Of a DNA stretch of 64,000 bases, positions 1 through 64,000 are shown piece by piece. The notes under the pieces were generated by a model. It did not search any database. It was not told where the DNA came from and saw only the letters and a list, made by a program, of their open reading frames with translations. Position numbers and translations under genes: made by a program. This DNA comes from Pseudidiomarina planktonica (GTDB lineage Bacteria; Pseudomonadota; Gammaproteobacteria; Enterobacterales; Alteromonadaceae): NCBI RefSeq assembly GCF_900177775.1, contig NZ_FXWH01000003.1:1-64000 (forward strand). Reading direction: 5' to 3'. Each line of letters begins with the position of its first letter. Position 1 is the stretch's first letter.

Positions 1-323
1 TTCCACGTCAGGGCTGAGCCTGCCGGGAGCCCCATCTTCGTAACATAGCTATTTCGATACAGCACCACCTCACCTGCGGTAGAACCGCAGGCTACGTGCT
101 GGATCCATAAAATAAAAAGCTGCCTAAAAGTTAGTCAAAAATGCTAACTAGTAGTAAATACACCTATTTCGCGTTCTTCCTTAGAACCTGCCTAGAGCTC
201 CTCTCTATTTAATAATATCGTTAATAAACAATAAGATAATTCGATTTAGCGTAGTTGGCACGTGACTTGAAAAGACTAAGCCATGAATAAGGGTTTTATT
301 TTCAATTTCACGGAGTAAACAAC
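1..323. other. Gene-free leader upstream of pspA
   Basis: No complete gene is visible. One frame is open from the left edge to a TAG at 46-48 and could be the tail of an upstream gene, but 15 codons are too few to judge. A nested hairpin follows: AGCAC 61-65 pairs with GTGCT 96-100 and encloses CCTGCGG 73-79 with CCGCAGG 85-91. A second inverted repeat pairs AGTTAG 129-134 with CTAACT 144-149. Positions 205-250 are strongly AT-rich, the kind of DNA that often carries IHF or enhancer sites ahead of sigma-54 promoters. No pspF lies within the window. Confidence 0.5.
255..271 (+). promoter_or_regulatory. Sigma-54 (-24/-12) promoter of pspA
   Basis: TTGGCACG at 255-262, four bases, then TTGAA at 267-271. 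This matches the RpoN consensus YTGGCACG-N4-TTGCW except for C to A in the -12 element. The predicted start is near 281, leaving a leader of about 43 bases before the pspA ATG at 324. In enterobacteria pspA is transcribed by sigma-54 RNA polymerase with PspF, which fits the gene downstream. The match is seen directly; dependence on PspF is inferred. Confidence 0.7.
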
Positions 324-1010
324 ATGACTATTTTTTCTCGGTTTAGCGATATTGTTCAGGCAAATGTAAATTCACTTTTGGATAAGGCAGAAGATCCAAA
401 GAAAATGGTGCGTTTACTGGTACAGGAAATGGATGCTGCGTTAGTCACTTTGCGTTCAGAAGCAGCCAAACACTTGGCTGAACAAAAACGCATTGAGCGC
501 GAGCGCAAGGGTTTGGAAACTGCGGCAGCAAACTGGCAAGAGAAAGCAGAAAAAGCTGTTAGCCATGATCGTGAAGACTTGGCTCGCAAAGCACTACAGC
601 AACGTCAAGTATCGCTACAGGCTATTAGCTCGTTAGATAAAGACCTGGAGTTGGCGAAAGAGCAAATCGGCAAGCTTAGCGCTGATATCAGTACGTTGCA
701 GGACAAAGTAAGCCATGCCCGTCAGCGTCAGCAACAGCTTGAAGTGCGCAGCAGCAGTGCTTCGGTACGTTTACAAAGCAAACAACTGACTACCCAGCAG
801 GCGGTTGCCGACAGTATGGCGAAGTATGAGCGCTATGAAGCCCGGGTAGAGGAACTTGAAGCCCGCGTAGAAGCTTATGACCTGGGTAAAAATACTGGTC
901 TGGCTGCAGAATTCGAGCAAATTGAGCACGAAGATGCGGTTGAGCAAGAACTACAGGCGCTGTATCAACGCGCAAAAGAATCATCTAACAACAAACCAGC
1001 AGCTTCTTAA
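324..1010 (+). CDS. pspA: Phage shock protein A (PspA/IM30 family)
   Basis: 228 residues, the usual family length, opening MTIFSRFSDIVQANVNSLLD as in PspA/Vipp1 and almost wholly charged coiled coil from about residue 20 to 215. PspA binds stressed inner membranes as an ESCRT-III-like oligomer, preserving proton motive force. In enterobacteria it also restrains PspF. The start follows a GGAGT ribosome site near 312, and a sigma-54 promoter lies 53 bases upstream. The gene downstream, 31 bases away, is a short multi-pass membrane protein, not pspB or pspC, so membrane-stress sensing may be wired differently here. Family assignment is firm; regulation is inferred. Confidence 0.93.
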   Translation: MTIFSRFSDIVQANVNSLLDKAEDPKKMVRLLVQEMDAALVTLRSEAAKHLAEQKRIERERKGLETAAANWQEKAEKAVSHDREDLARKALQQRQVSLQAISSLDKDLELAKEQIGKLSADISTLQDKVSHARQRQQQLEVRSSSASVRLQSKQLTTQQAVADSMAKYERYEARVEELEARVEAYDLGKNTGLAAEFEQIEHEDAVEQELQALYQRAKESSNNKPAAS

Positions 1011-1041
1011 TTAGCTGCTGGATGCAAAAAGGAAAGCTGTT

Positions 1042-1347
1042 ATGAGTAAATCAATGATCTGGATTTTGGTAGCTATTGCAGCCATTGTCTTTTTCGGCCC
1101 AGAGTTGATGTCGGCGGTAGGCTGGATATTAGGCGGAATTATCAGCATTGGCGTTACCGGTATCGTGATGGTGGTAGTGGCGGCGGCTATATTCTTCGGT
1201 GTCATGGCCATTGGTGGTAGCGTAGTGCTAGGCATTGCTGCTGCGTTCATAGCAGTTTTACTGGCCGCGTTAAGTTCACTTTGGCCGATTTTGTTAATCG
1301 CTGGTCTGCTTTATTTATTCTTTCGTAAAAGCCCACGATCTGTGTAG
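1042..1347 (+). CDS. Small multi-pass membrane protein of the psp locus
   Basis: 101 residues, almost entirely hydrophobic, with about three to four membrane segments (roughly 5-25, 30-55, 55-80 and 82-96) and a short basic C-terminus ending RKSPRSV. I do not recognise a named family. It lacks the leucine-zipper/PspC architecture of PspB or PspC. It lies 31 bases after pspA behind an AAGGAAAG-type ribosome site and is probably co-transcribed, so a role as a membrane partner or effector of PspA is a reasonable inference. The antisense frame is shorter and has no homology I can see. Confidence 0.7.
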   Translation: MSKSMIWILVAIAAIVFFGPELMSAVGWILGGIISIGVTGIVMVVVAAAIFFGVMAIGGSVVLGIAAAFIAVLLAALSSLWPILLIAGLLYLFFRKSPRSV

Positions 1348-1389
1348 AATTGAATACACATGCGGCCTATCGAATGAATAGGAATACCA

Positions 1390-1827
1390 ATGAACAGACT
1401 TTTCAAAATAATGCTGACCATAGCCATGGTCAGCACGTCTTTTTTTAATACAGCCCAAGCGAATACTGAATTTACTATCAGCGATGTGTGGGCGAAACAA
1501 TCCATCCCCGGTGCCGAAAATGGTGCTGCATATTTCACTATTACCAATAAATCGTCAGAGTCTTTGTACCTGGTCGGTGCCAATACCGAGGTAGCGCGAG
1601 CCGTTGAAGTTCATGAGCATATTCATGAGCAGGACGTTATGCGCATGCGCCGAGTTGGTGAGCTTGAAATAGAAGCAAACAAAACCATTACCTTTGCGCC
1701 AGGTGGACTACACTTAATGATGTTTGGCATAAAAGAACCTCTCACACCCGGTCAAACATTCGAAATTCAATTGCTGTTCAAGGGTGAAGAAACTAAGTCA
1801 ATACTGGCTGAAGTTCGCCCAATTTAA
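1390..1827 (+). CDS. Periplasmic copper chaperone, PCu(A)C family
   Basis: 145 residues with a signal peptide (1-24, ending AQA). It carries the complete PCu(A)C metal signature H-x10-M-x21-H-x-M: His75, Met86, His108 and Met110, with extra His77, His79 and Met84 nearby. The family binds Cu(I) in the periplasm and delivers it to the CuA centre of cytochrome oxidase or buffers copper. No Sco1/SenC or oxidase gene is adjacent. Instead it lies 42 bases after the small membrane protein of the psp locus, so its client is unknown. Family assignment rests on the exact ligand spacing. Confidence 0.88.
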   Translation: MNRLFKIMLTIAMVSTSFFNTAQANTEFTISDVWAKQSIPGAENGAAYFTITNKSSESLYLVGANTEVARAVEVHEHIHEQDVMRMRRVGELEIEANKTITFAPGGLHLMMFGIKEPLTPGQTFEIQLLFKGEETKSILAEVRPI

Positions 1828-1862
1828 CTAAGCATATAAAAGTATTCACTAAGGAGTAGATT

Positions 1863-2855
1863 ATGCGCGTGCCAGGTTGGCGCTCATGGATAGGTATCAT
1901 TGTCGGTGTAGTAGTGGTGCTTTGGATCATTGGTTGGTTCTTAAGTAGCGAACCCGATACTTTTGACGTTACTGCCAGAGCACAGACCGCTGCCGAGGCT
2001 GATAACGTGGAAATGGTAACTGGTTATACGACCACTACGGCTTTGATTGAAACTATCGGAACCTTAATGGACAAGCGCGGTGGTTACATGTCCAATGACA
2101 TTCTGCCACCAATGGTTTTGCTGGATAATATTCCGGCGTGGGAATTTGGTGTGCTGGAAATGTCTCGCGATTTAGCACTTGCTATGCGACGGGAGTTTAG
2201 TCGGTCGCAGTCACAATCCCTGCAAAATCCTTATCTGACTACCGCCCAAACGTCCTTGAATATTGACCACACTAGTTGGTTTATGCCGCCGGCCGAATCC
2301 GAGTATACCGATGCCCGTGAAGCACTTATTAATTTTCGTTTAGCGCTAGCAGATTCTGCGGATTTCAGTGCACAGTTTTATACCAGAGCTGATAACCTGC
2401 GCAGCTGGTTGGTTGAAGTAGATAAGCGGCTAGGCTCGTTAAGCCAACGCTTAAGTGCCAGTGTTGCTCAGGTGGACGAAACTCTGAGCATCTCTGTTGC
2501 GGGTCAGGACAGCTTGACCCAACGTGCTATTCCGCTCGAACTGCAAAAACGAACCAGTTGGTGGGACGTAGACAACGTGTTTTATGAAGCACGCGGTGCC
2601 AGTTGGGCGTTACTGCATTTCTTGAAAGCAGTTGAAGTAGACTTTGCTGATGTTTTGGAAAAGAAAAATGCACAAGTGAGCCTGCAACAAATTATTCATG
2701 AACTTGAGGCGACTCAGCAATTAGTTTGGAGTCCAATTATTCTAAATGGCTCCGGCTTCGGGTTTGTTGCCAACCATTCTCTGGTTATGGCAAATTACAT
2801 TTCACGCGCAAACGCCGCTCTTATTGATTTAAAAGATTTAATGGCACAAGGGTAA
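1863..2855 (+). CDS. DUF2333 family inner-membrane-anchored protein
   Basis: 330 residues: a short cytoplasmic N-terminus, one membrane anchor at about 9-28, then a large, mostly helical periplasmic domain. This resembles the DUF2333 family of gammaproteobacteria, whose function is not established. The motif-rich middle (FGVLEMSRDLALAMRREFSR near 95-114) suggests an extended helical fold. It starts 35 bases after the copper chaperone, behind AAGGAG, and is followed 14 bases later by an outer-membrane barrel gene, so the set 1042-3628 looks like one transcript. Product function is unknown. Confidence 0.75.
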   Translation: MRVPGWRSWIGIIVGVVVVLWIIGWFLSSEPDTFDVTARAQTAAEADNVEMVTGYTTTTALIETIGTLMDKRGGYMSNDILPPMVLLDNIPAWEFGVLEMSRDLALAMRREFSRSQSQSLQNPYLTTAQTSLNIDHTSWFMPPAESEYTDAREALINFRLALADSADFSAQFYTRADNLRSWLVEVDKRLGSLSQRLSASVAQVDETLSISVAGQDSLTQRAIPLELQKRTSWWDVDNVFYEARGASWALLHFLKAVEVDFADVLEKKNAQVSLQQIIHELEATQQLVWSPIILNGSGFGFVANHSLVMANYISRANAALIDLKDLMAQG

Positions 2856-2869
2856 TTAAAGGAAACCAA

Positions 2870-3628
2870 ATGAAGAAAACATTATTAGCAGTTGCGACTG
2901 CTGTCGCGGCGCTGTCGATACAGCCAACTGCCCAGGCAGATACTATTTTCGGTGTTTATGCGGGAGGGCAGTACTGGGATACAAGTACCTCGGGCCGCTT
3001 TGGTACTAGTGATGATCAGGTCAGCTTTGATTTCACTGACGATACCCAAACCAGTTTCTACATAGCGCTGGAACATCCGGTGCCTTTATTACCTAATATC
3101 CAGATCCGTCGCACTACTTTAGCGGATCAAGGTACGACTACGCTTGACCGTAACTACGAGTTTAACGGGCAAGTTTATCCAGTTACGACCACTTTGACTG
3201 CTGATATTGATCTGGGTCATACAGATTATATTTTGTACTACGAGATCTTTGATAACGATCTAATTTCTGTTGATCTTGGTATTAATGCTATGAACGTTGA
3301 TGGTTTCTTGCAGGTGACCGACGAAGATGGCAACCGCAATAGCATTGAAGCTTCGGCGTGGGTTCCCACCGCTTACGGTCATTTCCGGTTGGGAATTCCA
3401 GCCACAGATTTGACTTTGTATGCGAAAGGGAGTTTTCTAGCCATAGATGACAGCTCTATACGAGATATCGAAGCGGGCATTGAGTATCGATTGGTAGAAA
3501 ATTTAGCCGTGGACGTAAACTTGCAACTCGGCTATCGCGATACACAGTTAGAATTAGACGACTTAGATGATATTTACAGTGACCTTCAGTTCAAAGGTCC
3601 TTATCTGGGTCTGGAATTACATTTTTAA
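2870..3628 (+). CDS. Outer-membrane beta-barrel protein (TIGR04219-type)
   Basis: 252 residues with a classic signal peptide (1-23, ending AQA). Alternating hydrophobic/polar strands throughout end in LELHF, the terminal phenylalanine typical of BAM substrates. The pattern and length resemble the TIGR04219 family of small barrels, which has no assigned function. It is the last gene of the pspA-led cluster, 14 bases after the DUF2333 gene with an AAAGGAAA ribosome site. A stem-loop 47 bases downstream probably ends the transcript. It could be a lipid or small-solute channel, but nothing in the sequence says which. Confidence 0.75.
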   Translation: MKKTLLAVATAVAALSIQPTAQADTIFGVYAGGQYWDTSTSGRFGTSDDQVSFDFTDDTQTSFYIALEHPVPLLPNIQIRRTTLADQGTTTLDRNYEFNGQVYPVTTTLTADIDLGHTDYILYYEIFDNDLISVDLGINAMNVDGFLQVTDEDGNRNSIEASAWVPTAYGHFRLGIPATDLTLYAKGSFLAIDDSSIRDIEAGIEYRLVENLAVDVNLQLGYRDTQLELDDLDDIYSDLQFKGPYLGLELHF

Positions 3629-3674
3629 TAAAAAGCTAGAGAAAGTCTTTCATTATTAGTAAGGTACGTTAAAA

Positions 3675-3699
3675 GGGAGCGACAGTATATGTCGCTCCC
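3675..3699 (+). terminator. Hairpin terminator after the psp cluster
   Basis: GGGAGCGACA at 3675-3684 pairs perfectly with TGTCGCTCCC at 3690-3699 around a 5-base loop. Four A residues precede it, but there is no U-run after it, so it may be a weak or Rho-assisted terminator or an mRNA-stabilising 3' end. Confidence 0.5.
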
Positions 3700-3789
3700 T
3701 ATTGCTCTCGGGGTTGGCGATTTTACCTACATACACTCTAATCGCTGCAGTTGCTCCTAAAACTAATACATCGCATTTAGGATGTTCCT

Positions 3790-6003
3790 ATGCACGGCAA
3801 CGAAGACGACAGCTTGTTATTTCTTCACGATGAAGAAGAGCAAAGTAGTGCAGAACATACAGATGGCCATTGGACACTCTTAATCGTTGATGACGATCAG
3901 GAAATCCATTCAGTGACCAAACTCGCTTTAAGTGGCGTTATTGTTGCAGGTAAAACGCTGCAATTTGCGCATGCTTATAGTGGTGCTGATGCGCTCGAAT
4001 ACCTGCGCAATAACGATGACGTTGCTATGGTATTGCTGGACGTTGTAATGGAAACCGACGACGCTGGTTTGCGCGTTGTTAAAGCTATTCGCGATGAGTT
4101 ACAAAACGAAGAAATTCGAATTATTTTGCGCACCGGCCAACCCGGTTACGCGCCTGAAGAAAGTGTCGTAAAGCAATACGACATTAACGATTACAAAACC
4201 AAGACCGAGCTTACCCGCAGTAGATTAATGACCACAGTTTTTTCTGCGGTGCGTTCCTATCAGCAAATTCGAACCATTAACGAGAACCGGCGTGGCCTTC
4301 GGAAGATTATTCATTCCGCCGCCAATTTGATGGAACGCCATTCAATTATCAATTTTTCTGAGGGCGTGGTTACGCAAATAGCCTCGTTACTTGGGTTGCG
4401 TGCTGAAGGTATTGTTGGCGCGCGGGTGAACAAACGCGGTCCGTCAGGTAAGGTCGACAAAGACATTATTGTGCTTGGTGCTGCCGGGCATTACGCCGAT
4501 GCTATTAATAACCCATTAGCGCAAGTGAAAGATAAACGCGTAATTGAGGCTGTGACTAAATGCCTGACAGAGCGTCAGCATGTTATTTTAGACCATGCGA
4601 CTGTGTTTTTTATCGATTGCGCCGAGCACGAAGCTGCTGCTTTTATAGAAACAAGCGAGCCGCTACGTACGTTCGACAAAGAATTAATTGAAGTATTTTT
4701 AGCAAACATTGCCATTGGTTTTGAAAACGCAAACCTGTTTGAAGATTTGCGCACCGCTGCATACCTTGACCAACTTACCGGCCAACCAAACCGCGCCGAA
4801 TTTATTCGCATGTTAGATAAACTGGCTCAGAACACCAGCAGCGAAATGGTTGCAGCAATTATTGATATTGATCATTTCTCTGATGTGAACGAAGGTTTGG
4901 GTCAGGATGTTGGTAATGAACTGCTGGTGTCAGTTGCTCAGCGCTTGCGCGCGCAGCTTAGCAGCGACGTATTTGTGTCCCGACTTGGCGCTGATGTATA
5001 TGGCGTTATAGGTGGCGAAGAGCAAATCAATCCGCAGCACATAGAAAGCCTTTTCTTATTACCTTTTAAAGCATCAGAGCAATACATTCCGCTGAACGTT
5101 ACTTGTGGTTTTACTCGCAAACATGACACACATAGCGGTCTGGATTTATTGAAGTATGCTTATATTGCGTTAAAAAATGCGAAGAATAGTTCGCTGCAAA
5201 GTTTTGATTATTATCATCCGAGCATGGAAGAAGAAACCCTGCGCCGGCTTGACCTGGTGAGTCGACTACGCTCCGACTTCGCCGAACGAAAACTCGAAGT
5301 GTGGTTTCAGCCGCAAGTAGAACTGGAAACGGGTCGCATCATTGGAGCCGAGGCCCTGCTGCGGTGGCCACAAGCCGATGGTAGCTTTATTTCACCAGCC
5401 GTATTTATTCCTTTAGCGGAGTACTCCGGACTCATTGTTGAGATTGGAGCTTGGGTGCTGGAAGAGGCGTGCAAGGAAGTGCAGCAGTTTGATGCACTTG
5501 GTTTGCCGGAATTGCGCGTTGCGGTAAACGTATCGGTACCACAGTTCCGCACCAAAGACTTCCCTGAACGCCTTGATGCAACCTTGAAGCGCTACAATGT
5601 TGCCCCGGACCGTATTGAGCTGGAAATAACCGAAAGTATAGTGATGGAAGACCCAGAGCTGGTTGCTGATATCTTACGCCGCCTGAAAAGCACCGGTATG
5701 CAGGTCGCTATTGATGACTTCGGAGTGGGTTTCTCGTCGCTTAGTTATATTCAGAAATTGCCATTAGATCGGTTGAAAATCGATCGTTCATTTGTACAAA
5801 ATGCCTGTACCGATAGTGGCCGAATTATTATTGAAACTATAGTGGATATGGCTCATAGACTTGGTTTAAGTGTACTTGCCGAGGGCATAGAGACTGAAGA
5901 CCAGGCCCGATACTTTAAGCATTTGAAGTGTGGCGAGGCACAAGGCTACTTGTTTGCTCACCCGATGCCCGCGAAAGAACTAAAAGCGCTACTAAAACAA
6001 TAG
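3790..6003 (+). CDS. Response regulator with DUF3369, degenerate GGDEF and EAL domains
   Basis: 737 residues. REC domain (about 29-155) with the acidic pair DDD near 34-36, phospho-acceptor Asp84 in LLDVVME and the conserved lysine in NDYKTK. DUF3369 (about 165-320), a GAF-like linker. GGDEF domain (about 325-480) whose signature reads GADVY at 400-404, so cyclase activity is unlikely. EAL domain (490-737) with Glu521-Ala-Leu intact and Asp642-Asp643-Phe-Gly, so it should hydrolyse cyclic di-GMP. It is best read as a phosphorylation-controlled phosphodiesterase. No histidine kinase is adjacent, so the input is unknown. Flanked by hairpins, probably monocistronic. Confidence 0.9.
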   Translation: MHGNEDDSLLFLHDEEEQSSAEHTDGHWTLLIVDDDQEIHSVTKLALSGVIVAGKTLQFAHAYSGADALEYLRNNDDVAMVLLDVVMETDDAGLRVVKAIRDELQNEEIRIILRTGQPGYAPEESVVKQYDINDYKTKTELTRSRLMTTVFSAVRSYQQIRTINENRRGLRKIIHSAANLMERHSIINFSEGVVTQIASLLGLRAEGIVGARVNKRGPSGKVDKDIIVLGAAGHYADAINNPLAQVKDKRVIEAVTKCLTERQHVILDHATVFFIDCAEHEAAAFIETSEPLRTFDKELIEVFLANIAIGFENANLFEDLRTAAYLDQLTGQPNRAEFIRMLDKLAQNTSSEMVAAIIDIDHFSDVNEGLGQDVGNELLVSVAQRLRAQLSSDVFVSRLGADVYGVIGGEEQINPQHIESLFLLPFKASEQYIPLNVTCGFTRKHDTHSGLDLLKYAYIALKNAKNSSLQSFDYYHPSMEEETLRRLDLVSRLRSDFAERKLEVWFQPQVELETGRIIGAEALLRWPQADGSFISPAVFIPLAEYSGLIVEIGAWVLEEACKEVQQFDALGLPELRVAVNVSVPQFRTKDFPERLDATLKRYNVAPDRIELEITESIVMEDPELVADILRRLKSTGMQVAIDDFGVGFSSLSYIQKLPLDRLKIDRSFVQNACTDSGRIIIETIVDMAHRLGLSVLAEGIETEDQARYFKHLKCGEAQGYLFAHPMPAKELKALLKQ

Positions 6004-6009
6004 TAGCGC
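5986..6009. terminator. Convergent hairpin spanning the EAL-gene stop codon
   Basis: GCGCTACTA at 5986-5994 pairs with TAGTAGCGC at 6001-6009 around AAACAA. The TAG stop at 6001-6003 is the first triplet of the right arm. It lies between two converging genes and could act for both, though U-runs are lacking. Confidence 0.45.
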
Positions 6010-6018
6010 GGTCAGTTA

Positions 6019-6507
6019 TTAGTAATAAGATTCAACCTTCACAGCTTCCATCTGGTAACCCACCACGGCGAGTTCGCTTTCTTTTCGTTCAACACTGACA
6101 GTGCCTTCTACCCATACCGCGTCATAGGTGATTTCATAAGGAACACCTTCGGGGAAAGTAACGTGGATAATTTGATTTGGTGGTGGTGGCGGAACATGAA
6201 TACAGGCACCAAAGTAAGGCACCAATAGAAACTCAGTGACATTATCGGCGTCACCTTCTAGCTGAACCACATAACCGGGAATGCGAATTTTCTTACCATC
6301 TAGTTCATTCACCATAGGGGCATCAATTTCTGACTGCTTGGCTTCTTCCGGATTCTGATCGTAATAAGCTTGCGAGCGCACCGGTGGTGGCTCAAACCCT
6401 TCAGGAATCAGCTCTTTCCATTCGGTTGGCTTATAATCATTGGCTAGTGAAGGCAATGCGATTACTGCTAGTGCAAGGCTAAACATCATGCCTGCTAATG
6501 GTTTCAT
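6019..6507 (-). CDS. DUF3299 family periplasmic protein
   Basis: 162 residues with a signal peptide (1-22, ending SLA) and a DUF3299-like domain with the motif FGACIHVPPPPPNQ near 98-111. Its cysteine and histidine could bind a metal or act in redox chemistry. The start codon overlaps the stop of the FtsX-type permease by 4 bases, and the ATPase gene lies upstream, so the three are one translationally coupled unit. In several marine gammaproteobacteria DUF3299 genes sit beside such ABC systems and have been discussed in connection with zinc homeostasis. That link is from memory and context, not shown here. Confidence 0.78.
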   Translation of the reverse strand: MKPLAGMMFSLALAVIALPSLANDYKPTEWKELIPEGFEPPPVRSQAYYDQNPEEAKQSEIDAPMVNELDGKKIRIPGYVVQLEGDADNVTEFLLVPYFGACIHVPPPPPNQIIHVTFPEGVPYEITYDAVWVEGTVSVERKESELAVVGYQMEAVKVESYY

Positions 6508-7778
6508 AGTTTCACCGTTAATCCGTCTGCTAAAGATAATTTATAGGCGCGCCAGGCCGGGAATAAGCTAACCAGTATACCAGCAATAAGCACCAGCCCA
6601 AGCAATGCCCATTCGTTGGCTTGTAATCCGGTAACACTCAGCGATAAACCTAATTGCTCAGCTAGTAGCGGCGCGGCTATAAGCTGCGCTGCATAAAGCC
6701 CAACCACACCGGCTACACAACCTAACAAGGTAAGCAAAACAGCTTCGCTTACCAATAAGGTAAATATAGTACCTGGGCCTGCTCCCACGGCTCTTAGCAC
6801 CGCCATTTCACGGCGGCGTTCGCGCAAGCTGGCCAACAAGGTGGTCAGCATGCCTAACAGGCCGGTGATGACCACCAAAATGGTGATCACGAACAGAGCC
6901 TGCTCGAATACGCTTAAGGTCTGCCACAGCTGTTGTAGCGTCATACCGGGCATAATGGCAGTAAGTGGTTCCATGGTGTAGGTATTAATCTGCCGCTGCA
7001 TTCTTATCGCATACGGCTTGGACTCTAACCCCAATAACACCGCACTTAAGGTTTGTGTGGGGCTTGAGTGCTCGTCCATATGTTCATTGTCATGAGCATG
7101 GTCGTGATCATGATCGTGTCCAGAGTCAGTTGCTGGCGTACCCGTTACTTCGTCATGTACTAACGCTAAACCTTCCAGTGGAATATAAACGGCTTTATCA
7201 ACCGGCGTTCCGGTGGCTTTTAACACGCCCCGAACCTGAAAGTCATGAGTATCGTGCTGACTAAAACTAATACCACCAGCGCCGTGGGCAATAGTAATTC
7301 CCGCGCCCACCTCATGCCCTTGCTGGCTGGCTACTAAGGCACCCACAACCACATCGGTAGGGCCTGAGAAGTGCTCGCCAGTAGCAAATTCCAGCGGCTG
7401 GCGGCTGCCATATTGAAAATGCTCGAAGAAGTCGTTGGTAGTAGCAACCACTGGCGCGCCACCAACGCTATCACCAAGTGCCAGCGGAATATGCCAGCGC
7501 ACTTGCGGTAACTCTTGCAGGTACTCGTAGCTGTTCCAACTGAGCGTGTTGGTCATGCTGCCAATATGAAACACCGAGCTAAGCAGCAACTGTACCTGAC
7601 CGGTACGCGCACCAACGATGATGTCAGTGCCCGATACGGTATTGGCAAAATTGGCCCGAACTTGTTCGCGAACGCGTTCTACACCCAGCAATAACAGTAC
7701 GCTTAGAGCAATAGCAAATACGGTCAGTATGGCGCTACTGCGGCGATTCAATAAACTATACAGGGCCAGTTTAAACAT
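6504..7778 (-). CDS. MacB/FtsX-type ABC permease with a His-rich periplasmic loop
   Basis: 424 residues. One N-terminal membrane helix (about 15-33), a large periplasmic MacB-PCD-like domain (35-285), then three C-terminal helices (about 290-312, 340-372, 390-412): the FtsX/LolC/MacB layout. Within the periplasmic domain, residues 221-237 hold seven histidines interleaved with acidic residues, a probable low-affinity metal-binding segment. It overlaps the ATPase gene by 8 bases and the DUF3299 gene by 4. Such ABC systems usually act mechanically, on lipoproteins or periplasmic partners, and do not form an import channel. A metal-related task is inferred. Confidence 0.85.
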   Translation of the reverse strand: MFKLALYSLLNRRSSAILTVFAIALSVLLLLGVERVREQVRANFANTVSGTDIIVGARTGQVQLLLSSVFHIGSMTNTLSWNSYEYLQELPQVRWHIPLALGDSVGGAPVVATTNDFFEHFQYGSRQPLEFATGEHFSGPTDVVVGALVASQQGHEVGAGITIAHGAGGISFSQHDTHDFQVRGVLKATGTPVDKAVYIPLEGLALVHDEVTGTPATDSGHDHDHDHAHDNEHMDEHSSPTQTLSAVLLGLESKPYAIRMQRQINTYTMEPLTAIMPGMTLQQLWQTLSVFEQALFVITILVVITGLLGMLTTLLASLRERRREMAVLRAVGAGPGTIFTLLVSEAVLLTLLGCVAGVVGLYAAQLIAAPLLAEQLGLSLSVTGLQANEWALLGLVLIAGILVSLFPAWRAYKLSLADGLTVKL

Positions 7779-8493
7779 TGCTGGATTCTCCCGTATGGTT
7801 CTGGTGAGCGTTATTTATTTCTGCCAGTTCCAGGTGGCGGGAAAAATGACTAGCTAAACTGGCGTCATGGGTCACAAACAGCAAAGCGGTTTGCTGTTGC
7901 TCACACTCTTTAAATAACAACTGTAAAAACTCGTCGCGGCGCTCGGCATCTAATGCCGACGTGGGTTCATCAGCAATAATCAGAGCCGGCTTGCCTAGTA
8001 AAGCTCGCGCTACGGCAACCCGCTGTTGTTGGCCCACGCTAAGGGTATGTGCTGGTTGTTGTTGAATTGCAGCCACAATACCTAGCTCGGTTAGTAAACG
8101 TTCGGCGGCACCGGTTAGCGTTTCGCCGCTATCAGCAATACGCTGACGGCGTTGGCGGGAAAACTGACTGCCAAGCAATACATTGTCGAGTGCCGAAAGA
8201 TAAGGAAGTAAATTGAACTGTTGAAACACAAAGCCAATGTCATGGGCGCGCAATTTGTCGCGCTGACGAGCAGAAAGAGAGGCTAAGTTCTGTTGCAGAA
8301 GCTCAATGGAACCTTGTTGTGGGGCATAAATACCCGCTAACAAACTGAGCAAGGTTGACTTGCCGCTGCCACTGGGGCCGCGCAGCATAACTCGTTCACC
8401 TGCGGCGATATCCAGCTGTGGAATATCAAGCAGCAGGTCAGTAGCTCCTGGCCAGCGAAAGCGAAGATCGCGAATGCGGACGCAGGAGCTCAT
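7771..8493 (-). CDS. ABC transporter ATP-binding protein (LolD/MacB type)
   Basis: About 240 residues. Walker A GPSGSGKST near 39-47, Q-loop in FVFQQFNLLPY, ABC signature read here as LSVGQQQ (the usual LSGGQ with V), Walker B LIIADEPTSALD, and the switch histidine in FVTHD. This is the FtsE/LolD/MacB-type ATPase that partners single-gene FtsX permeases. I chose ATG at 8493 over the GTG at 8499, which directly abuts the ppa stop. Because no intergenic space separates it from ppa, it is probably read from the ppa promoter or from a promoter inside ppa. Confidence 0.86.
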   Translation of the reverse strand: MSSCVRIRDLRFRWPGATDLLLDIPQLDIAAGERVMLRGPSGSGKSTLLSLLAGIYAPQQGSIELLQQNLASLSARQRDKLRAHDIGFVFQQFNLLPYLSALDNVLLGSQFSRQRRQRIADSGETLTGAAERLLTELGIVAAIQQQPAHTLSVGQQQRVAVARALLGKPALIIADEPTSALDAERRDEFLQLLFKECEQQQTALLFVTHDASLASHFSRHLELAEINNAHQNHTGESSNV

Positions 8494-8499
8494 AATCAC

Positions 8500-9030
8500 T
8501 TACTTCTTGTTGGCGCGTTCAAACGAGCTTTGGATTTCAGCTTTTGCTTCAGCTACGTCACCCCAGCCTTGAACTTTTACCCACTTGCCTTTTTCCAGCT
8601 CTTTGTAGCGCTCGAAGAAGTGAGTAATTTGTGCACGTAACAACTCAGGTAGGTCGTTTACATCTTTAATGTGGTCGTACTCTTTGGTTAATTTACTTAC
8701 TGGTACCGCCACAACTTTCGCGTCTTCACCAGCTTCGTCAGTCATCTTTAATACGCCAACCGGGCGACATTTAATTACTGAACCTGCTTGTAACGGGAAC
8801 GGCGTTAACACTAGTACATCAACCGGGTCGCCGTCTAACGACAAGGTTTGGTTCACGAAGCCGTAGTTGCACGGGTAAAACATTGGCGTTGACATAAAAC
8901 GGTCAACCCATAAGGTACCAGTGTCTTTGTCCACTTCGTATTTAATCGGGTCGGCATTGGCCGGAATTTCGATAATAACGTTTACTTCTTCTGGCATGTT
9001 GCTGCCGGCACTAACCAAACTTAAGCTCAT
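8500..9030 (-). CDS. ppa: Inorganic pyrophosphatase
   Basis: 176 residues from the ATG at 9030, chosen because MSLSLVSAG aligns with the E. coli start and AGGAA lies 5 bases ahead; an upstream in-frame ATG would add seven residues. It hydrolyses PPi to two phosphates, driving biosynthetic reactions. Family I signatures are clear: [23 protein letters not shown], and the Mg-binding motif DGDPVDVLV. The ABC-transporter ATPase begins immediately downstream, an unusual linkage of a housekeeping enzyme with a transporter. Confidence 0.97.
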
Positions 9031-9081
9031 GATGATTCCTGTTCGTTTCAAGTTTCAAAAATGCAAATAGTAGATAGCCAA

Positions 9082-9110
9082 ATTATACGTTGATTCTAGC
9101 TGCTTGCGAA
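9082..9110 (-). promoter_or_regulatory. Sigma-70 promoter of ppa
   Basis: On the minus strand, -35 TTCGCA (9105-9110), a 17-base spacer and a perfect -10 TATAAT (9082-9087), about 50 bases before the ppa start. It may also serve the ABC and DUF3299 genes behind ppa. Confidence 0.65.
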
Positions 9111-9133
9111 CCCCGACTAAAGGCGAAGTTCAT

Positions 9134-10114
9134 TTATTCGTTCCCGCTGCGGGTGTGGTATTCCAGACAAGTTTCAACCTCGTCTGCAGAACCCAGCACA
9201 ACCCCTACGCGCTGATGAATGTCGGTAGGTTGTACCGCCATTATGCGCTCCAGCCCGGTCGTTGCTTTACCACCGGCTTGTTCAATCAAATAGCTCATTG
9301 GGTTAGCTTCATACAATAACCGTAATTTATACGGTTTATCCGGTTTACGGCTGTCCCAGGGATAGGCAAATAGGCCACCGCGGCAAAGTACGCGATGAAC
9401 ATCAGCCACCATGGCAGCAATCCAGCGCATATTAAAGTTTTTACCCCGCGGGCCCTGCTTACCGGCCAGCAAGTCGGTTACGTATGACTGCATGGCTGGC
9501 GACCAATGGCGCTGATTCGACATATTGATGGCGAATTCCTGCGTGTGTGCCGGAATCGTGATGTCTGAACGCGTTAACAAAAACTCACCCACAGTCTGGT
9601 CCAGGGTGAACATTTTCACGCCTTTACCGGTGGAGAATACCAACATGGTGGAAGGGCCATACACCACATAACCAGCCATAACTTGTTGAGTACCTTGCTG
9701 CAGGAACATGTCCGGGCCGCTGCGACCATCTTTCGGGGTTGGCAGTACTGAGAAGATAGTGCCAACCATGCTATTGATGTCGATGTTTGAGCTACCATCA
9801 AGCGGGTCGAACGCAACCAGATAGTCACCGCTTTCATCTCCGTCAACAATGCCATCTTCTTCTTCCGAGGCAATGGCGCGCACGTGCTTACATTCAAGCA
9901 GTATGTCTTTTAATAATTGGTTGGACAGTACATCCAGTTTTTTTTGTGTTTCGCCCTGAATATTTTCATCCAGAGTTGAACCCAGCACGCCTGCCAGTTC
10001 GCCTTGGTGCAAACGATAAGAAATCTCTTTGGCACAAATTTGCAGTGTATTAATTACTGAAATCAGCGCTTCATCGACTTGATCACGACGTAAGGTCGGA
10101 ATTAAGCGTTGCAT
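9134..10114 (-). CDS. fbp: Fructose-1,6-bisphosphatase class I
   Basis: 326 residues, full length. It removes the 1-phosphate of fructose-1,6-bisphosphate in gluconeogenesis. The metal and substrate site is visible as SEEEDG (83-88) and [11 protein letters not shown] (102-112), with the later sugar-phosphate motif [15 protein letters not shown] near the C-terminus. It reads divergently from mpl across a 219-base promoter region. A weak sigma-54-like match lies at 10180-10196 upstream. Its 3' end faces the ppa promoter with about 100 bases between the coding regions. Confidence 0.97.
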
Positions 10115-10269
10115 GGTATCCTCGCCATTAAAAACTGAGATGGGCTGGCAGATTGCTGGAGGCTATATAAGTAAAGGCCTACAAAGCTGGTGCCAACCAA
10201 TTTAAATTCGGGCTAAAGTTTACCGTAATTTCAGCTAAAATGCTGCCTAGATTCTCGCCCATGTTACAC

Positions 10270-10298
10270 TTGGCGGAATAATAATAACCGGATTATAC
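10270..10298 (+). promoter_or_regulatory. Sigma-70 promoter of mpl
   Basis: -35 TTGGCG (10270-10275), a 17-base spacer, -10 TTATAC (10293-10298), then a GC-rich CGCGCG discriminator. The GAGGAG ribosome site at 10315-10320 is rather far (13 bases) from the ATG at 10334. Confidence 0.6.
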
Positions 10299-10333
10299 GC
10301 GCGTAGCGCTCAGCGAGGAGACTCTCTCGAATC

Positions 10334-11674
10334 ATGCACATTCATATTTTAGGTATTTGCGGTACCTTTATGGCGGGTATTGCAACTCTGGCAAAAGAGC
10401 TTGGGCATGAGGTAACGGGGGCTGATCAGCAGGTTTATCCGCCGATGAGCACCTTATTACAGCAACAGGGAATTGAGCTCACCGAAGGTTATGCCGCCGA
10501 AGACCTGCCGGAGCAAGCCGACTTAATTCTTATTGGTAACGCCTTGAGCCGCGGTAACCCGGCCGTTGAAGCAGTACTGAACCGCCGCTTGCCCTATCAG
10601 TCTGCCGCGCAATGGTTGCATGATGAAGTGTTACAAACTCGCTGGGTATTGGCCGTAGCCGGTACCCACGGTAAAACGACTACCGCCAGTATTTTAAGCT
10701 GGCTACTTGAAGCGGGCGGTTTGCAACCGGGCTTTTTGGTTGGTGGCGTGCTGGCTAATTTTGATGCTTCAGCCCGGCTGGGTAACAGCGATTTTTTCGT
10801 CATTGAAGCCGACGAGTATGACACTGCGTTTTTTGATAAGCGTTCCAAGTTTGTGCACTACTGCCCGTCCACGTTAATTCTGAACAATCTTGAGTTTGAC
10901 CATGCCGATATATTTCCTGATTTAGCGGCTATTCAACGCCAGTTTGCGCATTTATTGCGAGTGGTGCCAGGGTACGGTCAAGTGCTTTATCCGCTTGAGG
11001 AAAGTAATTTAGACGCGGTGTTTGCGGCTGGATGTTGGAGTGAGCGCGTGAGCGTGGGGCCAAAAGGCCGCTGGCAGGCAAAACTACAGCACCCGGACGG
11101 GTCAAAGTTTGATGTTTATTTTGACGATAAATTACGTGGTCAGGTGAGTTGGGATCTGGTGGGGCAGCACAATGTGGCGAATGCGCTGATGGCAATCGCG
11201 GCAGCGATGCACGTGGGCGTGAGCCCCGAAGTAAGCTGTGCCGCGCTGGCCGATTATAGAAATACCAAGCGACGCCTTGAATTACGCGGTGAAGTGAACC
11301 ATATCCGTGTATACGATGATTTTGCTCACCACCCGACAGCTATTGCCACTACGCTAGCTGGTTTACGCGCGAAAGTGGGCTCACAGCGAATTATTGCCGT
11401 ACTGGAGTTGCGTTCGAACACCATGAAAGTTGGTGTACATGCCGATCAGTTGGCGGCATCCCTGGCTGCGGCCGACGAAGTGTTTATTTTGGTACCACCG
11501 CAACTCCCCTGGTCGGTTGCCGACCAAGTGCCGCAAGCGCATTGTTTGAGCAGCGTCGACCATATTCTATTGCAGCTGAAAGACAGTTTGCGCGCCAATG
11601 ATCAGGTGCTGATTATGAGTAACGGTGGCTTTGAAAATATTCATGAACGCTTGTTAGAGCAACTGCGTTCTTAG
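10334..11674 (+). CDS. mpl: Murein tripeptide ligase Mpl
   Basis: 446 residues. It ligates recycled L-Ala-gamma-D-Glu-meso-DAP to UDP-MurNAc, returning cell-wall peptide to the peptidoglycan precursor pool. Mur ligase architecture: Rossmann start HILGICGTFMAG, ATP P-loop AGTHGKTTTA near 111-120, ADEYDTAFFDKRSKF, and the C-terminal domain with DDFAHHPTAI and LRSNTMK. The start aligns with the E. coli protein. Other recycling genes (anmK, amgK, murU) lie elsewhere in the window. ubiX follows 56 bases downstream. Confidence 0.97.
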   Translation: MHIHILGICGTFMAGIATLAKELGHEVTGADQQVYPPMSTLLQQQGIELTEGYAAEDLPEQADLILIGNALSRGNPAVEAVLNRRLPYQSAAQWLHDEVLQTRWVLAVAGTHGKTTTASILSWLLEAGGLQPGFLVGGVLANFDASARLGNSDFFVIEADEYDTAFFDKRSKFVHYCPSTLILNNLEFDHADIFPDLAAIQRQFAHLLRVVPGYGQVLYPLEESNLDAVFAAGCWSERVSVGPKGRWQAKLQHPDGSKFDVYFDDKLRGQVSWDLVGQHNVANALMAIAAAMHVGVSPEVSCAALADYRNTKRRLELRGEVNHIRVYDDFAHHPTAIATTLAGLRAKVGSQRIIAVLELRSNTMKVGVHADQLAASLAAADEVFILVPPQLPWSVADQVPQAHCLSSVDHILLQLKDSLRANDQVLIMSNGGFENIHERLLEQLRS

Positions 11675-11730
11675 CACTTTCTGGCGGTGATTGAATCACG
11701 TGCTGGTTAAGTAACTAAACAGGAATTGTG

Positions 11731-12378
11731 ATGACGGTGAGCAAGTTTAGTAAAGCTGATAATACTATTACGCTGGCTATTACCGGCGCTTCAGGTGCGC
11801 CTTATGCGCTGCGTTTGATAGAATGCTTGCTGGCGCAACAGCAGAATGTTTATTTACTGATGTCCAGCGCTGCCCGGGTGGTATTCGCTACCGAGTGTGA
11901 CTGGCAGTTGCCAGCGGCGCCGGAAGCTTTAGCGAAGGCGCTACGCGAACATTTTCAGGTTGCTGACGACCGCTTGCAGGTGTTTGGAAAAGAACAATGG
12001 TTGTCGCCGGTAGCCTCGGGCTCGGCTGCACCGAAACGCATGGTGGTGTGTCCTTGTTCCACCGGCACCTTGTCAGCTATTGCCACAGGTGCCAGTGACA
12101 ACTTGATTGAGCGCGCTGCCGATGTAGTGTTGAAAGAACGCGGCCAGTTAATACTGGTGCCGCGGGAAATGCCGTTGTCGACCATTCATTTGGAAAACAT
12201 GTTAACGCTGTCGCGCATGGGCGTTACCATAATGCCGGCTGCGCCGGGCTTCTATCATCAACCGCAAAGCATCAACGATATGGTGGATTTTGTGGTGGCC
12301 CGAATTTTAGATCATCTTAACCTGGACCAGAATTTGGTGCCGCGTTGGGGTTATGAGAAAGCCTCTGCTAAGGAGTAA
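11731..12378 (+). CDS. ubiX: Flavin prenyltransferase UbiX
   Basis: 215 residues from ATG 11731. AGGA at 11721-11724 gives better spacing to this codon than to the GTG at 11728. UbiX attaches dimethylallyl phosphate to FMN, making the prenyl-FMN cofactor of UbiD in ubiquinone synthesis. The flavin-site start [18 protein letters not shown] and the C-terminal loop [20 protein letters not shown] are characteristic. An ABC-2 transporter gene begins 9 bases later, so it probably shares a transcript with 12388-14793. No ubiD is visible in the window. Confidence 0.95.
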
Positions 12379-12387
12379 CCGATAGTT

Positions 12388-13323
12388 ATGAAAGCGCTTT
12401 CAATTAAAGGCTTACGGAAAGTATACAAAGGCGGTTTTGAAGCCTTAAAAGGAATTGATCTGGATGTAGAAGAAGGTGACTTCTTTGCGCTGCTGGGCCC
12501 AAATGGCGCAGGTAAATCAACCACCATAGGTATTGTGTCGTCGTTGGTAAATAAAACTGCCGGCAGCGTAACTGTGTTTGATTATGACCTGGACAAGCAA
12601 CTGGTTGAGCTGAAAAAGCAAATTGGTTTGGTGCCGCAGGAATTTAATTTTAATCAGTTTGAAACCGTTACCCAAATAGTGGTGAATCAGGCTGGTTACT
12701 ACGGCGTGCCGCGTAAGCTGGCGCACGAACGTGCCGAAAAATATTTGAAACAACTGGGCTTGTGGGACAAACGCAATGAGCGTGCGCGCTCACTGTCCGG
12801 TGGTATGAAACGTCGCTTAATGATTGCCCGGGCGTTGTTGCATGAACCACGCTTGTTGATTCTGGATGAACCAACCGCTGGGGTGGATATTGAACTACGC
12901 CGCTCCATGTGGGATTACCTTGAGAAAATAAACAAGCAAGGTATCACCATTATCCTGACGACCCATTACCTGGAAGAAGCCGAAAGCTTGTGTCGTAAAA
13001 TCGCCATTATTGATAGCGGCGAAATTATTGAAAACACCTCTATGAAGCGTTTGCTGGCTACGTTGAATATGGAAACGTTCGTCATGGACTTGGCGCCAGA
13101 TCAGGCCAAACCTGAGTTAACCGGCATGGTGTCGCGGCAGGTAGACGATCACACGCTGGAAGTGGACGTTGAGAAGAGCGCCGGTTTGAACAAAGTGTTT
13201 GAACAGCTGAACGAGCAAAATGTAAAAGTGCTGTCGATGCGTAACAAAGCAAACCGTTTAGAAGAACTATTTGTCGGGTTGGTAGAAAAAGGCCGTCAGG
13301 TAAAGGAGCATAAGCATGGCTAG
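12388..13323 (+). CDS. yadG: ABC-2 transporter ATP-binding protein (YadG-like)
   Basis: 311 residues. Walker A GPNGAGKST (near 38-46), signature LSGGMKRRLMIARAL, Walker B LLILDEPTAGVD and switch histidine in LTTHYLEEAE; the last 80 residues are the extended C-terminal region of this subgroup. It matches YadG of E. coli in length and in neighbourhood, since yadGH lie near panB/panC there too. Its stop overlaps the permease start by 8 bases. Substrate unknown; ABC-2 exporters of this type move polysaccharides, lipids or drugs. Confidence 0.88.
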   Translation: MKALSIKGLRKVYKGGFEALKGIDLDVEEGDFFALLGPNGAGKSTTIGIVSSLVNKTAGSVTVFDYDLDKQLVELKKQIGLVPQEFNFNQFETVTQIVVNQAGYYGVPRKLAHERAEKYLKQLGLWDKRNERARSLSGGMKRRLMIARALLHEPRLLILDEPTAGVDIELRRSMWDYLEKINKQGITIILTTHYLEEAESLCRKIAIIDSGEIIENTSMKRLLATLNMETFVMDLAPDQAKPELTGMVSRQVDDHTLEVDVEKSAGLNKVFEQLNEQNVKVLSMRNKANRLEELFVGLVEKGRQVKEHKHG

Positions 13324-14092
13324 TGGTTATAACGTGACTGCCCTGAAAACAATTTGGATTAAAGAGTGCACGCGGTTTTTACGCATTTGGGTGCAAACCC
13401 TGGTACCACCTGCAATTACCATGACCCTGTACTTTGTTATTTTCGGTAGCATTGTAGGGGAGCGTATTGGCGACATGGCCGGCTTTTCCTACATGGAATT
13501 TATTGTGCCGGGTCTGATTATGATGTCGGTTATTACCAACTCGTATTCGAACGTGGCATCGTCATTCTTCGGGGCGAAATTCCAGAGCAACATTGAAGAA
13601 ATGCTGGTAGCGCCGGTGTCTACGGCCACTATTATTGCCGGTTACGTGGGCGGTGGTTTAGCGCGCTCATTGCTGGTGGCTATTATTGTTACGTTGGTGT
13701 CGTTTGCGTTTGTAGAAAACGTACAAATTCATCATGCCGGCATTTTAGTGTTAAGTGTGGTGCTAACCTCAACGCTATTTTCACTGGGCGGCTTACTGAA
13801 TGCGGTGTTCGCGAAAACCTTTGATGACATTTCGATAGTGCCAACCTTTGTATTAACACCGCTGACCTATTTAGGCGGGGTGTTTTTCTCGGTATCCATG
13901 CTGGGCGAAGCCTGGCAGTGGGTGGCTAAAATGAACCCAATTTTATATATGGTAAACGCCTTCCGTTACGGATTCCTTGGTTATTCTGATGTGAATATGG
14001 CAGTGGCGTTAACGGTTATTATTGGTTTCAATATTGCCTTGTTCGCCGTGGTGTATTCGTTGCTTGAACGTGGTGTGGGAATTCGTACGTGA
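13316..14092 (+). CDS. yadH: ABC-2 transporter permease (YadH-like)
   Basis: 258 residues, six predicted membrane spans and the ABC-2 signature region around FDDISIVPTFVLTPLTYLGGVFFSVSML (about 182-209). It overlaps the ATPase gene upstream by 8 bases and the methyltransferase gene downstream by 4, giving strict translational coupling. It matches E. coli YadH in size. No substrate-binding protein is encoded, as expected for an exporter. Confidence 0.88.
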   Translation: MASGYNVTALKTIWIKECTRFLRIWVQTLVPPAITMTLYFVIFGSIVGERIGDMAGFSYMEFIVPGLIMMSVITNSYSNVASSFFGAKFQSNIEEMLVAPVSTATIIAGYVGGGLARSLLVAIIVTLVSFAFVENVQIHHAGILVLSVVLTSTLFSLGGLLNAVFAKTFDDISIVPTFVLTPLTYLGGVFFSVSMLGEAWQWVAKMNPILYMVNAFRYGFLGYSDVNMAVALTVIIGFNIALFAVVYSLLERGVGIRT

Positions 14093-14793
14093 ATTCAGTA
14101 TCGCGACCGGTTACCACCAACCAAAATGGCAATCACGACGAGCTGACCGCATTGGTAATGCGCCATTTGCGGTCACCCTTTAAAAAGCCAATTCAGGAAC
14201 ACAACGCCGAAGCCTTTGCCGAAGTTCAGCGGTTGGTGGCTGACTGGCAGGGGCCGTTGATTTTAGATTCCTGCTGCGGTGTGGGTGAGAGTACTGCACG
14301 TTTGGCGCAGGAACACCCAGAAGCGTTGGTTATTGGCGTGGACAAATCAGCACACCGGCTGCAACGTCATGCGCAATACGAGCAAGCAGGGGCGGGTGAG
14401 CGTTATATTTTGGTGCGGGCCGACTTAAATGATTTTTGGCGGTTAGCCGTGGCGGCGAACTGGCATTTGCACAAACATTACATTTTGTATCCGAATCCGT
14501 GGCCAAAAGCCTCGCATTTAAGTAGGCGCTGGCATGGTAGCCCGGTGTGGCCATACGTAATGGCGTTAGGTGGCGAACTGGTCATGCGCTCCAACTGGGT
14601 GATTTATCTTACCGAAGTGGCGGCTACGCTGGCGTTGGTGAATTGTTCGGCATCGGTAAAAACGCTTCTGGCCGACAACGAACCCTTGACGCCGTTTGAG
14701 CGAAAGTACCAGAATAGCAATCAACAGCTGTGGCAATTACAGGCACAATTACCTGAAGACAGTCGCTATTTTTCGGCGATCGAGGCAGAATAA
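14089..14793 (+). CDS. TrmB-like SAM-dependent methyltransferase
   Basis: 234 residues from a GTG that overlaps the permease stop (GTGA). Class I methyltransferase fold with SAM loop LDSCCGVGESTARLA (about 58-72), acidic VDKS, and a YPNPWPK motif near 137-143 that matches the PDPWPKKRH tRNA-binding signature of TrmB (m7G46 tRNA methyltransferase). The SAM loop and C-terminus are divergent from canonical TrmB, so it may be a paralogue with another RNA substrate. A second trmB elsewhere in the genome would support that. Confidence 0.7.
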   Translation: MNSVSRPVTTNQNGNHDELTALVMRHLRSPFKKPIQEHNAEAFAEVQRLVADWQGPLILDSCCGVGESTARLAQEHPEALVIGVDKSAHRLQRHAQYEQAGAGERYILVRADLNDFWRLAVAANWHLHKHYILYPNPWPKASHLSRRWHGSPVWPYVMALGGELVMRSNWVIYLTEVAATLALVNCSASVKTLLADNEPLTPFERKYQNSNQQLWQLQAQLPEDSRYFSAIEAE

Positions 14794-14842
14794 GCCCCAT
14801 GCGCTCAGCACCACAAATTCTGTGGTTGTATAGGATTTCGTT

Positions 14843-16495
14843 TTGAGTAAAACCAATTTTGCGGAAGTAAACCAGGAAGCCCTGCTCAAGATTTTTACCA
14901 TTCCCGAGGCACCGGATTCCACGCTAGGTAAAATCGAACGCCACTTATCTGAAAACCTGATGGGTTTTCTGGGTGAGCATATTGTTGCCCGCGAAAAACC
15001 GCTGCAGGAAATTGAGCAAAACTTTCAGGCCAGTTCGGTACCGGAACAACCGGTCTATGTGTCTGATCACACCGAGTTTCTGCTCGACAAGCTGGTAGCA
15101 CATTCGGTGCACACAGCTTCGCCGCGTTTTATTGGTCACATGACTTCCGCGCTTCCCTATTTCTTATTGCCACTGGCAAAGCTCATGGTGGGCTTGAATC
15201 AAAACCTGGTAAAAATTGAAACCTCGAAGGCTTTTACGCCGCTCGAGCGCAACGTTCTGGGCATGTTGCATCACCTTGTATACGGGCAGGACGAAGCTTT
15301 TTATAAACGCTGGATGCACAGTGCTGAGCATTCACTGGGTGCTATGTGCTCCGGTGGTACAGTGGCCAATATCACTGCGTTATGGGTTGCCCGTAACCGC
15401 TTGTTAAAAGCCGACGGCGACTTTGCTGGCGTAGCCAATGACGGTTTAGCGGCAGGGCTGGCGCATTATAACTACAAGCGAGCCACGGTGATGGTGTCTG
15501 AGCGCGGTCACTATTCGCTTAGTAAAGCTGCTGATGTGCTGGGTATAGGCCGACGCAATCTGGTTGCCGTAGCTACCGACGAAAACAACCGTATTCGTAT
15601 TGATGCCCTGCGCGAAGCCTGTGAAAAAGTGGCGGCTGAAGGCGGTAAGGTGATGGCCATTATTGGCGTTGCCGGTACTACTGAAACTGGCCATATTGAT
15701 CCGCTTGACCAAATGGCCGACGTTGCCAAAGAAATAGGTACCCACTTTCACGTGGATGCTGCCTGGGGTGGTGCAACTTTATTGTCGAACACTCACCGGC
15801 ACTTGCTGAAGGGCATTGAACGCGCCGACAGCGTGACCATAGATGCGCACAAGCAAATGTATGTGCCTATGGGCGCTGGCATGGTGTTGTTCCGTGATCC
15901 GGGCATGGTGCGTGCCATTGAGCATCACGCGGAGTACATTATTCGCCACGGTTCAAAAGACTTAGGGTCGCATACCATGGAAGGCTCACGCTCGGGCATG
16001 GCCATGATGGTGTTCTCGGCGCTACACGTAATGGGCCGTAGCGGCTATGAATTGCTGATAGATGGCAGCATGGAAAAAGCGCGTTATTTCGCCAAACTTA
16101 TTGACGATCAGAACGACTTTGAAGTGATTACTCACCCCGAGTTATGCCTGTTAACCTATCGGTTTGTGCCAACCCGGGTGAAGGTGGCATTAAAAACCGC
16201 ATCCGCAGAACAAGTGCGGCGCCTCACGCCACACCTGAATGCATTAACTCGTTTTGTACAGAAGCGCCAACGGGAAACCGGCCAGTCGTTTGTGTCACGG
16301 ACGAAGCTGACTCCGGCTCAATATGGGCGAGAGCCGACGGTGGTGTTTCGGGTGGTACTGGCGAATCCGTTAACAACGCAGGACATGCTGGCGGAAGTAC
16401 TGGAAGAGCAGCGCCAAATAGCGCGCCAGGCCACCAGCTTGCTGGGCGCGTTGCATACGGAGCTGCGTGAGTTAGGGCTTACTAACCGGGACTGA
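14843..16495 (+). CDS. panP: Pyridoxal-dependent aspartate 1-decarboxylase PanP
   Basis: 550 residues from TTG 14843, with AGGA 7 bases ahead; the N-terminus aligns with Vibrio PanP. Group II PLP decarboxylase: conserved GHMTSALPYFL, cofactor region CSGGTVANITALW, VDAAWGG, and Schiff-base Lys337 in TIDAHKQMYVPMGAG. PanP decarboxylates L-aspartate to beta-alanine and replaces the pyruvoyl enzyme PanD in marine gammaproteobacteria. The converging panC and panB supply the rest of pantothenate synthesis, which strongly supports the call over glutamate decarboxylase. No panD is seen in the window. Confidence 0.93.
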   Translation: MSKTNFAEVNQEALLKIFTIPEAPDSTLGKIERHLSENLMGFLGEHIVAREKPLQEIEQNFQASSVPEQPVYVSDHTEFLLDKLVAHSVHTASPRFIGHMTSALPYFLLPLAKLMVGLNQNLVKIETSKAFTPLERNVLGMLHHLVYGQDEAFYKRWMHSAEHSLGAMCSGGTVANITALWVARNRLLKADGDFAGVANDGLAAGLAHYNYKRATVMVSERGHYSLSKAADVLGIGRRNLVAVATDENNRIRIDALREACEKVAAEGGKVMAIIGVAGTTETGHIDPLDQMADVAKEIGTHFHVDAAWGGATLLSNTHRHLLKGIERADSVTIDAHKQMYVPMGAGMVLFRDPGMVRAIEHHAEYIIRHGSKDLGSHTMEGSRSGMAMMVFSALHVMGRSGYELLIDGSMEKARYFAKLIDDQNDFEVITHPELCLLTYRFVPTRVKVALKTASAEQVRRLTPHLNALTRFVQKRQRETGQSFVSRTKLTPAQYGREPTVVFRVVLANPLTTQDMLAEVLEEQRQIARQATSLLGALHTELRELGLTNRD

Positions 16496-16504
16496 GCCGG
16501 TTAG
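16482..16504. terminator. Hairpin containing both stop codons of panP and panC
   Basis: CTAACCGG at 16482-16489 pairs with CCGGTTAG at 16497-16504 around a 7-base loop. The panP TGA (16493-16495) is in the loop, and the panC stop, read on the minus strand at 16501-16503, is in the right arm. Only five bases separate the two coding regions. No U-run, so terminator strength is uncertain. Confidence 0.45.
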
Positions 16505-17340
16505 CGTTGCATACACAGGTTATCAATTAGGCGGGTGTTACCTAAGTAAGCAGCCAGCAAAATAACCAGCTTAGTGTCTGCAGCTGCTACCGGTTGTAGG
16601 TCTTGTTGGCGACGCACACTTAAATAATCCGGCCGGAAACCCTGCTCGGTTAAGGCTGTTAAACCGCGTTGCTCAACCTCAGCTGGCGCCACACCCTGCT
16701 GTAGCTGTTCAGCCAGCTGCTGCAACAGTTGGTAAATAAAAGGTGCCTTGGCGCGCTCTTCGGTAGTTAAATACCCGTTTCTGGAACTTAAAGCTAAACC
16801 ATCTTCGGCTCGCTCCGTGGGCTCGCCAATAATATCTACCGACATACTCAAATCTGCTGCCATCAGGCGAATCACTTGCAACTGTTGGTAGTCTTTTTGG
16901 CCGAACACAGCAATGTCGGGCTGCACCATATTGAATAGTTTGCACACAATAGTAGCCACGCCACGGAAATGACCAGGGCGGCTGGCGCCGCATAAAATAT
17001 CAGAAATTTCCGGCACCGTAACGCTGGTTTGATTGGCTAGGCCACGCGGATACACGTCTTCGACGGTTGGCGCGAACACTGCCGTTACCCCCAGCGCTTC
17101 TAATGCGGCGCAGTCCTCGGCAAAAGTGCGCGGGTAGCGGTCAAGATCTTCGTTGGCCGCAAACTGCATAGGGTTTACAAAGATACTCACCACCACCTGA
17201 CTGGTGGCCTGCTGGGCGCGTTTTACCAGTTGCAAATGGCCCTGATGCAGGTTGCCCATGGTAGGTACCAGCGCAACGGGGTCAGCGGTTTGCTGAGCAC
17301 GCCAGCCGCGCAGCTCTGACAGCGAAGAAAATACTAGCAT
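16501..17340 (-). CDS. panC: Pantothenate synthetase
   Basis: 279 residues. It condenses pantoate with beta-alanine using ATP (via pantoyl-adenylate). It has the HIGH-type motif HQGH (32-35) after PTMGN, IFVNPMQF, GQKDYQQL, and the KMSKS-like SSRNGYL. It follows panB by 9 bases on the minus strand and converges on panP, the likely source of its beta-alanine. Length and motifs are typical. Confidence 0.97.
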   Translation of the reverse strand: MLVFSSLSELRGWRAQQTADPVALVPTMGNLHQGHLQLVKRAQQATSQVVVSIFVNPMQFAANEDLDRYPRTFAEDCAALEALGVTAVFAPTVEDVYPRGLANQTSVTVPEISDILCGASRPGHFRGVATIVCKLFNMVQPDIAVFGQKDYQQLQVIRLMAADLSMSVDIIGEPTERAEDGLALSSRNGYLTTEERAKAPFIYQLLQQLAEQLQQGVAPAEVEQRGLTALTEQGFRPDYLSVRRQQDLQPVAAADTKLVILLAAYLGNTRLIDNLCMQR

Positions 17341-17349
17341 GAGTAACCT

Positions 17350-18144
17350 TTACGCGAAGCAATGTTCAGGTTGTGGGAATTCACCGCTTTTTACTTCGGC
17401 AATATAGTTGCGCATGGCGGTTTGAATATCACCGGCATCTTGCATGTAGTTTTTCACAAATTTGGGCATGTAGTCGCTGGTGATGCCCAGCATATCGTGC
17501 ATCACTAAAATCTGGCCGTCGGTATAAGGACCCGCGCCTATGCCAATGGTCGGAATGTGCAGCTTTTCGGTAATCAATTTGGCCAGTTCCGTAGGCACGC
17601 ATTCCAGCACCAGCATTTGCGCACCAGCTTCTTCTAACGCCAGCGCCTGACGAACTGTGCTTTCCGCCTGACCCTGTTCACGACCTTGTACTTTGTAACC
17701 ACCCAGTACGTTTACAGATTGTGGCAGCAGGCCTAAATGCGCACATACCGGCACTCCGCGTTGTTGCAGCGCCTTAATAGTATCCAGCAGCCAGTCGCCG
17801 CCTTCCAACTTCACCATGTTAGCACCGGCGCGCATAAGCTCTGCTGCGTTTAAACAGGCATCTTCTACTGTGCTATACGACATAAAGGGCATGTCGGCCA
17901 TGACAAAGGCTTCCGGCGCGCCTTTGCGAACGCCGCGGGTGTGGTAAGCCACATCAGCAACAGAAACAGGAACCGTGGAATCTTCACCTTGCAGGGTCAT
18001 GCCCAGCGAATCACCAATCAGCATAAAGTCCATGCCGCAGTCGGCGAACACTCGCGCGAAGCTGGAATCGTATGCGGTTACAGAAGCAATTTTTTCACCG
18101 TCAGCTTTCATTTTGGTTAAGCTGGAAATTGTGGTGCGTGCCAT
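17350..18144 (-). CDS. panB: Ketopantoate hydroxymethyltransferase
   Basis: 264 residues from ATG 18144, preferred because [13 protein letters not shown] aligns with E. coli PanB and AAAGGA lies 9 bases ahead; the longer frame adds nine unsupported residues. It transfers a hydroxymethyl from 5,10-methylene-THF to ketoisovalerate, the first step toward pantothenate. Visible motifs: [12 protein letters not shown] (metal and ketoacid site), [18 protein letters not shown], and [17 protein letters not shown]. Nine bases before panC. Confidence 0.97.
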
Positions 18145-18207
18145 AAACTCAGGTCCTTTTGGCAATAACAAAAAGCAAGGATTCTCGATTGTAGCAGAGC
18201 TGTCAGG

Positions 18208-18699
18208 TTATGGGGAGACTATGCATTTAAGCTGATGGCTGGGCAGGTTATTACATACATCCTGAATACTGCGGCCGTTCGGAAGTGTTAGCTGTGGTGC
18301 TATTTCTGCCAGTGGAACCGCTACAAATTCGCGTTGCATCAACCCTGGGTGAGGTATGGTTAGCGTACTATTCTGTTGAACCAGATTGTCGTACAGCAGT
18401 ATATCTAAATCGAGGGTGCGTTCACCCCAGCGGCGACTGCGTACCCGCCCAAACTGATCTTCTATCATTTGCAGTGATTCAAGCAGAGCCAAGGGGGTTA
18501 ACTGGGTGCTCAATTGTGCCACGGCATTAATGTAGTCCGGTTGATCGGCCGGGCCTAAAGGCGCGCTTTGGTAGTACGAAGACACTTTGGTTACCTGAGT
18601 GCCTTCTAACTTACCAATACATTCCAGTGCTTGCGGCAGGGTTTCCAAAGGTTTACCCAGGTTACCGCCCAAGCCAATGTAAGCGCGCGCAAACATCAT
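18208..18699 (-). CDS. folK: HPPK, folate pyrophosphokinase
   Basis: 163 residues. It transfers pyrophosphate from ATP to 6-hydroxymethyl-dihydropterin in folate synthesis. It has AYIGLGGNLG at the N-terminus, the metal-binding RRWGERTLDLDILLYD (signature [KRHD]x[GA]...DLDIL), and IPHPGLMQREFVAVPL. Two adjacent ATGs (18699 and 18696) sit one base after the pcnB stop, so translation is probably coupled. The order pcnB-folK-panB-panC is the same as in E. coli. Confidence 0.96.
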   Translation of the reverse strand: MMFARAYIGLGGNLGKPLETLPQALECIGKLEGTQVTKVSSYYQSAPLGPADQPDYINAVAQLSTQLTPLALLESLQMIEDQFGRVRSRRWGERTLDLDILLYDNLVQQNSTLTIPHPGLMQREFVAVPLAEIAPQLTLPNGRSIQDVCNNLPSHQLKCIVSP

Positions 18700-18700
18700 G

Positions 18701-20158
18701 CTATTCGCCTTTGTTTACTGGTGGTTTACGGCGGCGATTACGGCCACCACGGCCGCCACGGCGACGCTTCGAAGGGCCTGCTTCGTCGGCAACACGATCA
18801 GGTCGTTTTACTTCCACCGGACCCACTTCTTTTTGCAAGCGAGTCCAGAATTCGGCCAGCTTGGTCAGTTGGTCTTTGTCTGCCCCGGCGGTTTTAGCGC
18901 GCAATAACAAGAAGTCGTAAGCGGCGCGGAAACGCGGGTGGGTTAACAAGGTTTCGGCGCGCTTGCCTTTACTGCGGGCCAGGCGACTTTGTAGCTGCCA
19001 GATTTCCCGGGCTGGAATGGAAAAGCGCTTAGGTACTGAAATAGTTTGCACTTGTCTACCGAACACGTCGGAGGCGGCCAGATTAAGCGCATCCATAGGC
19101 GCTAAGCCGCCTTCACTCAACAGGCTTTCCTGACGAGCTTGCAGCGGCCACCACAGCAATGCGGCAAATAAGTAGGCAGGAGTAATGCGCTGGCCATTCT
19201 GAATGCGGGCATCAGTATCAGCCAGAGTTTGGCGGATCATTTGATACGGCGGTTCAGATTTAGCTTTTAAGTAACTTTTTAACTGCGGAAACAACTGCTG
19301 AAACAGATTGTATTCACTCAGCATGTCGAAGTTAGCCACCGCTTTACCGGCGGCCAGTAACTTCAGTGATTCTTCGAACATGCGCGCGGCAGGAATACTT
19401 TGTAGCAGCGTTGAAAACTCAAGCAGCGGACCACTCACGCTTGCGTCTAAACGCATATTTAACTTGGTGGCAAAGCGCACGGCGCGCAGCATGCGCACCG
19501 GGTCTTCCCGGTAACGGGTAACCGGATCGCCAATCATGCGGATTAACCCATCGTTTAAATCGCGCACGCCATTGGCATAATCGTAAATCGCAAAGTCGGC
19601 AATGTTGTAATACAGCGCATTCACGGTGAAATCGCGGCGCGCGGCGTCTTCTTCAATAGAACCGTAAACGTTGTCGCGAACCAGCATACCAGCGTCGTTT
19701 TGGCGGGAATGCTGCGTTTTACCTGAGTTAGCTGCAGGTTCTTCTTCGCTGCTGTCGTGGTGACCACGGAAAGTGGCTACTTCTATTACTTCGCGACCAA
19801 AAACAATATGTGCCAGACGGAACCGGCGACCGACCAAACGACAATTGCGGAATAGGTTTTTCACCTGTTCGGGTTTTGCGTTGGTGGTTACATCGAAGTC
19901 TTTCGGTTGAATACCGAGCAGCAAGTCGCGCACACAGCCGCCTACCAGATAGGCTTCAAAGCCTGCATTGTGCAACCGGTAGAGCACTTTAAGTGCGTTT
20001 TCGTCAATTTGTTTACGAGAAATTGAATGCTGATCACGGGTCAGCACAATCGGCTTGGTTAAGGTTTTGGTTACCTTGCCAGCGCCTGAATTTGTTTTGC
20101 TAAATGCCCTGCGGGCAAAGTCCTTGATGCGCTTGATAATAGCGGCTTCTCCGAGCAA
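18701..20158 (-). CDS. pcnB: Poly(A) polymerase I
   Basis: 485 residues. It adds 3' poly(A) tails that mark RNAs for exonuclease decay. Nucleotidyltransferase core: LVGGCVRDLLLG, catalytic DFDVTT, RNCRLVGRRFRLAHIVFG, and RRDFTVNALYYN, with PcnB-specific extension and not CCA-adding motifs. The C-terminus is a basic Arg/Gly tail (about 464-485) like the RNA-binding tails of other PcnB proteins. It follows gluQ by 15 bases. Confidence 0.95.
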   Translation of the reverse strand: MLGEAAIIKRIKDFARRAFSKTNSGAGKVTKTLTKPIVLTRDQHSISRKQIDENALKVLYRLHNAGFEAYLVGGCVRDLLLGIQPKDFDVTTNAKPEQVKNLFRNCRLVGRRFRLAHIVFGREVIEVATFRGHHDSSEEEPAANSGKTQHSRQNDAGMLVRDNVYGSIEEDAARRDFTVNALYYNIADFAIYDYANGVRDLNDGLIRMIGDPVTRYREDPVRMLRAVRFATKLNMRLDASVSGPLLEFSTLLQSIPAARMFEESLKLLAAGKAVANFDMLSEYNLFQQLFPQLKSYLKAKSEPPYQMIRQTLADTDARIQNGQRITPAYLFAALLWWPLQARQESLLSEGGLAPMDALNLAASDVFGRQVQTISVPKRFSIPAREIWQLQSRLARSKGKRAETLLTHPRFRAAYDFLLLRAKTAGADKDQLTKLAEFWTRLQKEVGPVEVKRPDRVADEAGPSKRRRGGRGGRNRRRKPPVNKGE

Positions 20159-20173
20159 TGATTAAGAAAGCAG

Positions 20174-21070
20174 CTATTGTAGCTTGCAGGCGTCCATCAG
20201 GGAAGCACTTCGCTTGTTTTGCCAGGCTTCAATTCCCCAAGTTAACAAGGCTTTGCCATTTTTTAACGATGCCGGCGGGCTAGGTAAGCCAAGGTGCACT
20301 AGTGCTTCACGCAATTGTTCGGTAATGCGGTTATGTTGCAGCGTAGGTGCATGGTTTTGTTTGCTTAATTTACGTCCGTCCGGGCCTATTACCAGCGGCA
20401 AATGACAAAGCTGTGGTAAGTGCGGGTTAAGCTGTTGCCATAAGGTCATTTGCCAGCCGCTGGCGGTGAGCAAGTCGCTGCCACGAACTAAGTGCGTTAT
20501 GCCCTGATCAATATCATCTACTACTACCGCCAACTGATAAGCGAACAGCCCGTCGCGGCGTTTGAGCACAAAGTCTTCGGCGGCGAAGTCGGGTTCAAGT
20601 TGCACCTGGCCATGCTCACGGTCAGCTAGCACTAGTACTGGATGATCATTTTTAAAACGTACGGCGGTGGCTTTGCCTGCAGTAGGACCATGCACTCGGC
20701 AATGACCAGTATAATAAGGGCCTGCGGCTTTAACTTGCTTGCGGGTGCAACTGCATAGGTAGGTTTTTTCTAAGGCGGTTAGGTCAGCTAACACTTCGGC
20801 GTAGCGTTCACTGCGTTGGCTTTGGTAAATAACCTCGCCACTCCAGTGCAAGCCGTGATCTTTTAATTGCTGCAGAATAATGGCGTCGGCACCGGCAACA
20901 GCGCGTGGGGTGTCAACATCTTCAATTCGCACCAGCCATTCGCCCTGATGTACCTGAGCGTCTAAATAACTGCCCACAGCAGCTACCAAAGAGCCAATAT
21001 GCAACGGGCCGGAGGGGGTTGGAGCAAAGCGACCGCGATAGCGGGAAGCAGCGGACATGGGAGTTGCCAT
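20174..21070 (-). CDS. gluQ: Glutamyl-Q tRNA(Asp) synthetase
   Basis: 298 residues, about the length of a GluRS catalytic domain without the anticodon-binding part, as in YadB. It attaches glutamate to queuosine in the wobble position of tRNA(Asp). It has RFAPTPSGPLHIGSL (HIGH motif), zinc-binding cysteines in CSCTRKQVKAAGPYYTGHC, and KLSKQNH (KMSKS-like). It lies 13 bases after dksA, as in E. coli. Confidence 0.95.
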   Translation of the reverse strand: MATPMSAASRYRGRFAPTPSGPLHIGSLVAAVGSYLDAQVHQGEWLVRIEDVDTPRAVAGADAIILQQLKDHGLHWSGEVIYQSQRSERYAEVLADLTALEKTYLCSCTRKQVKAAGPYYTGHCRVHGPTAGKATAVRFKNDHPVLVLADREHGQVQLEPDFAAEDFVLKRRDGLFAYQLAVVVDDIDQGITHLVRGSDLLTASGWQMTLWQQLNPHLPQLCHLPLVIGPDGRKLSKQNHAPTLQHNRITEQLREALVHLGLPSPPASLKNGKALLTWGIEAWQNKRSASLMDACKLQ

Positions 21071-21083
21071 AACAGGCGCCCGA

Positions 21084-21536
21084 TTAGGCGCCGGTCATTT
21101 GCTTTTCTTTAATCTCAGCCAGAGTTTTGCAATCAACACATTGGTCGGCAGTTGGGCGTGCTTCTAAGCGACGAATGCCAATTTCAATGCCACATGAGTC
21201 ACAAAAACCAAAATCATCGGCTTCAATTTTCTGAATGGTTTTTTCAATTTTCTTAATCAGCTTACGCTCACGGTCACGCGTTCGCAGTTCAATGCTGAAT
21301 TCTTCTTCTTGCGCTGCCCGATCGACAGGATCAGGAAAGTTTGCTGCTTCATCTTTCATATGATGCACAGTACGGTCAACTTCTTCACGCAACTGGTGGC
21401 GCCAAACTTCTAGAATACGACGAAAATGCGCGCGTTGCTTTTCGCTCATGTATTCTTCGCCCGGCTGCTCTTGATATGGCTGTAGGCCGGCAAGTGCCAG
21501 GATACCGCGGGTCTTTATTTCTTTGCCTTGAGGCAT
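21084..21536 (-). CDS. dksA: RNA polymerase-binding transcription factor DksA
   Basis: 150 residues from ATG 21536. A tandem ATG at 21539 is closer (4 bases) to the AGGAG site, and the second gives better spacing; an upstream frame to 21569 is not supported by homology. Coiled-coil hairpin with tip residues DPVDRAAQEEEF, and a four-cysteine zinc finger (CDSCGIEIG ... CVDCKTLAE). DksA enters the RNA polymerase secondary channel and, with ppGpp, lowers rRNA promoters and activates amino-acid promoters. A clear promoter lies 46 bases upstream. Confidence 0.97.
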   Translation of the reverse strand: MPQGKEIKTRGILALAGLQPYQEQPGEEYMSEKQRAHFRRILEVWRHQLREEVDRTVHHMKDEAANFPDPVDRAAQEEEFSIELRTRDRERKLIKKIEKTIQKIEADDFGFCDSCGIEIGIRRLEARPTADQCVDCKTLAEIKEKQMTGA

Positions 21537-21581
21537 CATGGATCTCCTATGAAACGGATCAGTTCCCAAAAAAGGTGGCTA

Positions 21582-21610
21582 CATATACCAGAAAGCGAAC
21601 CTCTGTGCAA
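21582..21610 (-). promoter_or_regulatory. Extended -10 promoter of dksA
   Basis: Minus strand: -35 TTGCAC (21605-21610), a 17-base spacer, -10 TATATG (21582-21587) preceded by TGG, forming an extended -10. The start region continues into ACCTTTTTTG, a T-run also seen in the pepQ and metK promoters. Confidence 0.6.
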
Positions 21611-21672
21611 TTGTATTGACGCTGACTTTGCTCAACCTAAATTGGGGTATAAATTCAAAACTCAATGCTTTT

Positions 21673-22380
21673 TTAGGTAGTTACCTTAATTTGTTGCTGT
21701 GGCGAAATACCTTCTGGCGATATCGCACATTTATAGGCGTAGAATTCTACCCCTTTGGCTGCTGCTTCTATACACAATTGCGCGTAGTCAGGATCAACCT
21801 GTGCGGCACTTTGAACGCTGGTGATACCGGTATGCATAACCACGTATAACACCACCGCGCGATGTCCTTGTGCAGCTACTTCCATGAGCTCTTGCAAGTG
21901 TTTACCGGCGCGTTTGCTGCGGGCATCGGGAAAATAGCCAGTGCTATTGTCCGGGTCTTTCAAAGTCACGCTTTTCACTTCAATAAAGCATTCACGCTTA
22001 TTATCCAAGCCATGCCAGTCAACGCGACTACCCTGTGAGCCATACTTTACTTCAGCGCGCAGTTCCTGCAAGTCAGCTAGTTCTGCAATGAGTCCGTCGC
22101 TTAGAATATCGCCAGCTAGCTGATTCGCACGTAGTGTGTTCACGCAAATAAAATCGTCACAAAACGTTCGCGCAAGTTCCCACGTATAGCAATACTTACG
22201 TTTTAAATTTTCTGATTCACTAAACCAAACCTGATAGCCAGGTTCGGCGCAGCCGGTCATAGCACCCGTATTGGGGCAATGAATGGTGAATGTGTTGCCG
22301 CTGTTAGTGGTAACATCAGCCAGGAAACGTTTGTAACGTTGAATTAATTTTGCGGTTTGTAATGGCTTGTGAAATTGCAT
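21673..22380 (-). CDS. sfsA: SfsA DNA-binding/nuclease-fold protein
   Basis: 235 residues from ATG 22380, because MQFHKPLQTAKLIQRYKRFL aligns with E. coli SfsA; a 239-residue reading starts four codons earlier. Named for sugar fermentation stimulation; it has an OB-like N-terminus and a restriction-nuclease-like core with the conserved HCPNTGAMTGC and the RVDW...FIEVKSVTL acidic/lysine triad, which resembles a PD-(D/E)xK active site. True function is uncertain. It lies beyond dksA on the same strand, as in E. coli, and diverges from pepB. Confidence 0.92.
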   Translation of the reverse strand: MQFHKPLQTAKLIQRYKRFLADVTTNSGNTFTIHCPNTGAMTGCAEPGYQVWFSESENLKRKYCYTWELARTFCDDFICVNTLRANQLAGDILSDGLIAELADLQELRAEVKYGSQGSRVDWHGLDNKRECFIEVKSVTLKDPDNSTGYFPDARSKRAGKHLQELMEVAAQGHRAVVLYVVMHTGITSVQSAAQVDPDYAQLCIEAAAKGVEFYAYKCAISPEGISPQQQIKVTT

Positions 22381-22458
22381 TATTGGCCCCATTCACACTA
22401 GAGTAGTGTAACTATCAGTGCGCATTGATGCGCGCAAACTTACTGGGAGGTTTACCGA

Positions 22459-23766
22459 ATGTCCAGAGCAATGCCTGTATTTTTAACCACTAAGGCGGCA
22501 AGCTCCGCTGTTGATTCGTGCTGGAAACCAAACAACTTGCTGGCCATTGAACAAGACAGCCTGCATATAGCTGTTGGTGATGACGAAGCCGAAAACTTAC
22601 GGCGCATTCAAAAAGCTGGTCGGCAAATCGACAATCTGGGTATTACCCGCGTGTCTATTCAGGGGCAGGGCTGGGATATTGAGCGTCAGTGGGCGCTGTC
22701 ACTTGGTTTTAGCAATACCCATACCAGTAACGAAGTGCTGTGGCATGAGGCCGAGCCAGAAGTTGCCGAGCAACTGAAACAGATGCGCGACACCGCTGCC
22801 TGGACCCGCGATCTAATTAACTTACCGCCGGCTGAAATGTATCCGCAGTCGCTGGCCGACAAAGTTATTCAGAAATTCCAGCAGTTGGCTGCTGGTCATA
22901 TTGACGTCACTGTGATTAAAGGTGATGAGCTACTAGAGCAGGGCTGGCATGGTATTCACACTGTCGGGCGGGCCAGTGTGCATGAACCCCTGATGCTGGT
23001 GATTGATTACAACCCAACCGGCGACGCCAATGCTGAGGTAAGCACGGCATTAATTGGTAAGGGTATTACCTTTGATAGCGGTGGTTATAGCTTGAAATCA
23101 AGCGAAGGCATGCTGTCAATGAAATGCGATATGGGTGGTGCTGCCACAGTGTCCGGTGCCCTGGCGTTAGCCGTTCAGCGTGGCTTGAAAAAACGCGTGA
23201 AACTTATTTTATGCTGCGCTGAAAACCTGGTGGATGGCAGCGCTTTCAAACTTGGCGATGTGATTACCTATAAAAACGGTACTACCGTGGAAGTGGTAAA
23301 TACCGACGCTGAAGGTCGTTTGGTATTAGCCGATGGCCTGCTGGCTGCCGAAGAGTTCGGTGCCAAGAAAATTATTGATGCGGCCACGCTAACAGGTGCG
23401 GCTCAGGTGGCAGTAGGCACCGAATACAATGCGTTATTAAGTGTGGACGAAGCCTTAGCTGCAGAAACCCTGCAGTTAGCTGAGCAGCAACGCGAAGGCT
23501 TATGGCGGTTACCACTGGCGACTTTCCATAAAGAAAACTGCCCATCAGCATTTGCTGACACAGCTAATAGCCGTGCTCAGAAAGGTGGTGGTGCCGGTGG
23601 TGCCAGTAATGCCGCTGGGTTCTTATTGCGCTTTGCACCGCGTCAGGGCGAGGGTTGGCTGCACTTTGATTTAGCTGGTGCCTATCACGGCTCGGCCAAT
23701 GGCATGTGGGCTACCGGTGCTACGGCGCTGGGTATGCGTACCATTGCGGCTAGCTTAATGCAGTGA
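22459..23766 (+). CDS. pepB: Peptidase B (M17 leucyl aminopeptidase family)
   Basis: 435 residues, close to E. coli PepB along its length. Two-metal aminopeptidase: the metal-binding and catalytic stretches are GKGITFDSGGYSLK, MKCDMGGAATV and NTDAEGRLVLADGL. It removes N-terminal residues from peptides in the cytoplasm. GGAGG is 8 bases before the ATG. Its TGA overlaps a GTG that may start hrpB. Confidence 0.94.
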   Translation: MSRAMPVFLTTKAASSAVDSCWKPNNLLAIEQDSLHIAVGDDEAENLRRIQKAGRQIDNLGITRVSIQGQGWDIERQWALSLGFSNTHTSNEVLWHEAEPEVAEQLKQMRDTAAWTRDLINLPPAEMYPQSLADKVIQKFQQLAAGHIDVTVIKGDELLEQGWHGIHTVGRASVHEPLMLVIDYNPTGDANAEVSTALIGKGITFDSGGYSLKSSEGMLSMKCDMGGAATVSGALALAVQRGLKKRVKLILCCAENLVDGSAFKLGDVITYKNGTTVEVVNTDAEGRLVLADGLLAAEEFGAKKIIDAATLTGAAQVAVGTEYNALLSVDEALAAETLQLAEQQREGLWRLPLATFHKENCPSAFADTANSRAQKGGGAGGASNAAGFLLRFAPRQGEGWLHFDLAGAYHGSANGMWATGATALGMRTIAASLMQ

Positions 23767-26315
23767 TAGACGCCGTATCAGCCATACAAGAATCCAGTTT
23801 ACCGGCAGCGCGGAAGCAGGCTATTACCGAATGGATGCAGGAGTTGCCGGTAACGGCACTACTGGCTGATGTTGAAGCGAAGTTAACCACCGGCCGGGTA
23901 GTGTTGGAAGCACCACCCGGCGCCGGTAAATCAACTGCCCTGCCACTGTCGTTGTTGTTCTCTGAATTACTGGCGGGGCAACGCATTATTATGTTGCAGC
24001 CACGCCGTGTGGCTGCGCTTTCCATTGCCAATTATCTGGCTCAGCAGTTAGGCGAACAGGTAGGCCAAACGGTTGGCTATCACATTCGCGGCAATCGTAA
24101 CTACCACACCAACACCCGTTTACTCATTGTTACCGAGGGTATTTTTACTCGCATGATTCAGGCCGATCCGGAACTTGCCGGTATTGGTTTAGTGATTTTT
24201 GATGAGTTTCACGAACGCCATTTGCACAGTGATTTAGGCTTAGCAACGGCACTGGAAGCTACCGGGCTAAATCCACAACTACGCTTGCTGATTATGTCGG
24301 CCACCATTCCGGCGCAGGTTATTGCGAATTGGCTTGGCGATGCGGCGGTACTTAGTAGTGCTGGCCGCCAGTATCCGGTTCAAATTGAATACCGCCCGGC
24401 AGCTCGGCAGCAGACCTGGCAGCAAGCCCTGCCCGGCGTAGTTACCGAAGCATTACAAAACGCTCGCGCTGGGGTGCTGGTATTTTTACCCGGGGTGAAG
24501 GAAATACGGCAACTGGCGCAGTCACTGCAGCTACCCGCTGATATCACGCTCTATGAGCTGCACGGGCAGGTAAGCCTGCAAGCCCAGCAGCAAGCAGTAG
24601 GTGCTAACCCGAATCAGGGCCGCAAACTGGTGTTGGCTACCAACATAGCTGAAACCAGCTTAACCTTAAGCGGTATTGATGTGGTGGTAGACAGTGGTCG
24701 TGTTCGGCAGGCGCATTTTTATCCACAACACGGTATTACCCGCTTACTGACCCGGCGTATTAGCCGTGCTGCCGCTGAGCAGCGCGCCGGCCGGGCCGGA
24801 CGAACCAGCGCTGGCCGGTGTTATCGCGTTTGGGCGGCATCAGATCAGCACGGGCTAGCTGACTATGCGCCGGCCGAAATTGCTACGCAGGATTTATCGC
24901 AGCTGTTATTGGAATGCAAAATCTGGGGCGCAGAGCCGCAGCAAATGCAGTTTCTAACGCCCCCCAATGCTGCACACCTAACCGTTGGTGCTGAGTTGTT
25001 GGAAAGCCTTGGCGTGTTGAACAGCAATGGTGCTGTTACCGCCAAGGGCCAACAAGTGGTTGAGTTTAGTGGCGACGCACGGCTGGCTTGCATGGCTCTA
25101 TGGGCGCAGCAGCAGGGGCCCGAGGTATGTGCTGAAGCAGCGCTGGTGGCTGCGGTGCTGGAGAATCCGCCGCAGCAGAGTGAAATTGATTTGCAGACGC
25201 TGCTGGAACAAACCTTATCTGCGGTGCAAACCAAAGGCAGGTTGCCCGAAGGGCTGCCGAATAACTGGCAGCAGCGTTTGCGTTGGTGGCAGCAGCGGTT
25301 AGCGAATGCCGACTTACCTACGGGGTTTCAGCATCTGGCCGAGCTATTGCTGTGGGCTTACCCCGACAGAATTGCGGCACGTCGTAGTGGTGACCAACGC
25401 TATAAACTCGCTTATGGCGGTGGTGCTGTGCTGCCGGATAACGCCGTGGGGAGCATGCCCGAATTGTTGGTAGTACCGGTACTAACCCTGCAGGAAAATG
25501 CCGCCGATGCAGTTATTCGCTGGGCGGTTCCTATTACCGCTGAGCAGTTACAACACCCGCAGGTACAACTGAAGCGTGAACTGCTGGCGCAGTGGGGCGG
25601 GCCACAGCAACGCTTACAACAGGTTGAAGTTGAGCGTGTTGGTGCGCTTATTCTTAGCCAGCGTGAGCAGCCAGGTAGCATTTCGGCAGATCAACGATTA
25701 CAGGCACTTATCGACTATGTAAGAAATCATGGTTTGCAGGTGCTTGCCATGAACACCAAAACTGAGCAATTATTAGCTCGGTTAGCGTATCTTTACGAAC
25801 ATTTACCTGCCGCTCAGCAGGGGCATTGGCCGGACTTTTCTGAAGGCAGTTTGCTACTTGAGCTGGACGCCTGGGCAAGCGGTTACTGGCAGTCTATAAC
25901 CAGCTTGAAACAGCTAGGGCAATGGTCTCCTGAGAAGGCGTTGCTGGCGCGGTTAAGCTATGCTCAGCAGCAAGAGCTGGAGCGTCAGTGCCCACCAGCA
26001 TGGCAGGCACCTAGTGGCCGGCAGGTAAGTATTGATTATACCGCCGAACAACCTACGGTAGCGGTGAAGCTTCAGGAAGCTTTCGGGGAACCGGTGTCAC
26101 CAAAAATAGTCTATGACAAAGTGATTTTAACGTTGGATTTATTATCTCCCGCTGGGCGGTTGCTGCAGCGTACTCGAGACCTTGCCAGCTTCTGGCAGAA
26201 TGCATATCAGGATGTGAAAAAAGAAATGAAAGGGCGTTACCCAAAGCATCCGTGGCCGGATGACCCCAGCACTGCGCAAGCAACAGCGAAAACGAAGCGG
26301 CAGTTAGGCGCATGA
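23763..26315 (+). CDS. hrpB: ATP-dependent RNA helicase HrpB
   Basis: 850 residues by the GTG start at 23763 (overlapping the pepB stop as GTGA); a later in-frame ATG at 23835 would give 826 residues and aligns better with the N-terminus of E. coli HrpB, so the start is unsettled. DEAH helicase: Walker A APPGAGKST, DEFHERH box, SATIP motif, NIAETSLTLSGIDVVVD, QRAGRAGR (motif VI), then the HrpB C-terminal domain. RNA substrate unknown. It overlaps mrcB by 4 bases. Confidence 0.93.
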   Translation: MIDAVSAIQESSLPAARKQAITEWMQELPVTALLADVEAKLTTGRVVLEAPPGAGKSTALPLSLLFSELLAGQRIIMLQPRRVAALSIANYLAQQLGEQVGQTVGYHIRGNRNYHTNTRLLIVTEGIFTRMIQADPELAGIGLVIFDEFHERHLHSDLGLATALEATGLNPQLRLLIMSATIPAQVIANWLGDAAVLSSAGRQYPVQIEYRPAARQQTWQQALPGVVTEALQNARAGVLVFLPGVKEIRQLAQSLQLPADITLYELHGQVSLQAQQQAVGANPNQGRKLVLATNIAETSLTLSGIDVVVDSGRVRQAHFYPQHGITRLLTRRISRAAAEQRAGRAGRTSAGRCYRVWAASDQHGLADYAPAEIATQDLSQLLLECKIWGAEPQQMQFLTPPNAAHLTVGAELLESLGVLNSNGAVTAKGQQVVEFSGDARLACMALWAQQQGPEVCAEAALVAAVLENPPQQSEIDLQTLLEQTLSAVQTKGRLPEGLPNNWQQRLRWWQQRLANADLPTGFQHLAELLLWAYPDRIAARRSGDQRYKLAYGGGAVLPDNAVGSMPELLVVPVLTLQENAADAVIRWAVPITAEQLQHPQVQLKRELLAQWGGPQQRLQQVEVERVGALILSQREQPGSISADQRLQALIDYVRNHGLQVLAMNTKTEQLLARLAYLYEHLPAAQQGHWPDFSEGSLLLELDAWASGYWQSITSLKQLGQWSPEKALLARLSYAQQQELERQCPPAWQAPSGRQVSIDYTAEQPTVAVKLQEAFGEPVSPKIVYDKVILTLDLLSPAGRLLQRTRDLASFWQNAYQDVKKEMKGRYPKHPWPDDPSTAQATAKTKRQLGA

Positions 26316-28585
26316 TTAACTGGCGCAAGGTTACTCGTTATAGTTTGATTACCGGGCTTAAGCTGGCGCTGGTACTGGCTGTGGTGTTGGCATTTTATCT
26401 TATTTATCTCGATTCAATGTTGTCGCAGCGCTTTGCCAGTAACAGGTATCAGGCGCCTGCGCTGATTTATGGGCGCGCGTTAACCCTGGCACCGGGAGCA
26501 GTGATAAGCCAACAGCATGTGGAAACGGAGCTGGCGCAGCTGCGCTATCGCAAGGTTACTCAGGTTGATGATTCCGGTGAATACCAAAGCGGCAATCAGC
26601 AACTGCATATTTATCGTCGCCCGTTTGACTTCCCGGGCGGCCCGGAAATGGCGCAAGCGGTTAAGGTGTTGTTTAAGGAAAACCGCATTGATCGCATTCT
26701 TAGCTGGCCCAACGGCCGTGAAATCTCTCAGTTCCGACTGGAGTCGCCACTGGTTGCCAGGCTTACTCCAAGCTCTCAGGAAGACCGCCTGCTAGTAGGG
26801 TTAGAGTTGGTTCCAAACCTGTTGGTTGAAACCTTGCTGCTGGTGGAAGACCGTAATTTTTACCATCATTCGGGTATCTCTCCGGCAGGCATAGCGCGTG
26901 CGGCGCTGGCTAATCTTGCCGCTGGTCGAACTGTGCAAGGTGGTAGCACGCTCACCCAGCAGTTGGTGAAAAACCTGTACTTAACGCGGCAACAAACCCT
27001 GTGGCGAAAAATTCGTGAAGCCTTAATGGCGCTGGTGATTGATTTTCGCTTCAGTAAAAACGAAATTCTGGAAACCTACCTGAATGAAGTTTACTTCGGG
27101 CAGGATAAAGGCTCAGCTATTCACGGCATTGGTTTAGCCAGCGCGTTTTATTTTGGTAAGCAAGTACAGGAATTAGAGCCTGCAGAAATTGCACTTTTGG
27201 TTGGTGTGGTAAAAGGGCCGTCCTATTACAACCCACGGCGTTACCCCGAGCGAGCGCAAGAGCGCCGTGATTTGATCCTGCAACAAATGTTTGAGCAGGA
27301 CATGATTAATAAAAATCAGTACTTAACTGCCATCAACACGCCGGTAACTGACATTGAAGACAGCAGTTTAGTTGCGCGCAGCAGACCGCATTATGTGGAT
27401 TTAGTACAGCGTGAACTGCGCAACATCGTATTGCCGGAACAATGGCAGAGCACCGGCCTGCGGGTATTTACTTATTTAGACCCGCAAGCGCAGAACGCTG
27501 CCGAGAAAGCATTGCAAACCGTATTGCCACAATTGAGTAAAGATCCCGATATTGAGGGCGCTGTGGTGGTGGCAGACTATCGGCGTGCCGGTATTAAGGC
27601 GCTGGTGGGCGGCCGGAACAGTCAGTTGGCTGGCTTTAACCGGGCGTTGCTGGCGCAGCGTCAGGTAGGTTCGTTAATTAAACCATTTATTTATGCGACG
27701 GCGCTGGAATCACCCGAGCGCTACTCGCTGGCAACGCCATTATCAGATGAATTACTACAGCTGAAGATTCAGGGCGGTGAAGACTGGATCCCGCGCAACT
27801 ATGACGGTGAGTATTTAGCACCAGTTCCCCTTTATGACGCCTTTGTGCAGTCGCGTAATTTGCCGGCTGTGCATTTGGGGCTGGAGCTTGGTATTCCATT
27901 GATTGCTGAGCAATTACGTCAGGCAGGTGTTACCACGCCAATTGAAGAATACCCGTCGTTAACTCTGGGGGCTGTGCCCTTGTCGCCGGTTGCCGTTACC
28001 CGTATGTACGCAACTTTGGCAAACGACGGCTATTATCAACCGCTGCGGGCAGTACAAGCTATTACCACTCACAGTGGCTTACAGGTTTATGAGCGTAACA
28101 TAGAGCGCGGCCGGCGGGTGTTTTCAGAGTCCGCCAGTTATTTAGTGCAGCACGCCATGCGTGGTGTGATCAGTGAGGGCACCGGTAGAGCATTAACGGA
28201 AGCTTTCCCTAATCAACGACTGGCTGGCAAAAGTGGCACCACTAATGACTTGAAAGACAGCTGGTTTGTCACTGTAGACGGGCGCGACGTAACCACCGTT
28301 TGGCTAGGGCGCGACGACAGTGATTCCATTGGTATGACTGGCAGCACCGGAGCATTGCCGGTAGTGCGAAGCTATTTACAGCAAACCGGTGTGGTTCCGG
28401 GGGAGACTGAGGTGCCGGATGCCATAGCAACCTCGGCATTTCATCGCCAAACAGGTGTGCAAGTACCGTTAGCATGCTCAGATGCACGCCGCTTTCCAGC
28501 GGTGAAGCAGGTACTGGCGGAAGATATTGATTGTTCGGGGCAGCAGAAAGAAAAAAGCTGGCTTGAGCGCCTGTTCGGCGGCTAA
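26312..28585 (+). CDS. mrcB: Penicillin-binding protein 1b
   Basis: 757 residues. Bifunctional class A PBP: short cytoplasmic tail, membrane helix (about 13-33), UB2H-like region, glycosyltransferase domain with catalytic Glu179 in LLVEDRNFYHH and GGSTLTQQLVKNLY, then transpeptidase with Ser454 in SLIK, SRN, and KSGTT. It polymerises and crosslinks peptidoglycan, and the UB2H region is the LpoB-binding site in E. coli. Its ATG overlaps the hrpB stop (ATGA); hrpB-mrcB adjacency is conserved with E. coli. Confidence 0.96.
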   Translation: MINWRKVTRYSLITGLKLALVLAVVLAFYLIYLDSMLSQRFASNRYQAPALIYGRALTLAPGAVISQQHVETELAQLRYRKVTQVDDSGEYQSGNQQLHIYRRPFDFPGGPEMAQAVKVLFKENRIDRILSWPNGREISQFRLESPLVARLTPSSQEDRLLVGLELVPNLLVETLLLVEDRNFYHHSGISPAGIARAALANLAAGRTVQGGSTLTQQLVKNLYLTRQQTLWRKIREALMALVIDFRFSKNEILETYLNEVYFGQDKGSAIHGIGLASAFYFGKQVQELEPAEIALLVGVVKGPSYYNPRRYPERAQERRDLILQQMFEQDMINKNQYLTAINTPVTDIEDSSLVARSRPHYVDLVQRELRNIVLPEQWQSTGLRVFTYLDPQAQNAAEKALQTVLPQLSKDPDIEGAVVVADYRRAGIKALVGGRNSQLAGFNRALLAQRQVGSLIKPFIYATALESPERYSLATPLSDELLQLKIQGGEDWIPRNYDGEYLAPVPLYDAFVQSRNLPAVHLGLELGIPLIAEQLRQAGVTTPIEEYPSLTLGAVPLSPVAVTRMYATLANDGYYQPLRAVQAITTHSGLQVYERNIERGRRVFSESASYLVQHAMRGVISEGTGRALTEAFPNQRLAGKSGTTNDLKDSWFVTVDGRDVTTVWLGRDDSDSIGMTGSTGALPVVRSYLQQTGVVPGETEVPDAIATSAFHRQTGVQVPLACSDARRFPAVKQVLAEDIDCSGQQKEKSWLERLFGG

Positions 28586-28595
28586 AGCCAGCTTT
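28554..28595. terminator. Hairpin terminator spanning the mrcB stop
   Basis: AAAGCTGGC at 28554-28562, inside the mrcB coding end, pairs with GCCAGCTTT at 28587-28595; a smaller GCGCC/GGCG stem sits in the loop. The TAA stop (28583-28585) lies inside the structure. It separates mrcB from the converging hemL, and the A/T flanks could serve both strands. Confidence 0.6.
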
Positions 28596-28610
28596 CTTAT
28601 GAGTACGTGT

Positions 28611-29894
28611 TTATTTCAGGGCTGCAAAAGCCTTCTCGGCAGCATCTAAGGTTTGCTGAATGTCAGCTTCGGTATGTGCGGCTGACATAAAGCCGGCTTC
28701 AAACGCCGAAGGTGCCAGATACACGCCTGCTTTTAACATGTGATGATAAAAGGCTTTGAAGTGTTCCATATTGCACTTGGTGGCTTGTTCAAAGCTGGTG
28801 ATGTTCTTGTCGGTAGTAAAGAACACCCCAAACATAGAGCCAGCACGGTTGGTGGTTAATGGAATACCGGCAGCATCCGCACGTTCCTGCAAGCCATTCA
28901 GTAACTGATCAACCCGCGCGTATAAGTTTTCATACAAGCCCGGTGTGCTGAGTTGTGACAGCGCCGCTAAACCTGCAGCCATAGCAACCGGGTTACCCGA
29001 CAAAGTACCGGCCTGATACACCGGGCCAACTGGTGCAATGTAGTCCATGATTTCGCGTTTACCGCCGAAGGCACCCACTGGCATACCACCACCAATAACT
29101 TTACCCAGGGTGGTTAAATCCGGCAGTACGTTGTAACGCTCTTGCGCGCCACCTGGCGCTACCCGGAAGCCACTCATTACTTCATCAAAAATCAGTACGC
29201 TACCGTAGCTGTCGCAAATGCTGCGCAAGCCTTCCAGGAAACCTGGTACCGGCGGAATGCAGTTCATGTTACCGGCTACTGGTTCCACAATAATGCAGGC
29301 AATTTGATCGCCCACTTCAGCGAAAATCTCTTTTACCGACTCTAAATCGTTAAAGGTAACAGTTAGTGTATGTGCAGCAACATCGGCTGGAATGCCAGGT
29401 GAGCTTGGTACACCCAGAGTTAAGGCTCCTGAACCGGCTTTCACTAACAGGCTGTCAGCATGGCCATGGTAGCAACCTTCAAATTTCAAAATCTTGTCGC
29501 GCTTGGTGTAACCGCGCGCCAGGCGAATGGCCGTCATGGTCGCTTCGGTGCCGGAATTTACCATGCGTACTTTTTCAATAGAGGGCACTATGCTCTTTAT
29601 TTTTTCGGCCATGGTAATTTCAATGGAGGTTGGCGTACCAAAGCTGGTGCCGCGCTCTACTGCAGCCAAAGTTGCTGCGCGAATAGCCGGGTGATTGTGA
29701 CCCAGAATCATGGGGCCCCAGGAACCTACATAATCAATGTAGCGCTGGTCGTCGGCGTCGTACATATAAGCGCCGTTAGCACGTTCAATAAATAGCGGGG
29801 TGCCACCCACGCCATTAAAGGCGCGAACTGGTGAATTGACGCCACCTGGAATGCTGTGTTGTGCTTGTGCAAATAGTTCTTCAGAACGAGACAT
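28611..29894 (-). CDS. hemL: Glutamate-1-semialdehyde 2,1-aminomutase
   Basis: 427 residues from ATG 29894, since GAGG lies 6 bases ahead; the TTG one codon earlier is too close. PLP enzyme that converts glutamate-1-semialdehyde to 5-aminolevulinate in the C5 haem pathway. It has [26 protein letters not shown], the DEVMSGFR motif and Schiff-base lysine in TLGKVIGGG. The haem gene hemJ lies two genes upstream on the same strand. Confidence 0.97.
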
Positions 29895-29904
29895 CAATTA
29901 CCTC

Positions 29905-30921
29905 TTAGACGTTACGTTTATCGCTATACCAGTTCACTTCGCGTTCATACTGGTCCACTTGGTTTTCTACCCCAAGAGTTAGTGCAAAAAGGGCCATACG
30001 GATCAATACGCCGTTGTCGGCCTGGCGAAAAATAGCAAGATTAGGGTTTTGGTTCAGGTCATTATCTAATTCATTCGCTTCCGAGCGCGAGTCGCGCGGC
30101 AACGGATGCATAATCACGGTATTAGGTTTGTAGTGCTTAGTATAAATTTCACTGTTCAGGCGGAACTTGCCGCGATACTGCTCGGCTTCTTCCGGCGTGG
30201 TAAAGCGTTCTTGCTGAATCCGGGTTTGATACACAATATCGGCATCGGAACTGCCTTCCACTTTCTCAGTCACGGTAAATTTGTGGCCGGCGTCATCCAG
30301 TGCGCTAAGTACACTTTCCGGCATGGCCAGTTCGCGCGGTGAAATTAACGTAAAGCGAACGTTTTTGTACATCGCCAGCAAGCGTGACAATGAGTGTACG
30401 GTACGCCCGAATTTCAGGTCGCCCATCATACAAATGTGCATGCCATCAATGCCATGGCCGTGATAGGCCAGCTCTTTGCGGATGGTGTATAAGTCCAGTA
30501 GTGCTTGGGTAGGGTGCTCGTTCGAGCCATCACCACCATTAATGACCGGTACCCGGCTACCTTCGGCAAACTCTGCTACCGAACCGGCTTTCGGGTGGCG
30601 CATGGTAATCACATCGCTGTAACTACTGAGTACCCGGGCGGTGTCGTACAGCGATTCGCCTTTGGCCAGAGCTGAAGTTTCCATGCCGGTGGTTTCGCGA
30701 ACTTCGCCACCGAGCAAATTAAAGGCGGTACCAAAGCTGACGCGGGTTCGGGTAGAGGCTTCGAAGAATAAATTTCCTAAAATGGCACCATCTAAAACTT
30801 TGGTGCGTTTCTGACGGCGCGCATAGGGTTGCATGCGGTTGGCAATTTCGAAAATGTGCTCAATGCTGTCCAGGTCAAATTGACTGACCGAAAGAATATT
30901 GGCTCCGGTGAATTGCATCAT
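29905..30921 (-). CDS. pyrB: Aspartate carbamoyltransferase catalytic subunit
   Basis: 338 residues, longer than the 311-residue E. coli chain because of a C-terminal extension ending YSDKRNV. It makes carbamoyl-aspartate, the committed step of pyrimidine synthesis. Carbamoyl-phosphate site FFEASTRTRVSF, the HPTQALLDLYTI loop and HPLPRDSRSE are present. No pyrI regulatory chain is adjacent, so allosteric control may be missing or encoded elsewhere. The start is one of two tandem ATGs (30921/30918). hemL follows 10 bases later. Confidence 0.95.
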   Translation of the reverse strand: MMQFTGANILSVSQFDLDSIEHIFEIANRMQPYARRQKRTKVLDGAILGNLFFEASTRTRVSFGTAFNLLGGEVRETTGMETSALAKGESLYDTARVLSSYSDVITMRHPKAGSVAEFAEGSRVPVINGGDGSNEHPTQALLDLYTIRKELAYHGHGIDGMHICMMGDLKFGRTVHSLSRLLAMYKNVRFTLISPRELAMPESVLSALDDAGHKFTVTEKVEGSSDADIVYQTRIQQERFTTPEEAEQYRGKFRLNSEIYTKHYKPNTVIMHPLPRDSRSEANELDNDLNQNPNLAIFRQADNGVLIRMALFALTLGVENQVDQYEREVNWYSDKRNV

Positions 30922-30969
30922 GCGTGACGTCCTTCAGTGAGAATTAACGGTGAATTACACTGGGTCGCT

Positions 30970-30975
30970 ATGATA
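30970..30975 (-). promoter_or_regulatory. Extended -10 upstream of pyrB
   Basis: Minus strand TATCAT preceded by TGT, giving an extended -10 (TGnTATCAT) about 50 bases before the pyrB ATG. No convincing -35. A weak call from sequence alone. Confidence 0.35.
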
Positions 30976-31008
30976 ACAGAACACGTGAAGCTTGAGAATC
31001 ACTGCGCC

Positions 31009-31033
31009 CTTAAGCCGTTTAAAACGGCTTAAG
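31009..31033 (-). terminator. Palindrome across the hemJ stop
   Basis: CTTAAGCCGTTT at 31009-31020 pairs with AAACGGCTTAAG at 31022-31033, effectively a 9-base stem with a small AT-rich loop. The hemJ TAA (31019-31021) is in the centre. It could terminate or attenuate hemJ before pyrB; no U-run. Confidence 0.4.
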
Positions 31034-31447
31034 TACCGCCAGCAAAATAATGGCGAATAACACCAGCACCGGAAACTCGTTAAATACACGATAAAACTTA
31101 TGGCTACGTTGGTTGCGGTCGTGACGAAAGTCAGCCAGTAATTTGAAGCAGTAAATATGGTAAACAATTAACACAAATACCAGCGTTAGCTTGGCATGCA
31201 TCCAGCCATTATTGGCCAGCCAACCACCACCATACTGAGCTAACAACAACACGCCAAAAATTATGGTGAGTATTGCAAAGGGCGTGACAAAAAACAGTAA
31301 GCGACGCTCCATTACCTTGAGCTGTTCACTGACTTCTGTTGAGCTGGTTTGGGCATGGTAAACAAATAATCTGGGCAAATAGAAAATGCCGGCGAACCAG
31401 GCCACCATAAAAATTAAATGTAAGGCTTTGAACCAAAGTATAGACAC
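31019..31447 (-). CDS. hemJ: Protoporphyrinogen IX oxidase HemJ
   Basis: 142 residues, four membrane helices (about 1-20, 52-75, 83-103, 120-140). It matches the HemJ/UPF0093 family: LWFKALHLIFMVAWFAGIFYLPRL with the conserved histidine, and the later HAKLTLV histidine motif. HemJ oxidises protoporphyrinogen IX using respiratory quinone electrons. It shares the strand with hemL. In E. coli HemG does this step, so HemJ suggests a marine gammaproteobacterial haem route. Confidence 0.9.
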   Translation of the reverse strand: MSILWFKALHLIFMVAWFAGIFYLPRLFVYHAQTSSTEVSEQLKVMERRLLFFVTPFAILTIIFGVLLLAQYGGGWLANNGWMHAKLTLVFVLIVYHIYCFKLLADFRHDRNQRSHKFYRVFNEFPVLVLFAIILLAVLKPF

Positions 31448-31532
31448 GCTTGCACCACTCCCTTAGCATATTGCGCTAGATTTCAGGGTTTATCTTACAG
31501 GTAAATGCCGAGCCATCATAAAAAGAGATGTG

Positions 31533-32288
31533 ATGAAAGAGAAGTTAAATATTGTGTATTGGCAACAACGCTGGGGCAAATTACCTGTTACAGCGGTAAT
31601 TGTGGCGTTTTTGCTGGCGCTTGTCTGGATTGGTTATGGTCTGGGCAACTGGCGTGTGCATTATCTGGAAGATCAGGCTGACCATCATCAACAGCGCATA
31701 GATACTTTGTACAATGAAATTGAACGGCTTGAGTATCAGCAGCATATTTTGCGCGTTGAACTAGACATTGAAAAAGCCGCTAACACCAGTTTGCAGCAGG
31801 AAATGGCCATGGCGCAGGATGAAAACTTTGCGCTGCGCCGCGACATCACGTTTTATCAAAAAATAATGGCACCTGAGCTTGAAGCCGAGGGTGTGATTAT
31901 TGAATCTCTTGAGTTGAAGCCCAATTTCACGCCGGGGCACTTTCATTTCAGTCTGGCCTTAGTGCAACTGGAACGCCAACGCAACGCTGTGAATGGTGAA
32001 GTGAGCATAACCCTTAACGGTCGTTTAAACGGCGCTCAGCAAAGTTACAACTTGCTGGATTTAGCCCATATGCCAGACAATGAACGTTCGTTCAGCATGC
32101 GCTATTTTACCGTGTTGGCCGGTGACTTTATGGTTCCTGAGGGCTTTGTGCCGGAGCGCATAGATGTTCGGGTGCAACTGTCGCGAGGGAATCAACGGAT
32201 ACTGGAAAACAGTTTTTTCTGGAGTCGTTTGTTGCAGCGACGTCAGGGCAGCGAATTAGAACAGTTGGGCCTGGACGACAATACTTGA
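31533..32288 (+). CDS. DUF6776-type membrane-anchored coiled-coil protein
   Basis: 251 residues from ATG 31533; the GTG at 31530 is an alternative. One membrane helix (about 17-40), a coiled coil (about 48-105) and a beta-rich C-terminal domain (about 115-235). It resembles DUF6776, a family of no known role. It lies divergent from hemJ and just upstream of erpA, whose promoter overlaps its stop codon. The topology (short cytoplasmic tail, periplasmic coil) recalls cell-division or envelope scaffolds, but nothing proves that. Confidence 0.68.
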   Translation: MKEKLNIVYWQQRWGKLPVTAVIVAFLLALVWIGYGLGNWRVHYLEDQADHHQQRIDTLYNEIERLEYQQHILRVELDIEKAANTSLQQEMAMAQDENFALRRDITFYQKIMAPELEAEGVIIESLELKPNFTPGHFHFSLALVQLERQRNAVNGEVSITLNGRLNGAQQSYNLLDLAHMPDNERSFSMRYFTVLAGDFMVPEGFVPERIDVRVQLSRGNQRILENSFFWSRLLQRRQGSELEQLGLDDNT

Positions 32289-32313
32289 CCATTTTAGTCG
32301 GGTAAGCGACAAT
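32285..32313 (+). promoter_or_regulatory. Sigma-70 promoter of erpA
   Basis: -35 TTGACC (32285-32290), a 17-base spacer and -10 GACAAT (32308-32313). The -35 includes the TGA stop of the preceding gene. No IscR-like site was recognised. Confidence 0.6.
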
Positions 32314-32344
32314 ATGAGCAGACTTAACAGAGGTACACGAGCAT

Positions 32345-32692
32345 ATGTCAGACGTAGCAGCAGCCATGCCAATTCAGTTTACCGAAGCGGCAGCCAATAA
32401 AGTAAAAACCCTTATTGCGGAAGAAGAAAATCCGCAACTGAAGCTGCGTGTGTATGTAACTGGTGGTGGTTGTTCAGGCTTCCAGTACGGCTTCACCTTT
32501 GACGAAGCGGTAAACGCCGGTGATATGGAAATTGAGAAAAATGGCGTGACTCTGGTCATTGACCCCATGAGCCTGCAATATTTGGTTGGCGGCATCGTTA
32601 ACTATGAAGAAGGTTTGCAGGGCGCACGCTTTTTCGTCGACAATCCAAACGCAACTACCACCTGCGGTTGCGGTGCTAGTTTTAGCGTCTAA
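32345..32692 (+). CDS. erpA: Iron-sulfur cluster insertion protein ErpA
   Basis: 115 residues, A-type Fe-S carrier that delivers clusters to apo-proteins such as IspG. Three conserved cysteines: Cys43 in [10 protein letters not shown] and Cys107/Cys109 in TCGCGASF. The N-terminus [20 protein letters not shown] fits the family. Between it and pepQ (32693-32777) are two further hairpins. hemL and erpA are near neighbours in E. coli too. Confidence 0.96.
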
Positions 32693-32742
32693 CTGACTTC
32701 GTCATACCCCGTCGCAGGGGTGCAGCCCTACCCGCATTAGGG

Positions 32743-32748
32743 TAGAAT
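32743..32748 (+). promoter_or_regulatory. -10 element of pepQ inside a hairpin region
   Basis: TAGAAT at 32743-32748 overlaps the right arm of a 6-base stem (CTACCC 32728-32733 with GGGTAG 32740-32745). The bases after it, GCTTGCACATTTTG, match the start regions of the promoters near metK. A second hairpin (GCTTGCA 32749-32755 with TGCAAGC 32761-32767) lies just before the GAGG ribosome site. The -35 is poor. Confidence 0.45.
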
Positions 32749-32777
32749 GCTTGCACATTTTGCAAGCGAGGTTGTTT

Positions 32778-34088
32778 ATGAGTTCCTACAGTGATCATAT
32801 TGCGACGGTTCAGGCGCGTTTTGACGCAGCGCTTGAAGCAACAGGTTTTGACTCAGTGTTGGTGTATGCAGGCCAACCCCGGGTTGCATTTCTAGATGAC
32901 AATCCAGCCCCGTACAAAGTAAACCCTTTATTTAAATATTGGCTACCGGTAACGCAAAGCCCGAAAAGCGCGGTGTTTTATCAGCCAGGCCAAAAGCCAG
33001 TCGTATTTTTGTTCCAGGCGCGCGATTTTTGGCATGCACAGGCAGAAATTCCCACCGAAGAATGGCAACAGCATGTTGAGCTGATTGTGGTGGACGACGT
33101 TGACAAAATAGCTAAGCACCTGGGTGACAAACTGCACACCACTGCCTTTATTGGTGAAGACTTTGCCGAGCCAGTGGCTAGCTGGCCAGTGCAGTCGCGT
33201 AACCCGCAACCTTTGCTTGATCACTTGCACTATCACCGGGCTATTAAAACGACCTGGGAAATTGAAAACTTACGCTATGCCAACGAATTGGCAACCAAAG
33301 CGCATAACGCGGCCCGGGATGCTTTCTTTGCTGGCGCCAGTGAGCTGGAAATTCATCATGCGTATCTGGCTGCTATTAACTTCCGTGAATGTGAAGTGCC
33401 GTACAACAGCATAGTGGCACTAAACGAGCATGGCGCTATTTTGCACTATGATATTTACGATCATAAAGCTCCGGCTGAAGCTCGCTCGTTTTTGATTGAT
33501 GCCGGTGCTACTTACCGTGGTTACTGTGCTGATATTACCCGCACCTATACCAAGCAAAAGGGCTTTTTTGCTGACCTGATTGAAGCCGTGGATGCGGCTC
33601 AGCAAGACTTGCTGAGAGAAATCAAACCTGGCGTTGAGTACTACCAGTTGCACGTGTCTCAACACCTGAAAATAGCGCAGGTACTTAGTGATTTCGGCTT
33701 TGTGAAAGGCACGGCAGAAGAGATTTACGACAAAGGCTACACCAGTGCATTCTTCCCGCATGGGTTAGGGCACTTTATTGGTTTGCAGGTGCACGATGTG
33801 GGTGGTCACTTACGCAACGACCGCGGTGACAGCTACCCGCGTGATGAGCGCCATCCGTTCTTGCGCTTACTGCGGCCAATTGAAGAAGGTCAGGTGTTTA
33901 CCATTGAACCAGGCTTGTATGTGGTTGATCAGTTACTGGAAGATCACGCTGATAGCCGCGACATCAATTGGGACCGGGTTGCCGAGTTACGTCCGTATGG
34001 TGGTGTTCGCATTGAAGACAGCATTGTAGTTGGCGCCAACGGCAACAATGAAAACCTGACTCGCGACGCCTTTGCCAAACTAGGCTAA
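32778..34088 (+). CDS. pepQ: Xaa-Pro dipeptidase
   Basis: 436 residues from ATG 32778 (GAGG 6 bases ahead; homology to PepQ begins here, not at the ATG nine codons earlier). M24 metallopeptidase with pita-bread fold that splits dipeptides having C-terminal proline. Two-metal ligands are in LIDAGATYRGYCADITRTY, FPHGLGHFIGLQVHD, FTIEPGLYV and GVRIEDSIV. An N-terminal creatinase-like domain occupies about 1-160. It converges on anmK with only 8 bases between stops. Confidence 0.94.
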   Translation: MSSYSDHIATVQARFDAALEATGFDSVLVYAGQPRVAFLDDNPAPYKVNPLFKYWLPVTQSPKSAVFYQPGQKPVVFLFQARDFWHAQAEIPTEEWQQHVELIVVDDVDKIAKHLGDKLHTTAFIGEDFAEPVASWPVQSRNPQPLLDHLHYHRAIKTTWEIENLRYANELATKAHNAARDAFFAGASELEIHHAYLAAINFRECEVPYNSIVALNEHGAILHYDIYDHKAPAEARSFLIDAGATYRGYCADITRTYTKQKGFFADLIEAVDAAQQDLLREIKPGVEYYQLHVSQHLKIAQVLSDFGFVKGTAEEIYDKGYTSAFFPHGLGHFIGLQVHDVGGHLRNDRGDSYPRDERHPFLRLLRPIEEGQVFTIEPGLYVVDQLLEDHADSRDINWDRVAELRPYGGVRIEDSIVVGANGNNENLTRDAFAKLG

Positions 34089-34096
34089 CGTACCTG

Positions 34097-35224
34097 CTAT
34101 TTATATGGAAAGAGCGCGCCCAGAATAGCTGGGCGCGATGCACCGGTTACTGCAGGCAGGTTGCCGGTGCGGCCATTTACATGGCACCAGGCCAGCCAGG
34201 CAAACGCCATAGCTTCCACCCATTCCGGCGCTACATCCAGTGCCGCCGTGCTGCGCCAGTTCACCTCTGGTAAATAATCGCGACAGACCCGCAATAAATC
34301 AGCGTTTAACGCACCACCACCACACACAAACAAGGTTTCCGGCAGGGTTGGTAAATAAGCCCGACAAGCATTGGCAATACTAGCAGCAGTAAGGTGTTGC
34401 AGCGTTTGCTGAACATCCGCCGGAGGCAGCTTGGTTATGGTAGGGAAGCGTTGCAGCAACCATTGCACGTGAAAGTCGTCACGGCCGGTGCTTTTTGGTG
34501 GTTTCTTCTGAAAATAAGGGTCGGCCAGTAAGGCCTCTAATAAATCAGGCCGGCAGCTACCGCTGGCCGCAAACTGACCGTTTTTATCAAACCCGAACGC
34601 TTGCTCCGGGTAACAATGGCGAAACCAGTTATCCAGCAGTGTATTGGCCGGGCCGGTGTCAAAGCCGCTAACCTGATCATCGGCACCGGGTAACCAGGTA
34701 ATGTTGGCAATGCCGCCTAAGTTTAAAATAGCGCGTGGAGCCTCGGTACTGGCAAACAAATATTGATGAAACGCGGGTACCAGTGGGGCGCCTTGCCCAC
34801 CTAACGCAATATCTTTGCGGCGAAAATCCGCAACCACGTTTATTCCCGTACGCACAGCCAATAAGTTGGCATCACCTATTTGGATGGTGTAGGCAGGCGT
34901 GGCGTTTGGCTGATGGCGCAGGGTCTGGCCGTGGCTACCAATAGCAGTTATGTCTGCAGCACGTAGCTGTTGTTGTTGCAGAATTTCGGCAACAGCTTCC
35001 GCACATACTTCGGCAAACAATTGGTCTACGCGGGCGGCACGATCCAGCTCGCCATCGCTGGGTTGGCATAAAGCTTCCATTTCGGCGCGTAGTGGGGCTG
35101 GCAGGTCGTGCTGATGGGTTGCTACAAGTTGGGGGCCGCGCTCGTGGCTGAAAGCCACCAGCGCAACGTCAAGGCCGTCCATGCTGGTGCCGGACATAAG
35201 GCCAATGTAATAGTTGTGCACCAT
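34097..35224 (-). CDS. anmK: 1,6-anhydro-N-acetylmuramic acid kinase
   Basis: 375 residues. It opens and phosphorylates anhydroMurNAc to MurNAc-6-phosphate in peptidoglycan recycling. ATP-binding GLMSGTSMDGLDVALV at the N-terminus, IGSHGQTLRH, GGIANITWL and FVCGGGALN. Its ATG shares a base with the stop of the endopeptidase gene upstream (TAATG), so the two are coupled. A 9-base hairpin (34115-34137) lies inside its 3' end. Confidence 0.96.
   Translation of the reverse strand: MVHNYYIGLMSGTSMDGLDVALVAFSHERGPQLVATHQHDLPAPLRAEMEALCQPSDGELDRAARVDQLFAEVCAEAVAEILQQQQLRAADITAIGSHGQTLRHQPNATPAYTIQIGDANLLAVRTGINVVADFRRKDIALGGQGAPLVPAFHQYLFASTEAPRAILNLGGIANITWLPGADDQVSGFDTGPANTLLDNWFRHCYPEQAFGFDKNGQFAASGSCRPDLLEALLADPYFQKKPPKSTGRDDFHVQWLLQRFPTITKLPPADVQQTLQHLTAASIANACRAYLPTLPETLFVCGGGALNADLLRVCRDYLPEVNWRSTAALDVAPEWVEAMAFAWLAWCHVNGRTGNLPAVTGASRPAILGALFPYK
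34115..34137. terminator. GC-rich hairpin at the pepQ/anmK junction
   Basis: CGCGCCCAG 34115-34123 pairs with CTGGGCGCG 34129-34137 around AATAG, 27 bases past the pepQ stop and inside the anmK C-terminal codons. No U-run; it may stop or stabilise the pepQ message. Confidence 0.4.
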
Positions 35225-36534
35225 TAGTTCATGGCCACAAACACCCGCTTGTTATCGCTTAAGGCTGCCAAACGACGCTCGGCAATAGCTACAAAGCGGG
35301 GTAATTCGTTTGCATCTAATGACTTCGCCTGTGGTAGTTCCACCGTACGTGGGTTGCGGTGCGAACCGTTCACCAGGAATTCGTAATGCAAGTGAGCACC
35401 AGTTACCCGGCCAGTAGCGCCAACGCGACCAATCAACTCACCCTGTTTTACACGGGCGCCGTTTTTAACCAAACGTTTGCTTAGGTGCAAATATTTAGTC
35501 ACGTAGCGTTCGCCATGCTGAATAAACACGTAGTTACCGTTCAGGTTGTTGTAGCTGCTGGCAATGACTTTACCGTCGCCCGCCGACATTACCGGCGTAC
35601 CTACATTGGCTGCATAATCAATACCGTTATGCGGACGCACCTGACCGGTTACCGGATGCAGGCGACGTGGGTTAAAGCTTGAACTGATATAGGTAAAGTT
35701 AACCGGTGAGCGCAGGAAGGTTTTACGCATAGCGCGGCCTTCCGGCGTGTAGTATTGACCATTCTCGTGCAAAATTGCGCGGAACTGCTGATTTTGGTTT
35801 ACAAATTCAGCCGCCAGAATACGACCATAACCAACAAAATCACCATCGACATAATGCTTCTCGAACAGCACGCTGAATTCGTCACCAGCACGCATATCCA
35901 GCGCAAAGTCGATGTCCCAGCCGAACATGCCGGCAATGCTCATGATCTGGCCGTCAGTCAGGCCAGCATTAATACCGGCATTCCAGAAGCTACTGTCAAC
36001 GCGAGCGAAGGCAAACTCGGTACGAGTTTCAATTTGCTTGCTTTCAATTTCGGTTACATAACCTTCGTCAGTTTTCGTAATTAACAAGGTTTCGGTTGCG
36101 TTCATTTTGTACGCAAGCTGAATGAGCTCGCCGTCGGCGTTACGCGCAAAGCGCAGCGTATCGCCCGGGTGAATGCTGCGAAGTATTTCCGCATCAGCAC
36201 CTGCAGAGGTTATTTCATAGAGTTGGCGCGGGGTTAAATCCACGCGATCAAAAATTTTGGCTAAATTGTCGCCCGAGCGCACTTGGTAACCACTCCAGCG
36301 CAGCCCATCATTGGCATTGCCTTGGTTGTTGTCGGTGGTTACGTCCAGTTGTAACTGATAGCGTTGCCCCAGAATCAACTGGTCAACCGTCGGCGTGTTC
36401 TTCGACGCGGTGGCGGGCTCTGATGGTAATAACAGCAATAGCAGCACACCAGCACTAACCGTAGAGATTAGAACTTTGTGTGAATTCGGTAGCTGTTTTA
36501 TCAATGTTTTTATCATGTTAGTTACTACAGGCAT
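35224..36534 (-). CDS. mepM: M23 peptidoglycan DD-endopeptidase (MepM-like)
   Basis: 436 residues. Membrane anchor (about 19-37), a LysM/OapA-like domain with YQVRSGDNLAKIF near 83-95, a middle domain, then an M23 lytic domain (about 285-400) with zinc ligands His and Asp in RPHNGIDYAA and the GAHLHYEF histidines. All key residues are present, so it should cleave crosslinks to let new strands in. MepM and ShyA-type enzymes share this layout. Coupled to anmK downstream and divergent from tyrS. The first ATG was kept, though a Met six codons later is possible. Confidence 0.88.
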   Translation of the reverse strand: MPVVTNMIKTLIKQLPNSHKVLISTVSAGVLLLLLLPSEPATASKNTPTVDQLILGQRYQLQLDVTTDNNQGNANDGLRWSGYQVRSGDNLAKIFDRVDLTPRQLYEITSAGADAEILRSIHPGDTLRFARNADGELIQLAYKMNATETLLITKTDEGYVTEIESKQIETRTEFAFARVDSSFWNAGINAGLTDGQIMSIAGMFGWDIDFALDMRAGDEFSVLFEKHYVDGDFVGYGRILAAEFVNQNQQFRAILHENGQYYTPEGRAMRKTFLRSPVNFTYISSSFNPRRLHPVTGQVRPHNGIDYAANVGTPVMSAGDGKVIASSYNNLNGNYVFIQHGERYVTKYLHLSKRLVKNGARVKQGELIGRVGATGRVTGAHLHYEFLVNGSHRNPRTVELPQAKSLDANELPRFVAIAERRLAALSDNKRVFVAMN

Positions 36535-36609
36535 AAAATTAGCGCACTTCTTTTTATGAACTTTTGGCAGAATAATACGAAAAATAGCGTTTTACCAGTA
36601 TGTTTACGC

Positions 36610-36638
36610 TTAAATCAAAACAAAGAATGCCTTACAAT
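36610..36638 (+). promoter_or_regulatory. Sigma-70 promoter of tyrS
   Basis: -35 TTAAAT (36610-36615), a 17-base spacer and -10 TACAAT (36633-36638). The leader is about 55 bases and includes an AGGAG site before the ATG. No T-box is expected in this lineage and none is visible. Confidence 0.5.
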
Positions 36639-36697
36639 GCTTGATTCGACGCTGTTTTGTTCACTAGTCAGACATGAATTCCAGGAGAAGCTAAATC

Positions 36698-37897
36698 ATG
36701 ACCAACGCCATTGCCGATGCTATTGCGGAGATTACTCGCGGTACCGAAGAAGTGCTGTTAGAGCAAGAGTTGGTAGAAAAGCTTAAAGAAAACAAGCCTT
36801 TAGTCATAAAGGCTGGGTTTGACCCCACGGCGCCTGATTTGCATTTAGGGCACACAGTGCTGATTAACAAATTGCGTACCTTTCAGGATTTGGGCCACAA
36901 GGTGGTGTTTCTGATTGGCGACTTTACCGGCATGATTGGCGATCCAACCGGAAAAAATGTTACCCGTAAGCCGTTATCGCGCGAAGACGTGCTGGCAAAT
37001 GCGGAAACCTATAAAGAACAGGTATTCAAAATTCTGGATCCGGCAAAAACTGAAATTCGCTTTAACTCCGAGTGGATGGAGCGGTTAGGTGCGGCTGGCA
37101 TGATTAAATTAGCGGCTCAACAAACCGTAGCGCGCATGCTGGAACGCGACGACTTTAAAAAGCGTTACAGCACGGGTCAGCCTATTGCGATTCATGAGTT
37201 CCTGTACCCGCTGGTGCAAGGCTGGGATTCGGTTGAATTAAAAGCTGATGTTGAGCTTGGTGGTACCGATCAGCGGTTTAACCTGCTGATGGGGCGTGAA
37301 CTGCAAAAAGACGAAGGGCAGCGCCCACAAACCGTCATCATGGTGCCATTGTTAGAGGGCTTAGACGGCGTGCAGAAAATGTCGAAGTCGCTGGGCAACT
37401 ACATAGGTATTACCGAGCCGGCCAATGACATGTTCGGCAAAATCATGTCGATTTCCGACGAGCTGATGTGGCGCTACTTCGAACTACTGAGCTTCCGTCC
37501 GTTAAACGAAGTAGAACAGTTGCGTACTGATGTTGCTGAAGGCAAAAATCCGCGCGACGTGAAAGTTGCCTTGGCCAAAGAAATCATCGCCCGCTTCCAC
37601 GACGACCAAGCGGCGGATGCTGCCGAGCAGGATTTCATTCAGCGCTTCCAGAAAAACGCCATACCCGACGAAATGCCGGAAGTAACAGTAGCTATGGCCG
37701 AGGGTGGCGTTGCTATTGGTAACGTACTGAAACAAGCCGAGCTGGTTGCTTCTACCTCCGACGCAATGCGTATGATTAAGCAGCAGGCGGTTAAAATTGA
37801 CGGCGAAAAAGTTACCGACACCCGTTTACTATGTCAGCCCGGCACCGCCGTGTATCAGGTTGGTAAACGCAAGTTCGCGCGCATCACTATCGCTTGA
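36698..37897 (+). CDS. tyrS: Tyrosyl-tRNA synthetase
   Basis: 399 residues. It charges tRNA(Tyr). Class I signatures: HLGH in [11 protein letters not shown], and a true KMSKS loop ([11 protein letters not shown]), while E. coli TyrS has KFGKT; the tyrosine site region is [24 protein letters not shown]-terminal S4 RNA-binding domain (about 335-399) is present. The KMSKS loop and length fit the TyrZ-like subgroup. Followed by an excellent terminator. Confidence 0.95.
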
Positions 37898-37920
37898 TTT
37901 GATTCCGCTCGAAAGGCAAT

Positions 37921-37948
37921 AAAAAACCCGCATCGCTGCGGGTTTTTT
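37921..37948. terminator. Strong bidirectional intrinsic terminator
   Basis: AAAAAACCCGCA (37921-37932), 4-base loop TCGC, TGCGGGTTTTTT (37937-37948). A perfect 12-base pairing with A-run and U-run on both sides, so it should end both tyrS and the converging chemoreceptor gene. Confidence 0.93.
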
Positions 37949-37971
37949 GTTTGTGCCGTTTACTCAAGCAA

Positions 37972-39972
37972 CTACACAGTGAAGCTCTTGATGGAGTCTT
38001 GCAGTTCCTGCGACAGCTTGGCAACTTCATTCGAAGCGCTGGCGGTTTGCTTGGAACCTTCGGCGGTTTGTTCAGCAATAGAAACGATTTGCTCCAATCG
38101 CTCGCTGATGTCTTGCGCTGTTTTGCTTTGTTCCAGCGCGGCGGTGGCAATGTGATTACTGCTGTCAGAAGCCTGATGTACGGAGTCGGTAATAGACTGC
38201 AGCGCTTCTGCCGCTTCATCGCTTTGGCCAACACACACTTCGGCTTGTTCACGGCCTTTGTTCATGACTGTTACCGCGCGCTGGGCGTCGGACTGCAGGC
38301 TTTCAATCATGGTATGAATTTCTTCAGTTGATTCCTGCGTGCGGCTGGCCAGCGTACGAACTTCGTCGGCTACCACTGCGAAGCCACGGCCTTGTTCACC
38401 GGCACGGGCCGCTTCAATGGCCGCGTTCAATGCCAGCAAGTTGGTCTGGTCGGCAATGCCGCGAATAACATCCAAAATACTGCCAATGTTGGTGCTGTTT
38501 TGATACAGCTTATTGATAACTTCAGAAGCGCCTTTAATTTCCGAGGCCAGTGCTTCAATAGTGGCTTTATTCTTGGCCGAAATTTGACGAACACGAGTTG
38601 CTTCTTCGTCGGAGTGCTGAATTTCTTGCAGTGCTTCAGAAGCGCCGTTCGCCATTTCAGACGACGTACTATTCATTTCTTGAGTAGCTGTTGCTACTTG
38701 TTCAATTTGGCCACGCTGATCTTCAATGGCATTGGTAGTTTGTTCTGATACCGTTGAAGACTCTTCAGCGGCGGCAGCTAGCTGCGTAGAGCGGCTGGCA
38801 ATACCGTTAATAAGCTCACGCAGATTGTCGGTTAGCTTATTGGTATTGGCAGCTAGTTCACCGAACTCATCCTTGGCGTTGTACTCTACGCGTTGGGTCA
38901 GGTTACCGTCAGCCATTACGTTCAGCATGTGGTTTACCTGCGCCAGCGGACGGCTAATGCTGCGTACCGTCAACCAGGAAATCACTATGGCCAGCGCAAT
39001 GGATATCAAAGCGAGAATGCCATTTACCCACCCTGTGGAACTAATGGTGGATTGTACTTCTTCCTGCGCGGCATCAACTACCTGACGCACGCGGGTTTGC
39101 AGTTCATTGGTAGAAGCCAGTGCCGTTGCCATGGTCTTTTCAGCTTCTGCAATCAGAGCCTTGGTGTCGCGTCGGGTTTCCAATCGTAAAATAACGTCAG
39201 CGGTAAACGAACCCTGACCTTCCAGTTGGTCGCGCGCTGAGTTAACTAAACTTACCGCATTAGTAACCATATCATTAGTGGCATCGGTAGCATTGCTGGT
39301 TAGAGTATTCAGACGATCATCCAAACCTTCCAGTACAATGTTCACTTCACTGCGTATTACTTGAGCGCGATCCAGATCGTCTGCGTTGCGCAGGTCGTAT
39401 AGCAGTGTGATTAGATTATTTAAGGAGCGGTCAAGTGCTTCGGCGGCGGTGTTCACGTCCGCGTTGGTGGACGCGTCCATAATGTCCAACATCATAAACG
39501 ACGCATCGCCAAGGCTGAATTCAATTTCTTCCAATTGTGCTTTGGTGCTGTCGCGTAAGTTTAAATAGGTACGCTGTTTTTCAAAAACACTTAGAATTTG
39601 ACTTTTATAAGTCTGCAAAACTTGATCTGACGCCTCCAGCTGGCCTGATAGCCCCTGGCCCGCAAGTAAGCGCTTCAAATTTTCTTCATTTTCTTGTGCT
39701 GATTTTGAAGACTCATTGTAGTTTTTGCGGTGTGAATCTAGCTCAGTTAATGAGGTTTCGTGATAAACCGCTAAGCTAATGTTCGATAGTTCCAGCAGCT
39801 CAACTTTTAAATTGCCAACGGCATCAAGAGCCGGCACGGCCATGCGGTTTACGCTATCACTGGAAGCGCCAATACTGTTGGTGTTGAATACGGAGCTTAA
39901 ACTGATAACCAGCAACAGCAGCGTGATAATTGTAAAACCACCGATAACACGTAATGCAATGGTAAGTTTCAT
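37972..39972 (-). CDS. Methyl-accepting chemotaxis protein
   Basis: 666 residues. N-terminal membrane helix (about 7-29), a long periplasmic helical sensor (about 30-310), a second membrane helix (about 315-335), HAMP (about 335-390), and a signalling coiled coil with the tip [36 protein letters not shown]. No C-terminal NWETF-like pentapeptide, so CheR/CheB tethering is not used. The sensor domain is not a recognisable PAS, Cache or Tar type, so the ligand is unknown. Monocistronic. Confidence 0.93.
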
Positions 39973-40086
39973 AGGGATTCCTCATGAACATTCGCTTAAA
40001 CAGCCAAAACAAGCGAGCTGCAATATTTTAAATATATCAATTGATGGTTTGAAAACCACCTTTGCTGATGTCGTTGTAACTTTTTG

Positions 40087-40935
40087 TTACTTAATACTGG
40101 TGTTAACTACTTGTTTAACCGCTGGTGCTGTTATGTATTTTTGTTTTGGCCAGCTCAACAAAGTTAAGTGTTCACCCCAAACACACCCGGTATCAAGTCC
40201 TATTACATCTGCCCGTTCCGTTTGACCTGCTAGTGCTGCCCAATGACCAAACATGATGGTTGAAGATGTTGGGTTCCACCAATGGAACCAGGGTTTTAAG
40301 TCATCTTCACGTTGTTTGGTGGGCGATCCTTTCGCAGTTAAATCCAAATAGCCGTCCTGGCCGCAATAACGCATACGCGTAAATGCATTCACTATAAATC
40401 GGTATCGGTCGAAACCGCTGAGACTTGAGTGCCAATGTGTAGGTGAATTGCCGTACATGTTCTTCAGTAAGGGTATAAACCTGTCACTTTTGAGCTCGGT
40501 AACTACTTCGTCGGCAAGGCTTGCGGCTTCTGTTAACGACCACCAGGGGTAAATGCCAGCGTGACACATGGTAAAATGCTGTTTTACTTTAGGCGGTGAT
40601 TCTACCATTAAAGGCTGCTGTCGAAGCCAGTCCGACCAGCTATCGCGCAAGGGTTTGGGGGCTTGCAAAATACCATCAAGCAGGTCTTTAGGGTTGGGTT
40701 CGCGTAAACCCTGTAACAAGGCGAGTAAATTTAAATCGTGATTACCCAATACGATTTGAGCGCTGTCTCCCAGGCTAACAAATAGCTCAAGCGTTTTGCG
40801 GGAGTCCGGACCACGCCCAACAATGTCACCAACACAAAAGAGCTTATCGCGTTTTGGTCGAAATGAAACACGCTCCAGCAGCGTTTCCAACTCCTGATAG
40901 CATCCGTGAACATCGCCGACCAGATAATGTGCCAT
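40087..40935 (-). CDS. apaH: Diadenosine tetraphosphatase ApaH
   Basis: 282 residues from ATG 40935, where MAHYLVGDVHGCYQE aligns with the family; a 308-residue reading adds unrelated N-terminal residues. It splits Ap4A into two ADP and removes Np4 caps from RNA. Metallophosphatase motifs: GDVHG, GDIVGRGPDS, GNHDLNLLAL and the histidine-bearing MCHAGIYPWW and FGHWAAL. Last gene of the lptD-surA-pdxA-rsmA-apaG-apaH set. Confidence 0.95.
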   Translation of the reverse strand: MAHYLVGDVHGCYQELETLLERVSFRPKRDKLFCVGDIVGRGPDSRKTLELFVSLGDSAQIVLGNHDLNLLALLQGLREPNPKDLLDGILQAPKPLRDSWSDWLRQQPLMVESPPKVKQHFTMCHAGIYPWWSLTEAASLADEVVTELKSDRFIPLLKNMYGNSPTHWHSSLSGFDRYRFIVNAFTRMRYCGQDGYLDLTAKGSPTKQREDDLKPWFHWWNPTSSTIMFGHWAALAGQTERADVIGLDTGCVWGEHLTLLSWPKQKYITAPAVKQVVNTSIK

Positions 40936-40939
40936 AGGC

Positions 40940-41314
40940 CTAGTGCAATATATTGGGAATGGCGAGTCGGAACGAAGGTATTTCAGCGCTAAAGCTTTCG
41001 CCGTTGGCGTCAATCATGCCGTAGTGTCCCTGCATGCTACCAATAGGAGTGGCAAGCACAGTGCCACTGGTGTAACTAAAGGATTCGCCCGGTGCAATAT
41101 GAGGTTGCTGACCAACCACGCCGTCACCGGCTACGCGGGTAATTTTGTGATCAGCATCGGTAATTTTCCAGTCCCGATCTAACAGCTGCACGTTCTGCTC
41201 ACTGTTATTGGTAATAGTGATGGTGTAGGCAAACACATACTGATTTTGCTCAGGTGCTGACTGAGCGCTCAGATACTGAGTGGTAACCTCTATTTTTACT
41301 AAAGCTGCCGTCAT
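40940..41314 (-). CDS. apaG: ApaG (Fn3-like protein)
   Basis: 124 residues from ATG 41314, which overlaps the rsmA stop (TAATG); the frame to 41341 adds nine residues not found in homologues. An all-beta, Fn3-like protein with YVFAYTITITNNSEQNVQLL, GEGVVG-like GDGVVGQQPHIAPGESFSYTSG and MQGHYGMI. Thought to bind metal or nucleotide, but the biochemical role is not settled. Always next to apaH. Confidence 0.95.
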   Translation of the reverse strand: MTAALVKIEVTTQYLSAQSAPEQNQYVFAYTITITNNSEQNVQLLDRDWKITDADHKITRVAGDGVVGQQPHIAPGESFSYTSGTVLATPIGSMQGHYGMIDANGESFSAEIPSFRLAIPNILH

Positions 41315-42117
41315 TATTTTTCCGTTTGTTCGTAGTGCCAATTAGCGATACGACAATAGTCTGCCACTGACAAGGTTTCAGGTCGAGCGTTAGGGTCGAT
41401 ATTCAAGGTAACAAAATCCGCTTCGGTTAAAATAGTTTTCATGGTGTTGCGAATGGTTTTGCGGCGCTGATTAAATGCGGTTAAACAAATGCTGTGCAAG
41501 GTTTTGCGGCAATGCACCGGGTTTGGTGGATCGGCATAAGGAACCAGTCGTACCACGGCGGAATCAACCTTCGGGGGCGGGTTGAATGCGCCTGGTGGAA
41601 CTTCCAATACTGGTATTACTTCGCAGCACTGTTGCACCGACACACTAATACGCCCGTAGGTTTTGTTGCCGGGCTCTGCTGCTAAGCGATCAACCACTTC
41701 TTTTTGCAGCATAAAGTGCATGTCTTCAATAATCTCCAACTGCGACAGCAAATGAAACATCAGCGGCGTGGAAATATTGTAGGGCAGGTTGCCGAATACA
41801 CGCAGCTTCTGGCCATTATAAAATTCTTTAAAGTCAGTTTTTAAAGCATCGCCGCGGTGTACGGTAAGCTTGCTGGACAAAAACGGGTGATGTTCCAGCC
41901 GGTCGGCTAAGTCGCGATCCAGCTCTACTACCTGCAAGTGACCAGCCTGATCGGCAACTGGCTCAGTTAGTGCCGCTAAGCCCGGACCAATTTCAATGAG
42001 TGCCTGACCCGGTTGCGGATTAATAGCCGCCACAATTTGGTCAATTACATGGGTGTCGTGTAAGAAATTCTGGCCGAAGCGTTTACGGGCAACATGGCCT
42101 AAATGGGTTTTGCTCAT
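41314..42117 (-). CDS. rsmA: 16S rRNA dimethyladenosine transferase RsmA
   Basis: 267 residues. It dimethylates A1518 and A1519 of 16S rRNA, a late 30S maturation check; loss gives kasugamycin resistance. [14 protein letters not shown] loop [12 protein letters not shown], and catalytic NLPYNIST are all present. It follows pdxA by 25 bases and overlaps apaG by one base. Confidence 0.97.
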
Positions 42118-42142
42118 ACGGGTATCCTGACCGCAAAGGCTA

Positions 42143-43138
42143 CTAGCGGTTTGTTGCCGCAGCCTGGTTAGCTAAAGAAATGGCTTGCTCGAGCGCATAC
42201 TGGGCGCTACCTATGGACACTTCATTGGTGCCAGCAAGCGATAATGCAGTGCCATGATCAACTGAGGTTCTGATATAAGGCAGCCCCAGCGTGATATTCA
42301 TAGCGGTACCGAAACCCTGATATTTTAACACAGGTAAGCCCTGATCATGGTACATAGCCAACACCGCATCGGCTTTATCCAGATAATGTGGTTGAAATAG
42401 GGTGTCGGCAGGCAAGGGGCCGTGTAACTTAAAGCCCTGATTACGCAGTTTATCCAGCACTGGAATAATAACGTCATTCTCTTCGCTGCCTAAATGCCCT
42501 TGCTCACCAGCATGAGGATTTAGTCCGCATACCAGAATTCGCGGATCCGCCAAGCCAAACTTGCTGCGCATGTCGCTTACCAGAATGGTAATTACTTGTT
42601 CGAGTGTGTCAGGCGTTATCGCATCAGCAACGTCGCGAAGTGGTAAGTGAGTGGTAACCAGTGCTACGCGAAGCTCAGGGGAGGCCAGCATCATCACTAC
42701 CTTAGCGACTTTTGCCTGGGCGGCAAAAAACTCGGTGTGGCCACTAAAACTAATGCCGGCATCGTTAATAATGCCTTTGTGAACTGGTGCGGTAACTACC
42801 GCAACAAATTCGCCGTGCAGGCAACCCTCACCGGCGCGAGTTAAAGTATCCACTACGTAAGAGGCATTGCTAACGTCCAGCTGGCCTGGTTTTACCGCGG
42901 CGGGAGTTTTTACTGGCAACACAGTTAGGGTGCCGGCCTGCTGGGCAGCAGGCCGGCGGTTAATATCATAGGTAATCAGGGTTAAGGGTAACCCCAGCAA
43001 TTCGGCGCGCGCTTGCAACAGTTCAGGGTCGGCAATAGCAACTAGTTCTACCGGCCAATTTTGTTGTGCCAGACGCACCGTCAGGTCGGGGCCTATACCC
43101 GCAGGTTCACCGGGGGTTAAGGCAACCCTTACTGTCAT
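42143..43138 (-). CDS. pdxA: 4-hydroxythreonine-4-phosphate dehydrogenase
   Basis: 331 residues. NAD-dependent oxidation in the DXP-dependent pyridoxal phosphate pathway. The [13 protein letters not shown]-terminus, metal-binding histidines in GHTEFFA and [13 protein letters not shown], and C-terminal [17 protein letters not shown] are typical. Its ATG overlaps the surA stop by 4 bases. Confidence 0.97.
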
Positions 43139-44427
43139 TTCTCATAAACCTCAACATAAGCCTGGTCCAACAGCTCTTGCTGCCAGTTTTCCAGCTCTTC
43201 ACGATACTTACGGCTATAAAGTAATTGGTAAGCACGCTCGCGTTTACTCTTGTCGGTTGTGTCTTGTACTCGGGTGTCGAGTAGTTCAACAATGTGCCAG
43301 CCGAACTCGCTACGGAAAGGTTTACTAAGTTCACCCTTTTCTAACTCACCCAAAGTACGCTTAAAGGCCTCTGTGTAGGTTTCCGGGTTTGCCCAGCCAA
43401 GTTCACCGCCACGAGCGGCAGAACCCGGGTCACCTGAGTGCTTTTTGGCTAATTCAGCAAATTCAGCTTCGCCAGCTTGTAACTGTTCATAAAACTCAGT
43501 CAGCATTTGCTGGGCGCGATTATCAGATAAGATAACCGATGGCGTAATTAAAATATGACGGGCAAGTACTTCTTGTACTTCCACAGTTTCCAGCCCACGG
43601 GTATCGGCTATCTTCAAAATGTGAAAACCAACGCCACTGCGCAACGGACCGACAATATCACCTTCACGTTTGCCGCGTACCACTTCGGCAAACAGCGATG
43701 GCATTTCATTAATACCCATCCAGCCTAAGTCGCCGCCTTCCAACGCCTGACTACCAGAAGATGCAGTTACTGCCATTTGCTCAAAATCAGAACCGTCATT
43801 CAAACGCGAGATAACGCTTTCTGCGCGCTCACGAGCTGAATTCATGGCGTCTGTGGAGGCACCGTCGGCAACCCCGATCAAAATATGGCTCAGGCGATAT
43901 TCAACTTGATCGTCGTTGGCGTCGTCCATCATTTGCACCAGATTGTCTATTTCCTGCGGCGCAATGTAAACCCGCTGACGTACGGCATTACGTTGGGTGT
44001 CGCGGACAATCATTTCTTCGCGCAACTCTTCGCGATAAACCGCCCAACTGGAACCTTGCTGTGAAATGGCTTCACGCATCTGATTCACGGTCATGTTTTG
44101 TTCATTGGCAATTTGATTAATGGCTTGTTCAAGCTGAGCATCAGTTACGTCAATACCATAGCGGCGGGCTAACTGCATTTGCAGTTGTTGTAATACCAAA
44201 CGGTCAGTTACCTGCACTCGCAACACTTCATCTCGCGGTAAGTCGCGGTTCTCAGCTTGAGCATCGCGTTTGATATTGCGCATTAGCTGCTCAATTTCGC
44301 TTTGCATAATAACACCGTTGTTCACCACTACTGCGACTTCATCAAGCACTTCGTTGGTTTGGGCCTGGGTCGCGGTAGCACTGATTAACAGTGCTGCACT
44401 CATTACAGCTTGTGCAATTATTTTCAT
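43135..44427 (-). CDS. surA: Periplasmic chaperone SurA
   Basis: 430 residues from ATG 44427 (AGG site 8 bases ahead; the GTG two codons earlier is too close). Signal peptide (1-23, ending TQA), SurA N-domain, then two parvulin domains (about 175-275 and 285-385), each with the LSHILIG or ARHILIT start and the GGDLGWM / GGELGWA motif, and a C-terminal helix. It escorts unfolded outer-membrane proteins, including LptD, to BAM. Next to lptD. Confidence 0.96.
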
Positions 44428-44436
44428 AGTCACTAC

Positions 44437-46689
44437 CTAGTTGCTTAAATAGAAAGGCCGGCGATAACCGAATAAGCTTTGCTCTAACATATCGAGCAAG
44501 CCGCGGTTACTGCTACCTAGCCCCTTAATAATAAATTGTACGCTAACACCGTTATCAAATTCCGGCTGTCCAATCACTTGCATCTGATTAGGCTGGAATG
44601 CTTCCAGATTTCGGTTAATACGCCTGTATCCGCTAATTTGTACCGCCCAACAGCAATTGGAGTACTGCACGCCCAGCATTGCATCATTGGTGAACGAATT
44701 ATTCAAATCGTAATACCAGTTTCCTGCCACTTGCCATTGCGGAGAAACATTCCAGGCACCTTGCATACCAATTTGTTCAATGTCTTCATCGAGTAGGTTA
44801 GTAGCGGTTCGATGGTTAATCTGAATCAGGTTCTGGTGGTCTTTACGATACTCTACAGCGGTCTGACTCTTTTGCGTACGGTTGAGTTCCCCATCGTATT
44901 GAATTGCGCTGTTAAACGACCAGCGATCGTTAATACGGAACGACAATTCGCCGGCAAAATCGGCACTGCCGGTGGCAACCTCAGTATTGCCATTAAAGAG
45001 CTGGGTTTCGCTGTCTTCAAAGTACTGAATATTGGCCAAACTAAAGCGCAGCACTTCTTCCGCTTTGTCGTTCAGGAAGCTGGTGGTAGCACCAATGGTT
45101 ACCTGGTTGGCATCAGCAATACGATCTAAACCGGTAAACCGACGAGCACGGAACAAGCCGTTGTAATCCTCTTGCATGAGGGTGGTGTCGTAAATGCCAA
45201 TGTCTGACTGATCAGTATAAGGAACATATAAATACTGCACTTGCGGCTGCAAGGTTTGCCGATAACTATCGCCACCCCAATCCAATTCACGCTCAAAGTT
45301 TAACCGACCGCGCCAGCGCAGATTCGGTAGCGACCGTTTTACTGAGGCCGCCACGGTTGGATCCGGGCTGGTCTGGTTGTAATAGGTAAACGAATAACCC
45401 ACTTCCGCCAGCCAGTCGTAGGCGGGCTTTTCAACACTATAATTCAGCGTTGGTTGCAGGTGCATGCGGCTGGCGTAGTCGGTGCTGTCGTTTTGATTCC
45501 GAAAATGCGCAAGCTCGGAATAAACCGAATAAGTGAAGCGATTATCACCTTGCTCATAGCGCGTGCTGATAACTGGCATGGAGCGATAGGGTGAGCGGTA
45601 CGGGCCTAATACGTCAATGTCTTCCGCTCTAATCTGGGTGTGCCAGTCATCGGAAAAGTAATCAACTTGCAGGTGACGGTACAACTGGGTGTCGGCCCGG
45701 CTGGCAAATTCGCTGCCGAAGTCATTCAGGTAATCATCATCGCTGATGCCGGTGCCATTAATATAGCCACGCCAGTTTTCGTCCCAGTTCACCTGATGGT
45801 CCACATGCCATAAAAAGCGCGACGTGTCGGTTTCCAGACTGCGGTCTTCGGGCAGGTATTCGAAGTTAAGTTGCGTTTCGCGAATGGTGTCCATGTAACG
45901 GAACTCAACCTGACCCTGTAAGCCGCGTTCGGCCATATAGCGTGGGGTTACTGTGGCGTCCATATTGGGCGCGATATTAAAGTAGTAGGGTAGTTCGAAT
46001 TCGGCGCCATTTTTGGATGACGACCGGAACGTTGGGAATAATAACCCCGACTTACGTGCATCAGTGGTCGGAAAACTTATGTAGGGCAGATAAAATACCG
46101 GCACCCCGAACATTTCGAATCTCGCGTGCCAGGCTTCGCCGCGCGCTTCATCTTCGCTAATAGTGATTTCTGAGGCGCTTAGCTGCCACGCTGGTACCGG
46201 GTCAGGGCAAGTGGTGAAGCTGGAACCGTAAAGTGCCACCTGACTTGGCGAAAGTTCCAGTAAATCGGCTTTACCACGTGCACCATTCTCGCTAAGTTGA
46301 TATCGCGCTTGCGATAGCTGGGCACTGTCGGACGCCGAGGCTAAGCGAAAATCTTCGCTCACAACTTGCACAAAGCCGTCGTTAAAGCTGGTAGCGCCAC
46401 TGGCTTCAATGCTGCCGGACTGTTGATTAATTTCTGCTTGTTCGGTGAACAGCCGCTGATTATTGCGCTGTACTTCGACATTGCCGTAGAAAGACGCAAT
46501 ACCCGAGGTTTCCTGCAGCACCGCCCGATCAGCACGCACCCCAATAGCATTCAGGGGGAGGTCGGCAATGGGCTCACTCACTACGGTGACCAGTTGTTCA
46601 GGAATGGCGCAAGTATAGCTTTGCGCCATAACTGGAGTGCTGATCAAACCAATCAGAATAAGTCCGGCTGATGTCTTAAAATGGGTCAT
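44437..46689 (-). CDS. lptD: LPS-assembly protein LptD
   Basis: 750 residues from ATG 46689, where MTHFKTSAGLILIGLISTP gives a clean signal peptide; the frame to 46758 adds 23 residues and hides it. N-terminal OstA/jellyroll (about 55-200) and a 26-strand barrel. It has the four cysteines for the LptD disulfides: one at the mature N-terminus (SYTC), one in TTCPDP, and the adjacent pair in YSNCCW. With LptE it inserts LPS in the outer leaflet. A TATCAT -10 lies at 46729-46734. Confidence 0.95.
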   Translation of the reverse strand: MTHFKTSAGLILIGLISTPVMAQSYTCAIPEQLVTVVSEPIADLPLNAIGVRADRAVLQETSGIASFYGNVEVQRNNQRLFTEQAEINQQSGSIEASGATSFNDGFVQVVSEDFRLASASDSAQLSQARYQLSENGARGKADLLELSPSQVALYGSSFTTCPDPVPAWQLSASEITISEDEARGEAWHARFEMFGVPVFYLPYISFPTTDARKSGLLFPTFRSSSKNGAEFELPYYFNIAPNMDATVTPRYMAERGLQGQVEFRYMDTIRETQLNFEYLPEDRSLETDTSRFLWHVDHQVNWDENWRGYINGTGISDDDYLNDFGSEFASRADTQLYRHLQVDYFSDDWHTQIRAEDIDVLGPYRSPYRSMPVISTRYEQGDNRFTYSVYSELAHFRNQNDSTDYASRMHLQPTLNYSVEKPAYDWLAEVGYSFTYYNQTSPDPTVAASVKRSLPNLRWRGRLNFERELDWGGDSYRQTLQPQVQYLYVPYTDQSDIGIYDTTLMQEDYNGLFRARRFTGLDRIADANQVTIGATTSFLNDKAEEVLRFSLANIQYFEDSETQLFNGNTEVATGSADFAGELSFRINDRWSFNSAIQYDGELNRTQKSQTAVEYRKDHQNLIQINHRTATNLLDEDIEQIGMQGAWNVSPQWQVAGNWYYDLNNSFTNDAMLGVQYSNCCWAVQISGYRRINRNLEAFQPNQMQVIGQPEFDNGVSVQFIIKGLGSSNRGLLDMLEQSLFGYRRPFYLSN

Positions 46690-46807
46690 GCAGTCCGCAG
46701 CGTTGTTAAAAGTACTGGAATGTCGGGTATGATAAAGCAAAATTGATTGAGTCGCCATTTGCGTAGGCGCGTATAAACAAGGTAATTGAGCCAGAATTGG
46801 GGTAAAA

Positions 46808-47818
46808 GTGGAAAATCAACGAGAAATACAATTAAAAGCCTGGTGCGAAGCCGTTACCGGATATGCGCAAGGGCCGCTGCAACCAGTGTCCGGCGACGCC
46901 AGTTTTAGGCGTTATTTTCGTGGCAGCGACGGGCAACGTAGCGTGATTGCGGTTGATGCGCCACCGCAGCAAGAGCGGCTGGATATATTTGTGGCGGTGG
47001 CTGAAGCTTATCGCGCCCAGGGCGTTCCGGTGCCCGAGATTATTGCCGAGCACCGCGGTAAGGGTTTTATGTTGCTGAGCGATTTGGGCTCCACACTATT
47101 GCTGAGCAAACTGCAACGCGATAACGCGCCTGAACTTTACCGGCAGGCCATTGATTTACTTCCGGGAATTATGACCGTTATTAAAACAGCTGAGGGGCCA
47201 CTACCGGCGTATGACGAAGCACTGTTACAGCGTGAGTTGGCGTTGTTTAAAGACTGGCTGTTGGAGCGTCATTTGGGGCTGGAGTTGAGCCCGGCTGAAG
47301 AGCAGCTGTGGGCCGATTTTTGTGAACTCATGGTGAGCAATGCTCAAGAACAGCCGCAAGTGGGTGTGCATCGTGACTATCACTCGCGCAATTTAATGGT
47401 GTTAACCGACAATACTCTGGCAACCATAGACTTTCAGGACGCGGTGCTGGGTCCGGTTACCTATGACCTGGTGTCGCTGCTGCGTGATTGTTATGTGGCG
47501 TGGCCTACCGAGTTGGTGCAGGAACTGGCGGAATATGCGCGAACGTTGTTGCAGGAAAATAACCAACTGGCACGAACCGTTTCGGCGGAGCAATGGCAAC
47601 GCTGGTTCGATTTAATGGGCATTCAAAGGCATACCAAAGCGGCTGGTATTTTCGCCCGGCTGTGTCATCGCGATGGCAAAGACGGCTATTTAAACGATGT
47701 ACCCAGAACCTTGAACTATTTAGTTGAAGTGGCGGCGGCTTATCCGGAACTTGCTCAGTACCACAGTTGGTTAAACGAGCGCGTGTTGCCGGCCTGGCAC
47801 CAGCAGAGCAACACATGA
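46808..47818 (+). CDS. amgK: N-acetylmuramate/N-acetylglucosamine kinase AmgK
   Basis: 336 residues from GTG 46808, with GGGG 5 bases ahead. Aminoglycoside-phosphotransferase fold: catalytic HRDYHSRNLM and metal-site IDFQDAVLGP. Followed directly by murU, the defining context for AmgK, which phosphorylates MurNAc (and GlcNAc) at C1. This route bypasses de novo UDP-MurNAc synthesis and gives intrinsic tolerance to fosfomycin in Pseudomonas. Divergent from lptD. Confidence 0.9.
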   Translation: MENQREIQLKAWCEAVTGYAQGPLQPVSGDASFRRYFRGSDGQRSVIAVDAPPQQERLDIFVAVAEAYRAQGVPVPEIIAEHRGKGFMLLSDLGSTLLLSKLQRDNAPELYRQAIDLLPGIMTVIKTAEGPLPAYDEALLQRELALFKDWLLERHLGLELSPAEEQLWADFCELMVSNAQEQPQVGVHRDYHSRNLMVLTDNTLATIDFQDAVLGPVTYDLVSLLRDCYVAWPTELVQELAEYARTLLQENNQLARTVSAEQWQRWFDLMGIQRHTKAAGIFARLCHRDGKDGYLNDVPRTLNYLVEVAAAYPELAQYHSWLNERVLPAWHQQSNT

Positions 47819-48519
47819 GTTTAACTATGCCAACAGCTATGATTTTGGCGGCGGGCAGAGGCCAGCGTATGCAGCCGCTTACCGACACCACGCCCAAGCC
47901 GTTGCTAAAGGTGGCTGGTAAGCCGTTGATTGTTTATCATTTGGAAAAGCTCGCCAGGCTTGGGGTAAAACGCGTGGTTATTAACTATGCGCATTTGGGC
48001 GAGCAGTTTCCCGCAGCACTTGGTGATGGTAGTAAGTGGGGGCTCACTATTGTGTATTCGCCAGAGCCTCCTGGTGGATTAGAAACCGCCGGTGGCATTA
48101 TTCAGGCTCTACCCTTATTAGGCGATAAGCCGTTTTGGGTTATTAACGGCGACATTTTTACTTACATGCCGTTTGAGCAGTTGCCCATGCAACTGCATAA
48201 CGGGAACTTAGCCGAACTGGTGCTGACCAATAATCCTGAGCACAATCCGCTGGGCGACTTTGCCATCGAACAAGGTCGCGTGGTGTCAGCCAGCCAACAG
48301 CCCAAGTTTACCTTTACCGGAATGGGGTTGTATCACCCGAGTTTGTTCAATAATTATGAGCCAACCGCAGCACCAGTGTTACCGCTGAGGCCGCTGTTTG
48401 AGCAGGCCATAGCAAAGCAGCAACTGGGTGGAACGATTTGGAACGGTGCCTGGACTGACGTTGGCACGCCCGAGCGACTGCAGCAACTGGACGATCAAAT
48501 GAGGTCACAAGACGTATGA
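47815..48519 (+). CDS. murU: N-acetylmuramate-1-phosphate uridylyltransferase MurU
   Basis: 234 residues from ATG 47815, which overlaps the amgK stop (ATGA); a start at 47767 lies within amgK, and a Met at 47827 is also possible. Sugar-nucleotidyltransferase motif MILAAGRGQRMQPLTDTTPKPL and the metal-binding INGDIF. It makes UDP-MurNAc from MurNAc-1-P. Its stop overlaps the djlA start (ATGA). Confidence 0.92.
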   Translation: MSLTMPTAMILAAGRGQRMQPLTDTTPKPLLKVAGKPLIVYHLEKLARLGVKRVVINYAHLGEQFPAALGDGSKWGLTIVYSPEPPGGLETAGGIIQALPLLGDKPFWVINGDIFTYMPFEQLPMQLHNGNLAELVLTNNPEHNPLGDFAIEQGRVVSASQQPKFTFTGMGLYHPSLFNNYEPTAAPVLPLRPLFEQAIAKQQLGGTIWNGAWTDVGTPERLQQLDDQMRSQDV

Positions 48520-49376
48520 TTTGGGGAAAGATATTCGGCACGTTAGTCGGCTATATGGTATTGAAAATACCAGGGGCTGTGCTTGGCTTTGTGATCGGGC
48601 ATTGGTTTGATCGGGGGTATGCACAGAACTTTGATCAGCAGGGCGGTTTAGGCCGCTTTCTGTTTGGCGGTGCCAATGCTGCGCATGATGCCAGCTACGT
48701 ATACACCATGTTTGCGGTACTGGGGCACGTAGCCAAAGCCAAAGGGCAGGTTACCAAAGCTGATATTGCACAGGCCAGCGCACTAATGAGCATGTTTGAG
48801 CTGGACTCAGACGCTCGCGAACAAGCCCAGCGTGCGTTTCGCGAAGGGAAAGAACCAACCTACCCATTAGAAGCTTCCGTAAAAGAATTCCGCCAGGCGT
48901 TTTTTGGTCGTCGCGACGTATTGCAATTATTCTTAGAGCAACTGATCACCAACGTGTTGAACGACCAGCGCATTGAAAAAGCTGAATACGATGTATTAAT
49001 GCGCACCGCCAAAGCTCTTGGCTTTACCAAGTTTGAGCTGGACCAGTGGCTGCTTATGCAGCGTGCCAGCCAGCGCTTTCATCACTACCAGTCTGGAGCT
49101 GGTGGTCAGCAGCGGCAACAAGGCCAGCGTCAATACTCGAGCGGCCGCAGTGCCGGGGATAATTTAAAAGACGCCTATGACGTATTAGGTGTTACGGCGA
49201 AAGCATCTGACGCTGAGGTGAAAAAAGCCTACCGCAAACTGATGGCGCGGCATCACCCGGATAAACTCGAAGCGCAGGGCTTACCACCGGAAATGATGAA
49301 GGCCGCGCAAGCGAAAGCGCAAGATATTCAAGCGGCGTATGAAAGTATTAAAACGCATCGTGGCAGCAAGAATTAA
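48516..49376 (+). CDS. djlA: Co-chaperone DjlA
   Basis: 286 residues. One N-terminal membrane helix with glycines (about 8-27), a TerB-like helical domain (about 55-180), a Gln/Arg-rich linker, and a C-terminal J domain (about 217-283) with HPD in ARHHPDKL. It stimulates DnaK at the inner membrane and is linked to capsule and envelope stress in E. coli. Coupled to murU by ATGA. In E. coli djlA lies beside lptD; here amgK-murU sit between them. Confidence 0.94.
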   Translation: MIWGKIFGTLVGYMVLKIPGAVLGFVIGHWFDRGYAQNFDQQGGLGRFLFGGANAAHDASYVYTMFAVLGHVAKAKGQVTKADIAQASALMSMFELDSDAREQAQRAFREGKEPTYPLEASVKEFRQAFFGRRDVLQLFLEQLITNVLNDQRIEKAEYDVLMRTAKALGFTKFELDQWLLMQRASQRFHHYQSGAGGQQRQQGQRQYSSGRSAGDNLKDAYDVLGVTAKASDAEVKKAYRKLMARHHPDKLEAQGLPPEMMKAAQAKAQDIQAAYESIKTHRGSKN

Positions 49377-49382
49377 CAGCGG

Positions 49383-50198
49383 TTAAAAACCCTGATAACG
49401 CAACCAGCCAATAAACTCAGGAATAGCTTGCCCGGCGGAAGTGGAACTTAGTGGTGGTAGTTGCCGCTGCCGATAGCTTAAATGTTGCTCGCGCTGCGCC
49501 AGTAATTTGCGTTGCCGCTGGGTTTGTTTAACCCATTGATTAGCGCTTGCTGTAGTCACATCAAAAACTGGTAACGGCAGCACGGCTAGCTTTTCGCCTA
49601 CCGCTTTATTCAGGCTGTATTGTGGCATGTAAGGGTCAATCACAATCAGGGCGTCGGGCTGCACCGGCGCTACTATACCCCCGCCGGTTTGCAAATCTTC
49701 ATTCAGTATTTCGGTTAGAAATGCCGCTGTCATACCTTCCGCCACCAACACCACGAAGCCGGTGTAATCACTAAGCTCATTCATCAGCGGCTGCAAACGT
49801 TGGCGCAAGCTATCGCGCAGCGGCGCCAGTGTTTCCTCGCTGACCGGTTCCGGGTAACGCTCGTCTACCGCCGGAAATTGCAGCATGTCGGTTTGAATAC
49901 GACTCGTGGGCGGGTGTAGCGCGAAGGTGGTCCAGCCGTGCTCAGGCAATTGCTGATATAAGTTGGTCAGTAGCGGAGTTTGTAATGGGTGTTGCGACCA
50001 GTCAGGAATGTGAATAATCACACCGCGCGTAATAGCCTGCAAGCTCTCGCGCTCTAACAGCAAATATCTGTTGCCGTCGCTTTCTAACCAGCGCGCTTCA
50101 CCAGGCGGTAAGTAGCGCATAAGGTCATCTTCCGTTGCGGCAGTGGCCACGGAACTTAGGGTGAAACTGGTAAGCAGCAACAGCAACAGAGTTTTCAT
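49383..50198 (-). CDS. DUF3530 family exported protein
   Basis: 271 residues with a signal peptide (1-20). The rest resembles an alpha/beta-hydrolase-like DUF3530 protein: an early HIPDWSQHPLQ, then FVVLVAEGMTAAFLTEIL where a nucleophile-elbow serine would be expected but reads AEGMT. If the fold is right, the classical catalytic serine is missing. Converges with djlA and is 58 bases beyond rluA on the same strand. Confidence 0.7.
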   Translation of the reverse strand: MKTLLLLLLTSFTLSSVATAATEDDLMRYLPPGEARWLESDGNRYLLLERESLQAITRGVIIHIPDWSQHPLQTPLLTNLYQQLPEHGWTTFALHPPTSRIQTDMLQFPAVDERYPEPVSEETLAPLRDSLRQRLQPLMNELSDYTGFVVLVAEGMTAAFLTEILNEDLQTGGGIVAPVQPDALIVIDPYMPQYSLNKAVGEKLAVLPLPVFDVTTASANQWVKQTQRQRKLLAQREQHLSYRQRQLPPLSSTSAGQAIPEFIGWLRYQGF

Positions 50199-50256
50199 GT
50201 TGTTGTTATCGGCTTGGCACCAACGGCCTTTAATTAATTTGCGCGGAACGAATTGC

Positions 50257-50913
50257 TTAGAAAGGCAGCTCAGCAGAAAGGGTTACATCTTCGTCCAGGG
50301 TTGGGTGTCGGAAACAAATTTTATAAGCGTGCAACAGTAACCGGTCGGCGGCAGCAAAAGCCTGCTGGTGGGCATAAAACTTATCGCCCAGAATTGGGGT
50401 GTTCAGGGCCAACATGTGCACTCTTAACTGATGCGAACGGCCAGTATGAGGAAACAACGCAACATCGGTGAAATCCTGCTCCTGATTAAGTACCTGATAG
50501 CGAGTTTGCGCCGCTTTACCGGCCTGCAAATCTACCATTTGTCGTGGGCGGTTAGGCCAGTCGCAGCGCATGGGTAAGTCCACTACGCCCTGCTGTGCTG
50601 GCAACTTACCCCATACTCGAGCCCGGTACTCTTTGCTTACCTGGCGCAGTTCGAACTGTTTGTTCAGGGCTGCTTGCGTGGGTTTGTCTAATGCCAGCAG
50701 AATGACGCCAGAGGTAGCCATATCCAGCCGATGAACAATACGAGCTTCAGGCCATACCCTGGTTGCTCGCCACCAAATTGAATCCTTATGAGCAGGATCT
50801 TTGCCCGGTACGCTGAGCAAACCTGGTGGCTTATTTACGGCAACCACCCCGTGTTGTTGATACAGCACTTCCAGAAATGGCTGCTGGGGTGGTTCGTATT
50901 TAAGCAGGGTCAT
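50257..50913 (-). CDS. rluA: Dual-specificity pseudouridine synthase RluA
   Basis: 218 residues. It modifies 23S rRNA U746 and U32 of some tRNAs in E. coli. Catalytic Asp in HRLDMATSGVILLALDK, NKPPGLLSVPG near the N-terminus, and HTGRSHQLRVHM. No S4 domain, as expected for RluA. Its start overlaps the rapA stop by 4 bases; the pair is adjacent in E. coli. Confidence 0.96.
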   Translation of the reverse strand: MTLLKYEPPQQPFLEVLYQQHGVVAVNKPPGLLSVPGKDPAHKDSIWWRATRVWPEARIVHRLDMATSGVILLALDKPTQAALNKQFELRQVSKEYRARVWGKLPAQQGVVDLPMRCDWPNRPRQMVDLQAGKAAQTRYQVLNQEQDFTDVALFPHTGRSHQLRVHMLALNTPILGDKFYAHQQAFAAADRLLLHAYKICFRHPTLDEDVTLSAELPF

Positions 50914-53675
50914 CCAGGCACATTCACAATTAACCGCAAGGCATCAAGGCTCAACTGTGGCTGCGCAATGGCATGCTCCAACGTGGCCTGACGCTCGCTT
51001 ATCGCTTCAATTTCCGCCGGGCGTACTTGCGGGTTGCGTTGTTGCAGTTCCTGCAAGCGCTTTAACTGAGCGCTTAAGTTACTGCGAAGCGCCGCTTGTC
51101 CGGCTGCAATAGCTGACTGCTGCTGTTGTTCCGCCTGATTCCAGGCTTCGCTGATTAACTGCTGGCAGTCGCTGCGTAGTTGCTTCATTAACTGGCGTGC
51201 GGCTTTTTTCTCAACGAACTGACACTGATTATCTAAAGCTTGTGCCGGCACTTTGTCGGTTAAATCACGACCTTTGGAATCCAGCAGTACGCGAAAGCGC
51301 TGCAGCGGATAGAACTCGTGTGCCACCCATTGCGGTGGTGCCGCAATAGTTGAGGTAAAGGAAAGCTCCAAAAACCAGCTACCGGCAGGCAGAGCATTGT
51401 TTTTAATAACCGCCACACAAGTGCTGCCGAAATGATCATGCAGTAGTAAATCCAATGCACTGCGTACCAACGGATGATCCCAGTTCAGAAACGCAACGTC
51501 TTCCCGTTGCATTGCCACTTCGCGGAAAAAGGTTATTGGTAAACCTTCATCGGGCAGGCCTGGTAGTGCTGGTACGCGCATATGTTCACTTGGGCGAGCC
51601 AGCCAAATGCCTTCACTTAGTGACTCATAATCCACCCCAAAGCGCTCAAAGAAATCAAATACAAAGTTTTCTAATTCTTCGGTGCGTTCAGCTGCACCAA
51701 CCAGCTCCAGAATTTGTTGTGCCTGAGCCGGGCGGCAGGCATTAAGCTCCTGCAACAAATCGCGACCATGGGCACTTTGCTCACGTAATTCGTGGGCTTT
51801 TTCTTGGGTGTCCTTAATCAGTTCATCCAGACCATCGCCAAGGCTCTGTATAACTTGCTGTAACTGCTCGTGCAATTGCACATACAGCTGGTGGCCAACA
51901 GCGTTAGGCTTTTCAAAGGCTTGCATGCCGTCGCGATACCACGGCAGCAACACAGCTTCGTCGCTGTCGTCACACACCGGCACATGAATATGAATATCAC
52001 CTTCCTGACCAATACGATCCAGTCGGCCTATGCGTTGCTCCAGCAAGTCTGGGTGGTGAGGCAAATCAAATAGCACCAAATGCTGAACAAACTGGAAGTT
52101 ACGGCCTTCACTGCCAATTTCGGAACATACCAGAATTGGGCTGCCGTCTTCTTCACTGGCAAAAAATGCGGCGGCGCGGTCACGTTCGGTTAGCGTCATT
52201 TGCTCATGGAATACGGCCGCGTGAATACCGGACTTCACCCGCAATGCTTCGGCAATATCCAGTACCTGTGCGGTGTCGGAACAAATCAGTACGGTTTTTA
52301 ACGGACGTTGCTTCTTCACATAGTCCAACAGCCAGTCAATGCGGGTGTCTTCCATCCAGTGCAGACGGTCGTCGCCTTCCAACAATGGTGGCAGTGCATC
52401 AAGTTCGTAGGTATAAAGCTTACGTTGACCAAAGCCGCCTACGTGCTCGCGCGAGTTACGGAACATCACCCGGCCGGTACCGTGCATATCCAGTAATTTT
52501 TCCAGGCGTGCCTGACGCGTTTCGGTATCGGCATCGGCGGCAATGGGCTCGCCGGAAATGGCTTCAATTTGTTGGCATAGTTCTTTGGTTAGCGGTTTGT
52601 CTTCACTCAGCGCGGCGGCACACGGCGCCCAGTCCTGATAGGCCTGTTGCTCTTTCACAAACTCCTGATAATCGTTAAAGCGGTCGGCGTCCAGCAACTG
52701 CAGCCGTTGAAAGTGCTGTTCACTGCCCGATTGCTCAGGCGTAGCCGTTAGCAATAGTAACGAACGGCTCTGATCAGCCAACTGACGCACCACGGTAAAA
52801 GACGAACTGGCCGGATCCAGATGGTGCGCTTCATCAACAATCAGCATGTCCCAGTGACTGGTGAGCAATTGCGCCGACCACTTTTCATGTTTCAACATAG
52901 CGTCGCTAATAATAATACGTTGTTCCGTATCAAATACTTGCTCGGTGTCCAGCGCTGCTTGTTCGCAACGCTCTTCGTCAAACACGCTAAAGCTAATGGC
53001 AAACCGACGTTGTAGCTCTACCAGCCATTGGTGCACCAGGCTTTCCGGCACTATAACCAGCACGCGCTGAGCACGGCCGCTAAGCAGGCGACGGTTCATA
53101 ATCATGCCCGCTTCAATGGTTTTACCTAAGCCTACTTCGTCAGCTAGCAATACGCGGGGGTCAAAGCGATCGGCCACAGCCTGAGCAACATACAGCTGGT
53201 GTGGCAACAGTTGCACGCGGGCGCTTAGCAAACCAGTGGCCTGGCTTTGTTGCAAGTTCTGTAAGTGCTGCTGGGACTGCTGGCGCAACCGATATAAATC
53301 AAGCCGGTCGGCTTTGCCAGCCATAAACCGGGTGAGCGGCTGCCCGGCCGCAACTTGGTGCGCTAACTGGGGTTCAGGAACATCTAGCTGTTGGTCGGGG
53401 GTTTCTTCGGGGCTAACCTGATAGGTCAGAATGCCATTTTTTGAAACCACATCCAGCACGGTGAAATACCAGCCGTCGGCGTGTTGCCCACGTTCATCAG
53501 CCTTTAACTGGTAACGCACCAGCGGCGCGGTGTGGCTGGCGTAGTATCGAATTTCTTCGGTCGCCGGATACAACACGGCTAAGCGACGCCCTTCAAACTG
53601 AGTAATTAAGCCTAAGCCAAGTTCGGTTTCGCTCTCGCTCAACCAGCGCTGTCCTACCGCAAATTCTGCTGTCAT
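50910..53675 (-). CDS. rapA: RNA polymerase-associated ATPase RapA
   Basis: 921 residues. SWI/SNF-type ATPase that recycles RNA polymerase stalled after termination. N-terminal Tudor-like domains (about 1-110), helicase core with DEVGLGKTIEAGM (motif I), VDEAHHLD (motif II), LTATPEQ (III), SEIGSEGRNFQF (V) and QRIGRLDRIGQ (VI), then the RapA C-terminal domain. Length is typical of the family (E. coli 968). Divergent from phoH. Confidence 0.95.
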   Translation of the reverse strand: MTAEFAVGQRWLSESETELGLGLITQFEGRRLAVLYPATEEIRYYASHTAPLVRYQLKADERGQHADGWYFTVLDVVSKNGILTYQVSPEETPDQQLDVPEPQLAHQVAAGQPLTRFMAGKADRLDLYRLRQQSQQHLQNLQQSQATGLLSARVQLLPHQLYVAQAVADRFDPRVLLADEVGLGKTIEAGMIMNRRLLSGRAQRVLVIVPESLVHQWLVELQRRFAISFSVFDEERCEQAALDTEQVFDTEQRIIISDAMLKHEKWSAQLLTSHWDMLIVDEAHHLDPASSSFTVVRQLADQSRSLLLLTATPEQSGSEQHFQRLQLLDADRFNDYQEFVKEQQAYQDWAPCAAALSEDKPLTKELCQQIEAISGEPIAADADTETRQARLEKLLDMHGTGRVMFRNSREHVGGFGQRKLYTYELDALPPLLEGDDRLHWMEDTRIDWLLDYVKKQRPLKTVLICSDTAQVLDIAEALRVKSGIHAAVFHEQMTLTERDRAAAFFASEEDGSPILVCSEIGSEGRNFQFVQHLVLFDLPHHPDLLEQRIGRLDRIGQEGDIHIHVPVCDDSDEAVLLPWYRDGMQAFEKPNAVGHQLYVQLHEQLQQVIQSLGDGLDELIKDTQEKAHELREQSAHGRDLLQELNACRPAQAQQILELVGAAERTEELENFVFDFFERFGVDYESLSEGIWLARPSEHMRVPALPGLPDEGLPITFFREVAMQREDVAFLNWDHPLVRSALDLLLHDHFGSTCVAVIKNNALPAGSWFLELSFTSTIAAPPQWVAHEFYPLQRFRVLLDSKGRDLTDKVPAQALDNQCQFVEKKAARQLMKQLRSDCQQLISEAWNQAEQQQQSAIAAGQAALRSNLSAQLKRLQELQQRNPQVRPAEIEAISERQATLEHAIAQPQLSLDALRLIVNVPG

Positions 53676-53902
53676 TACTACTTGCCCGAAGTCAGAAAAT
53701 TAAGGCCAATATGGTAGCTAATGCAGCCTCTGAAAGCCAGCTTAGTTCAGTGTGAAGCTTGGATGTCATTGATTCCAAAAGGGCATTTCTGAAACTAAAA
53801 AAATCATAAAAAAATGCTTGGCGCTGACCCCTTTTTCCGCAAAACTGGACTAAGCTTTAGGGAAATAATAAAAGCTCCTTCACTCGCGTTTGGGGATGTC
53901 AA

Positions 53903-55345
53903 ATGACAAAAAAACTAGACTATGATAGCTTGCCAACGGACCTAACTACCTCTCCCTCTCACACTGCAGTGCGCACCAAGTTCTACGTTCTCGACACCAA
54001 CATACTCTTACACGAACCCTTAGCATTTCTAAACTTCCATGAACACAACGTTATTATTCCTATGGTGGTTCTGGAAGAGCTGGATGCGATTAAAGATCGT
54101 CAGAAAGACGTAAGCCGGGACGCGCGAGTGGCGATTCGCTCGCTGGAGAATGCATTGAAAGATGCAACACCTGAGCAGATTCTGGCAGGGGTGCCGCTAA
54201 ATCGGCTGCAGGGTAATCATCAGGCCGATGGCACGCTGGCTATATTCGCCGACTATGAGTTGCGCCAGGCCGATTCAGCACTGTCGTTAACCGAAAACGA
54301 CCACCGCATTATTCAGGCAGCCATTGAGCTGCAAAAGCAACACCGCGAACACAAAGTGGTGCTGGTGACCAAAGACATTAACATGCGGTTAAAGGCCAAG
54401 GGTGCCGGGGTTAAGTATGTTGAAGATTACCGTACCGACCAGCTGATTGATGATATCCGCTTTCTGTCCAAGGGTTTTCAGGAGGTGGAAGGCAGCTTCT
54501 GGGAGCAGGTGGGTGAAGTAACCAGTGTGCAGGAAGGGCGTGATACTTTCCATGAAGTGGAGCGCGAGCTGCTACCGAACGTGTTCCATAACCAATACAT
54601 GATTGATGACGACGAAACTTTTGCGGGTCGGGTAGTGGGTTACAACGACAAGCATGTGCGCTTACTGGATTTAGGCTACGAGCGCATGATGGGCTATAGC
54701 GCCTGGGGCGTGCATCCGAAGAATATTTATCAAGCCATGGCAATGCACGCATTGCTGGATACCTCGGTTGATCTGGTTATTTTAACCGGGCCCGCTGGTA
54801 GTGGTAAAACCTTGCTGGCGCTGGCCGCGGCGCTTGAAATGGTGGTTGAGAAAGGTATTTACGAGAAGATCATAGTAACGCGGAATACGCCGGAAATTGC
54901 CGAATCTATTGGTTACTTGCCGGGTACCGAAGAAGAAAAAATGGCGCCCTGGCTGGCCGCTATTACCGACTCGCTGGAAGTGCTGCACAAAAACGATGAA
55001 AGCATGGAATCAAGCCTGAACTTCATTATGAAGAAGGCGAATATTCAGCTGAAGTCGCTGAACTTTATGCGCGGGCGCAGCATTCAAAACGCCATTGTTA
55101 TTCTGGACGAGGCGCAAAACCTAACTGCCTCTCAGTTGAAAACAATTATTACCCGCTGCGGCACCAATACGAAGATTATTTGCTCCGGTAACCTGGCGCA
55201 AATTGATAGTTATTACCTGACGGCGGTAACCTCGGGCTTAACTTATATTGTTGAGCGTTTTAAAGACTATCCGGGTAGTGCAACCGTGAACTTGAATGGA
55301 GTAGTGCGCAGTAACCTGGCGCAATATGCGGAAGAAAACCTTTAA
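53903..55345 (+). CDS. PIN-PhoH ATPase family protein
   Basis: 480 residues. N-terminal PIN ribonuclease domain (about 25-175) with FYVLDTNILLHEP and acidic residues through DYEL, LTENDHRII and VTKDIN, joined to a PhoH ATPase (about 240-475): Walker A LTGPAGSGKTLLALAA and Walker B AIVILDEAQNLT. The YlaK/PhoH2 type couples RNA unwinding to cleavage. No antitoxin-like gene lies upstream. Its TAA shares the TTAA tetranucleotide with the stop of the next, converging gene. Confidence 0.9.
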   Translation: MTKKLDYDSLPTDLTTSPSHTAVRTKFYVLDTNILLHEPLAFLNFHEHNVIIPMVVLEELDAIKDRQKDVSRDARVAIRSLENALKDATPEQILAGVPLNRLQGNHQADGTLAIFADYELRQADSALSLTENDHRIIQAAIELQKQHREHKVVLVTKDINMRLKAKGAGVKYVEDYRTDQLIDDIRFLSKGFQEVEGSFWEQVGEVTSVQEGRDTFHEVERELLPNVFHNQYMIDDDETFAGRVVGYNDKHVRLLDLGYERMMGYSAWGVHPKNIYQAMAMHALLDTSVDLVILTGPAGSGKTLLALAAALEMVVEKGIYEKIIVTRNTPEIAESIGYLPGTEEEKMAPWLAAITDSLEVLHKNDESMESSLNFIMKKANIQLKSLNFMRGRSIQNAIVILDEAQNLTASQLKTIITRCGTNTKIICSGNLAQIDSYYLTAVTSGLTYIVERFKDYPGSATVNLNGVVRSNLAQYAEENL

Positions 55346-56286
55346 GGGAATCGCTCCGTGCGGTATTGGTTAGCAGCCACATAGCGCGCGGAGATTTCAC
55401 TAAGCTCACCTATTTTTAATGATGCCGGGCCAGTTGGCTCAACCACCAAAAAGGATTGTCCATCAATGTCTATGGTGGTCTCATCGTCGCGCTTACTCAT
55501 GCGCAGGGCTAAGAATGCATGCTCTGGCACATACACCGCATACACAGGCACATCGGGCATTAACTCACGTAATAATCCGCCCATAAGTGTTACTTTGCTG
55601 TCACAGTCGGCCTGATGCTCAAGTAAAATTCGTGCCGGCGGGTTAAAGCCCGCGCCATTTGAACGTATGCGGTCGGTAAGCTCTTCATAGGGGATGCCTT
55701 GCATAAAGCTTAGTACACTGCCCAAATATTCGCGTTGGGTGTTGTCCCCGAGCAAGGCTCCAAAAGCTTCTGCAATGGGGTCGATAATATCGTCAGAGGC
55801 TTCGGCAATGGCCACATGATCAGGTTTAATGCCTGTTCTACCGGTGGAATCGGTATGGCGGTTATAAAAATTCTCGCGCAAGTATTCGGTGAAGAACCGT
55901 TCGTGGGCTGCACTCATTTGCGCCATAGCATCGGCGTCTGAGTTCCCGCGCTGGCGTATTTCCAGCACAGTTTCCCGTTGGCGTAACAGCACTTCCATGG
56001 TGTTCCAGCCTTGTCGGCGAGCATAGCGGGTTAATTTATAGCGCAATTCACGGTTCGCACGTTCAGGTTGGTACGCGCGATATTTACGAAAGGAATTATG
56101 TAAAGTTGTAACGGGAATTCGTAAGCTAATACTTAGCGCTTCGCCGTTAAAGTCTTGCCAGCGATACTGTAAAACGTAGTTGTCATCAACTCGTTCGCTG
56201 TTGCGTTGGGTAGTGGCGGCATGGACAGCAGTGGCGAATAGCGCAACAGCGACCATCAACGCCAGCGTTACGGTCGAATTGCGCAT
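55342..56286 (-). CDS. Exported transglutaminase-like protein, uncharacterised
   Basis: 314 residues with a signal peptide (1-23). The C-terminal half carries a plausible transglutaminase/protease triad: Cys228 in HQADCDSKVTLMGGLLREL, His256 in VYVPEHAFLAL and Glu283 in FLVVEPTGPA. The preceding basic helical stretch (about 62-140) is not recognised. The layout suggests a periplasmic thiol peptidase or amidase; the substrate is unknown. It follows a 104-residue protein by 7 bases and shares its stop TTAA with phoH on the other strand. Confidence 0.65.
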   Translation of the reverse strand: MRNSTVTLALMVAVALFATAVHAATTQRNSERVDDNYVLQYRWQDFNGEALSISLRIPVTTLHNSFRKYRAYQPERANRELRYKLTRYARRQGWNTMEVLLRQRETVLEIRQRGNSDADAMAQMSAAHERFFTEYLRENFYNRHTDSTGRTGIKPDHVAIAEASDDIIDPIAEAFGALLGDNTQREYLGSVLSFMQGIPYEELTDRIRSNGAGFNPPARILLEHQADCDSKVTLMGGLLRELMPDVPVYAVYVPEHAFLALRMSKRDDETTIDIDGQSFLVVEPTGPASLKIGELSEISARYVAANQYRTERFP

Positions 56287-56293
56287 GGTCGTC

Positions 56294-56608
56294 TCAGAAT
56301 TTCACTTCGGTAACAGGGTTATCGGTATATTTCAGGTCGACTTGATACTCAGTGCCACCAGCGCGTATGAAAAAGTAGGTTTTTTCGCGCTTAAACAGCT
56401 CTTGCAGCGATATATTTTTTACGCCGGGACGACGCACGGGTTCCCAGTCGGACAATTCGACACCGTATTTAGACACCAGAATATTCGGGTATCTATCGTT
56501 GGTAACCAGCAGTAGCTGGCGCGACTCGTCTTTTAAGGTGATGGTGTTGCCCATCAACGTGTATGGCTCTTCACTTCCGAACAAGGTGACATCCTCAAAC
56601 CATGGCAA
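56294..56608 (-). CDS. Small uncharacterised protein upstream of the transglutaminase-like gene
   Basis: At most 104 residues. The outermost start is TTG at 56608 without a ribosome site; a TTG at 56584 has GAGG 8 bases ahead and would give 96 residues; the first ATG is at 56554 (86 residues). A stop lies just upstream in frame, so it cannot extend. No signal peptide is visible from any start, though its partner is exported, so a lost or frameshifted N-terminus is possible. Beta-rich, no recognised family. Confidence 0.55.
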   Translation of the reverse strand: MPWFEDVTLFGSEEPYTLMGNTITLKDESRQLLLVTNDRYPNILVSKYGVELSDWEPVRRPGVKNISLQELFKREKTYFFIRAGGTEYQVDLKYTDNPVTEVKF

Positions 56609-56705
56609 TTTTTATCGGCATACTATAACGCGAACTGTTTAAGTCGCCAACTTTCTACGCCCAATCGCGGTGTTTTATTTCTAAACCCTAATAATTAACT
56701 AACCG

Positions 56706-57134
56706 TTAGTCGTTATTTTCTGTCGCAATATTTTGTAAATAGTCTTCCAGAATTAAAACCGCCGAGGCGCTATCAATTTGCCCTTTATCCAATTTACGGA
56801 AACCACCCCGGTCAAAAAGTTCTTCGCGGGCGGCCACTGTGGTCAGACGTTCGTCCTGGAACTTCACTGGCAGGCCGTAACGACCGTGCAAACGCTGGCC
56901 AAACTTGCGCGCCTGCTGAGTTAGTAATTGTTCGGAGCCGTCCATATTCAGTGGTAAACCAACTACCACGTATGCTGGCGCCCATTCTTCCAGCAGCTTA
57001 CTAACCAGTGGCCACTGTGGCTGACCGTCACGAGCTGCTAAGGCTGGTAATGGGCTGGCGGTTGCGGTGATCTGCTGGCCCACAGCCACACCAATGCTTT
57101 TGGTGCCAAAATCAAAGCCCAGCACACTACTCAT
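56706..57134 (-). CDS. ruvX: Holliday-junction resolvase-like RuvX (YqgF)
   Basis: 142 residues from ATG 57134, overlapping the algH stop (ATGA); homology starts at [19 protein letters not shown]. RNase H-like fold with the acidic residues in [22 protein letters not shown] and [13 protein letters not shown]. It trims the 5' end of pre-16S rRNA and is essential in E. coli. The frame to 57164 is rejected because it enters algH. Confidence 0.96.
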
Positions 57135-57709
57135 GCATGGCCTGCTTCGGGTCCTAGCTGCCAAATATCAATGCCCAGCTTTTCTGCTGCCCGCTGCCAG
57201 CGTTCACGCACCGGCGTTTGAAACAAAATATCGGCATCAGCAGGTATGGTGAGCCAGCTGTTTTCCGCTAGTTCCTGTTCCAGTTGCCCGGCGTCCCAAC
57301 CAGCGTAACCCAAAGTCAGAATAAACTTGTGCGGGGCCGCGCTGGAACCCAGTGACTCCAGAATATCCTTGGAGGTGGTGATCATGATGTCGTCACTCAG
57401 TTGCAAGCTGCTGCGCCAGGTGTCTTGCGGCGGATGCAGCACAAAACCCCTGTCGGTGGCTACCGGGCCACCGGAATAGACCGGTGCCGTTAAACTGCGA
57501 TGTTCATCGGTTTGCCCTTCAGGTACCACAATTTCGAGCTTTTCCAGTAGCGAGCTAACGTTCAAATCCACTGGCTGATTAATAATTAATCCCATGGCAC
57601 CTTCTTCGTTGTGCTCACAAATATAAGTCACGGTGCGACTGAACAACGGATCAGTCAAACTGGGCATGGCAATTAAAAAATGATTCTGCAGACTACTTAG
57701 CTGTTCCAT
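57131..57709 (-). CDS. algH: YqgE/AlgH family protein (DUF179)
   Basis: 192 residues from ATG 57709, with GAGGAA 4-5 bases ahead; this start lies inside the end of gshB. It has the family opening [37 protein letters not shown] and later [14 protein letters not shown]. Function is not settled; named for effects on alginate in Pseudomonas. Overlaps gshB by 17 bases and ruvX by 4, in the order conserved with E. coli. Confidence 0.95.
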
Positions 57710-58655
57710 GACGTTCCTCGTGTACTGCTTCCACAGCGTCAAACAACTTGGCGGCAATGTTAATGTCGTAGGCGGCTTCTATTTCACGCATACAGGTAGG
57801 GCTGGTTACGTTGATTTCGGTAATGCGATCGCCAATCACATCTAAACCAACCAGCAATAAGCCGCGCTTTTTCAGTTCCGGGCCAACCGCTTTGGCCAGT
57901 TCCCAGTCGCTGTCAGACAACGGCTGCGGGCGACCGCTGCCACCGGCGGCTAAATTACCGCGAGTTTCGCCGGCCGACGGAATACGGGCCAGCGAATAAG
58001 GCATAGCTTCGCCGTTAATCAAGATAATACGTTTGTCGCCGTCTTTAATGGCAGGCAGGTAACGTTGCACCATGGCGTAGCGGTTACCATGCTCGGTCAG
58101 GGTTTCAATAATCACCCCTAAGTTTGCGCCGGCTTCACCAACGCGGAATATAGACGCACCGCCCATACCATCGAGTGGTTTTAAAATAATGTCTTTATGC
58201 TGCTGATGAAACTCGCGAATTTGCCCTGCGTTGCGGGTAACTATGGTTTCGGGAATGTGGTCCGGGAACCAGGCGGTAAATAGCTTCTCGTTACAATCGC
58301 GCAGGCTGTCTGGTCTATTCACCACTACCGCGCCGCGTTGCTCGGCCAATTCCAGCATGTAAGTAGCGTACACAAACTCCATGTCGAACGGCGGATCTTT
58401 GCGCATCATTATCACATCAAAATCGCCAAGCGGCATGGTTTGCGATTCACCAAGCTTATAAAAATCAGTTTTCTGATCGGTTACCTGAACACTGCGGGCG
58501 CTGGCCATTGGCTCGCCCATAACCACAGACAAATCTGACATTTCTAAGTAATACAATTCATAGCCACGTTGCTGAGCTTCCAGAAGTAGCCGGAAGCTGG
58601 TGTCTTTCCACGTTTTTACCGTGGCAATAGGATCCATAATCATGGCTAATTTCAT
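57693..58655 (-). CDS. gshB: Glutathione synthetase
   Basis: 320 residues. ATP-grasp ligase that joins gamma-glutamylcysteine and glycine. It has MIMDPIATVKTWKDTSF, RKDPPFDMEFVYATYMLE, KPLDGMGGASIFR and VTSPTCMREIE. The order rsmE-gshB-yqgE-ruvX is as in E. coli; gshB starts 29 bases after rsmE and its end contains the algH start. Confidence 0.97.
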   Translation of the reverse strand: MKLAMIMDPIATVKTWKDTSFRLLLEAQQRGYELYYLEMSDLSVVMGEPMASARSVQVTDQKTDFYKLGESQTMPLGDFDVIMMRKDPPFDMEFVYATYMLELAEQRGAVVVNRPDSLRDCNEKLFTAWFPDHIPETIVTRNAGQIREFHQQHKDIILKPLDGMGGASIFRVGEAGANLGVIIETLTEHGNRYAMVQRYLPAIKDGDKRIILINGEAMPYSLARIPSAGETRGNLAAGGSGRPQPLSDSDWELAKAVGPELKKRGLLLVGLDVIGDRITEINVTSPTCMREIEAAYDINIAAKLFDAVEAVHEERHGTAK

Positions 58656-58683
58656 GCAATTACTCCTTGCTGTAAGCCGTTAG

Positions 58684-59427
58684 CTAGGCTAAGTCGCCAA
58701 ATTCATATTGTAGAATAGATAGAGCGGTTAACGCGGCTGTTTCAGTGCGCAGCACCCGCGGTCCTAAGCGAACGGGCAGGAAACCACTGTGCTTTGCCTG
58801 CTCAACTTCGGCGTCGGTGAGTCCGCCTTCCGGGCCTATTAATAATTGTATATTGGTGCGCTCAGCGCCGGCTTCAAGGGGCAGTTCCCGTAGCGCTTTT
58901 GGCGCGTATGGGTCCAGCGTTAGCCGAACCGCTGCCGATGCCTGTTCAAACCACTGGTTTATTGACACCGCAGGGTGCACTTCAGGCACTACCGCACGAC
59001 CACTTTGTTCGCAGGCGGCAATCACTATTTTTTGCCATTGCTGCTGCTTTTTCTCGAGCCGGTCGCCGCTTAGCTTTACGCCACAACGTTCGGTAAATAA
59101 GGGAGTGATGCTAGCTACGCCAAGCTCAACTGATTTTTGCAACACGAAATCCATGCGGTCGCCACGGGATATGCCTTGCCCCAAATGAATGGCTAGCGGT
59201 GACTCATTGTTCACTGCCCGAGCCTGTTGTACCTGCACCTGCACCTGACGTTTGTCGGCGCTAACAATTTCAGCGCTGTAAAAATGGCCGTCGCCATTAA
59301 ATAACTCAAGTTGTTGACCGGGTTGCATGCGCAGCACCCGCGCAACATGTTGCACCGCATCGTCGCTAAGCATGATCAGGCTGTCGGCTGCCAATGGCTG
59401 GGTTTGGTAAATACGGGGTATACGCAT
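58684..59427 (-). CDS. rsmE: 16S rRNA m3U1498 methyltransferase RsmE
   Basis: 247 residues from ATG 59427, since MRIPRIYQ matches the E. coli start; a TTG four codons earlier sits nearer the GGAG but is not supported by homology. SPOUT methyltransferase with a C-terminal knot: LLIGPEGGLTDAEVEQA and RLGPRVLRTETAALTALSILQ. First gene of the rsmE-gshB-algH-ruvX run. Confidence 0.95.
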   Translation of the reverse strand: MRIPRIYQTQPLAADSLIMLSDDAVQHVARVLRMQPGQQLELFNGDGHFYSAEIVSADKRQVQVQVQQARAVNNESPLAIHLGQGISRGDRMDFVLQKSVELGVASITPLFTERCGVKLSGDRLEKKQQQWQKIVIAACEQSGRAVVPEVHPAVSINQWFEQASAAVRLTLDPYAPKALRELPLEAGAERTNIQLLIGPEGGLTDAEVEQAKHSGFLPVRLGPRVLRTETAALTALSILQYEFGDLA

Positions 59428-59609
59428 AGTAAGTGCCAACTACTCCGGTTAACGTGGCATGATGAACTCAATTATCCTAGCAGAAAGGCAAGTAGGGCGG
59501 TAACACAATAGATGATAAGTTGCGTAATCAGGCTGCCGCTATAGAATACCAGTTGATTCATTACCAGAGTCGCAGCCAGCACCACCAAAGTCTGAGGATA
59601 ATTCGTATC

Positions 59610-61475
59610 ATGAAGGGTTACTTAATTGCCGCAACAACACTTCTGCTTGGCTATTTTGCCGCAGTACCAACGACTTCTGCCGAAGTTCCTGAATTAGACA
59701 TGCAGCGCGAGCCAGATGTGCACAGCTATGCGCGCTTACAGGAAATTTCGACCAGCCATTTGGATTTAAATGTCACCGTTGATTTTGCGAAAAAGCAGGT
59801 GCAGGGGCATGCCACTTATACTCTGGTTCGCAATGGTGAGGCTGAGGCGGTTTATCTGGATACGCGTGAATTAACCATCTTAAGAGCCGAGGCTTTGGTT
59901 GATGAACGTTGGCAGGTTACCCCCCACAAGCTGGGTTTACCGCACCAGGTTTTAGGCCGTGAATTGCGCATTGAAGTGCCTGAAACTGCAACGAAAGTAA
60001 GGGTTCACTACCACTCTGCACCTACTGCTACTGGCTTGCAATGGCTAACGCCGCAGCAAACCGCAGGTAAACAGCAGCCCTTTATGTTCAGCCAGTCGCA
60101 AGCTATTCACGCACGTAGTTGGATTCCTATTCAGGACACGCCCGCGGTGCGTTTAACTTATGACGCCACAGTACGTACCCCCAAAGAAGTTATTGCGGTA
60201 ATGAGTGCGAATAACGAACTTGAGCCAGAGCGTAACGGCGAGTTTAAGTTTTCCATGCCACAGCCCATTCCACCGTATTTAATTGCAATTGCCGTGGGTG
60301 ATTTGCAAAGCAAGAGTATTTCCGACCAGGTAGCTGTGTTTGCTGAGTCTTACATTGTCGAGCGTGCGGCCAATGAATTTAGTGATACGCCGGCAATGAT
60401 TGAAACTACCGAAGCTATGTATGGCCCTTACCGCTGGGAGCGTTATGATTTATTAGTGCTACCACCAAGCTTCCCATTCGGTGGCATGGAAAATCCGCGC
60501 TTGTCGTTCATTACGCCAACAATCATTTCTGGTGATCGCACGCTGATTAATTTAATTGCACATGAGCTGGCGCACTCTTGGTCGGGTAATTTGGTTACCA
60601 ATGCCAGCTGGCGCGACTTGTGGATTAACGAAGGCTTCACCAGCTACGTGGAAAATCGGATTATGGAAGCACTGTTCGGTGAACGTCGCGCAAACATGGA
60701 GTTGGCACTTGGTTATCAAGATTTGATGGCAGACATGAACGACCTTTCGGCGGCTGACACAGTACTGAATATTGAACTGGGCCAGCGCGATCCCGACGAT
60801 GTATTTTCGCAGGTACCTTATGTGAAAGGGCAACTGTTACTGGTTTATTTAGAGAAAAAGTTTGGGCGTGAATTGTTTGATGAGTTTTTGCGTAATTACT
60901 TCCGCGACTTTGCGTTTAAAAGCATAGATACCGCCATGCTGAAAAGCTACATACAGCGCGAACTGCTGGAGCAGTACCCTGATGTAGTCAGCATGGCTAA
61001 GTTGAATGAATGGATACATGAGCCTGGCTTACCAGAAGATGCTCCGCAGCCGGAATCCGACGCTTTCGCCCAGGTGGAAATGCAGCAAAAGCGCTGGCTG
61101 AAGGGCGGCCAACTTAATACTGCCGAGTGGACGACGCATGAATGGCTGCACTTTATTAATGGCCTGCCGCTGGATATTTCCACCGCAAACATGGCACGGC
61201 TGGATAGAGAGTTTGACTTAACGCAAAGTCAAAATAGCGAAATTGCTCATGCATGGCTAAAGTTAGCTATTCAGAAGAATTATGAACCAGCGCGGAAAAG
61301 GTTGCGTAATTACCTGCTAAGCATTGGTCGCAATAAATTAGTAGGACCCTTGTACCGTGAGTTAGCAAAAACCGAAACGGGTTTGAAATGGGCGCGGGAA
61401 GTATTTGCTGAAGCCCGTGCAGGATATCATCCGCTGACACAAAGCCAGACCGAACAAATTTTGCAGCTGGACTAA
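59610..61475 (+). CDS. Exported M1 aminopeptidase (LTA4 hydrolase-like)
   Basis: 621 residues from ATG 59610, which gives a signal peptide (1-24); the longer reading has a non-signal extension. Zinc site His318-Glu319-x2-His322 and Glu341, with GGMEN in FGGMENPRLSF upstream as exopeptidase motif. The C-terminal part (about 470-621) is helical, as in leukotriene A4 hydrolase/aminopeptidase B. It probably cleaves N-terminal residues of peptides in the periplasm. Divergent from rsmE, separated by 182 bases. Confidence 0.9.
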   Translation: MKGYLIAATTLLLGYFAAVPTTSAEVPELDMQREPDVHSYARLQEISTSHLDLNVTVDFAKKQVQGHATYTLVRNGEAEAVYLDTRELTILRAEALVDERWQVTPHKLGLPHQVLGRELRIEVPETATKVRVHYHSAPTATGLQWLTPQQTAGKQQPFMFSQSQAIHARSWIPIQDTPAVRLTYDATVRTPKEVIAVMSANNELEPERNGEFKFSMPQPIPPYLIAIAVGDLQSKSISDQVAVFAESYIVERAANEFSDTPAMIETTEAMYGPYRWERYDLLVLPPSFPFGGMENPRLSFITPTIISGDRTLINLIAHELAHSWSGNLVTNASWRDLWINEGFTSYVENRIMEALFGERRANMELALGYQDLMADMNDLSAADTVLNIELGQRDPDDVFSQVPYVKGQLLLVYLEKKFGRELFDEFLRNYFRDFAFKSIDTAMLKSYIQRELLEQYPDVVSMAKLNEWIHEPGLPEDAPQPESDAFAQVEMQQKRWLKGGQLNTAEWTTHEWLHFINGLPLDISTANMARLDREFDLTQSQNSEIAHAWLKLAIQKNYEPARKRLRNYLLSIGRNKLVGPLYRELAKTETGLKWAREVFAEARAGYHPLTQSQTEQILQLD

Positions 61476-61533
61476 ACAGCTGCCCACGGACACTGGCAGG
61501 TTAGCGGTTCAACGCAAGCAGAAGGAATTTTAC

Positions 61534-62601
61534 ATGTTGAAATCAGTAGGATATGCAGCTAAGGCTGCTGACAAGCCATTGGACACTTTTCAGTTTGAAC
61601 GTCGTGAGGTAACCCCAAACGATGTGCAAATCGAAATTCTTTACTGCGGTGTTTGCCACTCGGATTTGCATCAAGCTCGCGACGAGTGGCACAACACGAT
61701 TTTTCCAATTGTTCCTGGCCATGAAATTGTTGGCAAAGTAACTAAAGTTGGCGACAAAGTTAGCAAGTACAAGGTTGGTCAAACCGTAGGTGTGGGTTGC
61801 ATGGTTGATTCCTGCCGCACCTGTTCAAGCTGTGAAGAAGGTTTAGAGCAATACTGTGAGAACGGCTTTGTGCCTACCTATAACGGCGAAGAAAAACATA
61901 TAGACGGTGTTACCTATGGCGGCTATTCCGACAACATAGTGGTGCACGAAGATTTCGTTTTAAAAGTATCAGACAAACTAGATTTAGCTGGTGTGGCACC
62001 GCTGTTATGTGCCGGTATTACTACCTATTCGCCATTGCGCCACTGGGGCGTTGGTGAAGGCCATAAAGTTGGTATTGTGGGCTTAGGCGGACTTGGCCAC
62101 ATGGGCGTAAAACTCGCCAGCGCTATGGGTGCCAAAGTAGTGCTGTTTACGACTTCACCGGGCAAAGTTGAAGACGCCAAGCGCTTAGGTGCCGACGAAG
62201 TGGTGATTTCTAAAAACGAAGACGAAATGAAAGCTCACACCAACAGCTTTGATTTTATTCTGAACACCGTAGCGGCGCCGCACGATCTCGATGCGTACAT
62301 GACTTTGCTGAAGCGCGACGGCTCTATGACTTTGGTTGGTGTGCCAGCCGAGCCGCATCCGTCGCCGCAAATTATGAATCTGATTTTCAAACGTCGTAGT
62401 TTGGCCGGCTCACTCATTGGTGGCATTGCGGAAACTCAGGAAATGTTGGACTTCTGTGCCAAGCACAACATTACTTCGGATGTTGAAATGATTGATATGG
62501 ACTATATTAACGAAGCCTATGAACGCATGTTAAAAAGCGATGTGAAATATCGCTTTGTTATTGATATGGCTTCACTGAAGAAAGGTAAGGACGCAGCCTA
62601 G
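61534..62601 (+). CDS. Zinc-dependent alcohol dehydrogenase (YahK-like)
   Basis: 355 residues. Catalytic zinc ligands in YCGVCHSDLH and PGHEI, structural zinc cysteines in CRTCSSCEEGLEQYC, and a Rossmann GLGGLGHMG. The cinnamyl-alcohol-dehydrogenase-like group to which E. coli YahK belongs reduces a wide range of aldehydes with NADPH. No operon partners. The intergenic region beyond carries the metK operator and promoter. Confidence 0.92.
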   Translation: MLKSVGYAAKAADKPLDTFQFERREVTPNDVQIEILYCGVCHSDLHQARDEWHNTIFPIVPGHEIVGKVTKVGDKVSKYKVGQTVGVGCMVDSCRTCSSCEEGLEQYCENGFVPTYNGEEKHIDGVTYGGYSDNIVVHEDFVLKVSDKLDLAGVAPLLCAGITTYSPLRHWGVGEGHKVGIVGLGGLGHMGVKLASAMGAKVVLFTTSPGKVEDAKRLGADEVVISKNEDEMKAHTNSFDFILNTVAAPHDLDAYMTLLKRDGSMTLVGVPAEPHPSPQIMNLIFKRRSLAGSLIGGIAETQEMLDFCAKHNITSDVEMIDMDYINEAYERMLKSDVKYRFVIDMASLKKGKDAA

Positions 62602-62624
62602 TTGATTAGTTATACCTTATAACT

Positions 62625-62648
62625 AGAAAGCTAGACTTATAGACGTCT
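62625..62648 (+). promoter_or_regulatory. Tandem MetJ boxes upstream of metK
   Basis: Three adjacent 8-mers: AGAAAGCT (5 of 8), AGACTTAT (6 of 8) and AGACGTCT (8 of 8, the exact consensus). MetJ with S-adenosylmethionine binds such tandem met boxes and represses metK, so the operator fits its position. It lies next to the presumed -35. Confidence 0.8.
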
Positions 62649-62653
62649 AAAAC

Positions 62654-62682
62654 TGGAAAAGCCAGCGAGGCTTCGGTAGAAT
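62654..62682 (+). promoter_or_regulatory. metK promoter embedded in a hairpin loop
   Basis: -35 TGGAAA (62654-62659), a 17-base spacer and -10 TAGAAT (62677-62682), followed by a GC-rich discriminator and an ACTTTTTG start region. The -10 lies in the loop of the terminator hairpin at 62657-62707. Confidence 0.6.
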
Positions 62683-62707
62683 GCGCCGACTTTTTGCTGG
62701 CTTTTTT
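62657..62707 (+). terminator. Terminator of the alcohol dehydrogenase gene
   Basis: AAAAGCCAGC (62657-62666) pairs with GCTGGCTTTT (62696-62705), followed by further T residues. The loop is 29 bases long and holds the metK -10. Transcripts starting at that promoter lack the left arm and so escape the hairpin. Confidence 0.7.
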
Positions 62708-62781
62708 ATGTGAAATGTTGCTGAGCGCTGTTCCGAGCTGTATGCCTGGCAGTCAGCACCATAAAAAACTATAGGATAACT

Positions 62782-63927
62782 ATGTCACGTCATTTATTTA
62801 CTTCTGAATCGGTGTCTGAAGGGCATCCGGACAAAATAGCAGACCAAATCTCAGATGCGGTTTTAGATGCGATTCTGCAGGTGGATCCGAAAGCGCGTGT
62901 TGCCTGTGAAACTTACGTAAAAACCGGCATGGTGTTGGTTGGTGGTGAAGTATCTACTACCGCCTGGGTAGACATTGAAGATATTACCCGTAAAACCGTT
63001 CGCGAAATTGGTTACACCCATTCTGATATGGGTTTTGATGCTGATTCTTGCGCCATTTTAAATGCTATTGGTAAGCAGTCGCCTGATATAAACCAAGGTG
63101 TTGACCGTGAAAGTCCGGAAGAACAGGGCGCTGGCGATCAGGGCTTAATGTTTGGTTATGCTTCCAACGAAACCAGCGTATTAATGCCGGCACCTGTTAC
63201 TTATGCGCACCGGTTAGTGCAGCGTCAGGCTGAAGTTCGTAAAAACGGTTTACTGGAATGGCTGCGTCCTGACGCCAAAAGCCAGTTAACCTTTGTGTAT
63301 GAAAACGGCAAGCCGGTGGGTATTGATACCGTGGTGTTGTCGACTCAGCATCGCGAAGACATTAGCCTGGCTCAGTTGAAAGAAGCCGTGATGGAAGAAA
63401 TCGTAAAGCCAGTGTTACCAGCAGATTGGGTAACCCCGGAAACTCGTTTTCATATTAACCCAACCGGACGCTTTGTTATCGGCGGACCTATGGGTGATTG
63501 CGGCTTAACCGGTCGTAAAATTATCGTGGATACCTACGGTGGTATGGCTCGTCATGGTGGCGGTGCTTTTTCCGGTAAAGATCCGTCAAAAGTTGACCGT
63601 AGCGCGGCTTATGCGGCACGTTATGTGGCGAAAAATCTGGTTGCTGCCGGTTTGGCTGAGCGTTGCGAAATTCAGATTTCCTATGCCATTGGTGTGGCTG
63701 AGCCAACCTCTATCAGCATTGAAACTTTCGGTACCAGCAAACACGATGAAGTGGCGTTAATTGCGCTGGTGCGTCGCCATTTCGATTTGCGCCCTTATGG
63801 TTTAATTAAGATGTTGGACTTAGAACGCCCTATATATGGTGAGACTGCAGCCTATGGCCACTTTGGTCGTGAGCAGTTCCCATGGGAAAAAACGGACAAG
63901 GCTGAAGCCTTGAAAGCTGATATCTAA
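62782..63927 (+). CDS. metK: S-adenosylmethionine synthetase
   Basis: 381 residues, full length. It makes SAM from methionine and ATP with tripolyphosphate cleavage. It has [30 protein letters not shown], the second ATP motif [21 protein letters not shown] and the [19 protein letters not shown] phosphate loop. A ribosome site TAGGATAA sits before the ATG. MetJ boxes upstream argue for SAM feedback. Confidence 0.98.
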
Positions 63928-63928
63928 T

Positions 63929-63957
63929 TTGCTTGTAAGCCCCGAATTGTGGACAAT
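63929..63957 (+). promoter_or_regulatory. Promoter for the gene after metK
   Basis: -35 TTGCTT (63929-63934), a 17-base spacer and -10 GACAAT (63952-63957), running on into ACATTTTG. A GGGG site at 63985-63988 and ATG at 63996 may start the next gene just before the window ends; in many gammaproteobacteria this would be tkt. Confidence 0.5.
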
Positions 63958-63990
63958 ACGCGCACATTTTGTGGGCAGCAATTCGGGGTT
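63940..63990 (+). terminator. Terminator of metK with a promoter in its loop
   Basis: CCCCGAATTG (63940-63949) pairs perfectly with CAATTCGGGG (63979-63988), loop 29 bases, then TTTAAAC. The -10 of the downstream promoter lies in the loop. The U-run is only three bases long. Confidence 0.65.
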
Positions 63991-64000
63991 TAAACATGAC

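Follow-up and report, generated by a model that had tools for sequence, protein, structure and literature searches.

The 68 bases that separate metK from tkt on the same strand in Pseudidiomarina planktonica are likely an insulated promoter: a promoter-containing hairpin would silence translation of tkt from RNA that reads through from metK. The two genes would then probably be separately controllable. The window (the whole 64,000-nucleotide stretch analyzed here) closes with the first five bases of tkt. The features that bear on this reading are as follows.

62641–62648, + strand: MetJ-box-like octamer AGACGTCT upstream of metK, found once in the window.
62657–62705, + strand: comparison hairpin before metK, an inverted repeat with 10-base arms (62657–62666 and 62696–62705), a loop of 29 and TAGAAT at 62677–62682.
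62782–63927, + strand: metK, the upstream gene, coding for S-adenosylmethionine synthetase (381 aa; three S-AdoMet_synt Pfam domains).
63929–63934, + strand: −35-like hexamer TTGCTT of the predicted tkt promoter (conserved TTGC, 17-base spacer).
63940–63949, + strand: left arm of the hairpin, CCCCGAATTG, within the promoter spacer (from the inverted repeat, the fold and the species comparison).
63950–63978, + strand: loop of the hairpin, 29 bases (from the inverted repeat).
63952–63957, + strand: −10-like hexamer GACAAT in the hairpin loop (from conservation).
63958–63963, + strand: ACGCGC, a GC-rich stretch that separates the −10 from the predicted start (from conservation).
63964–63965, + strand: predicted transcription start, the seventh to eighth base after the −10 (from promoter geometry).
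63979–63988, + strand: right arm of the hairpin, CAATTCGGGG, whose GGGG (63985–63988) is the Shine-Dalgarno-like site of tkt (from the fold, the species comparison and the opening cost).
63996–64000, + strand: start of tkt, coding for transketolase (670 aa), an open reading frame that was read on the rightward contig sequence and ends beyond the window at contig position 66008.

A preliminary description made from the letters of the window had proposed a hairpin after metK with 10-base arms, a 29-base loop, a −10 in the loop and a GGGG 7 bases before an ATG, and all of these were confirmed in the sequence. Seven bases separate the GGGG from the ATG at 63996–63998, and the open reading frame at that ATG is tkt, so the next gene is close by and not far downstream. 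Farther 3′ lies a dehydrogenase gene with a Gp_dh domain, followed by open reading frames that we take to be pgk and fba. The TAA stop of metK (63925–63927) is 57 bases 5′ of the GGGG, and on general grounds this makes translational re-initiation at tkt unlikely. We propose that RNA polymerase would start tkt RNA inside the loop of the inverted repeat, using TTGCTT, a spacer of 17 bp and GACAAT, with a start near 63964. The conserved −35/−10 motif puts this predicted start 3′ of the left arm. RNA begun there would lack the left arm, and opening its GGGG would be about as cheap as opening an ordinary site. Read-through RNA from metK would carry both arms, and its stem would bury the GGGG and silence tkt translation.

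The arrangement of the two genes was compared across relatives. In 23 of the 25 metK loci from the same genus (Pseudidiomarina), tkt lies 67–91 bases 3′ of metK with the hairpin in between; of the remaining two, L019 is cut by a contig end and genome G019 carries an insertion after metK, and in the latter the hairpin before tkt is kept despite the insertion. The tandem order was found in all 19 genomes of the Idiomarina group. A scan for the left arm plus the −10 returned 32 stretches, which came from Pseudidiomarina, Idiomarina, an Idiomarinaceae bin or a gammaproteobacterial bin. A readable tkt start preceded by GGGG was present in 31 of them (L053 ended too soon), and a metK C-terminal motif lay upstream of tkt in 30, the exceptions being L062 (Pseudidiomarina sp. 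CB1) and L064, which has 114 upstream bases, is too short to show metK and was classed as tandem through its identity with L074. By coordinates, metK and tkt are divergent in all 17 genomes of a third genus, which we infer to be Aliidiomarina. The 21 loci from outside these three genera, taken from the best 30 tkt loci among 118 family genomes, all had a divergent metK, and in some genomes (e.g., G026, G028, G032 and G033) the two genes lie apart. Genome G001, which has a broken metK, has no locus in the comparison.

As a separate observation, loci L018 and L070 of G019 have an opposite-strand gene inserted directly 3′ of metK, presumably TnpB-like as recognized by eye. The last codon and stop of metK there are unlike those of the relatives, and the promoter-hairpin is intact.

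In a transketolase tree, the 43 tandem rows formed one group with 100/96 support (midpoint root, for drawing only), and G015 (L012) grouped with the window's genus. The simplest history has a single origin of the tandem order, in the ancestor shared by Pseudidiomarina and Idiomarina; the link between tandem order and stem therefore counts as one evolutionary event.

The promoter motif is conserved in all three genera. TTGC, a 17-base spacer and GA(C/G)AAT occurred in all 31 distinct tandem sequences and in all 16 that were read from the divergent genus (L138, the 17th upstream region, was missed by the start-finding pattern). The pattern was derived from the tandem sequences, so these conserved letters were partly asked for; the spacer was left free at 15–25. 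Among the tandem sequences the −10 was GAGAAT in 23 and GACAAT in eight, and it was GACAAT in all 16 divergent ones; ACGCGC followed it in 27 of 31 and 10 of 16, respectively. A further 24 loci, from other genera of the family or order, lacked the motif. Judged by consensus the hexamers are weak (TTGCTT matches at three of six positions, GACAAT at four of six), and a consensus promoter scan did not report the tkt promoter, so the support for the −10 is its conservation. The −10 region TGTGGASAATACGCG was also tried as a genome-wide box and rejected: it matched four places in its own genome with up to two mismatches, versus nine in a backwards control.

Unlike the promoter motif, the stem follows the tandem order. 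Every one of the 29 distinct tandem sequences (Pseudidiomarina and Idiomarina) had an uninterrupted helix, G-U allowed, with 8–13 Watson–Crick pairs and a varying loop, whereas the divergent genus is without the stem (4–5 pairs). The totals of 29, 31 and 33 distinct sequences used here differ because duplicates were removed over different stretches. L084, a chance match to the promoter pattern from another genus, was left out of the motif, T-run and opening-cost sets and is among the 17 divergent rows of the helix count. The divergent genus has AGGAG as its ribosome site in 15 of 16 sequences, and the other (L089) has GGGG without a stem. The left-arm part GAATTGTGG is present in four of the 16 as promoter sequence.

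The two arms change together between species. Counted free of register, the helices had a mean of 10.14 Watson–Crick pairs, compared with 8.34 when the right arms were permuted (largest 9.17; none of 1000 permutations as high). Part of Idiomarina has the left arm CCCCCTG in place of CCCCCGA and the right arm CAGGGGG in place of TCGGGGG or TTGGGGG, and the group means of 9.12 and 8.5 fell to 7.0 and 6.2 once arms were exchanged between these groups. Sequences of Pseudidiomarina with GAATTG and GAAATG arms had own-group means of 10.91 and 9.83, versus 9.39 and 8.67 after exchange; the arms of several GAAATG species match only partly. A column-wise count gave 283 paired cells and 12 double changes, both above permutation (none of 2000 as high), and no excess of extra pair types (11 vs. 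11.3 permuted). This fixed-register count misplaces the CCCCCTG group of Idiomarina by a one-base shift, and the register-free count was added for that reason; we report both. The distance from the −10 to the start varies among the tandem sequences (modeled leaders of 30–54 bases) and yet the arms are retained, consistent with an RNA stem.

In the window itself, the gap hairpin has a minimum free energy of −27.7 kcal/mol; its shuffles averaged −16.92 (SD 2.97; z = −3.63), and none of the 200 was as good. Its stem comprises 15 pairs counting G-U, of which 13 are Watson–Crick. A search of the hairpin region against Rfam found nothing above the gathering threshold (best match 22.1 bits, with 46 required). 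We also scanned 264 kb of the contig, with 225 predicted genes, for arms of at least 8 whose end lies no more than 20 bases from a start. Six cases were found versus five in a non-reversed control, or three versus two when the arms had at least four G/C. Arms near starts are as a class at chance level, and the evidence beyond chance is therefore the fold and the between-species comparison. The tkt hairpin was the only one of the six cases to combine an arm of at least four G/C with a −10-like hexamer in the loop, by a −10 pattern picked after seeing tkt. The idea that such hairpins are a general habit of the genome was dropped, since no second GC-richer arm with a −10-like hexamer occurred among these 225 genes.

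The contig also has a terminator-like hairpin (12-base arms, TTCG loop and T run) just before position 247561 (L163), 10 bases 5′ of a predicted start. This could be one more terminator next to the start of a gene, or the start, which was called by a simple rule, may be wrong.

Folding models gave the predicted cost of opening the tkt ribosome site in the two RNAs, with promoter-started RNA modeled from 63965, the eighth base after the −10. Over 33 distinct tandem sequences, the median predicted cost was 14.4 kcal/mol in read-through RNA (range 6.3–17.1) versus 4.1 in RNA from the predicted start; in the window the values were 10.7 versus 1.5. Scrambling the promoter spacer brought the tandem read-through cost down to 4.6 kcal/mol, and L016 stayed high at 10.2. 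The divergent genus had predicted costs of 3.1 and 3.0 kcal/mol for read-through and promoter-started RNA. A predicted difference of >3 kcal/mol between the two RNAs was seen in all 33 tandem sequences and in one of 16 divergent ones. The predicted probability that the ribosome site is unpaired in read-through RNA was 0.00–0.01 in all 33. In promoter-started RNA the GGGG had a median unpaired probability of 0.22 in the tandem sequences (<0.2 in 15 of 33 and >0.5 in five) versus 0.41 in the divergent genus, and the tandem cost was slightly higher (4.1 vs. 3.0 kcal/mol). The models therefore put the freed site close to an ordinary one in opening cost, short of full exposure. The preliminary description had suggested that read-through hides the ribosome site and that RNA started in the loop frees it; the covariation of the arms, the opening costs and the genus with the motif and no stem lend this computational support, with the freed site only partly open in the models.

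A serious competing explanation, to which we give somewhat less than an even chance, is that the hairpin serves chiefly as the intrinsic terminator for metK and overlaps the promoter and ribosome site of tkt for economy of space, with the hiding of that site as a side effect. Consistent with this, 31 of 37 distinct tandem gaps had no short-loop terminator besides the hairpin, and the other six had only a 5-pair stem. Short-loop terminators were found within 120 bases after metK in eight of 17 divergent-genus genomes and in four of five more distant loci. (The simple terminator scan was limited to loops of 3–8 and so could not have reported a hairpin with a 29-base loop.) In Idiomarina, 4–6 T follow the arm in all 12 distinct sequences, and the median T-score of 3.99 lies between that of the stemless divergent relatives (2.47) and that of the terminators before metK (4.69), where the terminators, 22 of 30 sequences, were picked by a pattern that required three or more T. 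T runs numbered 1–4 after the divergent-genus ribosome site (16 sequences) and 3–7 in those 22 terminators. Against a mainly terminating role, the T run in Pseudidiomarina ranges from 0 to 6 (median 4 over 21 distinct sequences), two sequences begin with C, the window's own tail is TTTAAAC with three T, and a loop of 29 is long for a terminator. In Idiomarina, where about five T come after the arm, some metK transcripts may also end at this hairpin; it may terminate weakly as well as insulate. Termination would then have a real but lesser part, least of all in this species, where the tail TTTAAAC makes a terminator role doubtful.

It is improbable that tkt has no promoter of its own here, with metK and tkt forming one operon and the stem acting as a regulated switch or as a 3′ stabilizer of metK RNA. 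The gap is short, the genes share a strand and the promoter hexamers are weak by consensus, but the fixed-spacing −35/−10 motif is kept in the divergent genus, where read-through from metK cannot reach tkt, and no Rfam family reached threshold at the hairpin. We consider it very improbable that the repeat serves as a DNA operator bound by a tkt regulator protein. The perfect 10-base inverted repeat does surround a promoter, but the arm-to-arm distance varies by ∼24 bases between species (from leader lengths and spacers), which makes this unlikely, the arms change together, and the divergent genus keeps the promoter motif with the repeat absent.

The hairpin before metK had been described as having the same design. 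The likeness holds for the geometry and fails for the ribosome site, since that hairpin holds no ribosome site of metK's. Its 3′ end is a run of six T, of which four belong to the arm; it lies 76 bases 5′ of metK, probably terminates the alcohol dehydrogenase gene upstream and contains the metK promoter. The likely −10 of metK sits in the loop or right arm, behind the MetJ-box-like octamer (62641–62705), and most of the other Pseudidiomarina loci that were read have a terminator-like stem before metK that ends in a T run, with TAAACTACG or similar at the right arm. This likely −10, TAAACT or similar, was matched in 23 of 25 same-genus loci; in the other two, the window's TAGAAT and L005's TAAACT are outside the scanned part yet visible in the sequence. 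The octamer AGACGTCT was found upstream of metK in all 25 loci; 28 of 100 shuffles of the window also held it, so the octamer alone is not telling. A metJ gene is present in this genome, and metK is probably MetJ-controlled, which would be a reason to insulate tkt. Beside metJ, on the − strand (L181, 1822–3249), lies an open reading frame that fuses two parts, which by eye we take to be argininosuccinate-lyase-like and acetyltransferase-like.

Returning to the insulated promoter, the stem may have arisen with the change from divergent to tandem metK–tkt. After that change, the old promoter spacer would have gained a C run, and the ribosome site would have become its complement. With the stem, tkt and the genes that follow would stay independent of metK, itself probably under MetJ control. 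We suggest tentatively, with the odds a little against it, that these ∼50 bases are promoter, partial terminator and translational lock at once, evolved from the old tkt promoter once metK lay in front of it: the spacer acquired its C run, AGGAG became GGGG(G) plus T, and the site itself became a hairpin arm.

A promoter in the loop with a ribosome site in the arm is a design best known from phage. IS10 is protected by fold-back inhibition, in which a fold in read-through RNA covers the transposase ribosome site and RNA made from IS10's own promoter has no partner strand. IS10 is a mobile element shielded from its neighbors, whereas metK and tkt would be two core genes made independent after a rearrangement. 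For T4 gene e (lysozyme), long upstream transcripts have the ribosome site paired within a helix and are translated poorly, a 100-fold effect; transcripts from late promoters a short distance upstream are missing the 5′ strand and are translated well. The leaders of soc, 49 and I-TevI are named beside it (PMC3014915). The mechanism that we propose for metK–tkt is the same and the two are built alike, with function here a prediction. They differ in that T4 uses phage late promoters for the timing of late genes, whereas tkt would have a host-type promoter and is a chromosomal housekeeping gene; unlike T4 gene e, metK–tkt has a T-rich tail, which may add termination. Terminators close to promoters, as in polymerase recycling, likewise place termination and start sites near each other: in E. 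coli, 85% of 371 major termination sites are reported within 1000 bp of a start, in work that concerns restart after termination and not the hiding of ribosome sites (PMC11347151). A search of open-licence papers by title or abstract start found no description of a metK–tkt element and nothing on Idiomarina with transketolase and metK; by title, the open-licence papers on Idiomarina transcription starts were unrelated.

If the insulated promoter is real, it would be a natural example of same-strand neighbors kept independent without a separate terminator, with the before and after states preserved in living genera. It would also offer a testable design, a promoter in the loop and a ribosome site in the arm, on a gene of central metabolism behind a probably MetJ-controlled gene. 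Should the reading of the ∼50 bases as promoter, partial terminator and lock be true as well, the steps by which a bacterium built an insulator between genes following a rearrangement would be traceable.
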